39,632 nt of DNA from Verrucomicrobiota bacterium. Its GTDB lineage: Bacteria > Verrucomicrobiota > Verrucomicrobiia > Limisphaerales > UBA9464. The stretch spans positions 1-39,632 of the forward strand of contig CANIZL010000061.1 of the NCBI GenBank assembly GCA_947471985.1, given 5' to 3'. Below, in pieces: positions 1-39,632 of this stretch. The stretch's first letter is position 1. The number at the start of each line of letters is the position of its first letter. Made by a program: the position numbers and the translations under genes. The notes under the pieces were generated by a model, which saw nothing but the letters and a program-made list of their open reading frames with translations, did no database searches and was not told the origin of the DNA.

Positions 1-72
1 CGGCAGAGTTCTTCCGTTCCGGCGCGGGGATTTCGCCGGTTCGGCCTGTGGAAGTATGGGTTCTTTGAGCCG

Positions 73-1041
73 TCAGCCGATGGCGTCGACGCGCAGGTCG
101 CGTAGCACGCTGATTCCCGGGAGTGGCACGCCCCGGATCGGGCGGGCCCCATCCTTCCGCTTCGGGCTGAAGCGGTCCCGGAATCGCATGAACTGCTGAT
201 CCACGAACTCCCGCGAACCCAGGACTACCCCATCGCTGAAATGCCGTATCCGCAGACGCAGCACTTGGCCCCCGCCCAACTCGCCCCCACGCGCCAGCTC
301 GGCGCGGATCGTGTCGGGGTCCAGGACCTGTTTGTCGCTCGCATTGGCGGAACCGGCCGTCACGAAGAGCAGGCGCCGGTAGGCGGCCGCCGCCGCCGGC
401 CAGTCCTGGGGTTCCAGGAAGCTCATCAATCCCTGCTGGATCCTGCGGTTGCCCACCAGCGCGGCGGCGTAGCCGCAGTGCCGATAGTCCTTCGGATCCG
501 AGACCAATCCAGCCCGGACGGGATTCAGATCAATGTACGCCGCCAACGTTTTCAAAGCGGTCGGGGAATCCTCCACCAGAAGACTCGTAAAACGTTCCGC
601 CCACAGGGTACCGAAGCGGTCGTTTCGTTCGTTGTACCACCGGCTGAAGCTTTGCTTGAACTCCTTCATGAAGGCTGAGACATCCCCCTGGCGCGCTTCC
701 ACCGACGCCCGGATGTTGGCATCGATCTTCCCCGTCTTTTTCAGGCTTTCCTGCGCCAGCACGGTCCACACGCCCTGCGGGCCGTAGAACTCCGTCAGCT
801 TCTCCAGCAGCGCCTCCTCGGTGAGTTCGGTCGATGGGGGAATCCGCACCAGCAGGTGGAAGTGGTTGGACATCATGCAGTAGGTCAGCACCTGCACCCC
901 GCAGAAGCGGGCCAGGGGCCAGAGGAGCTGGACCAACTTCTCCTTCCCCAGGTCATCCAACAGCATTTGCCCGCCCACAATCCGGGAAAGGCAGTGATAC
1001 ACCGCCGTCTCTCCCACCGGTTTGATCCGTTTCAGTCTCAT
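73..1041 (-). CDS. REP-associated tyrosine transposase (RAYT, Y1_Tnp family)
   Basis: A 322-residue protein of the IS200-like Y1 transposase superfamily. The metal-binding HUH-type motif is HFHLL (H60, H62), preceded by CMMSN as in RAYT proteins. A helix with the segment SRWYNERNDRFGTLW (about 133-147) carries Y136, the candidate catalytic tyrosine, and is followed by the conserved AYIDLNPVRAGLV (168-180). The C-terminal extension (about 255-322), with a SDGVVLGSREFV segment, resembles that of long environmental RAYTs and is absent from the roughly 165-residue E. coli TnpA-REP. RAYTs are known to nick and join single-stranded REP hairpins and are usually single-copy domesticated genes, not parts of an IS. 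I see no second transposase gene and no IS ends. Short repeats begin about 135 bp beyond its start codon, which suits a RAYT. The reading frame is intact. Confidence 0.9.
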   Translation of the reverse strand: MRLKRIKPVGETAVYHCLSRIVGGQMLLDDLGKEKLVQLLWPLARFCGVQVLTYCMMSNHFHLLVRIPPSTELTEEALLEKLTEFYGPQGVWTVLAQESLKKTGKIDANIRASVEARQGDVSAFMKEFKQSFSRWYNERNDRFGTLWAERFTSLLVEDSPTALKTLAAYIDLNPVRAGLVSDPKDYRHCGYAAALVGNRRIQQGLMSFLEPQDWPAAAAAYRRLLFVTAGSANASDKQVLDPDTIRAELARGGELGGGQVLRLRIRHFSDGVVLGSREFVDQQFMRFRDRFSPKRKDGARPIRGVPLPGISVLRDLRVDAIG

Positions 1042-1644
1042 GTTGTTCTTTGTGGTGTTTACGGACCCTGCCCAACGGGGCGGGGTTCCACGCCCTCCTA
1101 CGGAGAATTCGGGACGGAGTTACAGACTTTTTAATACCAAGCCTGCTGCGATCTCCGGAGGGCGGCCGGAGATAGGGAGCCTGGCACGCTATCGGACGGG
1201 CCGCGATTCACTTGAACCTGCCACCCAATCTGGCGTGCGGGCGGGAATGGGGAGCGTGGCACCACTTTCTCGTGGTGGTGAACCTGGCACCAGATCGAAT
1301 CCGACGTGTTTGTCGTTCGATGGCTAGCGGCGTGTGATCGACGGGGCAGACAGACTGCGCTCAATTGCAAGACGACACGCAGGGCAGGAATCACGAAGTA
1401 GTCAGCCAAAATTGGCCTCAATCGAAACAGAACCGCAGGTTGTCTGACCGACTTGGGGGCGGAGTGATATCGATCACGCCGGGAACCTGACCGGTCGCGG
1501 GGATTGGAATTTTGGGCTCTATTAATAATTGAGCCGGCTACTGGGCAAGGCCGAAAGAATCATCCACGTTTCGACCCGATGAATTTTGACGCTGGTTTGC
1601 GACCCCGGGGCGCCGCCTAACCGGGCGGGCACCATCCAGATGAC
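1042..1644. other. Intergenic region with repeat cluster, no gene seen
   Basis: About 600 bp between the starts of the transposase and the next gene. I find no convincing coding sequence on either strand. It holds four same-orientation copies of the GAACCTGGCACC-type motif (listed separately) and an AT-richer stretch at about 1520-1535 just before the membrane-protein gene, which could contain its promoter. Confidence 0.6.
1176..1291 (+). repeat. Cluster of four GAACCTGGCACC-type motifs
   Basis: Four copies in direct orientation: GGAGCCTGGCAC at 1176-1187, GAACCTGCCAC at 1214-1224, GGAGCGTGGCACC at 1251-1263 and GAACCTGGCACC at 1280-1291. Spacings are 11 to 37 bp. The third is followed by a small hairpin (ACCAC, loop, GTGGT at about 1261-1278). 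The core contains the near-palindrome GGTGCCAGG/CCTGGCACC. The cluster lies upstream of the RAYT gene, so it may be a REP-like substrate; this is inference. A second cluster lies at 2695-2904. Confidence 0.65.
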
Positions 1645-2535
1645 GTGACGAAAATCGTGGAGATCTCGGCAGATCGGATCTGCCTCTACAGTCGGCCGCC
1701 GTGGTGGTTGGTCGCTCTTTTGGGGGCCATCTTCTTCGCCCTGCTTCTTGGACTGTGCCCGTCGTACGAGTTGGCGTGTCGGCGAACCGAAGCTCATACC
1801 GTTGACCTGCGGGTTAAGCGCCAATTGCTTGGCTTCACTCTTTCTGAACGTTCGATCACCGGAGTGACTGGGGCAGAAGTTCAACTCTCTTCCGATACTC
1901 CCAGCGGTCGCACCCATGGCTCACCCAACAGTCGTGGCCTCACCGTGGAGCACAATGATACCGCCCGGATCGTTTTCGCCACCCGATCCGGGCCCATTCC
2001 GCTCACCACATCGTATTTGGCCGGCCGCGAGGGCTTCCAGAATGCAGCCGAGGAACTGAATCAATTCCTGGCGGGCAACCGCCCGTTTAGCCGCGATATC
2101 GAGGTGCCAACCAGCAAGTGGATCTTGATTCCCACACTGATTATTGGACTGATAGCCTTCAGCCTCATACCCGGAGGGTGGTGTCGTTGCGTCGTTGATC
2201 GGACAGAAAACGTGGTGAGACTCACCTGGCCGACCCTGCTGGGATTGCGTCAGGAGGAATTTGCTCTGACCGATGTTGAATCATTCGGGTTGGTAACTCG
2301 ATCAACGTCGGTCACCGGGCGGGAATCTGAGCACCAATCCCATGGCCTTCAGGAATTTGTTTTCGCCTTCAAAAATTTCCGGCGTCTCCAGCGAAGCGGT
2401 TTCGAAAATTCCATTGGAATCCGATTGCATACTGGCGAGGAGATTTCGATTACCCATCAGAGCAGGCAGTCGTTGAACTCGCGCACCAAGGATGTGATCC
2501 AGCAGTTGGAGAGATTACGCCGGGGCGAATTGTAG
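1645..2535 (+). CDS. Unknown two-helix membrane protein
   Basis: A 296-residue protein I do not recognise. Two hydrophobic helices are clear: about 20-38 (WWLVALLGAIFFALLLGLC) and about 159-176 (WILIPTLIIGLIAFSLIP). Between them lies a hydrophilic domain of about 120 residues, and after the second a charged, beta-rich domain of about 115 residues. The layout is like some PH-like or signalling membrane proteins, but no motif settles it. The start is a GTG; the ATG five bases upstream is in another frame and closes at once. GC content is visibly lower than in its neighbours (53% counted over 2281-2400 against 75% over 8881-8940). Clusters of the GAACCTGGCACC motif lie on both sides, so it may be acquired DNA. 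It has no close same-strand partner. Confidence 0.7.
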   Translation: MTKIVEISADRICLYSRPPWWLVALLGAIFFALLLGLCPSYELACRRTEAHTVDLRVKRQLLGFTLSERSITGVTGAEVQLSSDTPSGRTHGSPNSRGLTVEHNDTARIVFATRSGPIPLTTSYLAGREGFQNAAEELNQFLAGNRPFSRDIEVPTSKWILIPTLIIGLIAFSLIPGGWCRCVVDRTENVVRLTWPTLLGLRQEEFALTDVESFGLVTRSTSVTGRESEHQSHGLQEFVFAFKNFRRLQRSGFENSIGIRLHTGEEISITHQSRQSLNSRTKDVIQQLERLRRGEL

Positions 2536-3067
2536 CCCCCTCGCTTCCCAGTACTCAGCCGTTCGAATCTGGTAGCGCCACGGCGGTAGCTTCGCCCCCC
2601 CGGAATGCCGACTCTCGATCGTGCCACTCATGGGCATCATCGAATCAACGCCTGAGCGGCTTCGGCGTTCTCCACTGCAAAGGTGGCTAGCCAAGGTGCC
2701 AGGCTCCCTATTCGCCCACGGTGAAGATCGTGCCAGGCTCGCTATCTTCGCCGGATATGGAGCCAGCCTCGGCAATCAATCCACCCGACAACCCATCCCT
2801 GGGCAGAGGGCAGACTACGAACCTGGCACCCCATTCTGGCCGGTGCCGAAGGGTGAACCTGGCACTAAATTCCGCCCCCAGCGCCCGTCCAACCAAGTGC
2901 CAGAAGCCGCCATGCGTCCCCGCAACCCATCCACTCGCCTCGGGATTGTCGCCGGGGAGGGCTTGCCGAAGGACGGGATTGATGGCAATGATGGACGCGT
3001 CGTCACCCCGGAGGCGTTCTTGGTATAAGGGCGGTTCCGACGCCGACGCGTCCGTCCCAGCCCTGCC
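2536..3067. other. Intergenic region with repeat cluster, no gene seen
   Basis: About 530 bp between two plus-strand genes. Open frames here overlap each other on both strands without start signals or recognisable protein sequence and look like high-GC noise. The region holds the second GAACCTGGCACC cluster (listed separately). The last 60 bp should contain the signals for the tectonin gene, but I see no clear promoter or ribosome binding site. Confidence 0.55.
2695..2904. repeat. Second cluster of GAACCTGGCACC-type motifs, mixed orientation
   Basis: Two inverted copies come first (GGTGCCAGGCTCC at 2695-2707; CGTGCCAGGCTC at 2729-2740), then two direct copies (GAACCTGGCACC at 2819-2830; GAACCTGGCACT at 2855-2866) and a partial inverted copy (AAGTGCCAGAAG near 2894-2905). 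Most copies are followed or preceded by a short segment containing TATC or ATTC and then GCC or CGG, so the repeat unit is probably longer than the 12-base core. The inverted/direct arrangement resembles a BIME, the paired form of REP sequences. Confidence 0.65.
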
Positions 3068-4375
3068 ATGAAACGATTTCCCCGGTTAACCGCCGTCCTC
3101 TCCCTGGCCGCCCTGGCCCCGACGGTCCCCGCCCTCGAAATGTACTGGGAACCCCTGCCCGGCCGCGCCAAGGACATCGGAGTCGGCGCGGATGGGTCGG
3201 CATGGATCGTCGGCAGCGGCCTGACCAACGGGGATGTTTATCGCTGGAACGGGACCGATTGGACCTTGGTGGGCGGCTCGGGCGTTTTCATCACCGTGGG
3301 GGCCAATGGGGATCCCTGGGTGGTCAACGTGGCCTCCGATCTTTATCACCGGGTCAACAATCAGTGGGTTTTGATCACCCAATCGGGTTCCGCGACCGGC
3401 GTGGGCGTCGGGGCCGACGGCACCGTTCTGCTCCCGGGCGGTAACTCCTGCTACTGCGGTCCCGTCTCGGACCAACGCCTCTTTAAATACACCCCCGCGA
3501 GCGGTTTCACCGATCTGCCGGGGGACGGTCATGGCGCGGTGATCGAACCCGACGGGACCGGTTGGTGGGTGCTGGATTCCCAGGGGAGAATCTTCCGCTG
3601 GCAAGGCGGTCCGGAATACACCCGAATTGACGGCCACGCGCGCGATATCTCGCGGGGTGCCAACGGCGACATCTGGGTCATTGGCGGCGGCGCTTTCGAA
3701 ACCGGGAATGATCGCATCTTCCGCTGGAACGGCGCCCAGTTCGACGAGGCAACCACCGGACAAGGGCGTCAGATCAGTGTCGGACCCGATGGCACCCCAT
3801 GGGTGGTGGACAGCGGTGGGAAAATATTCCGGGGGCATCCCCTGGGCTTGCAGGTGGGCGACACCACCGTCATCGAGGGGGCGGAACTGCGCTTTCCGGT
3901 CACCCTTTCCTATCCTTCTGACCGCACCACCTCGGTGGCCTTCCAGATATTTTGCCCGGACAACAGCGTCGCCGGCAGCGGCACCCTGACGTTTCCTCCG
4001 GGCGCCACTAATTTGGTGGTCACGCAAGCGACCCCGGTCGATCCCAGCCCGAACGGAACCCGCTTGTACCGATTGCAGCTCGCCAATGCCGTCGGCGCCG
4101 ACGTGATCCGTTCCACCGGCATTGGCACGGTGGTGGACGATGTTTCCGCCCCCACGCTGACGCCTTTCCGAACCGCCAGCGGTGGTTTTGCCGTGCGTTG
4201 CCCCAGTGTGATCGGCAAGCGCTATGAACTCCAACGTCGGGGCACCCTCGGCGCCAACACGTGGGCGGCCGTGACGGCCCTGGCGGGAACCGGCGCCAGC
4301 ATCGAATTGGGCGACAGCGCCCGCCCGCCGGAGCAGGCCTTCTACCGCGTGACGGTGACCCCCGCCGCGCCCTGA
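3068..4375 (+). CDS. Secreted tectonin-repeat beta-propeller with C-terminal beta domains
   Basis: A 435-residue exported protein. The first 22 residues form a signal peptide ending at VPALE. Residues about 25-260 contain about six tectonin-type repeats, each built as '(K/R)DIGVGADGSAWIVG ... YRWNGTDW' (for example KDIGVGADGSAWIVG near 35, RDISRGANGDIWVIGGG near 192, RQISVGPDGTPWVVDSGG near 235). Known tectonin propellers bind glycans or lipopolysaccharide, and several act in surface recognition. The next roughly 95 residues look like a Calx-beta or similar beta-sandwich. The last roughly 70 residues carry the RYELQRRGTLGANTW ... FYRVTV pattern common at the ends of Verrucomicrobiota secreted proteins. 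It stands alone, tail-to-tail with the next gene. A binding role outside the membrane is likely; the ligand is unknown. Confidence 0.8.
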   Translation: MKRFPRLTAVLSLAALAPTVPALEMYWEPLPGRAKDIGVGADGSAWIVGSGLTNGDVYRWNGTDWTLVGGSGVFITVGANGDPWVVNVASDLYHRVNNQWVLITQSGSATGVGVGADGTVLLPGGNSCYCGPVSDQRLFKYTPASGFTDLPGDGHGAVIEPDGTGWWVLDSQGRIFRWQGGPEYTRIDGHARDISRGANGDIWVIGGGAFETGNDRIFRWNGAQFDEATTGQGRQISVGPDGTPWVVDSGGKIFRGHPLGLQVGDTTVIEGAELRFPVTLSYPSDRTTSVAFQIFCPDNSVAGSGTLTFPPGATNLVVTQATPVDPSPNGTRLYRLQLANAVGADVIRSTGIGTVVDDVSAPTLTPFRTASGGFAVRCPSVIGKRYELQRRGTLGANTWAAVTALAGTGASIELGDSARPPEQAFYRVTVTPAAP

Positions 4376-4423
4376 TCGGGCTCCAGCCCCAGCGCCGATC
4401 TCACGGACCCGCGGACGCCGAAG

Positions 4424-5038
4424 TCAGTACTCGATGTCTTCCGGTCGGACCTCGAGGCACTCGTCCTGATCTTCCCAGATTATGGCCGGATAATGATCGA
4501 GAAGCCGGGGGGCCAATTGAGTGGCGGCTTCCACCAGCAGATCCTCCACCTCCTGGGCGGCGGCTTCAAACTTGGCGTCGTAATCCTTGGCCGCCTGCCG
4601 TTCCTCATCCCAGTGCGCCACCTCGTGAACGGGTTGGTAGGCCGCCGCCCACTTCTGGAGATCGCCCCGGACGTCTTCGGGAATTTCATCCAGCGGCACC
4701 AACGTTTCGTGGCAGTGCTGACAGACCAATCCGTGATCGGCCACATCCCGGGTGAGCAACGGCAAAAACGGCGCCCGACAACACGGGGCGGCGTGGTATC
4801 CGTGCGGGATGTTGACCAGTTTCTGGGACCAGATCCGGCGATCATGGGCGACCTGCGCCGCCAACTTGTACGCGCCGACCAGCGGATGACTGGAGCGCCA
4901 CACCCCGCCCCCGATCTGCCCCAAGGTCTGGGCACACCAACGCGCCAGCGTCAGATCATCCAACGCTTGAAAAGTCCGGCTGTATTCCTTTAACAACCGG
5001 TCGACAGAGGAATCGTGCTGCGGTGCGGGCTCGGCCAC
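4424..5038 (-). CDS. Hypothetical Cys/His protein
   Basis: A 204-residue soluble protein I cannot assign. There is no signal peptide or membrane segment, so it should be cytoplasmic. A compact Cys/His cluster (C86-C87, then CQHCHETL at 106-113) could bind zinc. CQHCH formally fits the haem motif CxxCH, but haem c attachment needs export, so I do not call it a cytochrome. The flanks are helical and rich in acidic and Ala residues (about 122-180), and the C-terminus is very acidic. The start is GTG at 5038; no clear ribosome binding site is seen. Coding use and the start-to-stop fit between two plus-strand genes support it as real. Confidence 0.65.
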   Translation of the reverse strand: MAEPAPQHDSSVDRLLKEYSRTFQALDDLTLARWCAQTLGQIGGGVWRSSHPLVGAYKLAAQVAHDRRIWSQKLVNIPHGYHAAPCCRAPFLPLLTRDVADHGLVCQHCHETLVPLDEIPEDVRGDLQKWAAAYQPVHEVAHWDEERQAAKDYDAKFEAAAQEVEDLLVEAATQLAPRLLDHYPAIIWEDQDECLEVRPEDIEY

Positions 5039-5183
5039 AGAGCAAACTTAGCGGGCAAACGCCGGTTGAACAGCAAAGGAAGACCGCGGCCGACCCGGGT
5101 CAGGAAACCGGGTGCAAAGATGTCCCGCCGACGTCCGCCGACCGGCGATTGCACTTTCACCGAATCACCCCGAAACTGTCGGC

Positions 5184-7868
5184 ATGTTCGCGCCCTGTCC
5201 CGCCCTCCTTCTCCTGCTCCGAATTGCCGCGGTCCTGTGCGTCGGCGTCGTCCTGGGGCGCCGCGTCGAAGCGGCCCCGCGGGTCCCCAACACCACGCTG
5301 CAGCTCCCGGCCGAACCCGGCAGCTTCGGCTACAGCATGCAACGTTTTCTTGGCCCCCTGACCTTTCCCAACGGGGTGGCCCTGCGCACGCCGCCGGGGG
5401 AAACCAACCGCCTCTTCGTCCTCGAACGCGCCGGACGCATCGCCGTCGTCCCCAATCTCACCGCCCCCACGCGCGAAGTCTTTCTCGACCTCACTGCCCG
5501 CGTTCGCACCGACAATTTCAACGAGATGGGTCTGCTCGGCTTCACGTTCCATCCCCAGTACGCCACCAACGGCCGGTTCTTCGTCTGGTACACCACCACC
5601 GCCACCACCACGGGAGCGATCAATCAGCGCCATGATCGATTGAGCGAATTCCGGGTACGCAGCGACGACCCACAGCGGGCGGATCTCACTTCGGAGAAAA
5701 TTCTCCTGCAACAGGCCGATGAAGCCGTGAACCACAACGGCGGCGACCTGCATTTCGGCGCCGACGGATACTTGTACGTCAGCCTGGGCGACGAGGGCGG
5801 CGGCAACAACCAGTACGCCAACGCGCAAAAGATCACGAAGGACTTCTTCGCCGGGCTGCTACGCTTGGATGTCGATCAACGTCCCGGCTCCCTGGCGCCC
5901 AATCCCCATCCCGCCGTGGTGCCCGGCGCCTACCGGATTCCCGCCGATAATCCGTTCGTCGGCGCGACCAACTTCCTCGGCCGCGCGGTCGCCCCGGCCA
6001 CGGTGCGGACGGAATTCTGGGCCGTGGGATTGCGCAATCCCTGGCGGTTTTCGTTCGACGAACCCACCGGGGAGCTTTGGGTGGGGGAGGTGGGGCAGAA
6101 CGTCCGGGAATCCGTGACGCTTTCCCGTTCCGGCGCCAATCACGGTTGGGCGTTTCGCGAAGGGAACATTGCCGGACCCGACGGCGGGGCACCGGCGGAT
6201 TTCCTCACCAATCCGGTTCACCGGTACGTCCCGCCGCTCTTCACCTACGGGCATCAATCCGGAGCGGCCGGGGGATTTTCCATCACCGGCGGCCGGGTCT
6301 ATCGCGGCTCCCGCCTCGCGCAGCTTTTCGGAGCCTACGTGTTTGCCGATTACGTAAACGGCAATCTCTGGGCGTTGCGCCGTTCCCCCACGGGCGGAGC
6401 ACCGACGGTCACCCGTTTGACCGGGGCGAGCAGCCTCGCAGCGTTCGGCAGCGATCCCCGCAACGGCGATCTGCTCGCGGTGAACCACGACACCGGCCAA
6501 CTCTTCCGCCTCGACTACTCCACCAACTTCACCGGCGCCGCGCTCCCCGCGAAACTCTCCGCCACCGGTGCGTTCACGGATCTCGCCACCCTGACGCCGG
6601 CAGCGGGAATTCTCCCCTACGAACTCAACCTGCCCTTCTGGTCCGACGGCGCCCTCAAGAGCCGCTGGTTCAGCGTGCCCGATCCCACGCGTTTCCTCAC
6701 CTTCCAACCCGACGGCGCGTGGACCGCACCCGCGGGCACGGTTTGGGTGAAGCACTTTGACTTCGAACTCACCAACGGTGTCGCCCTGTCACGGCGGCGT
6801 CTGGAAACCCGTTTCCTCGTGCGCAACACCGCCGGGGTTTACGGGATCACCTATCGCTGGAACGCGGAACAAACCGACGCGGAACTCGTCCCGGAATCGG
6901 GCGCGGAGGAGGACTTCACGGTCACGGAGTCCGACGGTTCCACCCGCGGGCAACACTGGCGCTATCCCAGCCGGGCCGAGTGTCTGGTGTGTCACAATGC
7001 GGCGGCCGGTGGCACCCTGGGTTTCAACACCGCCCAACTGCACCGCACGGTGGACGATCACGGACAACCGACTCAACAGATCCTCGCGTGGCAGGCCGCG
7101 GGATATTTTGGCCCGACCAAGATTAATCCCAATACCCGCCCGGTGCTCGCCGCGCCGGCGGACACCACCGCCAGCCTCACCTGGCGCGCCCGCTCCTGGA
7201 TCGCCGTCAATTGCGCGTATTGCCATCGCCCCGGGGGCCTCGGCGGCGCGCAATTTGATGCACGATTCGAAACGCCGCTGGAATCGGCCCGCATCCTGTT
7301 CGGCAACTTGAACAACACGGTGGACAATCCCGGCGCCATCGTCGTACCCGGCAATCTGGAACTCTCCGAGTTGCACGCGCGACTTTCCGAACGCGGCCCG
7401 GGACAAATGCCGCCGCTGGCAACGTCGCGACCCGATCCCGCGGGGGCCGCCGTCGTGGCCCAATGGATTCTCGCAGCCGCGCCCCGGGACAGCTACGAGG
7501 GCTGGCGTAGCGCCACCTTCCCGGCGCCGCTGGACAGTCAGTCCGAGCCGCTCGCCGATCCGGATCAGGATCACGCCACCAACGACGCTGAATTCCGGCT
7601 CGACACCTCCCCGTTGACTGCGGATCCCGCCTGGCGTTTGCAGGGCGAATGGCTGGCGGATCAGCGCTTCCAGTTATCGCTGCGACAGCCCGCCAACCGG
7701 GCCCTGCTGTTTGAGCAAAGCACCGGACTGGATCCGTCCGATAAGTGGGAACCGGTCGATGCCGCGGACGCGCTGCCGACGTTTCCCGCCACGGCCGGCA
7801 CGCGGAAGCTGGTGATCGAACCTGGCGAACCCGCCCGCTACTACCGCGTGCGCTTGCTGCTGCCGTAA
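5184..7868 (+). CDS. Secreted PQQ sugar dehydrogenase fused to SO2930-type dihaem cytochrome
   Basis: An 894-residue exported fusion. I choose the ATG at 5184, not the frame opening at 5112, because it begins directly with a signal peptide (MFAPCPALLLLLRIAAVLC). Residues about 45-445 form a glucose/sorbosone dehydrogenase propeller: the catalytic-His segment HNGGDLHFGADGYLYVSLGD (H184), LRNPWRFSFD, and ADYVNGNLWAL. Residues about 465-760 match the SO2930/HNE_0200 type of dihaem protein: LPYELNLPFWSDGALKSRW, GTVWVKHF, then two CxxCH sites (CLVCH at 600-604, CAYCH at 677-681). The last 100 residues are a beta domain ending YYRVRLL. The fusion could pass electrons from PQQ-dependent sugar oxidation straight to haem c in the periplasm. 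Domain identities are from family knowledge; the substrate is unknown. A second PQQ-like gene follows after 53 bp. Confidence 0.85.
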   Translation: MFAPCPALLLLLRIAAVLCVGVVLGRRVEAAPRVPNTTLQLPAEPGSFGYSMQRFLGPLTFPNGVALRTPPGETNRLFVLERAGRIAVVPNLTAPTREVFLDLTARVRTDNFNEMGLLGFTFHPQYATNGRFFVWYTTTATTTGAINQRHDRLSEFRVRSDDPQRADLTSEKILLQQADEAVNHNGGDLHFGADGYLYVSLGDEGGGNNQYANAQKITKDFFAGLLRLDVDQRPGSLAPNPHPAVVPGAYRIPADNPFVGATNFLGRAVAPATVRTEFWAVGLRNPWRFSFDEPTGELWVGEVGQNVRESVTLSRSGANHGWAFREGNIAGPDGGAPADFLTNPVHRYVPPLFTYGHQSGAAGGFSITGGRVYRGSRLAQLFGAYVFADYVNGNLWALRRSPTGGAPTVTRLTGASSLAAFGSDPRNGDLLAVNHDTGQLFRLDYSTNFTGAALPAKLSATGAFTDLATLTPAAGILPYELNLPFWSDGALKSRWFSVPDPTRFLTFQPDGAWTAPAGTVWVKHFDFELTNGVALSRRRLETRFLVRNTAGVYGITYRWNAEQTDAELVPESGAEEDFTVTESDGSTRGQHWRYPSRAECLVCHNAAAGGTLGFNTAQLHRTVDDHGQPTQQILAWQAAGYFGPTKINPNTRPVLAAPADTTASLTWRARSWIAVNCAYCHRPGGLGGAQFDARFETPLESARILFGNLNNTVDNPGAIVVPGNLELSELHARLSERGPGQMPPLATSRPDPAGAAVVAQWILAAAPRDSYEGWRSATFPAPLDSQSEPLADPDQDHATNDAEFRLDTSPLTADPAWRLQGEWLADQRFQLSLRQPANRALLFEQSTGLDPSDKWEPVDAADALPTFPATAGTRKLVIEPGEPARYYRVRLLLP

Positions 7869-7921
7869 GGTCCGGCGGAAATTCAATTCCCACCGGGGAT
7901 TCAATCCGCTTGAATCCGCGC

Positions 7922-9172
7922 ATGAATTTTCCGGGCAATCCAACGCGGACAGCCGCGGCGGCCTTTCTCGCCGCGCTGGTCGTGACGTCCGCTTCGGGCG
8001 CCGACTGGCCCGATTGGCGCGGGCCGAAGCGGGACGGCTGGACCACTGAATCCCTGCCCACGCGCCTCCCCGCCAACCCATCCGTGCGGTGGAAAAAGTC
8101 CGTGGGACACGGCTACGCCGGGGTCGTGATCAGCGGGGATCGCCTTTTTCTGGCGGACGAAACCGGCGGTCAGGAAACGCTGCACGCCCTGCAGTTGACG
8201 GACGGAAAGGAACTCTGGTCGCTGCCCGTGGCGCCGGTTTGGAACGATGAATTCGAAAACGGTCCCCGCTGCACGCCCGTCGTGGCGGACGGCCGCATTT
8301 TCTTTCAATCCAATCAAGGGGAGTTCGTCGCCGTCAACGCCGCCACCGGCCTACGCCTGTGGGGTTTCCAGTTCAAAACCTACGGGGCCTTCTGGGTGCC
8401 CAGCCCAAACTCCGGGGTCGGGGCGGCCAATCGCCGCGGTAATGCGGGTTCGCCCTTGGTGCACGGCGATCAGGTGGTGGTCCAGGTCGGCTCCACCAAC
8501 AACGCCAGTCTCTGCGCCTTCAACACGAAGGACGGACGACTGCTTTGGCGTTCCCAGAACGATCTCACCTGCTTCACCTCGCCGATGATCGCCACGCTGG
8601 ACGGCACGGAACAGGTGGTCACCGCCACCTGCGAAGGCTTGCTGGGGGTCGCCTGGAACGACGGTCGCAAGCTCTGGCGCGTCCCCTTCCGCACCGGCGC
8701 GAACCGCAACGTTCTAACCCCGTTGGTCGACGAAGGCACCATCGCCTTCGCCAGTCACACCACCGGATTGCGGCGGGTTCGAGTCACGGGCTCCGGCGCC
8801 ACGCAGGAAGCCACCGATCAGTGGTTCAACACCCAGCTACGGATCAATCTGTCGACGCCGGTGCGGGTCGGGGGCCACTACTACGGCCTCGGCCCGGCCC
8901 GCAACTACCTCTGTGTCGACCGCGCCACCGGGGCGGTCGTGTGGACGGAGACGGGTTTTGAAGCTGCCGCCGCAACCCTCACCGATGGACACACGCTGCT
9001 GGTCCTGCTCGACACCGGGGAGGTGCGGTTATTGGCGGCCACTCCGGAAAAATACACCGAACTCGGACGCTTTCAGGCCTCTGGCAAAACCATGAGCCAT
9101 CCCGCGTGGGCGGACGGACGGCTGTATGTCCGCGACTCCCGCGAGCTGCAGGTTTACGAATTTGGTCACTGA
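7922..9172 (+). CDS. Secreted PQQ-like beta-propeller protein
   Basis: A 416-residue exported protein. The ATG at 7922 starts a good signal peptide (about 1-27, ending SASGA), followed by DWPDWRGPKRDGWTTES, the signature opening of PQQ_2/BamB-like propellers in Planctomycetota and Verrucomicrobiota. Blade repeats of the type 'LTDGKELWSLPV', 'AATGLRLWGFQF', 'TKDGRLLWRSQN' and 'NDGRKLWRVPF' follow through about residue 270, with weaker ones to the end. Whether it binds PQQ cannot be read from the sequence; many family members are structural. It lies 53 bp after the PQQ-haem fusion gene on the same strand, so the two are probably co-transcribed and may act together in the periplasm. Confidence 0.8.
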   Translation: MNFPGNPTRTAAAAFLAALVVTSASGADWPDWRGPKRDGWTTESLPTRLPANPSVRWKKSVGHGYAGVVISGDRLFLADETGGQETLHALQLTDGKELWSLPVAPVWNDEFENGPRCTPVVADGRIFFQSNQGEFVAVNAATGLRLWGFQFKTYGAFWVPSPNSGVGAANRRGNAGSPLVHGDQVVVQVGSTNNASLCAFNTKDGRLLWRSQNDLTCFTSPMIATLDGTEQVVTATCEGLLGVAWNDGRKLWRVPFRTGANRNVLTPLVDEGTIAFASHTTGLRRVRVTGSGATQEATDQWFNTQLRINLSTPVRVGGHYYGLGPARNYLCVDRATGAVVWTETGFEAAAATLTDGHTLLVLLDTGEVRLLAATPEKYTELGRFQASGKTMSHPAWADGRLYVRDSRELQVYEFGH

Positions 9173-9309
9173 CTCGAAAACGCACACCCTGGTGGGCACC
9201 TCGCCGGCGCTGATCCAACCAGCATGGTCGATTTACAGTGAGGCCGCCCTCAAATCGGGCCGGCATGGCGGTTCTTCGGAAGCCTTGGGTGTCGATCACA
9301 CTCCTCTGC

Positions 9310-9340
9310 AAAGCGGTAGGGGACTACCGCAGTCCACGAC
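9310..9340 (+). repeat. Hairpin repeat, solo copy (copy A)
   Basis: A 31-bp element with two overlapping hairpins: GCGGTAGGGGACTACCGC (7-bp stem, loop GGGA, 9313-9330) and GGACTACCGCAGTCC (5-bp stem, 9321-9335). It starts AAAGCGG and ends CCACGAC. It lies in the 263-bp gap between the PQQ-like gene and the aldose epimerase gene; I see no gene in that gap. Other copies are at 15537-15567, 15662-15692, 39190-39220, 39324-39354 and 39394-39422. Confidence 0.85.
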
Positions 9341-9435
9341 GCTGGCGCGACTTCTCACGCGGCAAGGTGAACGTCCCAGTCGCACCCGGCGCGGCAAAAC
9401 TTCCCTCTGCGGATTCCTCCCGTAGGGTTCCCGCC

Positions 9436-10353
9436 ATGTCTACAGCGACGGCATTGGTGGAACTCCGCGACGATACCGGGGCGATTGCCTGGGTGCGACC
9501 CGATCTGGGAGGCTGGCTCCTGCGCTACGCGCGCCCCCTGCCCGGCCATGGTTTGATCGAAGCCCTGCGCTACGACCCGGCGGTCGTGGACCGTTATCCC
9601 AAGGAAATGTGGGCCGGCAACCCGCTGCTCTTTCCCCACGTCAGCTTCAACGCCGCCCGCGATCAGGAAGGCCAATACGAACTCAACGGCACCCTGTACC
9701 AATCGCTTCAGCATGGCTTCGGCCGCCGGGTGCCCTGGAGCGTGGCCGCCTCCACTCCCAGTTCGGTGACCCTCGAGCTGTGCGAAGGTCCCGGCACCCT
9801 GCCGTCGTATCCCTTCCGTTTCCGCCATCGCGTCACCTACAGCCTCGTCGGCGGTCGACTCGAAATGCTCCAGACCGTGGAGAACACCGACACCCAGCCG
9901 CTCCCGTTCAGCACCGGCATCCATCCGTATCTGAACGTGCCGTTGAAGCCCGGCAGTGATCGCGCGCAGTGCCACCTCCGACTCCCCCGCTGCACGCGGT
10001 TCAATCCCATTGGCAAGTGCGAGGAATTCTTCACCGAGCCCGTGGCGGAACAAGCCTGGCCCGTGAGCCGCGACGTCAGCACCGCGCTCTTCTTTGGGGA
10101 GTTCGCAGAAAAGGAAATCGCCCTGGTGGATCCCGCCGCGGGCGTGGAAGTGGTGGTCAATTTTGCCGAAAGCCCGGACTACCGCTTCGCCGCCCTGTGG
10201 AGCCGGACCACCGACGCTCCCTTCTATTGCATCGAGCCGTGGACCGCCCTGCCCAACAGTTTTGGGCGTGGCGAGAGCGATCTGAGCATCCTCCCGCCGG
10301 GCGGTGAATTCCGCGCCCGCCTGTGGCTGGACGTCCGCGCCACCACCGCCTGA
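9436..10353 (+). CDS. Aldose 1-epimerase family protein
   Basis: A 305-residue cytoplasmic protein of the galactose mutarotase-like superfamily, which interconverts the alpha and beta anomers of aldoses. The catalytic set is visible: H93 in LQHGFGR, H163 in STGIHPYLNV, and the base E267 in YCIEPWTALPNSF. NPLLFPHV near 62 is also typical. I choose the ATG at 9436: the open frame extends upstream but runs through repeat copy A and has no protein-like sequence there. It is the first gene of a same-strand run (epimerase, COG0523 GTPase, WD40, lipoate ligase, hydrolase), with a 96-bp gap to the next gene. It could equally act on a phosphorylated sugar; substrate is not readable. Confidence 0.85.
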   Translation: MSTATALVELRDDTGAIAWVRPDLGGWLLRYARPLPGHGLIEALRYDPAVVDRYPKEMWAGNPLLFPHVSFNAARDQEGQYELNGTLYQSLQHGFGRRVPWSVAASTPSSVTLELCEGPGTLPSYPFRFRHRVTYSLVGGRLEMLQTVENTDTQPLPFSTGIHPYLNVPLKPGSDRAQCHLRLPRCTRFNPIGKCEEFFTEPVAEQAWPVSRDVSTALFFGEFAEKEIALVDPAAGVEVVVNFAESPDYRFAALWSRTTDAPFYCIEPWTALPNSFGRGESDLSILPPGGEFRARLWLDVRATTA

Positions 10354-10395
10354 GTCCCGTCCGAGCGCCCCCACGGCATCCGCCGAGCCGATTCG

Positions 10396-10428
10396 GTGCC
10401 GCGGCACAGTTGCAAGTGGTTCGCACTT
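10396..10428. promoter_or_regulatory. Two inverted repeats ahead of the COG0523 gene
   Basis: A perfect 12-bp palindrome, GTGCCGCGGCAC (10396-10407), and a second dyad, AAGTG-GTTCG-CACTT (10414-10428), sit 22 to 54 bp upstream of the ATG at 10450. They could be an operator. GC-rich palindromes of this size do arise by chance, and neither matches a Zur box that I recognise. Confidence 0.35.
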
Positions 10429-10449
10429 CGGCTATGCGTGCCCGCACTT

Positions 10450-12045
10450 ATGGCTGACACCGCTACCGCACCGGACCGCCGCATTCCGGTGACCGTCCTC
10501 ACCGGATTCCTGGGCTCGGGAAAAACCACCCTGCTCAACCGCATCCTCACGGACAAGCACGGCAAGCGCATCGCCGTCATTGAAAACGAATTCGGCGAGA
10601 TCGGCATCGACAACGAGCTGGTGATCCAGGCCGACGAGGAGATCTTCGAGATGAACAACGGTTGCCTGTGCTGCACCGTGCGCGGCGATCTCATCCGGAT
10701 CCTCGGCCAGCTGATGAAGCGCAAGGATCGCTTCGACTACATTCTGGTGGAAACCACCGGTCTGGCCGATCCGGGACCGGTCGCCCAGACCTTCTTCAGC
10801 GATGACGAACTGAAGGCCAATTTCCGCCTCGACGGCATCGTCACCGTGGTGGATTCCAAGCACATTCTCCTGCACTTGGACGATGCCCCCGAAGCCAAGG
10901 AACAGGTGGCCTTCGCCGACCGGATTCTGCTGAACAAGACCGATCTGGTCACGCCCGACGAGCTGGCCTCGCTGGAGCGCCGCATCCGGGTGATGAATCC
11001 CGTCGCCCAGATCCACCACACCCAGCAGTCCAATCTGGCCGTCAACCAGGTCATCGACATCCATGCGTTCGATCTGGACCACAAGCTTTCCTTGGATGGC
11101 GACTTTCTGGAAAAGGAACTGCCCTTTGAATGGAGCGGCGCGTATCACCTGGATGCCGGTGACTACACGCTCGAACTGGACTCCGGTCCGGATCCGGTGA
11201 TGGGCGTGGTGCTGCTGCAATTGGATGCGCACGAGCACACCGCCGAATGCGATCACGATCATGACCACGCGCATGGGCCCGCGCACGAACATGGCCACGA
11301 GTGCGAACACGGGCACAAACACGAAGCCGGACACGATTGTGGTCACGACCACGGGCATGCCCACGAGCATAAACCGGATCACGACCATGATCATGACCAC
11401 GACTGCGGCCACGATCATGAGCACGGGCACGAGCACGGCGAAGAGTGTCACGGCGGTCTCCATGACGCGCTCCACACGGCCGAGGATGTCGCCACCACGA
11501 TCTTCAGTTATCCCGCCACCGCCGTCCGCAACAACGGCGAAATCAAGCCCGGCAAGAAGCTGTACAAGCTGTTCCTCGGTCAGGACGGCACGCGTTTCCG
11601 CGTCACGATTCCCGCCCACGGCCACTACGCCCTGTTCACCCAGCACGGCCTCAGCGAATTCGGCGGCAAACTCCTCAAGGGCACAACGGAAGTGGAACCC
11701 GCCCACACGCACGAACACGGCGGCCACGTGCACGAGCACACTCACGACGAAACCGTCGGCAGCGTGGGCATCGAGGAAAAACGCGAACTCGACGCCAAGA
11801 AGTTGAACGCCTGGCTGAGCGAACTGCTGCAAACCAAGGGGCAGGACATCTTCCGGATGAAGGGCATTCTCAACATCAAGGGACAAGCCAATCGGTTCAT
11901 TTTCCAGGGCGTCCACATGCTGTTCGAAGGCAAGCCGGACCGCGCCTGGAAGTCGCCGGAGGAACGCAAGAACCAACTCGTCTTCATCGGCCGCAAACTG
12001 GATCGCGAAGCCTTGAACGCCGGCTTCCGTCGCTGCCTCGCCTGA
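10450..12045 (+). CDS. COG0523 (CobW/ZNG-type) GTPase with long His-rich insert
   Basis: A 531-residue metallochaperone-type GTPase. Motifs in order: Walker A GFLGSGKTT (19-27), ENEFGEIGID (45-54), the metal site CLCC (72-75), ETTGLADPGP (101-110), base-recognition NKTD (162-165) and a C-terminal CobW_C domain (about 350-531). COG0523 proteins use GTP hydrolysis to deliver a metal, often zinc, to client enzymes. Residues about 261-338 are an extreme His/Asp/Glu tract (repeats of HDHDHDH, HGHEHG type) and a second cluster, HTHEHGGHVHEHTH, lies at 419-432. His-rich tracts occur in this family, but this insert makes the protein longer than the usual 300-400 residues. The ATG at 10450 is preferred over an upstream GTG inside the palindrome. 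The WD40 gene follows 7 bp after the stop, so they form an operon. The client is unknown. Confidence 0.9.
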   Translation: MADTATAPDRRIPVTVLTGFLGSGKTTLLNRILTDKHGKRIAVIENEFGEIGIDNELVIQADEEIFEMNNGCLCCTVRGDLIRILGQLMKRKDRFDYILVETTGLADPGPVAQTFFSDDELKANFRLDGIVTVVDSKHILLHLDDAPEAKEQVAFADRILLNKTDLVTPDELASLERRIRVMNPVAQIHHTQQSNLAVNQVIDIHAFDLDHKLSLDGDFLEKELPFEWSGAYHLDAGDYTLELDSGPDPVMGVVLLQLDAHEHTAECDHDHDHAHGPAHEHGHECEHGHKHEAGHDCGHDHGHAHEHKPDHDHDHDHDCGHDHEHGHEHGEECHGGLHDALHTAEDVATTIFSYPATAVRNNGEIKPGKKLYKLFLGQDGTRFRVTIPAHGHYALFTQHGLSEFGGKLLKGTTEVEPAHTHEHGGHVHEHTHDETVGSVGIEEKRELDAKKLNAWLSELLQTKGQDIFRMKGILNIKGQANRFIFQGVHMLFEGKPDRAWKSPEERKNQLVFIGRKLDREALNAGFRRCLA

Positions 12046-12052
12046 TCGAAGC

Positions 12053-13081
12053 ATGAGCGCTGCGCGGCAAGTTCGACCCGCCGACTGGCTGGTCCGCCTC
12101 AGTGAACCCGTGGTCGCCGTCAGCGGCAGCCCCGACGGGACGCGTTGGGCTATTCTCGGCACCGAAGGCAAGGCCCAGGTCCTGGATTCCGGGACTGGAC
12201 GGGTTTTGGTGGAATGGACCGCCCACGCGGGCGGCGGTTTCCGGCTGGCGTGGCATCCCACCCAGAATCTGCTGGCCACCAGTGGCGCGGACGGACGCGC
12301 CTGTCTGTGGGATCCAGCCAACGGCCAACTCCTGCACGCGTTTCCGGGAGGCAGCGCCTGGGTGGAGCAACTCGAGTGGTCGCCGGACGGTCAATTCCTC
12401 GCCGTCGGCGCCGGGCGCATTCTGACCCTCTGGACCGCCACCGGCGTGGTGGTCCACACCTGGAAGAATCATCGGAGCACCTTGGCCGCCCTCTGCTGGC
12501 GCCACGACAGTCGCAAACTCGCCGCCGCCTGTTATGGAGGCGTGACCGTTTACAATCCCGTCTCCGGCCAGACCGACGAACTTCTGCCCTGGAAGACGAG
12601 TCTGCTTTCGCTGGCGTGGTCGCCGGACGGTCGCTGGGTCGTGGCCGGCACGCAGGATCTCAGCGTGCAGATCTGGCCGCAGCCCTTCAAATTGGGCGAC
12701 GAACTCGCCATGAGCGGCTACCCCGGCAAGGTCCGCGAACTCGTCTGGCATCGGGGCAGCCGTTACCTCGCGACCGGTGGCGGTGAACAGGTCATGGTCT
12801 GGGATTGCGGGGGCGACGGCCCCGCGGGCACGGAACCCCGGATGCTCGACGGCCACACCGCCCGTCTGACGGCGTTGGCGTATCAAGCGAACGGACATCT
12901 TCTGGCCAGCGCCGCGGCGGACGGCAGTCTGCGTTTCTGGAATGCCAAGCAACCCCAGGCGCTGTGCGAAGTCCGGCTGACCGGCGATGTCACCGCGCTC
13001 GCGTGGTCGCGCGATGATCGCGCCGTGCTCGTGGGGACGCAGGACGGCACGGTGGCGATGGTGAAGGCCCCCGCCGCGTGA
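12053..13081 (+). CDS. WD40-repeat protein
   Basis: A 342-residue cytoplasmic beta-propeller with about seven WD40 repeats, visible as 'LAWHPTQNLLATSGADGRACLWD', 'LEWSPDGQFLAVGAGRILTLW', 'LAWSPDGRWVVAGTQDLSVQIW', 'YLATGGGEQVMVWD' and 'ALAYQANGHLLASAAADGSLRFW' type blades (quoted in parts; each ends near W or LW). There is no signal peptide. Its ATG is 7 bp after the COG0523 stop, so the two are almost certainly co-expressed. WD40 propellers are scaffolds for protein contacts; a role in docking the GTPase to a client or in sensing is inferred from the operon only. Nothing in the sequence shows enzymatic activity. Confidence 0.85.
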   Translation: MSAARQVRPADWLVRLSEPVVAVSGSPDGTRWAILGTEGKAQVLDSGTGRVLVEWTAHAGGGFRLAWHPTQNLLATSGADGRACLWDPANGQLLHAFPGGSAWVEQLEWSPDGQFLAVGAGRILTLWTATGVVVHTWKNHRSTLAALCWRHDSRKLAAACYGGVTVYNPVSGQTDELLPWKTSLLSLAWSPDGRWVVAGTQDLSVQIWPQPFKLGDELAMSGYPGKVRELVWHRGSRYLATGGGEQVMVWDCGGDGPAGTEPRMLDGHTARLTALAYQANGHLLASAAADGSLRFWNAKQPQALCEVRLTGDVTALAWSRDDRAVLVGTQDGTVAMVKAPAA

Positions 13082-13100
13082 GTTCCAAGCCCTAACGCCG

Positions 13101-13784
13101 ATGACGGACGCCTGGTACCTGCTGCCGGCCGAAGTCGGTTCGCCCGCCGGAAACATGGCGGTGGATGCGGTGCTGCTCAGTCACGCCGCCACCACCGGCC
13201 GCCCTGTCCTGCGCTTTTACCGCTGGACCGAACCGGCGGCCACCTTTGGCTATTCGCAACATTATGCGGAGGTGTCCACTTGGACGCGGCTCCGCCCATT
13301 GATACGTCGTCCCACCGGCGGCGGCCTCGTCCCGCACGATGCGGATTGGACTTACAGCGTGGCCGTTCCGCCGGCACACCCGTGGTATCACTTGAGCGCC
13401 GTGGAAAGTTATCAGCGGATGCACGAATGGCTCCGCCGGGCCTTTGCCCACGCCGGGCTCACGACGGAACTCGCTCCCTGCTGCAATCCCGCCGGCCCCG
13501 GCCAATGCTTCATCGGCGCCGAGAAATACGATCTGCTCCACGGCATTCGCAAGCTGGCGGGTGCGGCGCAACGACGAAACCGGCAGGGTCTGTTGATCCA
13601 AGGCAGCATTCAGCCACCCCCACCCGGTCTGGAACGATCGGCCTGGGAATCGGCGATGACGACCGTCGGGTACGGAATTCCGAGTCACTTTGAACCGTGG
13701 ACGCTGCCAGCGGACTACCGCCACGCTGCGGATCAACTGGCCACGGAACAGTTCGCGACGGCCGCCCACAACCAGCGGCGTTGA
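13101..13784 (+). CDS. Lipoate-protein ligase / octanoyltransferase (LplA/LipM type)
   Basis: A 227-residue member of the biotin/lipoate A/B ligase fold. The signature RRPTGGGLVPHD (69-80) corresponds to the lipoate-binding RRxxGGGxVxHD loop, and KLAGAAQRR (151-159) holds the conserved Lys. C136 in GPGQCFIGAEKYD lies about where LipM-type octanoyltransferases have their nucleophilic Cys, so an octanoyl-ACP transferase is as likely as a lipoate ligase. Either would attach the lipoyl arm to pyruvate or 2-oxoglutarate dehydrogenase or to GcvH. At 227 residues it is shorter than LplA (about 340), lacking the accessory domain. It starts 19 bp after the WD40 gene and is probably in the same operon. 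A functional link with the GTPase is not evident. Confidence 0.8.
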   Translation: MTDAWYLLPAEVGSPAGNMAVDAVLLSHAATTGRPVLRFYRWTEPAATFGYSQHYAEVSTWTRLRPLIRRPTGGGLVPHDADWTYSVAVPPAHPWYHLSAVESYQRMHEWLRRAFAHAGLTTELAPCCNPAGPGQCFIGAEKYDLLHGIRKLAGAAQRRNRQGLLIQGSIQPPPPGLERSAWESAMTTVGYGIPSHFEPWTLPADYRHAADQLATEQFATAAHNQRR

Positions 13785-13859
13785 TCCGGCAGCACGGCGA
13801 TCCACCCGCCGCGGCACCCAGCCTTGTCGTCGGGCAAAACGTGCGGTTTGCTAGAGCCT

Positions 13860-15482
13860 GTGAATCCCTCGCCGCGTCTATTCCGGCTCGCCGCCGTCGG
13901 CCTCGCCCTGTCGTGCCCTCTGACCAAGGCAGCGGACCCGATCAAACTGCAATTCAACGTGCCGATGCGGGACGGCGTGCGACTGGCGACGGATGTCTGG
14001 CTGCCCGACACCAACCACGCACTGCCCGTCATCTTCCTGCGCTTCCCTTATAACAAGGATCTGGGCGTCGGCCTCGGCCGCGATGGTGCAGCGCGCGGCT
14101 ATGCGGTGGTCGTGCAGGATACCCGCGGACGTTTCAAATCCGAAGGTGCCAACCTGCCCTTCTTCCAGGACGCCACGGATGGCGAGGACAGTGTGGCGTG
14201 GATCAACCAACAGCCGTGGTCCAATCACAAGGTGGGCACTTTCGGTGGTTCGGCCGGCGCCATCACGCAATTCCAAATGGTGACGCGCGGATCCGGACCC
14301 GTGACCGCACAACATCTCACCGTCGGCGCGCCGAACATTTACGATGTCGTCTACACCGGGGGCGTGCTGCGCAAATCGCTGGTCGAGGATTGGATTCGCG
14401 CCACGCAATTCGCCCCAGCCGCCCTTCCCACTTGGGTCAGCCATCCCGTCTACGATGACTATTGGCGGGCCCAGGACGCCTCCCGGCATTATGCCGACAT
14501 TCACGCTCCGGCCGTCCACATTGGCGGTTATTGGGACATCTTCGCCCAACCCACCATCGACGCCTTCGTCGGTTACCAAAACCGCGGCGGCACCGGTGCG
14601 CGGGGCAAACAGAAACTGATTCTGGGTCCGTGGAGCCACGGCGTGCTGCAGGAGAAGGTCGGGGAACTGAACTTCCCGGGCGGCAAAACGCCCCCCAACA
14701 AGGTCCACGACCACTGGCGCTGGTTTGATTACGCGTTGAAGGGCGCCACCGGTGACGCCGCGAATTGGCCGGCGGTGACGTACTACGTCATCGGCGATAC
14801 GAGTGACCCGCAAGCCCCCGGCAATCTCTGGCGTACCGCCACCGCGTGGCCGCCGGTGCCCACCACGCCAACGAAGTTTTATCTGAACGGCGATCATTCG
14901 CTCGCCACCACCTCGGCGAAGGGGCCGGTTTCATTGTCCTACGACTATGATCCCCACACCCCGACCCCGACGGTGGGCGGCATTCAACTCACGCTGCCGG
15001 CCGGACCGCGCGATCAAATCCTGGTGGAATCGCGCCCGGACGTCCTCGTCTTCACCACCGACGCCCTGACGGCACCGGTCGAGGTCACCGGACGCGTGCA
15101 GGCGAAGCTGTGGATTGCCAGCGACGCCCCGGACACGGATTTCTTCGTCCGCCTCTGCGACGTCTATCCCGACGGTCGTTCCTACAACCTCTGCGAAGGC
15201 ATGCTACGCGCGCGGTTCCGGGACGGGGTTGATCGCGAGCGCTTCCTGACTCCGGGCAAGGTCTATCCGATCACGGTGGATTGCTGGTCGACGAGTGTAA
15301 TTTTCAATCGCGGCCACCGCATCCGCGTGCAGGTCACTTCGAGCAGTTTCCCTGGCTTCGATCCCAACCCCAACACCGGAGAACCCCTGCGGGCGAGCGA
15401 CCGCACGCGAGTGGCGCATAACACGATTTACGCGGATCCCCGCCACCCGTCCCACGTGATCCTCCCGGTGGCGGCGAAGTAG
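13860..15482 (+). CDS. Secreted CocE/NonD-family alpha/beta hydrolase
   Basis: A 540-residue exported hydrolase of the Xaa-Pro dipeptidyl-peptidase S15 / cocaine esterase family. I choose GTG at 13860 because it begins a signal peptide (about 1-25, ending TKAAD); the frame opens upstream at 13824 with a TTG but adds unlike sequence. The mature protein starts with the VPMRDGVRLATDVWLP motif of the family. The nucleophile is S131 in GTFGGSAGA, and LGPWSHG carries the likely catalytic His. Residues about 370-540 form the PepX_C jelly-roll domain (VTGRVQAKLWIASDAPDTDFFVRL; HRIRVQVTSSSFPGFDPN). It probably cleaves ester, amide or acyl bonds outside the cytoplasm. It is the last gene of the same-strand run, 75 bp after the lipoate gene. 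Confidence 0.85.
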   Translation: MNPSPRLFRLAAVGLALSCPLTKAADPIKLQFNVPMRDGVRLATDVWLPDTNHALPVIFLRFPYNKDLGVGLGRDGAARGYAVVVQDTRGRFKSEGANLPFFQDATDGEDSVAWINQQPWSNHKVGTFGGSAGAITQFQMVTRGSGPVTAQHLTVGAPNIYDVVYTGGVLRKSLVEDWIRATQFAPAALPTWVSHPVYDDYWRAQDASRHYADIHAPAVHIGGYWDIFAQPTIDAFVGYQNRGGTGARGKQKLILGPWSHGVLQEKVGELNFPGGKTPPNKVHDHWRWFDYALKGATGDAANWPAVTYYVIGDTSDPQAPGNLWRTATAWPPVPTTPTKFYLNGDHSLATTSAKGPVSLSYDYDPHTPTPTVGGIQLTLPAGPRDQILVESRPDVLVFTTDALTAPVEVTGRVQAKLWIASDAPDTDFFVRLCDVYPDGRSYNLCEGMLRARFRDGVDRERFLTPGKVYPITVDCWSTSVIFNRGHRIRVQVTSSSFPGFDPNPNTGEPLRASDRTRVAHNTIYADPRHPSHVILPVAAK

Positions 15483-15536
15483 TTTACCATTAAAAATGGC
15501 ATAAAAACCACCCTTCGCGTCGGGCATCGCGATAGC

Positions 15537-15730
15537 GTCGTGGACTGCGGTTGTCTTCTACCGCTTTGGATTGCGGCGTGACGGCAGTAGCGCCCCCGGG
15601 GAAACTGCCGTACCTGCCCGCGGGAAATTCGGAGGCCCTTCCGGCTCGTACGCTCGTCTCCAAAGCGGCAGAGGACTGCCGCAGTCCACGACCTCGCGGA
15701 ATTTCCCCGCCGCGTCAGTAGTCGCGATAG
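15537..15730. repeat. Inverted pair of hairpin repeats (copies B1 and B2)
   Basis: B1 (15537-15567) is in reverse and B2 (15662-15692) in forward orientation, 94 bp apart. B2's hairpin is GCGGCAGAGGACTGCCGC, where copy A has GCGGTAG/CTACCGC: the T-A pair became C-G on both arms, a compensatory change. B1 has the GCGGTAG arm opposite CAACCGC, leaving one mismatch. B2 is followed by a flank starting ACCTCGCGGAATTTCC (15690 on) and ending CGCGATAG (15723-15730); B1 is preceded by GCGATAG. The same flank occurs in the 39 kb cluster, so the unit is modular, like a BIME. Confidence 0.85.
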
Positions 15731-15747
15731 GCTCCCAAGTCAGACGA

Positions 15748-15806
15748 CGGCCCCTAAAACGAAACGCGCCGATCCCTGGGAACGGATTCCCCAAGATCGG
15801 CGCGTT
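15748..15806 (-). terminator. Rho-independent terminator with nested stem
   Basis: A perfect 12-bp stem, AACGCGCCGATC (15763-15774) with GATCGGCGCGTT (15795-15806), encloses a second stem, GGGAA-CGGA-TTCCC (about 15778-15791). Read on the minus strand it is followed by TCGTTTTAGG, a modest T-run. It lies 38 bp past the stop codon of the large minus-strand haem protein and should end its transcript. Facing the plus-strand hydrolase it may also work in that direction, though without a T-run. Confidence 0.75.
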
Positions 15807-15844
15807 GAAATCGGCGCTTCGGGACACCGTCCCGCCCGCGAGAT

Positions 15845-18800
15845 TTACGGCTTGAACACGGCGTGATCCGCCCGGCCGCCGGATTCCAGGAAGGCCACGA
15901 GGTCCAACAGATCCTCCTTGCTCAACATGTCCGCCAAGCCCGAGGGCATCGGGGAGAGCTTGGAGAAGCTGCGCTTCGCCACGTCCGACTTCTTGACCAC
16001 CATCCGCTTGTCGGGCTCGAGTTGGTTCGGCACCAGAACGAGCGAATCGGCGGATTCATCGACGAGCCGGCCGATGGCGTCATCGCCGTTTTTGAGTTCC
16101 ACACTGGTGTTCTGGAACTGCTCCGAGACCACCTTGCTGGGATCCAGCACGCTTTCGAGGATGTCCAAGCGTTTGAACCGGGTGCTCACTGCCGTGAGAT
16201 CCGGTCCCACGCCGCCGCCTTGATTGCCGAACCGGTGGCACGCGAGGCATTGGGCATCGACGAAGGCCTGCCGTCCCCGCGCGTAATTGCGACCACCCGT
16301 GCGGTTCAGATCGCCGGCGAGGTCCGCCATCGTCCAGGATTTCACAAAGGTACGCGGCTTGGCCGCCGGGAAGGCATCCGCCGCCGCCTGCTTCTTCGCC
16401 GGTCCACCCGCGGAAATTTCCGCCAGCAGCGGACCGAATTCACCGCGCTCGGCATCGCTGAGATTGGCCAATGCATCCTTGAGAAAGTTCTTGAGGAAGT
16501 TGGCGAAACTCGCGCCGTCGCCGTAGGGGCGTCCGGCCAATTCAAACCATTTCACCGTGTCGCCCTGATGGCCGTACCGACTGCGATCGGCGGTCCAATA
16601 ACCGAAGTACTCCCGGTGTTGCTCCGCCGTCCAGTGCTTGGCCGTACGCAGATGGAACAAATAATGCATGACCTCTTCCTGCGTCGTCGCCGCCGCCATC
16701 AAGGCCAGCGTCTTGCCCACGACATCGGGGGCGCCCAGCGAAATCAGCAGCTGGGAAATCTCCCGATTCACGAGGCGACTCTGATTCGGATAACTCTTGC
16801 TGAGCTTTTCCGTGGCCATTGTTACGAGTTCCGGAGCCGGCTGGCCATTGCGCGCGATGCTCACGGCAATGACGCGCAGCTTGTCCAGTTGCTGCCGTTC
16901 CGAAAGCGTGGCCAGCGGCCACTTCGTCAAGGCCTTCAGGCTGTCTTCCTGCAGCGCCTTGCCGCCGATTCGGGCCAGCGCCAGCATCGCGGTGAGACCG
17001 CCATCCACGCTCGGCTCCGCCAAGGCCCGCGCCTGCCAGGTCGAGACCGGCTGCGCCTCCAAGGCGATCCGCGCCGCATACCGCAGGGCCCGGTCGGGGC
17101 TGTTCAGGTGCGGCCACAGCACGTCGAGCGCCGCCGGATCCGTGTGACCGTGGAACGACTCCAGCTTATGCCGCAGAGCCCGGGCCGACGCTCCCTGGGT
17201 GTTCGGGGTCCAGGCCGGCGCGGTGGATTCCGCACCGTTGTAGGTCACCCGATAAAGTCCCGCCGCGGTGCCCCGGCCACCGATCGTGAAGTACATCGCA
17301 CCGTCATTGCCGATGACCACGTCCGTGACATTCAGCGGCGCTTTGCCCTTGCTGGGATCCATCAAACCGGCCGGGCAGACAAAGTTTTCCCATGTGGCCT
17401 GGTACGTCGCGCCGTCGGGTTGGAGATGCACCGCCATGAGCCGGCCGTACGTCCAATCGAGCACGTACATCGCGCGCTGATAGCGGGCCGGGAACTTGGC
17501 CCCGCGACCGTTACTCACCCCGGTCGGGCAACCCACGCCGATGTCGACGACGGTTCCCACGCTGTCCGGATAGTAATCAGGCCATTTTCCGGTGCCGTAA
17601 CGCCACCCGAATTCCGCGCCGGAGACCGCGTGGTTGACCCGCGTCGGCCGATACCACGGCATGCCCCAGTCCCACTCCATGTCCGCGTCGTACACAAACA
17701 GCTCGCCGTCGCTATTGAAGCCGAAATCGAACTGATTGCGAAAGCCGGCGCAGAACAGCTCAAACTTCTTCGCATCGGGACTCACCCGCAGGATGTAGCC
17801 ACCGGGCGCCATGATGCCGGTCGCGTGGCCGTTGCCGTCGGGCTGGCGCGGCAGAACGTGATCTTCCTGATAATTCTTGTGCGGCGAATCCGGCGCCAGA
17901 CCCTCGGGCGGCTTGGTGTGATTGCCCGCCATGACCCAAAGATTGCCATCGGGACCGAGTTCCACCGCGTGCGGCCCGTGCTCGCCGCCCCCGGGCAGTT
18001 TTTTCACGAGCTGGATCTGATTCCACTGATCGCTGCCGTCATCGGTGATGCGGTAGAGTCCGGATTCGAATTTTGTGGAGTACTTGTTCACAACGACCCA
18101 AAGCGCGCCGTTCGCGAAGACCATGCCCTGGGCGTCGTACAAGGGCTTCGCAATGAACTCGCGCTTCGCGATCTTGCCGTCGGCGGTCAGCGTGACCCGA
18201 AGCAGGCCCGCATTGGGATTGTTGTTCTGGTACTGCGGACTGATGATGAGCCGGCCGCGATCATCCTTGCAGAGATTGACCCACGAGCCTTCCTCGGGCT
18301 CCGCGCTGCCGAGCAACTCGACCTTGAAGCCCGGCCGGGTGTACAACGCATCCGCCGGCGTGGCTTCGCGTCGCGCCGGAGCGGCCGCCACAGGTGCAGC
18401 GAGCACGTCACCCCAGGGGGCCACCCCGAGTTTGCCCAGCGAGGTGGCGACGGACCAACCGGCGTCGTCAAACGCCGTCTGGTTCCAGCCTTTCACCTCG
18501 CGGTCCTCGGCCTTCCACGCGGCGTCCGTGATCAGGGTTTGCTTGCCCGAAGCGGTGCCGATGACCAGCCGGGCGAAGACCCCCGCGGCGCTGGAATCGT
18601 CATTGTGGGCGCGAATCGCGAGCACATTGCGCCCCGACTTGAGCCGGGCCGCCACGTTTGCGCGGTGGGGTTTGCTCCATTCGTCGGCGGTCAGGACCGG
18701 CTGGCCGTTGACGAAGACCTCGAGTCCATCGTCGGCCGAGGCGACCAGTTCGGCGCTCGTGGCCGGACCGTCGAGGGTGAAGGCCTTGCGGAAAAAGCGG

Positions 18801-18904
18801 GTTTCCGCCGAGTCGGTTTTCCGGAACCAGATCCATTCCGGCGTCTGCGCCTGCAGTGCCGTTCCGAGGCACGCGGCAACGATCAAAGTGAGAAATGCTC
18901 TCAT
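15845..18904 (-). CDS. Secreted PVC-type 'membrane-bound dehydrogenase' with C-terminal haem domain
   Basis: A 1019-residue exported protein from the ATG at 18904, where a signal peptide starts (MRAFLTLIVAACLGTALQAQ); an ATG five codons upstream (18919) is possible. Domains: a galactose-binding-like beta domain (about 25-165; AELVASADDGLEVFVNG), a six-bladed GSDH-like propeller (about 185-545; GGGEHGPHAVELGPDGNLWV, RNQFDFGFNSDGELFVYDAD), a helical HEAT-like section (about 570-800) and a C-terminal haem domain with CLACH (886-890), GGGVGPDLT and a likely Met ligand in SPMPSGL. This is the PVC-specific family whose members accompany sugar or sulfated-glycan breakdown, acting as periplasmic or surface oxidoreductases. 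The substrate is not readable. It diverges from the PSCyt1 gene over a 249-bp gap, and a strong terminator follows it. Confidence 0.85.
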   Translation of the reverse strand: MRAFLTLIVAACLGTALQAQTPEWIWFRKTDSAETRFFRKAFTLDGPATSAELVASADDGLEVFVNGQPVLTADEWSKPHRANVAARLKSGRNVLAIRAHNDDSSAAGVFARLVIGTASGKQTLITDAAWKAEDREVKGWNQTAFDDAGWSVATSLGKLGVAPWGDVLAAPVAAAPARREATPADALYTRPGFKVELLGSAEPEEGSWVNLCKDDRGRLIISPQYQNNNPNAGLLRVTLTADGKIAKREFIAKPLYDAQGMVFANGALWVVVNKYSTKFESGLYRITDDGSDQWNQIQLVKKLPGGGEHGPHAVELGPDGNLWVMAGNHTKPPEGLAPDSPHKNYQEDHVLPRQPDGNGHATGIMAPGGYILRVSPDAKKFELFCAGFRNQFDFGFNSDGELFVYDADMEWDWGMPWYRPTRVNHAVSGAEFGWRYGTGKWPDYYPDSVGTVVDIGVGCPTGVSNGRGAKFPARYQRAMYVLDWTYGRLMAVHLQPDGATYQATWENFVCPAGLMDPSKGKAPLNVTDVVIGNDGAMYFTIGGRGTAAGLYRVTYNGAESTAPAWTPNTQGASARALRHKLESFHGHTDPAALDVLWPHLNSPDRALRYAARIALEAQPVSTWQARALAEPSVDGGLTAMLALARIGGKALQEDSLKALTKWPLATLSERQQLDKLRVIAVSIARNGQPAPELVTMATEKLSKSYPNQSRLVNREISQLLISLGAPDVVGKTLALMAAATTQEEVMHYLFHLRTAKHWTAEQHREYFGYWTADRSRYGHQGDTVKWFELAGRPYGDGASFANFLKNFLKDALANLSDAERGEFGPLLAEISAGGPAKKQAAADAFPAAKPRTFVKSWTMADLAGDLNRTGGRNYARGRQAFVDAQCLACHRFGNQGGGVGPDLTAVSTRFKRLDILESVLDPSKVVSEQFQNTSVELKNGDDAIGRLVDESADSLVLVPNQLEPDKRMVVKKSDVAKRSFSKLSPMPSGLADMLSKEDLLDLVAFLESGGRADHAVFKP

Positions 18905-18941
18905 GGAAAGCCGGACCATAGCGAGGTCGTCCGTCGCGAGT

Positions 18942-18953
18942 AAAACGCGTTTT
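18942..18953. promoter_or_regulatory. Perfect palindrome in the divergent haem-gene promoter region
   Basis: AAAACGCGTTTT is a perfect 12-bp palindrome in the 249-bp gap between the two divergent haem-protein genes, 38 bp upstream of the minus-strand start. It is AT-flanked in a GC-rich genome and could be an operator for both genes. No regulator gene is adjacent. Confidence 0.35.
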
Positions 18954-19153
18954 GCAGGAACGCCGGAAAAACCTGCTCCTTTCTGCCCCCTCGGCCGATG
19001 TTACCCCCCGAAGCACAGTGCGTCCGGGGCGCGGGTTTTCGATCCGAGTGGGCACCGGGGCGGCGATCGATGGGCGCTTCGCCCCATAACCCGCCCGCGA
19101 ACCATCGCGGTTTTGACTTCGATTTCCCCGAATTGCTGCGCTATGAGAAGCGC

Positions 19154-21901
19154 ATGGCCCACCGCACATTTCCGGCTCTCCCGCGCCTGTTCCGGCGACG
19201 GCACTGGCTTGCGGTGGTCGGGCTGCTGTGCGGACTGTCCGGGCTGCTGGCATCCGCCGCCCTCGCTGCGACCGCCACCGCGACCAACACCAGCGCGGCC
19301 CGGCTGACGTTCGAACAGGATATCCGGCCCATCCTCAAGGCCCATTGCTTTCATTGTCACGGCGAAGGCGAGACCTTGCGCGGCGAACTCGACCTGCGAT
19401 TGCGACGTTTTCTGCTGCGCGGCGGTGAATCCGGACCCGCGCTCGTGCCCGGCGATGCCCCCGGCAGTCGCGTCTACGAAATGCTCCGCTCCGGCAAGAT
19501 GCCGAAAAGCGATCGCAAGCCCACAGCGCAGGAAATCGAGACGGTGCGTCGCTGGATCGACTCCGGCGCCGCCACCGCCCACGAGGAACCCGAGTCGCTC
19601 ACCGCCGGCATGCAAATCACCGCCGAGGAGCGCCAGCATTGGGCCTTCCGCCCCCTGTACCGTCCGGCCGTGCCCAAGGTGGCCGCCGCGCCCAGCGCCC
19701 ATCCCATCGACGCCTTCCTGGCCGCCCGCCAGGCCCCGCTCGCCCTTCACTTCGCCGCCGAAGCCCCGTCCCTGACGCTCGTGCGACGGGCCTTTTTCGA
19801 TCTCTGGGGATTGCCCCCGACGCCGTCGGATCTGGAGGCCTTCCTGCTCGACGGCACCACCAACGCCTATCCCAACCTCGTCCGCCGCCTGCTGCAATCG
19901 CCCCGCTATGGCGAGCGTTGGGGCCGCCATTGGCTGGACATCGCCGGCTACGCGGATTCCGACGGTTATTCCAACGACGACACGCCCCGGCCGTACGCGT
20001 ACAAATATCGGGATTACGTGATCCGTTCCTTCAACCGCGATCTCCCCTTCAATCGCTTCGTTGTGGAACAGCTCGCCGGGGACGAACTCGCCCTGACGCG
20101 CCATCGCGATCTGGAAGCGGCCGCGCAGGATCCGGAGACCCGCGAGTGGTTGGTGGCCACGGGCTACCTGCGGATGGCCGCGGATGGCACCGCGTCCGGC
20201 GGGATCGATCAGGACGCAGCCCGGAATCAGGTCCTGGCCGACACGCTCAAGATCGTCTCGACCTCGCTCCTGGGCCTGTCGGTCGGCTGTGCCCAGTGCC
20301 ACGACCACCGGTACGATCCCCTTCCGCAGACCGACTATTACCGACTCCGGGCGGTCTTCGAGCCCGCGTATGATTGGCAGCACTGGCGCACGCCGGCGGA
20401 ACGAAGGATCTCGCTTTATACCGCCGCTGATCGCACGAAGGCCGCAGCGCTGGAGGAAGAAGCCGGCAAACTGGCGAAGGAGCGGGAAACCAAGCAAACC
20501 GAATACCTCCATGCCGCGCTCCGGAAGCACTTGGAGAAGTTCGACGCCGGCGTGAGCAATGCCCTGTGGTCGGCGTTTCAAACCACACCCGACAAACGCA
20601 GCCCGGAACAAAAGAAGCTCCTCGCGGACAATCCCAGCGCGAACATCAACCCCGGGGTGCTGTATCAGTACAACGCCCAGGCCGCGGAAGACTTGAAGGC
20701 GATGGAAGCCAAGATCGCCGAAGTGCGCGGTCGCAAGCCGGCGGAGGACTTCATCAGCCTCCTGACCGAACCCGTCGGCACCGTACCCGTGACACATCGT
20801 TTCCACCGAGGCGATCCGAAGCAACCCAAGGAGGCAATCCTGCCAGGGACACCGATCGTGCTGGCTCCCGGCGGTGCCTCCACCGACCTGCCCCTGCCCG
20901 TCGAATGCCCGCCCACTTCCCGACGGCGTTTGGGTTTTGCCACCTGGGTCACCAGCCCCGGCAACCCGCTGCTGGCCCGGGTCCTGGTCAATCGCGTGTG
21001 GATGCATCATTTCGGCCGCGGCCTGGTGGGCACGCCGGCGGACTTCGGAGTGCAAGGTGAACGTCCGACGCATCCGGAACTGCTCGAATGGCTCGCCGCC
21101 GTCTTCACCGCCCCGCGCAGTGACGATCCCCAACATCCGGGACTCGGCTGGAGCTTGAAGGGATTGCATGAGCTCATTATGACGTCCCACGCCTACCGGC
21201 AGGCTTCCACGCGCGACCCGCAAGCCGCGGAGGTGGATCCCGAGAACCGCTGGTACGCGCGGCGATCCGTGCTGCGTCTGGATGCCGAAGCCATTCGGGA
21301 CGGTTTCCTGGCCGTCAGTGGCGCGCTCAGCGAGCGCGCGTTCGGCCCGCCGGTCCCGGTCCGCGAAGATGCCGTCGGACAGGTCGTGGTGGGCGTCGAC
21401 AAGAAACAGGGCGACAACAAAATGCCCGTGGAGGTGGCGCTCGGTGAGGAGGAGTTTCGCCGAAGCGTTTATGTCGAGGTGCGTCGCAGTCGTCCGCTGG
21501 CTTTTCTGAATGCGTTTGATGCTCCCGTAATGGAAGTGAATTGCGAAAAACGCTCCAGCTCCACCGTCGCGCCGCAATCGCTGATGCTGATGAACAGCGA
21601 GTTTACGCTGCAACAAGCGCGGCTCTTCGCCGCGCGCTTGCGGCGGGAAGCCGGCCCCATGCGGGAAGCCCAGGTGGAACGGGCGTGGCGCCTGGCACTG
21701 GGTCGGGCGCCGTCGCACGAAGAATTCCGTTCCGCCCTCGAATTCCTGGACCGGCAAATCACCCAGATCACCGCACCCAAGTCACCGACCGCACCGGCAT
21801 CCAACGCGAGCCCCGCCAGTCCGGAGCCGCCGGAGGAACAGGCCCTGAGCAGCCTGTGTCAGACGCTCTTCAGTTCGAACGAATTCCTGTATCTGGATTA
21901 A
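19154..21901 (+). CDS. PSCyt1-DUF1549-DUF1553 secreted cytochrome-type protein
   Basis: A 915-residue exported protein typical of Planctomycetota and Verrucomicrobiota. The ATG at 19154 is chosen because it opens a signal peptide (about 1-39, with WLAVVGLLCGLSGLLASAALA core); the frame extends upstream without protein-like sequence. A PSCyt1 haem domain holds CFHCH (65-69) followed by the GKMP segment. DUF1549 (about 180-390) has PRYGERWGRHWLD and a second CxxCH (CAQCH at 379-383, in CAQCHDHRYDP). A helical, probably coiled region lies at about 425-525, and DUF1553 (about 590-840) has SPGNPLLARVLVNRVW and HFGRGLVGTPADFG. These proteins normally pair with a DUF1501 gene just downstream; here none follows, only mtnA on the other strand. 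Function in the family is unproven; redox work on external substrates is suspected. Confidence 0.88.
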   Translation: MAHRTFPALPRLFRRRHWLAVVGLLCGLSGLLASAALAATATATNTSAARLTFEQDIRPILKAHCFHCHGEGETLRGELDLRLRRFLLRGGESGPALVPGDAPGSRVYEMLRSGKMPKSDRKPTAQEIETVRRWIDSGAATAHEEPESLTAGMQITAEERQHWAFRPLYRPAVPKVAAAPSAHPIDAFLAARQAPLALHFAAEAPSLTLVRRAFFDLWGLPPTPSDLEAFLLDGTTNAYPNLVRRLLQSPRYGERWGRHWLDIAGYADSDGYSNDDTPRPYAYKYRDYVIRSFNRDLPFNRFVVEQLAGDELALTRHRDLEAAAQDPETREWLVATGYLRMAADGTASGGIDQDAARNQVLADTLKIVSTSLLGLSVGCAQCHDHRYDPLPQTDYYRLRAVFEPAYDWQHWRTPAERRISLYTAADRTKAAALEEEAGKLAKERETKQTEYLHAALRKHLEKFDAGVSNALWSAFQTTPDKRSPEQKKLLADNPSANINPGVLYQYNAQAAEDLKAMEAKIAEVRGRKPAEDFISLLTEPVGTVPVTHRFHRGDPKQPKEAILPGTPIVLAPGGASTDLPLPVECPPTSRRRLGFATWVTSPGNPLLARVLVNRVWMHHFGRGLVGTPADFGVQGERPTHPELLEWLAAVFTAPRSDDPQHPGLGWSLKGLHELIMTSHAYRQASTRDPQAAEVDPENRWYARRSVLRLDAEAIRDGFLAVSGALSERAFGPPVPVREDAVGQVVVGVDKKQGDNKMPVEVALGEEEFRRSVYVEVRRSRPLAFLNAFDAPVMEVNCEKRSSSTVAPQSLMLMNSEFTLQQARLFAARLRREAGPMREAQVERAWRLALGRAPSHEEFRSALEFLDRQITQITAPKSPTAPASNASPASPEPPEEQALSSLCQTLFSSNEFLYLD

Positions 21902-21949
21902 ATCCGCCGCGCCGCCGTCGATGGATCGGGTTCCACCGACCCGCGGGAC

Positions 21950-23095
21950 TCAAGCCCGGAGCTTGGCCCGTTGGCGCCACAGCTCGCGTGGTTTGAAGAT
22001 GCCCACGGGCGTGATGATCCCTGTGATCAAGTCCGGTGGCGTCACGTCGAAGCCCGGATTCCGCGCAGTGCTGGAGGGATTGGCGATGCGCACGTACGCC
22101 CGCTCGACCTTCGCCTTCGAGACCCGGCCGGCCCGGCCCTTGGCCGCGGGATCCGCCAAAACGCCCCAGGCACCCAACACCTCGGACGGACTGCGCTCTT
22201 CAATGGGAATGTCCAGGCCACGACGCATCTCCCAGTCGATCGTCGACAGCGGGATGGCCACGTAGAACGGAATCTTGTGTCGCGCGGCCAGGACGGCCTT
22301 GGTGTAGGTGCCGATCTTGTTCGCCACTTCGCCGGTGCGACCCAGCGTGCGGTCGCTGCCCACGATCACCAGATCGATCTCGCCCCGCTGCATGAGATGG
22401 CCCGCCGCATTATCGGCGATGACATCGTGCGCGATGCCCTGTTGCGCAAATTCCCAGGCGGTCAGTGCCGCCCCCTGGCAACGCGGACGGGTTTCGTCGC
22501 AGAACACGTGAAACTTCCGCCCCTCCGCCTGCGCCGCATAAAGCGGGGCCGTGGCGGATCCGTGATCCACGAAGGCCAGCCAACCGGCATTGCAATGGGT
22601 GAGCACCCGCATGCCGTCGCGGATCAGGGGCGCGCCGTGGCGGCCCAGCTCGGCGCAATGATGCGCATCCTCGTCGGCAAACGCCGCCGCCGCCTGATGC
22701 AGGAACGCCTGCGCCTCCGCCACCGTCTGCACCGGTGCCGTGTGCAACGCCGCCAGCATGGCCTGCATGGCGTTCACCGGATCCACCGCCGTCGGCCGGG
22801 CCTCCGCCAGCACCGTGTACACCAGGTCGAGATGCGCCCGGAATCGGGTGACATCCGCACCCCGAAAAGCCGCCGCGCCCTGCGCCAATCCATACGCGGC
22901 CGTGGCCCCGATGGCGCCCGCGCCGCGGACCACCATGTCCGTGATCGCCGCCGCCGTTTCGCGGAAATCCTTGGTCTCGATCAGCGTGAACGCATGCGGC
23001 AAACACCGTTGTTCGATCAACACCACGGCATTGCGGGCCGCGTTGAAACTGACGGTACGAAAAGCGCGGCGACGTCCGCGAATAGTGACATTCAT
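21950..23095 (-). CDS. mtnA: S-methyl-5-thioribose-1-phosphate isomerase
   Basis: A 381-residue protein of the eIF2B-like family. MtnA converts methylthioribose-1-phosphate to methylthioribulose-1-phosphate in the methionine salvage pathway. The catalytic pair is present: C168 in THCNAGWLAF and D248 in VIVGSDR. Also seen are RGAGAIGATAAYG (57-69), DETRPRCQGAALTAWE (200-215), GEVANKIGTYTKAVLA (255-270) and IPFYVAIPLSTID (275-287). The common GADR around the Asp is GSDR here, a mild difference, so a relaxed substrate (for example ribose-1-phosphate-like) is conceivable. I chose ATG 23095, where family sequence begins. No other salvage genes are next to it. It diverges from the DUF1080 gene and ends 48 bp from the PSCyt1 gene, tail-to-tail. 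Confidence 0.9.
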   Translation of the reverse strand: MNVTIRGRRRAFRTVSFNAARNAVVLIEQRCLPHAFTLIETKDFRETAAAITDMVVRGAGAIGATAAYGLAQGAAAFRGADVTRFRAHLDLVYTVLAEARPTAVDPVNAMQAMLAALHTAPVQTVAEAQAFLHQAAAAFADEDAHHCAELGRHGAPLIRDGMRVLTHCNAGWLAFVDHGSATAPLYAAQAEGRKFHVFCDETRPRCQGAALTAWEFAQQGIAHDVIADNAAGHLMQRGEIDLVIVGSDRTLGRTGEVANKIGTYTKAVLAARHKIPFYVAIPLSTIDWEMRRGLDIPIEERSPSEVLGAWGVLADPAAKGRAGRVSKAKVERAYVRIANPSSTARNPGFDVTPPDLITGIITPVGIFKPRELWRQRAKLRA

Positions 23096-23280
23096 ATAAG
23101 GAGAGGCTTCCGACGGCGGCGGGGAGCTAAGCACAGAATTGCGTCCGGGGGTAACGGAAAACCGGCGTACTCCCGCGAGTTCGTCCACCGTGAATCCGAC
23201 CGCTTTCCAAGTGGGCGGGGTGGGCGTCGCCAATGAACGACCAGACTGGCCACCCGCCAACTGCCTGCCAGAGTTCCGCC

Positions 23281-24063
23281 GTGCATTCCCCTAAATTCGC
23301 TTTGTTTTCCCCCGCGTGGATCGCGGCCCTGGCCCTCACCCCAAGCCTCCACGCCGGCACCGGCGTTGGCGCCAAGCCCATCCGGGGCGCGGAGGTGTTC
23401 TTCGACGGCACCCGCCAGATGCTCGACGAAAAGTGGACCTACTGGCAGGGCCCCGGCTTCAAATCCTCCCTGCCCATCAAGTGGCAGATCGTGCCCGATC
23501 CGCACGACAAGGGCACGGTGCTGATGACCGATGATCCGGTCGCGGCCGGCGGAAAATTCGGCACCGCGGACGTGGTCACCAAGAAGGAATTCCGGGACGT
23601 CCGGGTGCACGTCGAGTTCTACATCGCCAAGCCCACGGGCAACAGCGGCGTCTACCTGCAGAACCGCTATGAAATCCAGGTGCTCGACGGCGACAAAACC
23701 AAGCACGGCCTGGGCGCGGTGATCAACGAGACCGAGTCTCCGTACTTCGCTTATAACGGCACCGGTACATGGAATGCCTACGACATCAATTTCCGCGCCG
23801 CCCGTTTCAAGGACGGCGTGATGGTGGAAAAGCCGCTGATTTCGATGTATTTCAACGGCAAGCTGGTGCACGAGAATGTGCAGATCAGCCAAGTCTGGGG
23901 CGGTCCGAACTCCGGCATCGACGGCGGCAACAACGGCGGCAAGGGCATCACCGACACCCCCGGCGGTTTGAAGTTGCAGTGCGAAGGCCACGACGTGCGG
24001 TATCGCAACATCTGGATCAAGCCGGTGGACTTGAAGAAGCCGGACACGCGCTTCACCAAGTAA
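23281..24063 (+). CDS. Secreted DUF1080 (3-keto-disaccharide hydrolase-like) protein
   Basis: A 260-residue exported protein from the GTG at 23281, which starts a signal peptide ([19 protein letters not shown]... to LHA, about 25 residues); an ATG 16 codons upstream would mask it. The rest is a single DUF1080 jelly-roll: [60 protein letters not shown], and the closing [24 protein letters not shown]1080 (PF06439) is very abundant in Verrucomicrobiota; some members cleave 3-keto-glycosides and others are likely glycan binders. The L-fuconate dehydratase gene follows after 37 bp on the same strand, so a shared role in glycan use is plausible. Confidence 0.88.
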
Positions 24064-24100
24064 CTCCGCCGGAGCCCGCCGACTGCGCCGCCCTCCTGAC

Positions 24101-25414
24101 ATGCCCACCCGTATTGTACGCCTGGAGATCCGCGACATCCGCTTTCCCACCTCCCGGGAACTGGATGGCTCGGACGCCATGAATCCGGATCCCGATTACT
24201 CATCGGCTTACGTCATTCTCCATCTGGCCAACGGTCTCACCGGTCACGGCTCCACATTCACCATCGGCCGCGGCAACGAGGTCGTGTGCGCGGCCATCCG
24301 GGCACACGAGCATCTGGTGGTCGGGCGGACGCTCGAGGAATTCATCGCCGCGCCCGGCCGGTTCTGGCGCAGTTTGAACAGCGATTCCCAACTGCGCTGG
24401 CTGGGCCCCGACAAGGGCGTGATCCACCTCGCCATGGCGGCGATCGTGAACGCGCTCTGGGATCTGTACGCCCGACAGGCGGGCAAGCCGCTGTGGTTGC
24501 TAATCGCGGAGTTTACGCCCGAGCAATTCGTCGCGTGCGTCGATTTCCGCTACCTCACCGACGCCCTCACCCCGGCCGAAGCCCGGGCGATTCTGCAACG
24601 GCAGGCCGGCTCCAAATCTGAACGGATCGCCCGGCTCCGCGCCGAGGGCTATCCGGCGTACACCACCAGCGCCGGCTGGCTGGGATATCCCGACGACAAA
24701 ATCCGCCGACTCTGCCGCGAGGCCGTCGCCGAGGGCTGGACGCATCTCAAGGTCAAGGTGGGACGGGATCTGCCCGACGACATCCGTCGCCTCGGGATCA
24801 TCCGGGAAGAGTTGGGCTGGGAGCGCAAGCTCATGGTGGATGCCAATCAAGTCTGGGACGTCCCGCAGGCCATCGAGTGGATGCACGCCCTGGCCCGGTT
24901 TCAACCGTGGTGGATTGAAGAACCCACCTCACCGGACGATATCCTCGGCCATGCGGCCATCGCCCGGGCGATGGAACCGCTGGGCATTGGCGTGGCCACC
25001 GGCGAGCACGGCATGAACCGCCTGCTCTTCAAGCAACTGCTGCAGGCGCGGGCGATTTCCTTCTGCCAGATCGATTCCTGTCGCTTGGGCGGCGTGAACG
25101 AAAACCTCGCGGTGCTCCTGCTGGCGGCGAAATTTGGCGTGCCCGTCTGTCCCCACGCCGGCGGCGTGGGACTCTGTGAATTCGTCCAGCATCTCTCGAT
25201 GGTGGATTACATCGCCGTGAGTGGCTCCTGGGACGGACGCGTTTGCGAATTCGTGGATCACCTCCACGAACATTTTACCGATCCCTGTCGCATTCGCCGG
25301 GGCCGCTATCTGGCGCCGGAAAAACCGGGTTACTCCACCGAGATGACCCCGGAAAGCCTGTCTGACTACGCGTATCCCGACGGTCGGGTTTGGCGCACGC
25401 TCAGCCCGGGCTAG
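24101..25414 (+). CDS. L-fuconate dehydratase (enolase superfamily)
   Basis: A 437-residue cytoplasmic enzyme of the mandelate racemase/enolase superfamily that removes water from L-fuconate to give 2-keto-3-deoxy-L-fuconate. It opens with [20 protein letters not shown], the hallmark of the FucD/ENOSF1 branch. The active-site set is complete: KVK bases K217/K219 in LKVKVG, metal ligands D247 (MVDANQ), E273 (WIEEPT) and E302 (GEHGMNR), and the acid H352 in [11 protein letters not shown]. Length matches the family (about 435-445). Its neighbour upstream is the secreted DUF1080 protein (37-bp gap). Its 3' end overlaps that of the convergent folE2 gene by 14 bp. Fucose dehydrogenase, lactonase and KDF aldolase genes are not in the window. 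Confidence 0.92.
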
Positions 25415-26207
25415 GCGGCCGCGGACCGGCGTCGAGATGTTTCTCGATGCAGGCGTACGCGTTGTGGTTGTGGATGCTCTCCTGGTTCTCGGCTTCAACC
25501 TTGTACCAGGTGATGTCCGGATGCGCGTTCAATTTGAGCGCGATGTTGCGGACGAGATCCTCCACGAACACCGGGTTTTCGTACGCCCGTTCCGTCACCG
25601 CCTTTTCGTCCTCGCGCTTGAGCAGCGAGTACATCTCGGAACTCCCGCTCGCCTCGCACATGGCGATGACGTCCTCAATCCACACGACCCCGCGGGAACG
25701 GATCTGCACCGTCGCCACCCCGCGCTGGTTGTGCGCGCCATACTTGCTGATGGCTTTGGAACACGGACACAACGTGGTGAGCGTGGTCTGGACGGTTAGC
25801 AGAATGTCAAAGTTTGACCCCTCCATGGAGGCATCGAACCGGACGTTGTAATCCATTACGCCCTCCTTGCCGGTGACGGGGGCCCGCTTCACGAGGAAGT
25901 ACGGGAACTCCATTTCCAGATGGGCGTTCTGGGACCGCAGCTTCTGCTGCATCAACCGGAGCATGTCCGGCAGATTCTCCACGTGCACCACGCTGCCATG
26001 GGAATTCAGCACCTCCACGAAACGGCTCATGTGGGTGCCTTTGAATTCCTTGGGCAGGTCCACAAACATGCCCACGGTGGCCACCGTGCTTTGCAGCGCG
26101 CGGGTCTTGTCGCGCACCTGCAGGGGCATGCGCAGGCCGCGCACCCCGACTTTATCGATCCAAAGGCCGCGGGGATCCGCCTCGTTCTGTTTATCGGTCA
26201 TGGGCAT
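25401..26207 (-). CDS. folE2: GTP cyclohydrolase IB
   Basis: A 268-residue enzyme of the GTP cyclohydrolase IB (FolE2) family, which makes 7,8-dihydroneopterin triphosphate from GTP for folate, and the precursor of queuosine in many bacteria. Motifs: KGTHMSRF (56-63), the metal/catalytic Cys segment CPCSKAIS (147-154), GAHNQRG (157-163) and the C-terminal [13 protein letters not shown]. FolE2 works without zinc, and in many bacteria is made when zinc is short. ATG 26207 is chosen, with ATG 26201 two codons later equally possible; the frame opens further upstream without family-like sequence. It overlaps L-fuconate dehydratase tail-to-tail by 14 bp. A 178-bp gap separates it from the end of dapA upstream on the same strand. 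Confidence 0.93.
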
Positions 26208-26385
26208 GCTCAGGAGCAGTCGAAAAATCTGAACGGCGGAAAAGCGTTCGGGAAAACCCGTCCACCGCGCACCCACCGGCCAGCCGGCAGACTACCACGG
26301 AACAGGTATTCAGCAAAGACGGGCCGCCCCCCGCTCTGACACCGACCGACGGAGACCCGCCGGATTCCGGCACGGATTCCGCGGC

Positions 26386-27267
26386 TTAGCGCAGCAGCCC
26401 CACGTTCTTGAGGGTCTGGGTGAGAATCGCCCGGCTCTTGTCGCTCAAGGGCACCAAGGGCAACCGAACATCCTCCGTCCCGACACCCAGCAGCGCCAAC
26501 GCCGCCTTCACCGGCACCGGATTGGATTCAATGAACAGATCCTTGAACAACGGATAAAGGGACTGGTGCAGCTTGAGCGCCTTGCGGTGATCGCCCGCGG
26601 CGTAGGCCCGCACCATGGTGCTGACCTGCTTGGGTACGATGTTCGACGCCACACTGATCACGCCCTGCCCGCCCACGCTCATGAAGGGCAGCGTGAGGGA
26701 ATCGTCGCCGGAGAGGATGGTGAATTTCGGACCGCAGGCGGCGCGTAATTGGCTGACCCGATCCGCGTTGCCGCCGGCTTCCTTGATGCCCACGATGGTC
26801 CGGCATTCGGACGCCAACCGGGCGCACGTCTCAATGCCGATCTCCACGCCGCAGCGGCCCGGAATGCTGTACAGCATCAGGGGCAACTTCGTGGCGGCGG
26901 CGACCGCCTTGAAATGCTGGTAAAGACCTTCCTGCGTCGGCCGATTGTAGTACGGCGCGACCTGCAACGACCCATCCGCACCCGCGGCCTCCGCCGCCTG
27001 GGTCAGTTCGATCGCTTCCGCCGTCGCATTGCCACCGGTGCCGGCCATGACCTTCAGGGCACTGCCCCGGGCCGCGTCGACGGTGATTTCAATGATCCGG
27101 ATATGTTCCTCGAAATCGACCGTGGGCGATTCGCCGGTGGTGCCGACGGGAACGACACCGTCCACGCCGCCCTTGATCTGGCGGCGGACCAATTCTCGCA
27201 AAGCGGCTTCGTCGACGGCTCCGTTGCGGAACGGCGTCACGATGGCGGTGTACGTACCGGTAAACAT
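26386..27267 (-). CDS. dapA: 4-hydroxy-tetrahydrodipicolinate synthase
   Basis: A 293-residue (beta/alpha)8 aldolase of the DapA family that joins pyruvate and aspartate semialdehyde in lysine and peptidoglycan precursor synthesis. The Schiff-base Lys is K162 in GIKEAGG; the proton-relay residues T43/T44 (GTTGES) and Y133 (LYSIPGRCG) are present, and R138, which binds the aspartate semialdehyde carboxylate, argues for DapA and against N-acetylneuraminate lyase or a keto-deoxy-sugar aldolase. Length is normal. I start at ATG 27267, where family sequence begins (MFTGTYTAIVTPF); a frame continuing upstream is not protein-like. The divergent gap to the next gene is 165 bp. Since a fucose gene is near, an aldolase of 2-keto-3-deoxy-fuconate was considered but is less likely. 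Confidence 0.92.
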   Translation of the reverse strand: MFTGTYTAIVTPFRNGAVDEAALRELVRRQIKGGVDGVVPVGTTGESPTVDFEEHIRIIEITVDAARGSALKVMAGTGGNATAEAIELTQAAEAAGADGSLQVAPYYNRPTQEGLYQHFKAVAAATKLPLMLYSIPGRCGVEIGIETCARLASECRTIVGIKEAGGNADRVSQLRAACGPKFTILSGDDSLTLPFMSVGGQGVISVASNIVPKQVSTMVRAYAAGDHRKALKLHQSLYPLFKDLFIESNPVPVKAALALLGVGTEDVRLPLVPLSDKSRAILTQTLKNVGLLR

Positions 27268-27432
27268 GGACCTCGAGACTCGACAATCCGGCCGCCTTTG
27301 GGAAGGGCGAAAAATGCCCGGTCCGTTCGCCCCGCCCAAACACCTGCGGTGACCTTCCGGGCGAGGGAATCCCCGACGCCCCGCGCTGGAGTCGGGTTTG
27401 TCGAAGTCCCTAAAAGCGTCGAGGGTAACGTC

Positions 27433-28293
27433 GTGGGTGCCGTGGAAGAGAAAAAGACTTCGGCGAACTGGTCGGCGAAATTTCGCTGGTTTCGCCGGGC
27501 CGTGGGACCGTGGCAACCTTTCACGGGCCGCGGGGTGTCGGCATTTCGGGTCGCAACCTTCCGTCGGGTGCTGGCGTTTCAATTGGTCACCGCCCTCCTT
27601 TCGGCCGCCCTGCTGGTCTGGGTGGTGCGCCGCACGTGGTTTCCCATCGTCGTACGCGGCACGGATCGTTTGCCCGAAGCCGCGAGCATCGCCGATGGAA
27701 CCTTGCATTGGCCGGACACCGAACCCGTGCGCCTCGCCGAGAATGTCTGGCTGGACTGGATCATCACCCCCACCAACCGGACGGAACTCGGGCAAACTGC
27801 CGACCTACAGGTCGAACTGCGACCGCGGGAACTGCGGATCAACGGACTGGCCGGCCATCTGGCCCTGCCGTACCGCCGTGATGTCGACGTGCCGCTGGGG
27901 CGAATCGAAGCTTCGGCCCGCTGGGGCGCCTGGAGCTGGGTTCTGCTGACGGGCCTCGGAGTGGCGACCACTCTGACGCTGTTGGCGCTGTGGTGGAGCC
28001 TGGCGACCCTGTACACGCTGCCCGTCCTGATCCTGGCCATCCTCATGGGCCGTCGGGCCCGACTCTTGGGCACGTGGCGGATCATCAGTGCGGCCCTGCT
28101 ACCCGGGGCGCTCTTTGCCGATTGGTCCATCCTGGCCTACGGCATCGGCGCCGTGCGTCTGCCCGGCTTCGCAATTCTCTTCACCCTCCACCTGGTGGTG
28201 GGTTGGGTGTGGTTGGTTTGGGGTCTCTCCCATTGTCCCCGCGCCGGCAGCCGGGAACCGGACAATCCCTTCGAAGCGGCGCGTGATGCGTGA
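27433..28293 (+). CDS. Hypothetical multi-pass membrane protein
   Basis: A 286-residue inner-membrane protein I cannot name. Predicted helices lie at about 47-68, 166-187, 192-206, 214-238 and 243-265. A roughly 90-residue external or cytoplasmic domain between the first and second contains the segment DRLPEAASIADGTLHWP, reminiscent of inner-membrane proteins in Verrucomicrobiota that I know only as hypothetical. The start GTG at 27433 has GAGGGT 8 bp upstream, the best ribosome binding site I see in this stretch; GTG at 27442 is the alternative. The frame extends far upstream only as antisense to dapA. It diverges from dapA and converges on the MFS gene with a 28-bp gap. Confidence 0.7.
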   Translation: MGAVEEKKTSANWSAKFRWFRRAVGPWQPFTGRGVSAFRVATFRRVLAFQLVTALLSAALLVWVVRRTWFPIVVRGTDRLPEAASIADGTLHWPDTEPVRLAENVWLDWIITPTNRTELGQTADLQVELRPRELRINGLAGHLALPYRRDVDVPLGRIEASARWGAWSWVLLTGLGVATTLTLLALWWSLATLYTLPVLILAILMGRRARLLGTWRIISAALLPGALFADWSILAYGIGAVRLPGFAILFTLHLVVGWVWLVWGLSHCPRAGSREPDNPFEAARDA

Positions 28294-28308
28294 AGGCTGC
28301 CGATGGCA

Positions 28309-28323
28309 GAGGCGAAACGCCTC
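28309..28323. terminator. Short GC hairpin between convergent genes
   Basis: GAGGCG-AAA-CGCCTC is a perfect 6-bp stem with a 3-base loop, just after the stop of the membrane-protein gene and touching the stop of the MFS gene. It may act in both directions, but there is no T-run on either side, so it is a weak call. Confidence 0.35.
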
Positions 28324-29569
28324 AGGCCCCGTCCTTCGGCTCGGGCAGCCACAACGCGGCCACCGCTGCCGCCGGAAACAGCCACGCCGCCGACCACAGG
28401 GCGTGGCGGACATCGCCCACCTTGGTGAAGATGCCAAAGAACACCGTCCCCGCCGCGGCGACGATGCGGCCGAAATTGTAGCAAAAACCCGCGCCGGTCG
28501 TCCGCAGCAAGGTGGGAAACAACGGCGGCAGGCACATCGTGAACAGACCGAACACGCCCTGACACACCCCGATCAAGGCGAACCAGCCGAGCGCTGACCG
28601 ATACCCCAGTGTCTGGGCAAACGTCGCCAGCATGATCACGCCATACGTCGCGCACAGGCCGGCGATGCTGCGACGATACCCGTATCGTTGAGCCAGCCAG
28701 CCGGCCAGAAAGTTGCCGATCACGGAAAACGCCATGAGGACAAAAAGCGCCTGCATGGCCGCATCGTTCTGCCCGGCCGCCGACAGCCCCCGTATCTCCG
28801 GCAGATCCCGAATGTATTTCTGCTGCCAGTACATCAGCGTCCAGTGGGCGGTCAGCGAGAGACCACAAATCACCAACACTTTCACCGTCACATCGCGCAC
28901 CGCCGGACCAAACAGGTCAGTGATCCCCGGCAGTTCCTTGGCCTGCGCCCGCGCGGCATGCCATTCCTCCGGTTCCGGCACCGCACGACGGATCCAAAGT
29001 ACCAACAGCGCCGGCACCACGCCCACGAGAAACACCCACCGCGGATGGGTGTCGCGAAAAAACCAGGCCGCCCCGCAGGCGACGAGCACGCCAATGTTCA
29101 CCGCCGACTGCAAGGCGGCCGCGATCCAGGGTCGCCATTTGCGCGGCCAGGTTTCCGACAACAAGGAGGCGCCCACCGCCCACTCCCCGCCGATGCCCAA
29201 CGCGCTCAGGAAGCGAAAGATCAACAGATGCCACCAGGTCTGCGCAAAGACCGACATGCCGGTGAAGCACGCGTAACAGAGAATGGTCAGGCACAGGGCG
29301 CGGCTACGACCCAATCGATCCCCCAGGCGGCCAAAAAAGGCCCCGCCCAACGCCCAGCCCACGAGGAACGCAGCATTGATATAGGCGCCCTTTTCGCCCA
29401 CCTCGCGCGCCGTCCGGTCGATATTTCCCAGCAGGATGGCGACAAATGGGGTCGCCACGAGCGTGTACAAATGCATGTCCAGCCCGTCGAACATCCAGCC
29501 CAGCCACGCGGCCAGACCGGACTTCTTTTGTTGCGACGACAAGTCGCTCCAGCGTTCGGCAGTACTCAT
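28322..29569 (-). CDS. MFS transporter
   Basis: A 415-residue permease with about 12 membrane segments. The motif-A loop GRLGDRLGRSRAL (about 85-97) between helices 2 and 3 and a second version, AQRYGYRRSIAGL, between 8 and 9 show the two-fold MFS design. The N-terminal GWMFDGLDMHLYTLV and GIGGEWAVGASLLSE segments match the metabolite:H+ symporter branch (sialate, benzoate or carboxylate carriers). The substrate cannot be decided from sequence; an uptake role for a sugar acid would fit the nearby fuconate dehydratase. I start at ATG 29569; a GTG at 29602 would add 11 residues. The gene is convergent with the membrane-protein gene. Confidence 0.85.
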   Translation of the reverse strand: MSTAERWSDLSSQQKKSGLAAWLGWMFDGLDMHLYTLVATPFVAILLGNIDRTAREVGEKGAYINAAFLVGWALGGAFFGRLGDRLGRSRALCLTILCYACFTGMSVFAQTWWHLLIFRFLSALGIGGEWAVGASLLSETWPRKWRPWIAAALQSAVNIGVLVACGAAWFFRDTHPRWVFLVGVVPALLVLWIRRAVPEPEEWHAARAQAKELPGITDLFGPAVRDVTVKVLVICGLSLTAHWTLMYWQQKYIRDLPEIRGLSAAGQNDAAMQALFVLMAFSVIGNFLAGWLAQRYGYRRSIAGLCATYGVIMLATFAQTLGYRSALGWFALIGVCQGVFGLFTMCLPPLFPTLLRTTGAGFCYNFGRIVAAAGTVFFGIFTKVGDVRHALWSAAWLFPAAAVAALWLPEPKDGA

Positions 29570-29637
29570 CAGGGAAGTCCCCAAGGAAGCGCACGCCCGC
29601 ACCTAGGGCAAAGCCGAACCGCGAAAACCCGCCGCGC

Positions 29638-29658
29638 CGCCCCTCGCATCGGGGGGCG
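29638..29658 (-). terminator. Possible terminator after the metalloprotease gene
   Basis: On the minus strand CGCCCC-CCGATGCGA-GGGGCG forms a 6-bp stem 10 bp past the stop at 29668, followed at some distance by GGGTTTTCG. The T-run is short and not adjacent, so this is tentative. Confidence 0.35.
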
Positions 29659-29667
29659 CTGGGGAAT

Positions 29668-32600
29668 TTAATGTTTTTCCAAGCGGAACCAACGGACATC
29701 GCCGTCGGGCGACACCGTCACCGCCTGCTCACCGCTGTTTGACAGGACCGATTCCGCGACCGGCTCCCAAGGGCCGCCAGGGGCCGCGGCAGATACCAGC
29801 ACAAACCCGCTGGCCGTGGTGGGCCAACTGATCCGCAGCACGCCATTGGCGGCCTTGAACGCCAACCGCGGCGCCACTGGACTCGGCCGCAGCAGACCCA
29901 GCACCTGCAGCGAAAAGCTGAGATCCGTACTGCTGACCGCCGATTGGTGCAATTCCACCGCCAGGACGTTCGCGCCCTTCAACAGCTTCGTGGGATCCAG
30001 ATCATATTCGTTGATGGTGGATTCATCCACCCCGCTCACCGTGGTGGACGCCAAAGTGTTCACGCCGATCGTGCCCGTGGGCATGTTGCTGCGGAAAATC
30101 TCCTTGCCGTTCAGGTAGACCACCGCGCCATCGTCCCGAATCAAGCCCACCGTCGCGCTCACGAAATTGGCGGGATCATCGACGTTAAACGTGGAACGAA
30201 ACCAGGTGGTGACGTACTTGCTGGCCGTATTGGGACCAAAGTCCACCCGGGTGACCACATCGTCATCGCCATAGCCCAACTGGGCGGCCCCCTTGCGCCA
30301 CAGACTGTCGTCGAAGGCCGGCGCGGTCCAGGTGGATCCCGGCAGGTTCCCCTTGTCCCAGAAATGCCACTCCGCCCCCAGCGGTACGAGGGTGACGATC
30401 TGGAGATCGCCGGGATCCGCCGCGATGAAGTCCGCCCCGGTGCGGCTCGCCGTGAGATTCAGTGGGTTGGTGAAGCCCTGCCGCGAAAACAGCACCCCTT
30501 CCCGCCGGGCGGTTAGATTGTAAGTGCCGCGAGCCATTCCCGTCAGGACATAGGTGCCATCCGCTCCGGTGAAGGTCTGTTTCGTATTCGAGGTGGAAAC
30601 CCGCACGCCCTCCAGCGGTTGCCCGTTTTCCGTCACAGTCCCGGAAATCCGCAGGGTGGTCGGCGACCCCACGCGCACCACCACATAATCCGAGCTGCTG
30701 CCGCCCTTCATGTCGGTGACCTCGCAGCGAACCACATACTCCCCGGCAGTCGCGAAGGCGTGGGTCACCGAGGCGGCGTTCGGGCCGAACGCGGCGTCCC
30801 CGAAGTCCCAGCCATAGGCCAGCGGATCCCCGTCCTCATCCGTTGCGGTCGCGTGAAAGCTCACCACTGCATTGACGGCAACGCTCAAGGTGCCGGCGGT
30901 TACGTCGACGGCGGGCGGATGATTGTTGGTGAACACCCCGCGGTTCACCACCACGTCGAGCGACTGCGGAGTGGTACCGCCAAAACCAATGGGGGTGACA
31001 TAAAGCCCGAGCGCGCGATCACTGAACGTGCGCCCGATGAGGACCGCCGAATCCTTCGAGCCATCCGCGGAACCCGGAGTGGTGTCCAGCAGCAGGGAGC
31101 TTTGATTGCCCCCGCGCGCCCAGCGCACGCCCAAACCATTCATGATCGACGGGCTGGTGGTGAAGGTCTGCCGGAATTCGAACCAATAATTCGTCTGGCT
31201 GTTCTTTGCGAGCCGCAGAGCCCGGACCTCCGTGTTGGCGTTGGTGACATCCATCGGAAAGATCCGGTAGGTGCCGTTGGTGGTGAGGGTCCGCACGTAC
31301 GCCGGCGCCAGCCAATCGAGGAGCGATTTGTAGCGGGCGTTGAAATGGCGACGGCCCGCGCTGGCGTTGCCCATGGTGTCGAAGCCATCGCCATATTCCA
31401 CGCTGGTGCCGGAGCCCAGGATGCTTTCCCCGGCAGTGTCCCAGAAATTGGCGTGGTTCAGACCGAAGTTGTGCCCGAGTTCGTGGGCGGAAACGCCGGC
31501 ACTATCGAAGGAATTCTGAATCCAGGACCCGGAGGCCCCGACGTATCCCAGACCGGCAAAATTGAAGCCGGGCACCCGCCGGAAACACAGCAGGTCATAA
31601 TCGAAGGCGGTCAGATTCACCCCGGCCGCCTTGGCGACGTTGCGGGCATCGTTCCGCAGGATGGACGCGTCCAGCGCACCGTAGGCCGCGGCGGTGTTGG
31701 TCATGCGGAACGTGGCGGTCACCACGCTGCCCGCGCCCAAGGCCCGAAAGCCCGTTTTGCCGTAGGAATTCTCCGCGTAAAAGGCATTCAGGCCATTCAC
31801 CAGGTTCGTCGCCTGGGTGTCCGACAGCGGCGCGCCGGCTTCGTCGGAAAAATCAATGCGGATCAGCAGCATCCGTTTGATGCCTTCCGTGCGGGCGGAA
31901 AGCGGTTTGAGATCGCCGTTGGCGAGCAGTTGGAAATTGCTCTGACTCCCGCCCGTGGCCCGCACCTTTTGCGCGCCCAACCCCGCGTGGCCTACCCCGC
32001 AAAACCAGCTGACCTCGCCCCCTTCATCCACCGCCACCTCCGTGCCGAGACGGGATGCGGGGTCTGCGGAGACGGAACAAATCGGATCGGGCGACTGGGA
32101 CGCCGCCAATTGCGCCCGCTGTTCCTGACGTTCCACCGCCTCGAGCGGACGGAAGGGCGACTCCAGCAAGGCCATCCGGCCATCCAACGCCACCCCGTGT
32201 AACGCCACCTCGAGTTGAGTGGGCTCGCCCAGGCGCAGTCCATAGACACTGGCGACCAGGCGCCGTTCCCCCAGAACGGCAAACCGCTGCACCGCCGGGA
32301 GACCGGCGGCGGCATCGCCCGTTTCCGTGGGCATGGGCAGGGAGGCGAGCACCTCAAAATTCCCCCGCCCCGAAATGCGTTCTTCCAGCAGGGCGGTCAC
32401 CGCCTCGGGCAAATCCCGTCGCACCGCCAACGGCACCGCGAGTTCCAGGGCCCGCTCCGGCGCGGCCTCGATCAATTCCTTCATTTCCCCCCGCCGCTCG
32501 GTGGCCAGCGCGACGCCCTCCGCCCACAACTCCGGACGGGCGTCCGGATCGGTCTGCCGATAGCGGGTGGACCAGGCATGAAACCGGGCGAAAGCCGTTT

Positions 32601-32883
32601 CCTTAGGGGGCACCTGCCAGAGTTCATCCAGCGGACGCATCAGGGAAATTCCCGCCGGCTCCCCGGCCGCCTGGACCGGTGCGGCGGCCCCCGGTGTGGT
32701 CGTCGACGCCGGGGCAACGACCGCGAAGGGACCCGTCGGGACCGCAGGGGCGGTCGTTGGCGCGATCACGGAAGCCCCCCCGCCCGGCGGCACCGGGTGT
32801 CCCGAAGGAGCCCGCAGCAGCCACCAAGACGCAGAAATACCCGCGATCCAAGCGACCCACAGGCCGCCGCGCCGAATTTGCAT
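29668..32883 (-). CDS. Large HExxH metalloprotease with PKD and binding domains
   Basis: A 1071-residue surface or secreted protease. One hydrophobic helix at about 8-24 (LWVAWIAGISASWWLL) is a signal or membrane anchor, followed by a Pro/Thr/Ala-rich linker. The zinc site HELGHNFGLNHA (H467, E468, H471, H477) fits the gametolysin-like/metzincin pattern HExxHxxGxxH, with a downstream Met-turn candidate in DTMGN. After the catalytic domain come a PKD domain (FHATATDEDGDPLAYGWDFGD), a carboxypeptidase-regulatory-like beta domain (RISGTVTENGQPLEGVRV), a galactose-binding-like domain (VYLNGKEIFRSNMP) and a C-terminal PWEPV...FRLE type end. The roughly 300-residue stretch before the catalytic domain is probably a propeptide. 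ATG 32883 is chosen over TTG 32889. The 5' gap faces tetR. Confidence 0.83.
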   Translation of the reverse strand: MQIRRGGLWVAWIAGISASWWLLRAPSGHPVPPGGGASVIAPTTAPAVPTGPFAVVAPASTTTPGAAAPVQAAGEPAGISLMRPLDELWQVPPKETAFARFHAWSTRYRQTDPDARPELWAEGVALATERRGEMKELIEAAPERALELAVPLAVRRDLPEAVTALLEERISGRGNFEVLASLPMPTETGDAAAGLPAVQRFAVLGERRLVASVYGLRLGEPTQLEVALHGVALDGRMALLESPFRPLEAVERQEQRAQLAASQSPDPICSVSADPASRLGTEVAVDEGGEVSWFCGVGHAGLGAQKVRATGGSQSNFQLLANGDLKPLSARTEGIKRMLLIRIDFSDEAGAPLSDTQATNLVNGLNAFYAENSYGKTGFRALGAGSVVTATFRMTNTAAAYGALDASILRNDARNVAKAAGVNLTAFDYDLLCFRRVPGFNFAGLGYVGASGSWIQNSFDSAGVSAHELGHNFGLNHANFWDTAGESILGSGTSVEYGDGFDTMGNASAGRRHFNARYKSLLDWLAPAYVRTLTTNGTYRIFPMDVTNANTEVRALRLAKNSQTNYWFEFRQTFTTSPSIMNGLGVRWARGGNQSSLLLDTTPGSADGSKDSAVLIGRTFSDRALGLYVTPIGFGGTTPQSLDVVVNRGVFTNNHPPAVDVTAGTLSVAVNAVVSFHATATDEDGDPLAYGWDFGDAAFGPNAASVTHAFATAGEYVVRCEVTDMKGGSSSDYVVVRVGSPTTLRISGTVTENGQPLEGVRVSTSNTKQTFTGADGTYVLTGMARGTYNLTARREGVLFSRQGFTNPLNLTASRTGADFIAADPGDLQIVTLVPLGAEWHFWDKGNLPGSTWTAPAFDDSLWRKGAAQLGYGDDDVVTRVDFGPNTASKYVTTWFRSTFNVDDPANFVSATVGLIRDDGAVVYLNGKEIFRSNMPTGTIGVNTLASTTVSGVDESTINEYDLDPTKLLKGANVLAVELHQSAVSSTDLSFSLQVLGLLRPSPVAPRLAFKAANGVLRISWPTTASGFVLVSAAAPGGPWEPVAESVLSNSGEQAVTVSPDGDVRWFRLEKH

Positions 32884-32996
32884 GCCCAAACCGTACCAGA
32901 ATCCCCACGGATGTCTCGTTTTCCAGCACCAAAGCCGGCGGTGCCAGGTAATTTATTCGAAGAGGCGCCCGGTAATTAACACGCCAACCAACTTAC

Positions 32997-33010
32997 CTAC
33001 CGTTCGGTAG
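32997..33010. promoter_or_regulatory. Palindromic TetR-type operator
   Basis: CTACCGTTCGGTAG is a 6-bp inverted repeat with a 2-base centre, ending 10 bp before the tetR start codon. Its TACCG-TT-CGGTA shape is typical of operators of AcrR-like TetR repressors of efflux operons. The position would allow direct autorepression. Upstream (32945-32980) the sequence GGTAATT is repeated twice in AT-rich DNA that may hold the promoter. Confidence 0.65.
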
Positions 33011-33020
33011 CAGGTCAGGT

Positions 33021-33623
33021 TTGCAACCTCAAACGGCCCGCGAGTTGGTACTGCAATCAGCGATCCGGGCTTTTGCTCGCCAGGGGTATGAGGCGACGTC
33101 CGTCCAGGAAATCCTGCAAGCCACGGATCTCTCCAAGCCCACCCTTTACTACTATTTCACGAGCAAAGCCGGGCTTTTTCGAGCCATCCTGGACCACGCG
33201 TACGATCAGTCGTACCAGGAAATGCAGGCGGCGGTGGGGCACGCGCACGGTTGCGAAGCCAGGCTGGTGGCGATTGCCGATGCCCTTTTCCGCTTTTCCG
33301 AAACCAACCGGGATCTCACCCGACTGGCCTTCGCCGCGACCTTCGCGGGCCCGGACGAGCTGCCCCCCGAAGCGGCCGACCTCGAAAGGCGGAAACGGAA
33401 TTTCCATTTTGTGCTCGGCGTCATCCGGGACGGCCTGGCCACCCGGGAACTCAGTGCGGAGTACGATCCCGTCGAACTGACCCACGGCATCTTCGGCGCC
33501 ATCAGCCACCAAATCCGCACCCACCTGTTAAGCCCCGCCGAGCCCCTGGATCACCGCCGCGCCCAACGCGTCGTCACGCTCTACCTCCGGGGCGCCCGGC
33601 ATTCCCCAGCCCCTTCATCATGA
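33021..33623 (+). CDS. TetR/AcrR-family repressor
   Basis: A 200-residue regulator. The N-terminal helix-turn-helix is standard: ARELVLQSAIRAFARQGYE, ATSVQEILQATDLSKPTLYYYF (in parts, about 6-47), then TSKAGLFRAIL. The C-terminal ligand domain is ordinary in length. The start is TTG at 33021, directly after the operator; I see no better start. Its TGA overlaps the ATG at 33620 in an ATGA junction, the classic arrangement tetR-adaptor-RND pump, so its job was to control an efflux operon. That operon is now wrecked (next entry), which leaves the regulator without its structural genes here. Autorepression through the palindrome at 32997-33010 is inferred. Confidence 0.85.
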   Translation: MQPQTARELVLQSAIRAFARQGYEATSVQEILQATDLSKPTLYYYFTSKAGLFRAILDHAYDQSYQEMQAAVGHAHGCEARLVAIADALFRFSETNRDLTRLAFAATFAGPDELPPEAADLERRKRNFHFVLGVIRDGLATRELSAEYDPVELTHGIFGAISHQIRTHLLSPAEPLDHRRAQRVVTLYLRGARHSPAPSS

Positions 33624-34266
33624 AGTACTCCACCACTGCCCTGCCCTGAGTCTGCTCGCCGCCGGTTACACGGTGGCATTCACCGGCCGCGCGAAGACGC
33701 TTCAGGAAACCACCCAGAACTTCCTGCTCGCCTTCGGTCTCGCCATGGTCTTCATGTACATGATCCTGGCCGCCCAGTTCGAGAACTTCATTCATCCGAT
33801 CTCGATCCTGCTGGCCGTTCCGTTGTCGCTGCCCTTCGCCCTGGTCACGATGATCCTGTTGAACGAACCCCTCAACATCTACGCCATCTTCGGCCTCTTC
33901 ATGCTCTTCGGTATTGTGAAGAAAAACGGCATTCTGCAGGTGGACTACACCAACACCCTCCGCGCCCGCGGCATGGAACGGGAACCCGCCATCCTGGAGG
34001 CCAATCGGGCGCGCCTGCGGCCGATTCTCATGACCACCTTGATGCTGGTCGCCTCGATGATTCCCATTGCCCTGGGCCAGGGACCCGGCGCCGCCGGACG
34101 GGCGTCGATGGCCAAGGTGATCATCGGCGGCCAGATGCTCTGCCTGCTGCTGTCGCTGCTGGTGACCCCGGTGAGTTACGCGATCTTCGACGATTGGAGT
34201 CACCTGCGCTTCTTCCGTCGCCGCCCGCAGCCGAAGCTGCCCGCGACCGCCGCGGAGCCGGCGTAA
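33620..34266 (+). pseudogene. Deleted adaptor-RND efflux remnant
   Basis: The ATG at 33620 overlaps the tetR stop (ATGA) and reads MKYSTTALP then a stop; removing two bases gives MKYSTTALLSLLAAG, a signal-peptide start expected of a periplasmic adaptor (HlyD/AcrA type). Within about 10 codons the sequence changes to the C-terminal 200 residues of a HAE1/AcrB-type RND pump, open from a GTG at 33673 (197 residues): ILAAQFENFIHPISILLAVP, FGIVKKNGILQVDYTN, RLRPILMTTLMLVASMIP and a final VTPVSYAIFDD. Full RND pumps have about 1040 residues, so nearly all of the adaptor and about 80% of the pump are missing. The remaining frame is intact and may be transcribed, but it cannot form a pump: the periplasmic domains are absent. 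A misassembly joining two similar places is an alternative. Confidence 0.85.
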
Positions 34267-34300
34267 ATTCGACGGCCCGCCGAACCCTTCAAGCCCGCCG

Positions 34301-34555
34301 TCAGCCCGGCAGTTCCGGGGCGGCGGGCGCTTCGGGCATTTCGGAAATGAACCAATCCTCCACCCGCTGCCGCGCCCAAGGCGTCTTGCGCAGGAAGGTC
34401 AGACTGGATTTCACACTGGGATCGAATTGAAAACACCGCACCGGAATGTGCTCTGCCATCGCCTTCCAGCCATGCCGGAGGACGAGTTCCGAGACGATGG
34501 TTTCCAGGTTGATGCCGTGCAGGGGATCACGGGGATGGGATCGGGGTGAAGACAT
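34301..34555 (-). CDS. VF530/DUF2132-family small protein
   Basis: An 84-residue protein of the VF530 (DUF2132) family. Characteristic segments are LHGINLETIVSELVLRHGW, IPVRCFQFDPSVKSSLTFLRKTPWAR and VEDWFI. Structures of family members suggest a small DNA-binding-like fold, but the function is unknown. Length is normal. It lies 48 bp after the methyltransferase gene on the same strand, possibly in one transcript. It is convergent with the RND remnant. Confidence 0.85.
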   Translation of the reverse strand: MSSPRSHPRDPLHGINLETIVSELVLRHGWKAMAEHIPVRCFQFDPSVKSSLTFLRKTPWARQRVEDWFISEMPEAPAAPELPG

Positions 34556-34603
34556 GGTCGTGAAATCAGCGGTACCCGGGGGCGGCGGCGTGCTCGTCGG
34601 GAA

Positions 34604-35356
34604 TCATGCGGTAGCGGGTTTGCGGGCCAACACGAGATATTGCGCGCCCAAGGGAAGGCCCACCAACGCCGGTTCCAATGCACGAAACCATGCGAGGGGC
34701 CGCGGGAAGAAGAACAGGAAATCGGTGTGCAACACTTCGAACCCGGCCGCCTGCAGGCGCAGGCGCGTCTCGGGCGGCGACAGGGTGACGGCGTCGCGAT
34801 CGAAGGGTATCCGGCTCATGATCCAACGGGTGCCGGGATTCCACGGATTGTTCTCAAACAACGCGAACAATCCGCCCGGACGCAGGGACGACCAGACGTA
34901 CCGCAGAGCCCCGGCGCGTTCGGCCGTGGGGATGTGATGAAAAACTCCGTTGCAGAAGGCCAGATCGAGATCGCCCGAAGGACGATATTCCCCCAGCAGT
35001 TCAAACCGGGCCCGGGGATCCGGATGTTCCCGCCGCGCCACCACCAGGGAACGCGCGGACACCTCGGTACCAATCAAACGCGCGGCCCCGGGCAAGCCCA
35101 GCAGCCGCGGCGTGGACGTGCCCGTGCCACACCCAAAATCCATGATCCCGCCGGCGGCGTGCCCCCGTTCGCGCAGGCGTCGCTCCAACCACCGAATGCG
35201 ACCGTCAGCGAAAAACTCCTTCCCCTCCCCCGACACCCGCAGCCCCCGCTGCAACGCCTCATCGTAATTGTCCGCAAAGGCATCAAACTCCGGATCCAGT
35301 TGCGTGGGCAAGCCGGCGGGAGTCGCGGAGGGGGGCGCCGGGGGCTTCGGGTTCAT
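34604..35356 (-). CDS. SAM-dependent methyltransferase
   Basis: A 250-residue class I methyltransferase. The SAM-binding motif I is IMDFGCGTGTSTP (71-83), followed by an acidic post-I residue in LIGTEVS, motif DLDLAFCNGVFHHIP and the post-motif LRPGGLFALFENNPWNPGTRW. The first 20 residues are Pro/Ala-rich. The ATG at 35356 overlaps the stop of the glycosyltransferase gene (ATGA), so the two proteins are translated together. Its target is probably a sugar or lipid intermediate made by that partner, by position only. The C-terminal part resembles methyltransferases found with polyprenyl-sugar genes, but I cannot name the acceptor. Confidence 0.82.
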   Translation of the reverse strand: MNPKPPAPPSATPAGLPTQLDPEFDAFADNYDEALQRGLRVSGEGKEFFADGRIRWLERRLRERGHAAGGIMDFGCGTGTSTPRLLGLPGAARLIGTEVSARSLVVARREHPDPRARFELLGEYRPSGDLDLAFCNGVFHHIPTAERAGALRYVWSSLRPGGLFALFENNPWNPGTRWIMSRIPFDRDAVTLSPPETRLRLQAAGFEVLHTDFLFFFPRPLAWFRALEPALVGLPLGAQYLVLARKPATA

Positions 35357-36525
35357 CGACGGGCGAGTCCCAGAATGCTGGTGAACCAGCTGGCGAGGAA
35401 GGTTTGGAAGCCGAGGGCCGTCAGAGTCGATCCGGGCAGCACGATGCGCATCGTGCTGGCGTAATCCAGCGAGCCGTACCCCACCGCCCGCCATTGCCAG
35501 ACCGCCAGCAGCAACAACGCCACCCCCGCCACCATCGCCACCAAACTGACCGTGAGGCCGCGCCCCAAAGTCGCCAGCTGAAAAAAGCGTTCAAACGCCG
35601 CATCACGCGGCAGGATGCCCTCATTGACGGCAAACGTCTTGGTGAGCACCGAGAACAGCATGGCCTGCCAGCCGCAGATCAGCGCCAGACTCGCGAACAC
35701 CAACGTATGCGCATCCAGCACCACCCCGCCGATGCGTACCGCCGGAAGTGCCAGCGCGTACCCCACGACTCCCGCCACGGTCAGCGCCGCGCCGGGAATC
35801 AGAAACAACCACCGAGGACTGCAGGCGAGGAAAAAGCGCAAGGTTCGCCAGCCATCGCGGAAGGTCTTCAAATGCGGCGCATGCGCCTTCCGACCGTCGG
35901 GATGCAGGGTGATCGGAACTTCCATAATCCGGGCACCCGACAAGCTGCCCTTGATCAACATCTCGGTGGCGAACTCCATCCCGGTGCAGCGCTGATTCAG
36001 CCGCAGCCACCAGTCCCGGCGAAATCCCCGGAGCCCGCAATAGATGTCGTGGATCGGCGCGCCAAACATCCAGCGCGCCATCAGCGTGAACATGGGGTTG
36101 CCCCACCAGCGATGCAGCAGCGGCATGGCCCCGGGCAGCACCGTGCCACCGCCCCACGGCAAACGACAGCCCTGCACGACATCCGCCCCCGCCCGCAAGC
36201 CCTCGATAAACTTCTTTAAATCGGAGAAATCGTAGCTGTCGTCGGCGTCGCCCATGATCACAAAGCGGCCGCGCGCCGCCTCGATCCCACCCATGAGGGC
36301 GGCACCATAACCGCGGGCCGGCACCGCCACCACGCGGGCGCCCGCGCTGGTGGCCAGTCCCTGGGATCCATCCGTGCTACCATTGTCCGCCACCAGCACT
36401 TCCCCCGACACGCCGAGGTCACGCAAGCACCGAACGGCCTTACCCACACAGGTGGCCACGGTATCCGCCTCGTTGAGGCAGGGCATGACCACCGTCACTT
36501 CTAGTTCCACAAGCTCGACCGACAT
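35353..36525 (-). CDS. Membrane-anchored family 2 glycosyltransferase (DPM-like)
   Basis: A 390-residue polyprenyl-phosphate glycosyltransferase type. The GT-A catalytic domain (about 8-235) shows VVMPCLNEADTVATCV, ADNGSTDGS (46-54), GYGAALMGGIEAARG, the metal-binding MGDADDSYDF (91-100) and HDIYCGLRGFRRDWW. Four hydrophobic segments follow (about 236-258, 266-290, 320-345, 368-385). Proteins of this type charge a lipid carrier with a sugar (dolichol-phosphate mannose synthase, ArnC, GtrB). It starts at ATG 36525 and overlaps the methyltransferase start by ATGA. The pair could modify an O-antigen, exopolysaccharide or lipid. The sugar donor is not readable. Confidence 0.87.
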   Translation of the reverse strand: MSVELVELEVTVVMPCLNEADTVATCVGKAVRCLRDLGVSGEVLVADNGSTDGSQGLATSAGARVVAVPARGYGAALMGGIEAARGRFVIMGDADDSYDFSDLKKFIEGLRAGADVVQGCRLPWGGGTVLPGAMPLLHRWWGNPMFTLMARWMFGAPIHDIYCGLRGFRRDWWLRLNQRCTGMEFATEMLIKGSLSGARIMEVPITLHPDGRKAHAPHLKTFRDGWRTLRFFLACSPRWLFLIPGAALTVAGVVGYALALPAVRIGGVVLDAHTLVFASLALICGWQAMLFSVLTKTFAVNEGILPRDAAFERFFQLATLGRGLTVSLVAMVAGVALLLLAVWQWRAVGYGSLDYASTMRIVLPGSTLTALGFQTFLASWFTSILGLARR

Positions 36526-36634
36526 TTACCGCCCATCCTAGAGGCCATTCGCCCTCGCTGTCTAGAAACCTCAGAATCTCCGCCGCATCGGGCGCCGGGC
36601 ACAGTGTCGAAGTTCGGCCGGCGCGATCCGAAGG

Positions 36635-39019
36635 TCAGTTCACGGTCGTCACCGCCCCCACCACGTCCCGTTTGGAGGCATCCCCCACGGAGGTGGACGT
36701 CAGCAGGCAGGTCTGCACCGAGCCAACCGCCGCCGTGCGTCCCGCCGTGACCACCACCCGCAGCGCCTTGCCGGCACCCGCCGCGAGATTCGCCACGCTA
36801 TAGGTCCCCGCATTGACCGCCGTGGTAATGTCCGTGCCACCCGTCAACGCGTCATAATACCGGACGGTGAAGGTCCCCGTGGCCGCGGAGCCCTGGACCT
36901 TGAAGGAGTCCACCGCCGTGCTGTCGTTCTGCACCATCAAATGATAGGTGACCGCCTTGTTCGGCTTCACGGTCAGGGAGCGGGTTTGCCCGGCAGCCGT
37001 CGTGTTGTAGGTGTTGTTACCCAGGTACGACGTGTCCGTGCTGGCGCGCACCTGACCATCCGGCTGCCGGTTCGGTGGCGGCGGCGGCGCGCCACCAAAG
37101 ACCAGCAGCGTCGCGGAGTACGGCGGCACGGTGTAATTAAAGGCGGAAGAAACGCCGCTGAGCGTCGTAGTCGCCAGGTCCGCGGACCCCACCCCCGTGC
37201 GGGCCGCTTCATCCTGCGGAATGCCGTACGAAACCACCGTCGCCGTGGCCGTCGGCGCAAACCCGGTAAGGGCGATCCGGGTGTTGAAGGAATTGGCCGC
37301 ACTCTTGTTGAGCACCAGAAGCGTCAACGCCCCATCGGCCCGACGGGCGGCATACGCCGACACCCAGGTGTAATCCGAAGTCGCCGCCACGAGCTTGTCG
37401 CCACCCCGACCGAAGGACTTCAACAGCTTGGAAACATAAAACGTGGGATACCGGTCCGCCGGTCCGGCCGGAACCGCAGCGTTCACCATCCCGTAATTAC
37501 CGTAGGCCCGCCACCCATACAGGGACGCGCTGTTATTGTTGCCGGGTTCCTCCCCATTGCGCAGATCCCACCAGACCAGGGCGTTGAATTCCGTCTTCAT
37601 CGCCGAGCACAAACTATCCGCCAGGAACAACCCGTTCACGAGGCTGGTGGTCTGCTTGCCGGGATTGGAGTACACCGAGTTGTTCTCGGTGCAGGTCAAT
37701 TCGACCCCTGCCCCGGCGGTACCAAGATAGTCCGTGAGCTGCTGACGGAGATCGGCGGCGTCATTCGCCCACGTGCCGGAGGATTGCAGCAGACCGGCAT
37801 CGCTTTCGCCGCCCGGACCTTGGGCGTACCGATGGAAAATTAGAAAATCCGGCGCCACGCCGAGGCTCTTCAACGTGGCCAGCAGCACCGGCGTCCACCC
37901 GTTATGCACCTGTCCGGTGCGCGGATTGCTCGCGGGATGATCGGTGTAATTCGCGTAGGCGTCCTCGCCCGTCACCACCACGGCCCCGATCTTGATGGTC
38001 GGATCCACCGCCTTCATCTGGGTCCAGTAATCCTTGAACCGCAGTGCGTAGGTGTACGGATCGTGCGGCCGCGCCGTGATATCGGTTTCCCAGCCCCCGT
38101 AATTCTCGTTTCCGACCTCCCAATATTTGAATCCGTACGCCTTGGTGACATTGGCATACCGCACCCAGTCCGCCGCCTCCGTCGGGGTGCCCGAACCGTA
38201 GTTCACCGTGATGAATACCCGCGCGCCCGTCGCCGCCGCAATGGGCGCGAACTGGTTGAAGCCCGTGGCCCACGTCCACGTGTTGTTGCCGGAGGTGTTG
38301 GAAAGCCAATGGTACTCATCCGAAAGCGAGCCCCCGGGAAAGCGCAGGGTCTGGGCTCCCATCTCCGTCAACAAGCTCGACGTCGTGGAGGTACCAAACG
38401 CCGAATCCCAGACGGCCGCATTCACCCCAAAATGCCGGGCATCGATCGTCCGCAACACACTGCCGGCGTTGATGCTGAGATTCACCACGGACGGCGGCGG
38501 CACGGCGATCAGCGACACATCATCCAGGTAATAGGCGGGGAAGTTGGCCCCGGAAATGTCCTGCAACCAGACGCCATCCAGATCCGCGACACCCGCCACG
38601 CCGAGCGACGACAACGGAATCCGGATTTGCTGCCACGTATTGGCGGTCAGGGGACCGACGTTCACCGCCGTCTGGGCGACGCCATTCCGTTCGGCCTGCA
38701 CCTGGAATCGCTGACCGCCGCTCCCGCCATTCACCCAGAAGGAAAGATCGGTATAGCCGGTGGTGCTGAAGGCGTCGTGATGCAGATACACCGCCTGCCA
38801 CGCGGTACCACTCACACTGATCGACGCCGTGCCCGAGTGCACCGGCGTGGCGGCGGCCAGATTGACCGTGGCCCAGCTCCAGTTCTGCCAACCGCCAGCG
38901 AGGGCGTCGGTAAAGATCGGCTGATCGACCTGGGCTTGAACGAGCGACCCCAAAACCACAGCTCCGCCCCAAAGGGAGAGACGAAGGGATCCGGCTAAAC
39001 TCCTCAGTGCGGGTTTCAT
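36635..39019 (-). CDS. Secreted alpha-L-arabinofuranosidase-like glycoside hydrolase
   Basis: A 794-residue exported enzyme from ATG 39019, where a signal peptide starts (MKPALRSLAGSLRLSL..., about 29 residues, ending VQAQ); the upstream open frame is not protein-like. A carbohydrate-binding-like beta domain (about 32-170) precedes a GH-A barrel with RFPGGSLSDEYHW near 226, the acid/base E305 in YWEVGNENYGGW and the likely nucleophile E445 in ELTCTENNSV. This is the arrangement of GH51-like arabinofuranosidases. A beta-sandwich closing at about 640 follows, then a Pro linker and a final roughly 140-residue domain of unknown role. Substrate (arabinan, arabinoxylan or other) is inferred only from family. 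It is preceded by a long repeat-bearing gap. The 109-bp gap to the glycosyltransferase gene shows nothing I recognise. Confidence 0.82.
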   Translation of the reverse strand: MKPALRSLAGSLRLSLWGGAVVLGSLVQAQVDQPIFTDALAGGWQNWSWATVNLAAATPVHSGTASISVSGTAWQAVYLHHDAFSTTGYTDLSFWVNGGSGGQRFQVQAERNGVAQTAVNVGPLTANTWQQIRIPLSSLGVAGVADLDGVWLQDISGANFPAYYLDDVSLIAVPPPSVVNLSINAGSVLRTIDARHFGVNAAVWDSAFGTSTTSSLLTEMGAQTLRFPGGSLSDEYHWLSNTSGNNTWTWATGFNQFAPIAAATGARVFITVNYGSGTPTEAADWVRYANVTKAYGFKYWEVGNENYGGWETDITARPHDPYTYALRFKDYWTQMKAVDPTIKIGAVVVTGEDAYANYTDHPASNPRTGQVHNGWTPVLLATLKSLGVAPDFLIFHRYAQGPGGESDAGLLQSSGTWANDAADLRQQLTDYLGTAGAGVELTCTENNSVYSNPGKQTTSLVNGLFLADSLCSAMKTEFNALVWWDLRNGEEPGNNNSASLYGWRAYGNYGMVNAAVPAGPADRYPTFYVSKLLKSFGRGGDKLVAATSDYTWVSAYAARRADGALTLLVLNKSAANSFNTRIALTGFAPTATATVVSYGIPQDEAARTGVGSADLATTTLSGVSSAFNYTVPPYSATLLVFGGAPPPPPNRQPDGQVRASTDTSYLGNNTYNTTAAGQTRSLTVKPNKAVTYHLMVQNDSTAVDSFKVQGSAATGTFTVRYYDALTGGTDITTAVNAGTYSVANLAAGAGKALRVVVTAGRTAAVGSVQTCLLTSTSVGDASKRDVVGAVTTVN

Positions 39020-39632
39020 TACCGGCCAAGTGATACAGAAAATGCCTACAGGCAATCCCAAAGTGGGGATCTGGAAGCTGGGCGGACCAGGAATCGGGCC
39101 CGGACTCCTGAGACAAGGGGACAACGGCGGAGCGATAATGAAGTCAAAACCTCGCGGAATTCACCCCGCGCGTAGGTAGTCGCGATAGCGTCGTGGACTG
39201 CGGTTGTCCCCTACCGCTTTTCAATGCGGTGCGGACCTACCCGAGGCATTTACGAAAAACCCCAAGCGACGCCCGCCAGAGATTCGTCCTTTCGCCGCCT
39301 ATCCGGCTCGCTCGTCCCTTTCCAAAGCGGCAGAGGACTGCCGCAGTCCACGACCTCGCGAAATTTTCCCGCCGCGTCGGCCGTCGTGATACCGTCTTGG
39401 ACTTGGGGAGTCCTACCGCTTTGCCATGCGGCACGGACACGTCCGAGGCGTACCAAAAAATTCAGCACCAGCCCGCCATATGCACCGATACCCTACCCCT
39501 TCCCACCCGGGGTCGCCGGGCAGCCGATTCCCACCCCCACTATTGCCGAGAGACCAAACAGATTTGCCACCACCGAGCAGTAGAAATCAGGATGCCGCCA
39601 ATGCCCCGCCAAACTCCCCTCTCAAAGTGCAC
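39020..39632. other. Intergenic region with hairpin repeats, no gene seen
   Basis: About 610 bp running to the window end. It contains three copies of the hairpin repeat (listed separately). Open frames here run through the repeats and are not protein-like. The last 200 bp are GC-rich and unremarkable. Confidence 0.6.
39149..39422. repeat. Hairpin repeat cluster (copies C1, C2, C3)
   Basis: C1 (39190-39220) is reversed, C2 (39324-39354) forward and C3 (39394-39422) reversed. C1 is preceded at 39149-39188 by the flank seen after B2 (ACCTCGCGGAATT... ending CGCGATAG), and C2 is followed by a diverged version (ACCTCGCGAAATTTTCC...). C2 keeps the GCGGCAG/CTGCCGC stem found in B2; C1 keeps the GCGGTAG arm with the same CAACCGC mismatch as B1. 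The C1-C2 spacing (103 bp) is close to that of B1-B2 (94 bp), and both spacers end with related CCGGCTCG...GCTCGTC sequence. Confidence 0.85.

Follow-up and report, generated by a model that had tools for sequence, protein, structure and literature searches.

REP-type hairpin repeats of Verrucomicrobiota with nearly fixed unpaired flanks and a linked RAYT-type transposase gene in related genomes

REP elements are common non-coding repeats of bacteria. The closest described systems to the repeats analysed here are the REPtrons of E. coli, Stenotrophomonas and Marinomonas, in which intergenic palindromes occur in arrays and flank a gene for an HUH/Y1 protein (PMC2817692, PMC8266576), and the BIMEs of E. 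coli, in which palindromic units alternate (PMC2817692). By the account in PMC8266576, REP recognition by a RAYT has been studied in vitro for few GTAG-type systems only; in E. coli TnpAREP the residues that contact GTAG are W94, Q95, E100, H101 and R104 (PMC6006769). Hairpins without GT[AG]G are described for TnpAY1 subclass 2.6 (RAYT group 5) and for class 3, and the same account gives no REP-like sequences for subclasses 2.1 and 2.3 (PMC6006769). The GTAG and CGTC superfamilies are extragenic palindromes that form dimers and clusters; a strong enrichment in GTAG repeats is reported for Opitutus terrae (Verrucomicrobia), and the CGTC repeats are reported without a transposase (PMC3733652). 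Finally, two inverted REPs that form a longer hairpin make up a REPIN, and a RAYT is considered to propagate REPINs as a population (PMC3116915, PMC8049555).

The window, by which we mean the whole stretch of DNA analysed here (39,632 nucleotides), is contig C61 of G000, a Verrucomicrobiota assembly of 6.38 Mb in 180 contigs that is 96% complete. An earlier note on it had described six copies of a 31-bp element with a covarying stem, never inside a gene. The copies do all lie outside gene calls, and the stems were quoted correctly, GCGGTAG/CTACCGC at 9310 and GCGGCAG/CTGCCGC at 15662 and 39324. The count needs one correction, since five full copies and one decayed copy are spread over the three gaps: the sixth (39394) is a remnant that is matched neither by a 28-nt pattern with up to three mismatches nor, at E<=0.1, by R1, a covariance model built from alignment A1 of 47 distinct G000 copies. 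The same pattern finds exactly five copies in the window and none in 100 dinucleotide shuffles. The features are as follows.

73 to 1041, minus strand: member of a longer, multi-copy family of Y1 transposases, about 350 aa with a C-terminal part (Y1_Tnp match)
9307 to 9342, plus strand: single class A REP, GCGGTAG/CTACCGC, seven of seven pairs intact (R1 57.9 bits, E 2.2e-11)
15535 to 15570, minus strand: class A REP, left arm of an inverted pair (R1 57.5 bits)
15571 to 15658, no strand: spacer between the two arms, within the long hairpin that both REPs are predicted to form together (fold prediction)
15659 to 15694, plus strand: class B REP, GCGGCAG/CTGCCGC, right arm of the inverted pair (R1 62.6 bits, E 1.2e-12)
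15695 to 15730, no strand: right part of a unit of about 196 bp that is tandem elsewhere in G000 (nucleotide matches, spacing table)
39188 to 39223, minus strand: class A REP, left arm of a second inverted pair (R1 53.5 bits)
39321 to 39356, plus strand: class B REP, GCGGCAG/CTGCCGC, right arm of the second inverted pair (R1 62.6 bits)
39394 to 39424, minus strand: decayed REP with part of the hairpin missing, adjoining the copy at 39321 to 39356 (read from the sequence)

Two subclasses can be told apart. Class A mostly ends in GACGC and mostly reads GCGGTAG...CNACCGC, and class B has GACCT at its end, most of its copies carrying GCGGCAG or GCGTCAG...CTGCCGC. The single copy at 9307-9342 sits in a gap (9173-9453) between two co-directional gene calls. 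The copies at 15535-15570 and 39190 both read GCGGTAG...CAACCGC and have an unpaired A-A at the sixth stem pair; the base-pair swap that had been noted is present, but two of the five window copies (15537, 39190) break a stem pair, which went unmentioned. The class A and class B copies of the pair at 15535-15694 are predicted to fold on each other into one long hairpin, and for the stretch 15525-15730 the fold has a z of -7.60 with RNA and -6.76 with DNA energies, none of 200 shuffles being equally stable with either energy set. Such a longer hairpin from two inverted REPs is what is described for REPINs (PMC3116915, PMC8049555).

Our search of the rest of the genome indicates that the element is abundant and ordered. 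R1 gives at least 135 matches in G000 at E<=0.1 (150 candidates scored); after the weakest (C104:22315) was dropped, 134 copies of 36 nt each remained for clustering. The genome-wide count proposed as a check in the earlier note is therefore not a low one. The copies group into 54 clusters, of which 18 consist of one copy only, and many copies stand in tandem arrays of about 196 bp. Among the 80 distances between neighbours within clusters, 45 are -+ at 124-133 and 31 are +- at 70-74, with three same-strand distances and one +- at 308 making up the rest, so that 76 of 80 are opposite-strand pairs in two narrow spacing ranges, the order typical of BIMEs. Array neighbours are, by eye, mostly one class A and one class B copy, and in this the two subclasses resemble the alternating palindromic units of E. 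coli (PMC2817692). The right part of the unit, as at 15695-15730, joins a class B copy to the next class A copy in the arrays; a 65-nt query of this part plus the class B copy matches 50 places in G000 (E<=2.5e-9, 80-100% identity over 39-68 nt). On contig C4 lies the largest cluster, with 14 copies and one interruption, a gap of about 940 bp between C4:45264 and C4:46203 (L260, G000:C4:41141-50330).

No copy among the 134 reaches more than 5 nt into a gene call, the calls coming from a simple purpose-made ORF scorer and the intergenic share of the called stretches being 14%. For 25 of the 54 clusters no gene is called on one side in the fetched stretch, and many of these lie at contig ends; the arrays thus seem to break the assembly, and the copies are probably undercounted. 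The family has the general character of a REP, a palindrome of 20-40 nt in high copy number and mostly between genes.

Does the stem covary? Within G000 we find that it does so weakly. In the 63 distinct copies, on all of which pairs were counted before they were reduced by hand to the 47 of A1, pair 5 is T-A in 30 and C-G in 24, pair 6 is paired in 36 and unpaired in 27, and pair 4 is paired in 49 and unpaired in 14; all seven pairs are present in 41 of the 134 copies. In A1, 88.8% of cells are paired against 84.4% in shuffles, and the covariation score of 0.147 (0.077 shuffled) is reached in none of 500 shuffles, an excess that could come from the two inherited subclasses alone. The T-A/C-G swap is mainly one difference between these subclasses. 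A second stem, GGACTG/CAGTCC, which overlaps the reported one, was tried and rejected: in A1 it is paired in 78.0% of cells against 78.2% in shuffles, it has no both-sided change, and copies of relatives with CACTCC break it as well.

Across genomes the result is much stronger. In alignments made by fitting the copies to the structure of the model, a procedure biased towards pairing, 98.4% of cells are paired in A2 (52 copies from 29 loci, from a search of relatives; 87.4% shuffled, at most 74.6% slid), 97.8% in A3 (41 copies from 29 loci, from a search of the phylum; 87.0% shuffled, at most 83.0% slid) and 99.2% in A5 (70 copies near RAYT transposase genes; 80.4% shuffled, at most 67.7% slid). 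Cells changed on both sides number 33, 40 and 69, and four, four and five of the seven pairs, respectively, have changed on both sides. The covariation score of each of the three alignments is reached in none of 500 shuffles and is far lower in the slid controls. Parsimony on the RAYT protein tree, with one well-paired REP per RAYT locus and 22 to 37 of the 37 loci counting per pair, requires at least 27 switches of Watson-Crick type in stem pairs 3-7 over the 37 loci, the minima for pairs 3, 4, 5, 6 and 7 being 1, 4, 12, 5 and 5, and each switch alters both sides. Compensated switches thus recur independently on the gene tree, and neither of the two refuting outcomes named in the earlier note was observed. 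Loop length across genomes runs from 3 to more than 30 nt. The stem sequence and the loop of the hairpin change freely between genomes, and the pairing is kept. The claim that the folded form is maintained, by selection or by the copying machinery, holds in its conclusion but not on the evidence first given for it, which was the subclass difference; we hold it because of the cross-genome covariation and because a transposase gene is flanked by like hairpins. Stems may decay once the RAYT is lost, but the figures point both ways: stem pairing is 88.6% in G000 (134 copies) against 99.0% in the copies of three RAYT-bearing genomes, and two other genomes without a RAYT hit have 97.1%, in copies taken from or near the best-scoring places.

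What does not vary freely is the unpaired sequence on either side. The flanks, AAA on the 5' side of the stem and A[C/G]TCCA on the 3' side, are nearly fixed. In 258 distinct rows from other genomes (A2, A3, A5, A7, A8 and A9), fractions that are inflated because the search model selects these bases, the three 5' positions are A in 243, 234 and 235, and the 3' positions read A in 255, C in 145 or G in 107, T in 256, C in 256, C in 249 and A in 243. Unlike in GTAG REPtrons, no GT[AG]G foot is present at the base of the stem, and GTAG occurs inside the paired stem of some copies. Nor is there a CGTC foot; on the other strand of class A copies CGTC is present seven bases from the stem, and class B is without it. 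The family thus shares dimers, clusters and extragenic palindromes with the GTAG and CGTC superfamilies and differs from both in that neither tag stands at the foot of the stem, the families of Opitutus being compared by description only (PMC3733652).

The repeat is not confined to G000. R1 matches at least 33 of 58 relatives (at most 118 candidates scored in each), and R2, a covariance model built from A2, has matches at E<=0.001 in at least 37 of the 240 phylum genomes searched (28 candidates scored per genome). Among the repeat-bearing loci scanned for Y1-type proteins, six have one, and at L173, L322 and L320 a short Y1-type gene lies directly between or beside the repeats. A protein profile from these three genes, A4, finds a strong member (at least 200 bits) in 16 of the 58 relatives. 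Genomes with a strong member of this RAYT clade nearly always carry repeats. With p values that are guides, the genomes not being independent, an R1 repeat is present in 15 of 16 RAYT-positive against 18 of 42 RAYT-negative relatives (p 3.4e-4), ten or more R1 copies occur in 10 of 16 against 7 of 42 (p 1.2e-3), and in the phylum sample, where some genomes called repeat-negative by R2 may carry repeats, a strong member (at least 185 bits, a line set after seeing the list) occurs in 18 of 36 repeat-positive and in none of 43 repeat-negative genomes (p 3.3e-8). At E<=1e-15 the phylum counts become 22 of 36 and 2 of 43, the latter two scoring 104 and 88 bits. The other 18 repeat-positive genomes of that sample are without a strong member, 14 of them without any match at E<=1e-15.

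Of 40 clade RAYT loci, 16 from relatives and 24 from the phylum sample (at least four further strong matches were left out), 31 have REPs within 400 bp on both sides, six on one side and three on neither, with R2 hits counted up to E 0.05 or 0.1. The arrangement of a REPtron, an HUH/Y1 gene with REPs on both sides, is thus found in relatives and not in G000. Similar-looking hairpins, with GGA[C/G]TGC on one strand, were seen by eye at L344, L352 and L379, which have no model hit, and are left uncounted. Six of six loci of weaker relatives have no REPs by R2, and 13 further Y1 loci gave one weak R2 hit only (E 0.035). With R1, clear hits among 47 Y1 loci were confined to L061 and L087/L176, and a second scan, covering 23 further Y1 loci, had no hit better than E 0.9, which is partly a miss of the model. 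The reading that no Y1 gene is linked to the repeats was wrong, R1 being too narrow: at L347, a place that L228 overlaps, R2 does find REPs. In four genomes of the family of G000 (G005, G030, G022 and G010) the REPs that flank the RAYT gene closely resemble those of G000, an example being AAAGCGGTAGAGGACTACCGCACTCCAAGACGC at L342. Beside the RAYT gene of G026, the hairpins found have a longer loop than the dispersed copies looked at (30 loci). Hairpins of different stem sequence stand, by eye, side by side next to one RAYT gene at L374 and L377, an arrangement that points to more than one REP subfamily for each enzyme.

The encoded proteins are short, their RAYT matches spanning about 175-200 aa, with the motifs mostly NHYH (NYYH in one member), W[HF]N and Y[VT]H[QR]N[PA]. 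The NCBIfam model REP_Tyr_transpos recognises all members examined (17 of 17), the first of which scores 76.3 bits and so stays under the 80-bit cut-off, and Pfam Y1_Tnp matches 9 of 17 at E<=0.01. Among PDB entries only TnpArep 4er8 matches clearly (E 6.8e-10); a kinase follows at E 0.23. One invariant tyrosine, which we take to be the catalytic one, aligns to the YIYINP segment of 4er8. The HUH motif, the tyrosine and the homology to TnpAREP that mark a TnpAREP/RAYT protein are all found, and the likely cognate enzyme of the repeats is a short HUH/Y1 protein of this kind, found in relatives. Unlike E. coli TnpAREP, the clade keeps only part of the residues that contact GTAG (PMC6006769): in the alignment to 4er8, W94 corresponds to W and E100 to E or D, whereas Q95 is replaced mostly by H or F, H101 by T in 17 of 17 and R104 mostly by T.

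How could a genome with so many copies lack the enzyme? In G000 there is no strong clade RAYT, one match to A4 at E 8.3e-4 and none to A6 at E<=1e-15, and an A4 search finds no strong member in G008 (117 R1 matches) or G019 (55) either. Either the G000 copies are orphans whose RAYT has been lost, or the repeats have caused an assembly gap into which the gene falls; if it is among the arrays, it could also sit on a contig too short to be binned.

Taken together, our analysis makes it highly probable that the repeats are REP/BIME hairpins with nearly fixed flanks, linked in relatives to a RAYT and spread by it, and that in G000 they are orphans or have their gene in a gap. By analogy with work on TnpAREP (PMC8266576), the RAYT protein would bind the folded single-stranded hairpin, read a flank as its guide, and cut and rejoin the hairpin. 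Cutting and rejoining would in turn spread the repeats, and copies would survive in the gaps between genes.

We consider it unlikely, though compatible with spread by a RAYT, that the repeats, whatever their origin, are now sites owned by the host, for protein binding, for DNA bending or as hairpins that stabilise or end mRNA. Such sites would fit the absence of copies from gene calls (none of 134 in G000 and none of 30 in G026) and flanks about as conserved as the stem. They fit poorly with the lack of a consistent gene side: of the 29 G000 clusters that have a called gene on either flank, 14 lie in divergent, 13 in co-directional and 2 in convergent gaps, and in G026 the numbers are 2, 17 and 9 of 28. 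Moreover, such free variation of the stem sequence and of loop length would hardly be tolerated by a factor that reads the DNA sequence, and Rfam matches no family in the window and only a tRNA in eight repeat-bearing loci. A preference of single copies for divergent gaps (8 of 9 in G000 with both flanks called) was considered and dropped, being post hoc and opposite to the trend in G026.

Another mover inside G000 would be the longer Y1 transposase family of about 350 aa, of which the window holds a member (73-1041, minus strand); that this family moves the repeats appears very improbable. It is multi-copy, Y1_Tnp having 26 matches in 22 places in G000, with eight translations viewed and all of the longer type, and the L061 query has 41 matches in G008, of the same family as G000. 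One REP copy (L061 2556-2591) lies about 42 bp behind the stop codon of the family member L061 (C1:131173), and in G008 a relative, L087 (the place of L176), has a REP about 1.3 kb behind it. However, only one of 15 G000 loci has a REP within the roughly 3 kb fetched, the other 14 being unlinked to repeats when examined with R2, and the copy behind L061 is probably there by chance. Five repeat-bearing genomes of one genus (27-68 copies) have no L061 match at E<=0.001, while the same query matches six of six other genomes, and the stretch conserved just before the start codon in relatives of the family is, by eye, not a REP. Several contigs start or end inside copies of this family.

It is hardly credible that the inverted pair of 108 bp represents a MITE, meaning a shortened DDE transposon whose terminal inverted repeats are about 35 bp long. 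In its favour, G026 commonly shows isolated inverted pairs, their offset constant at about 72 nt; against it, each arm is itself a palindrome with compensated changes, copies also stand singly (18 of 54 clusters) and in tandem, and the linked gene encodes an HUH/Y1 protein.

RAYT-spread REP hairpins are thus a known kind of system, similar to the REPtrons of E. coli, Stenotrophomonas and Marinomonas in intergenic palindromes, arrays and a palindrome-flanked HUH/Y1 gene (PMC2817692, PMC8266576); their foot and the RAYT clade were not found described in the open-licence literature, and overlap with a published grouping is possible. As in subclass 2.6 and class 3, the genes are flanked by atypical hairpins without GT[AG]G, and as in 2.6 there are hairpin copies elsewhere in the genome too (PMC6006769). 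Compared by motif only, the clade does not have the motifs of subclass 2.6 (mostly Bacteroidetes; NH[LIV]H, WQ, YIH[QN]NP), and unlike class 3 (NHVH, a Y----Q motif and a CnGA foot) it has NHYH and the A[C/G]TCCA flank; NHYH occurs in subclass 2.8 also, and the clade may fall inside 2.6, inside 2.8 or elsewhere (PMC6006769). The string 'Verrucomicrob' is absent from the main text of that paper, and in the open-licence literature, as far as its text was seen, only the GTAG families of Opitutus terrae (PMC3733652) were found for REPs or RAYTs of Verrucomicrobia. There is, in our judgement, an even chance that a phylum-wide REP-RAYT lineage of Verrucomicrobiota swapped the GTAG guide for AAA/A[C/G]TCCA, with enzyme contacts replaced to match, and so coevolved a separate recognition.

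More generally, many natural pairs of enzyme and hairpin in one phylum, with a different foot, would make a recognition code readable by comparison, and such a code could be tested by swapping flanks. Repeat-rich genomes in which no RAYT was found could show the fate of a REP population after loss of its enzyme. A last, minor observation comes from G026 (L229-L257): alignment of 23 of its copies gives a consensus in which the repeat is followed on its right by degenerate repetitions of a short unit resembling CTTCAACC.
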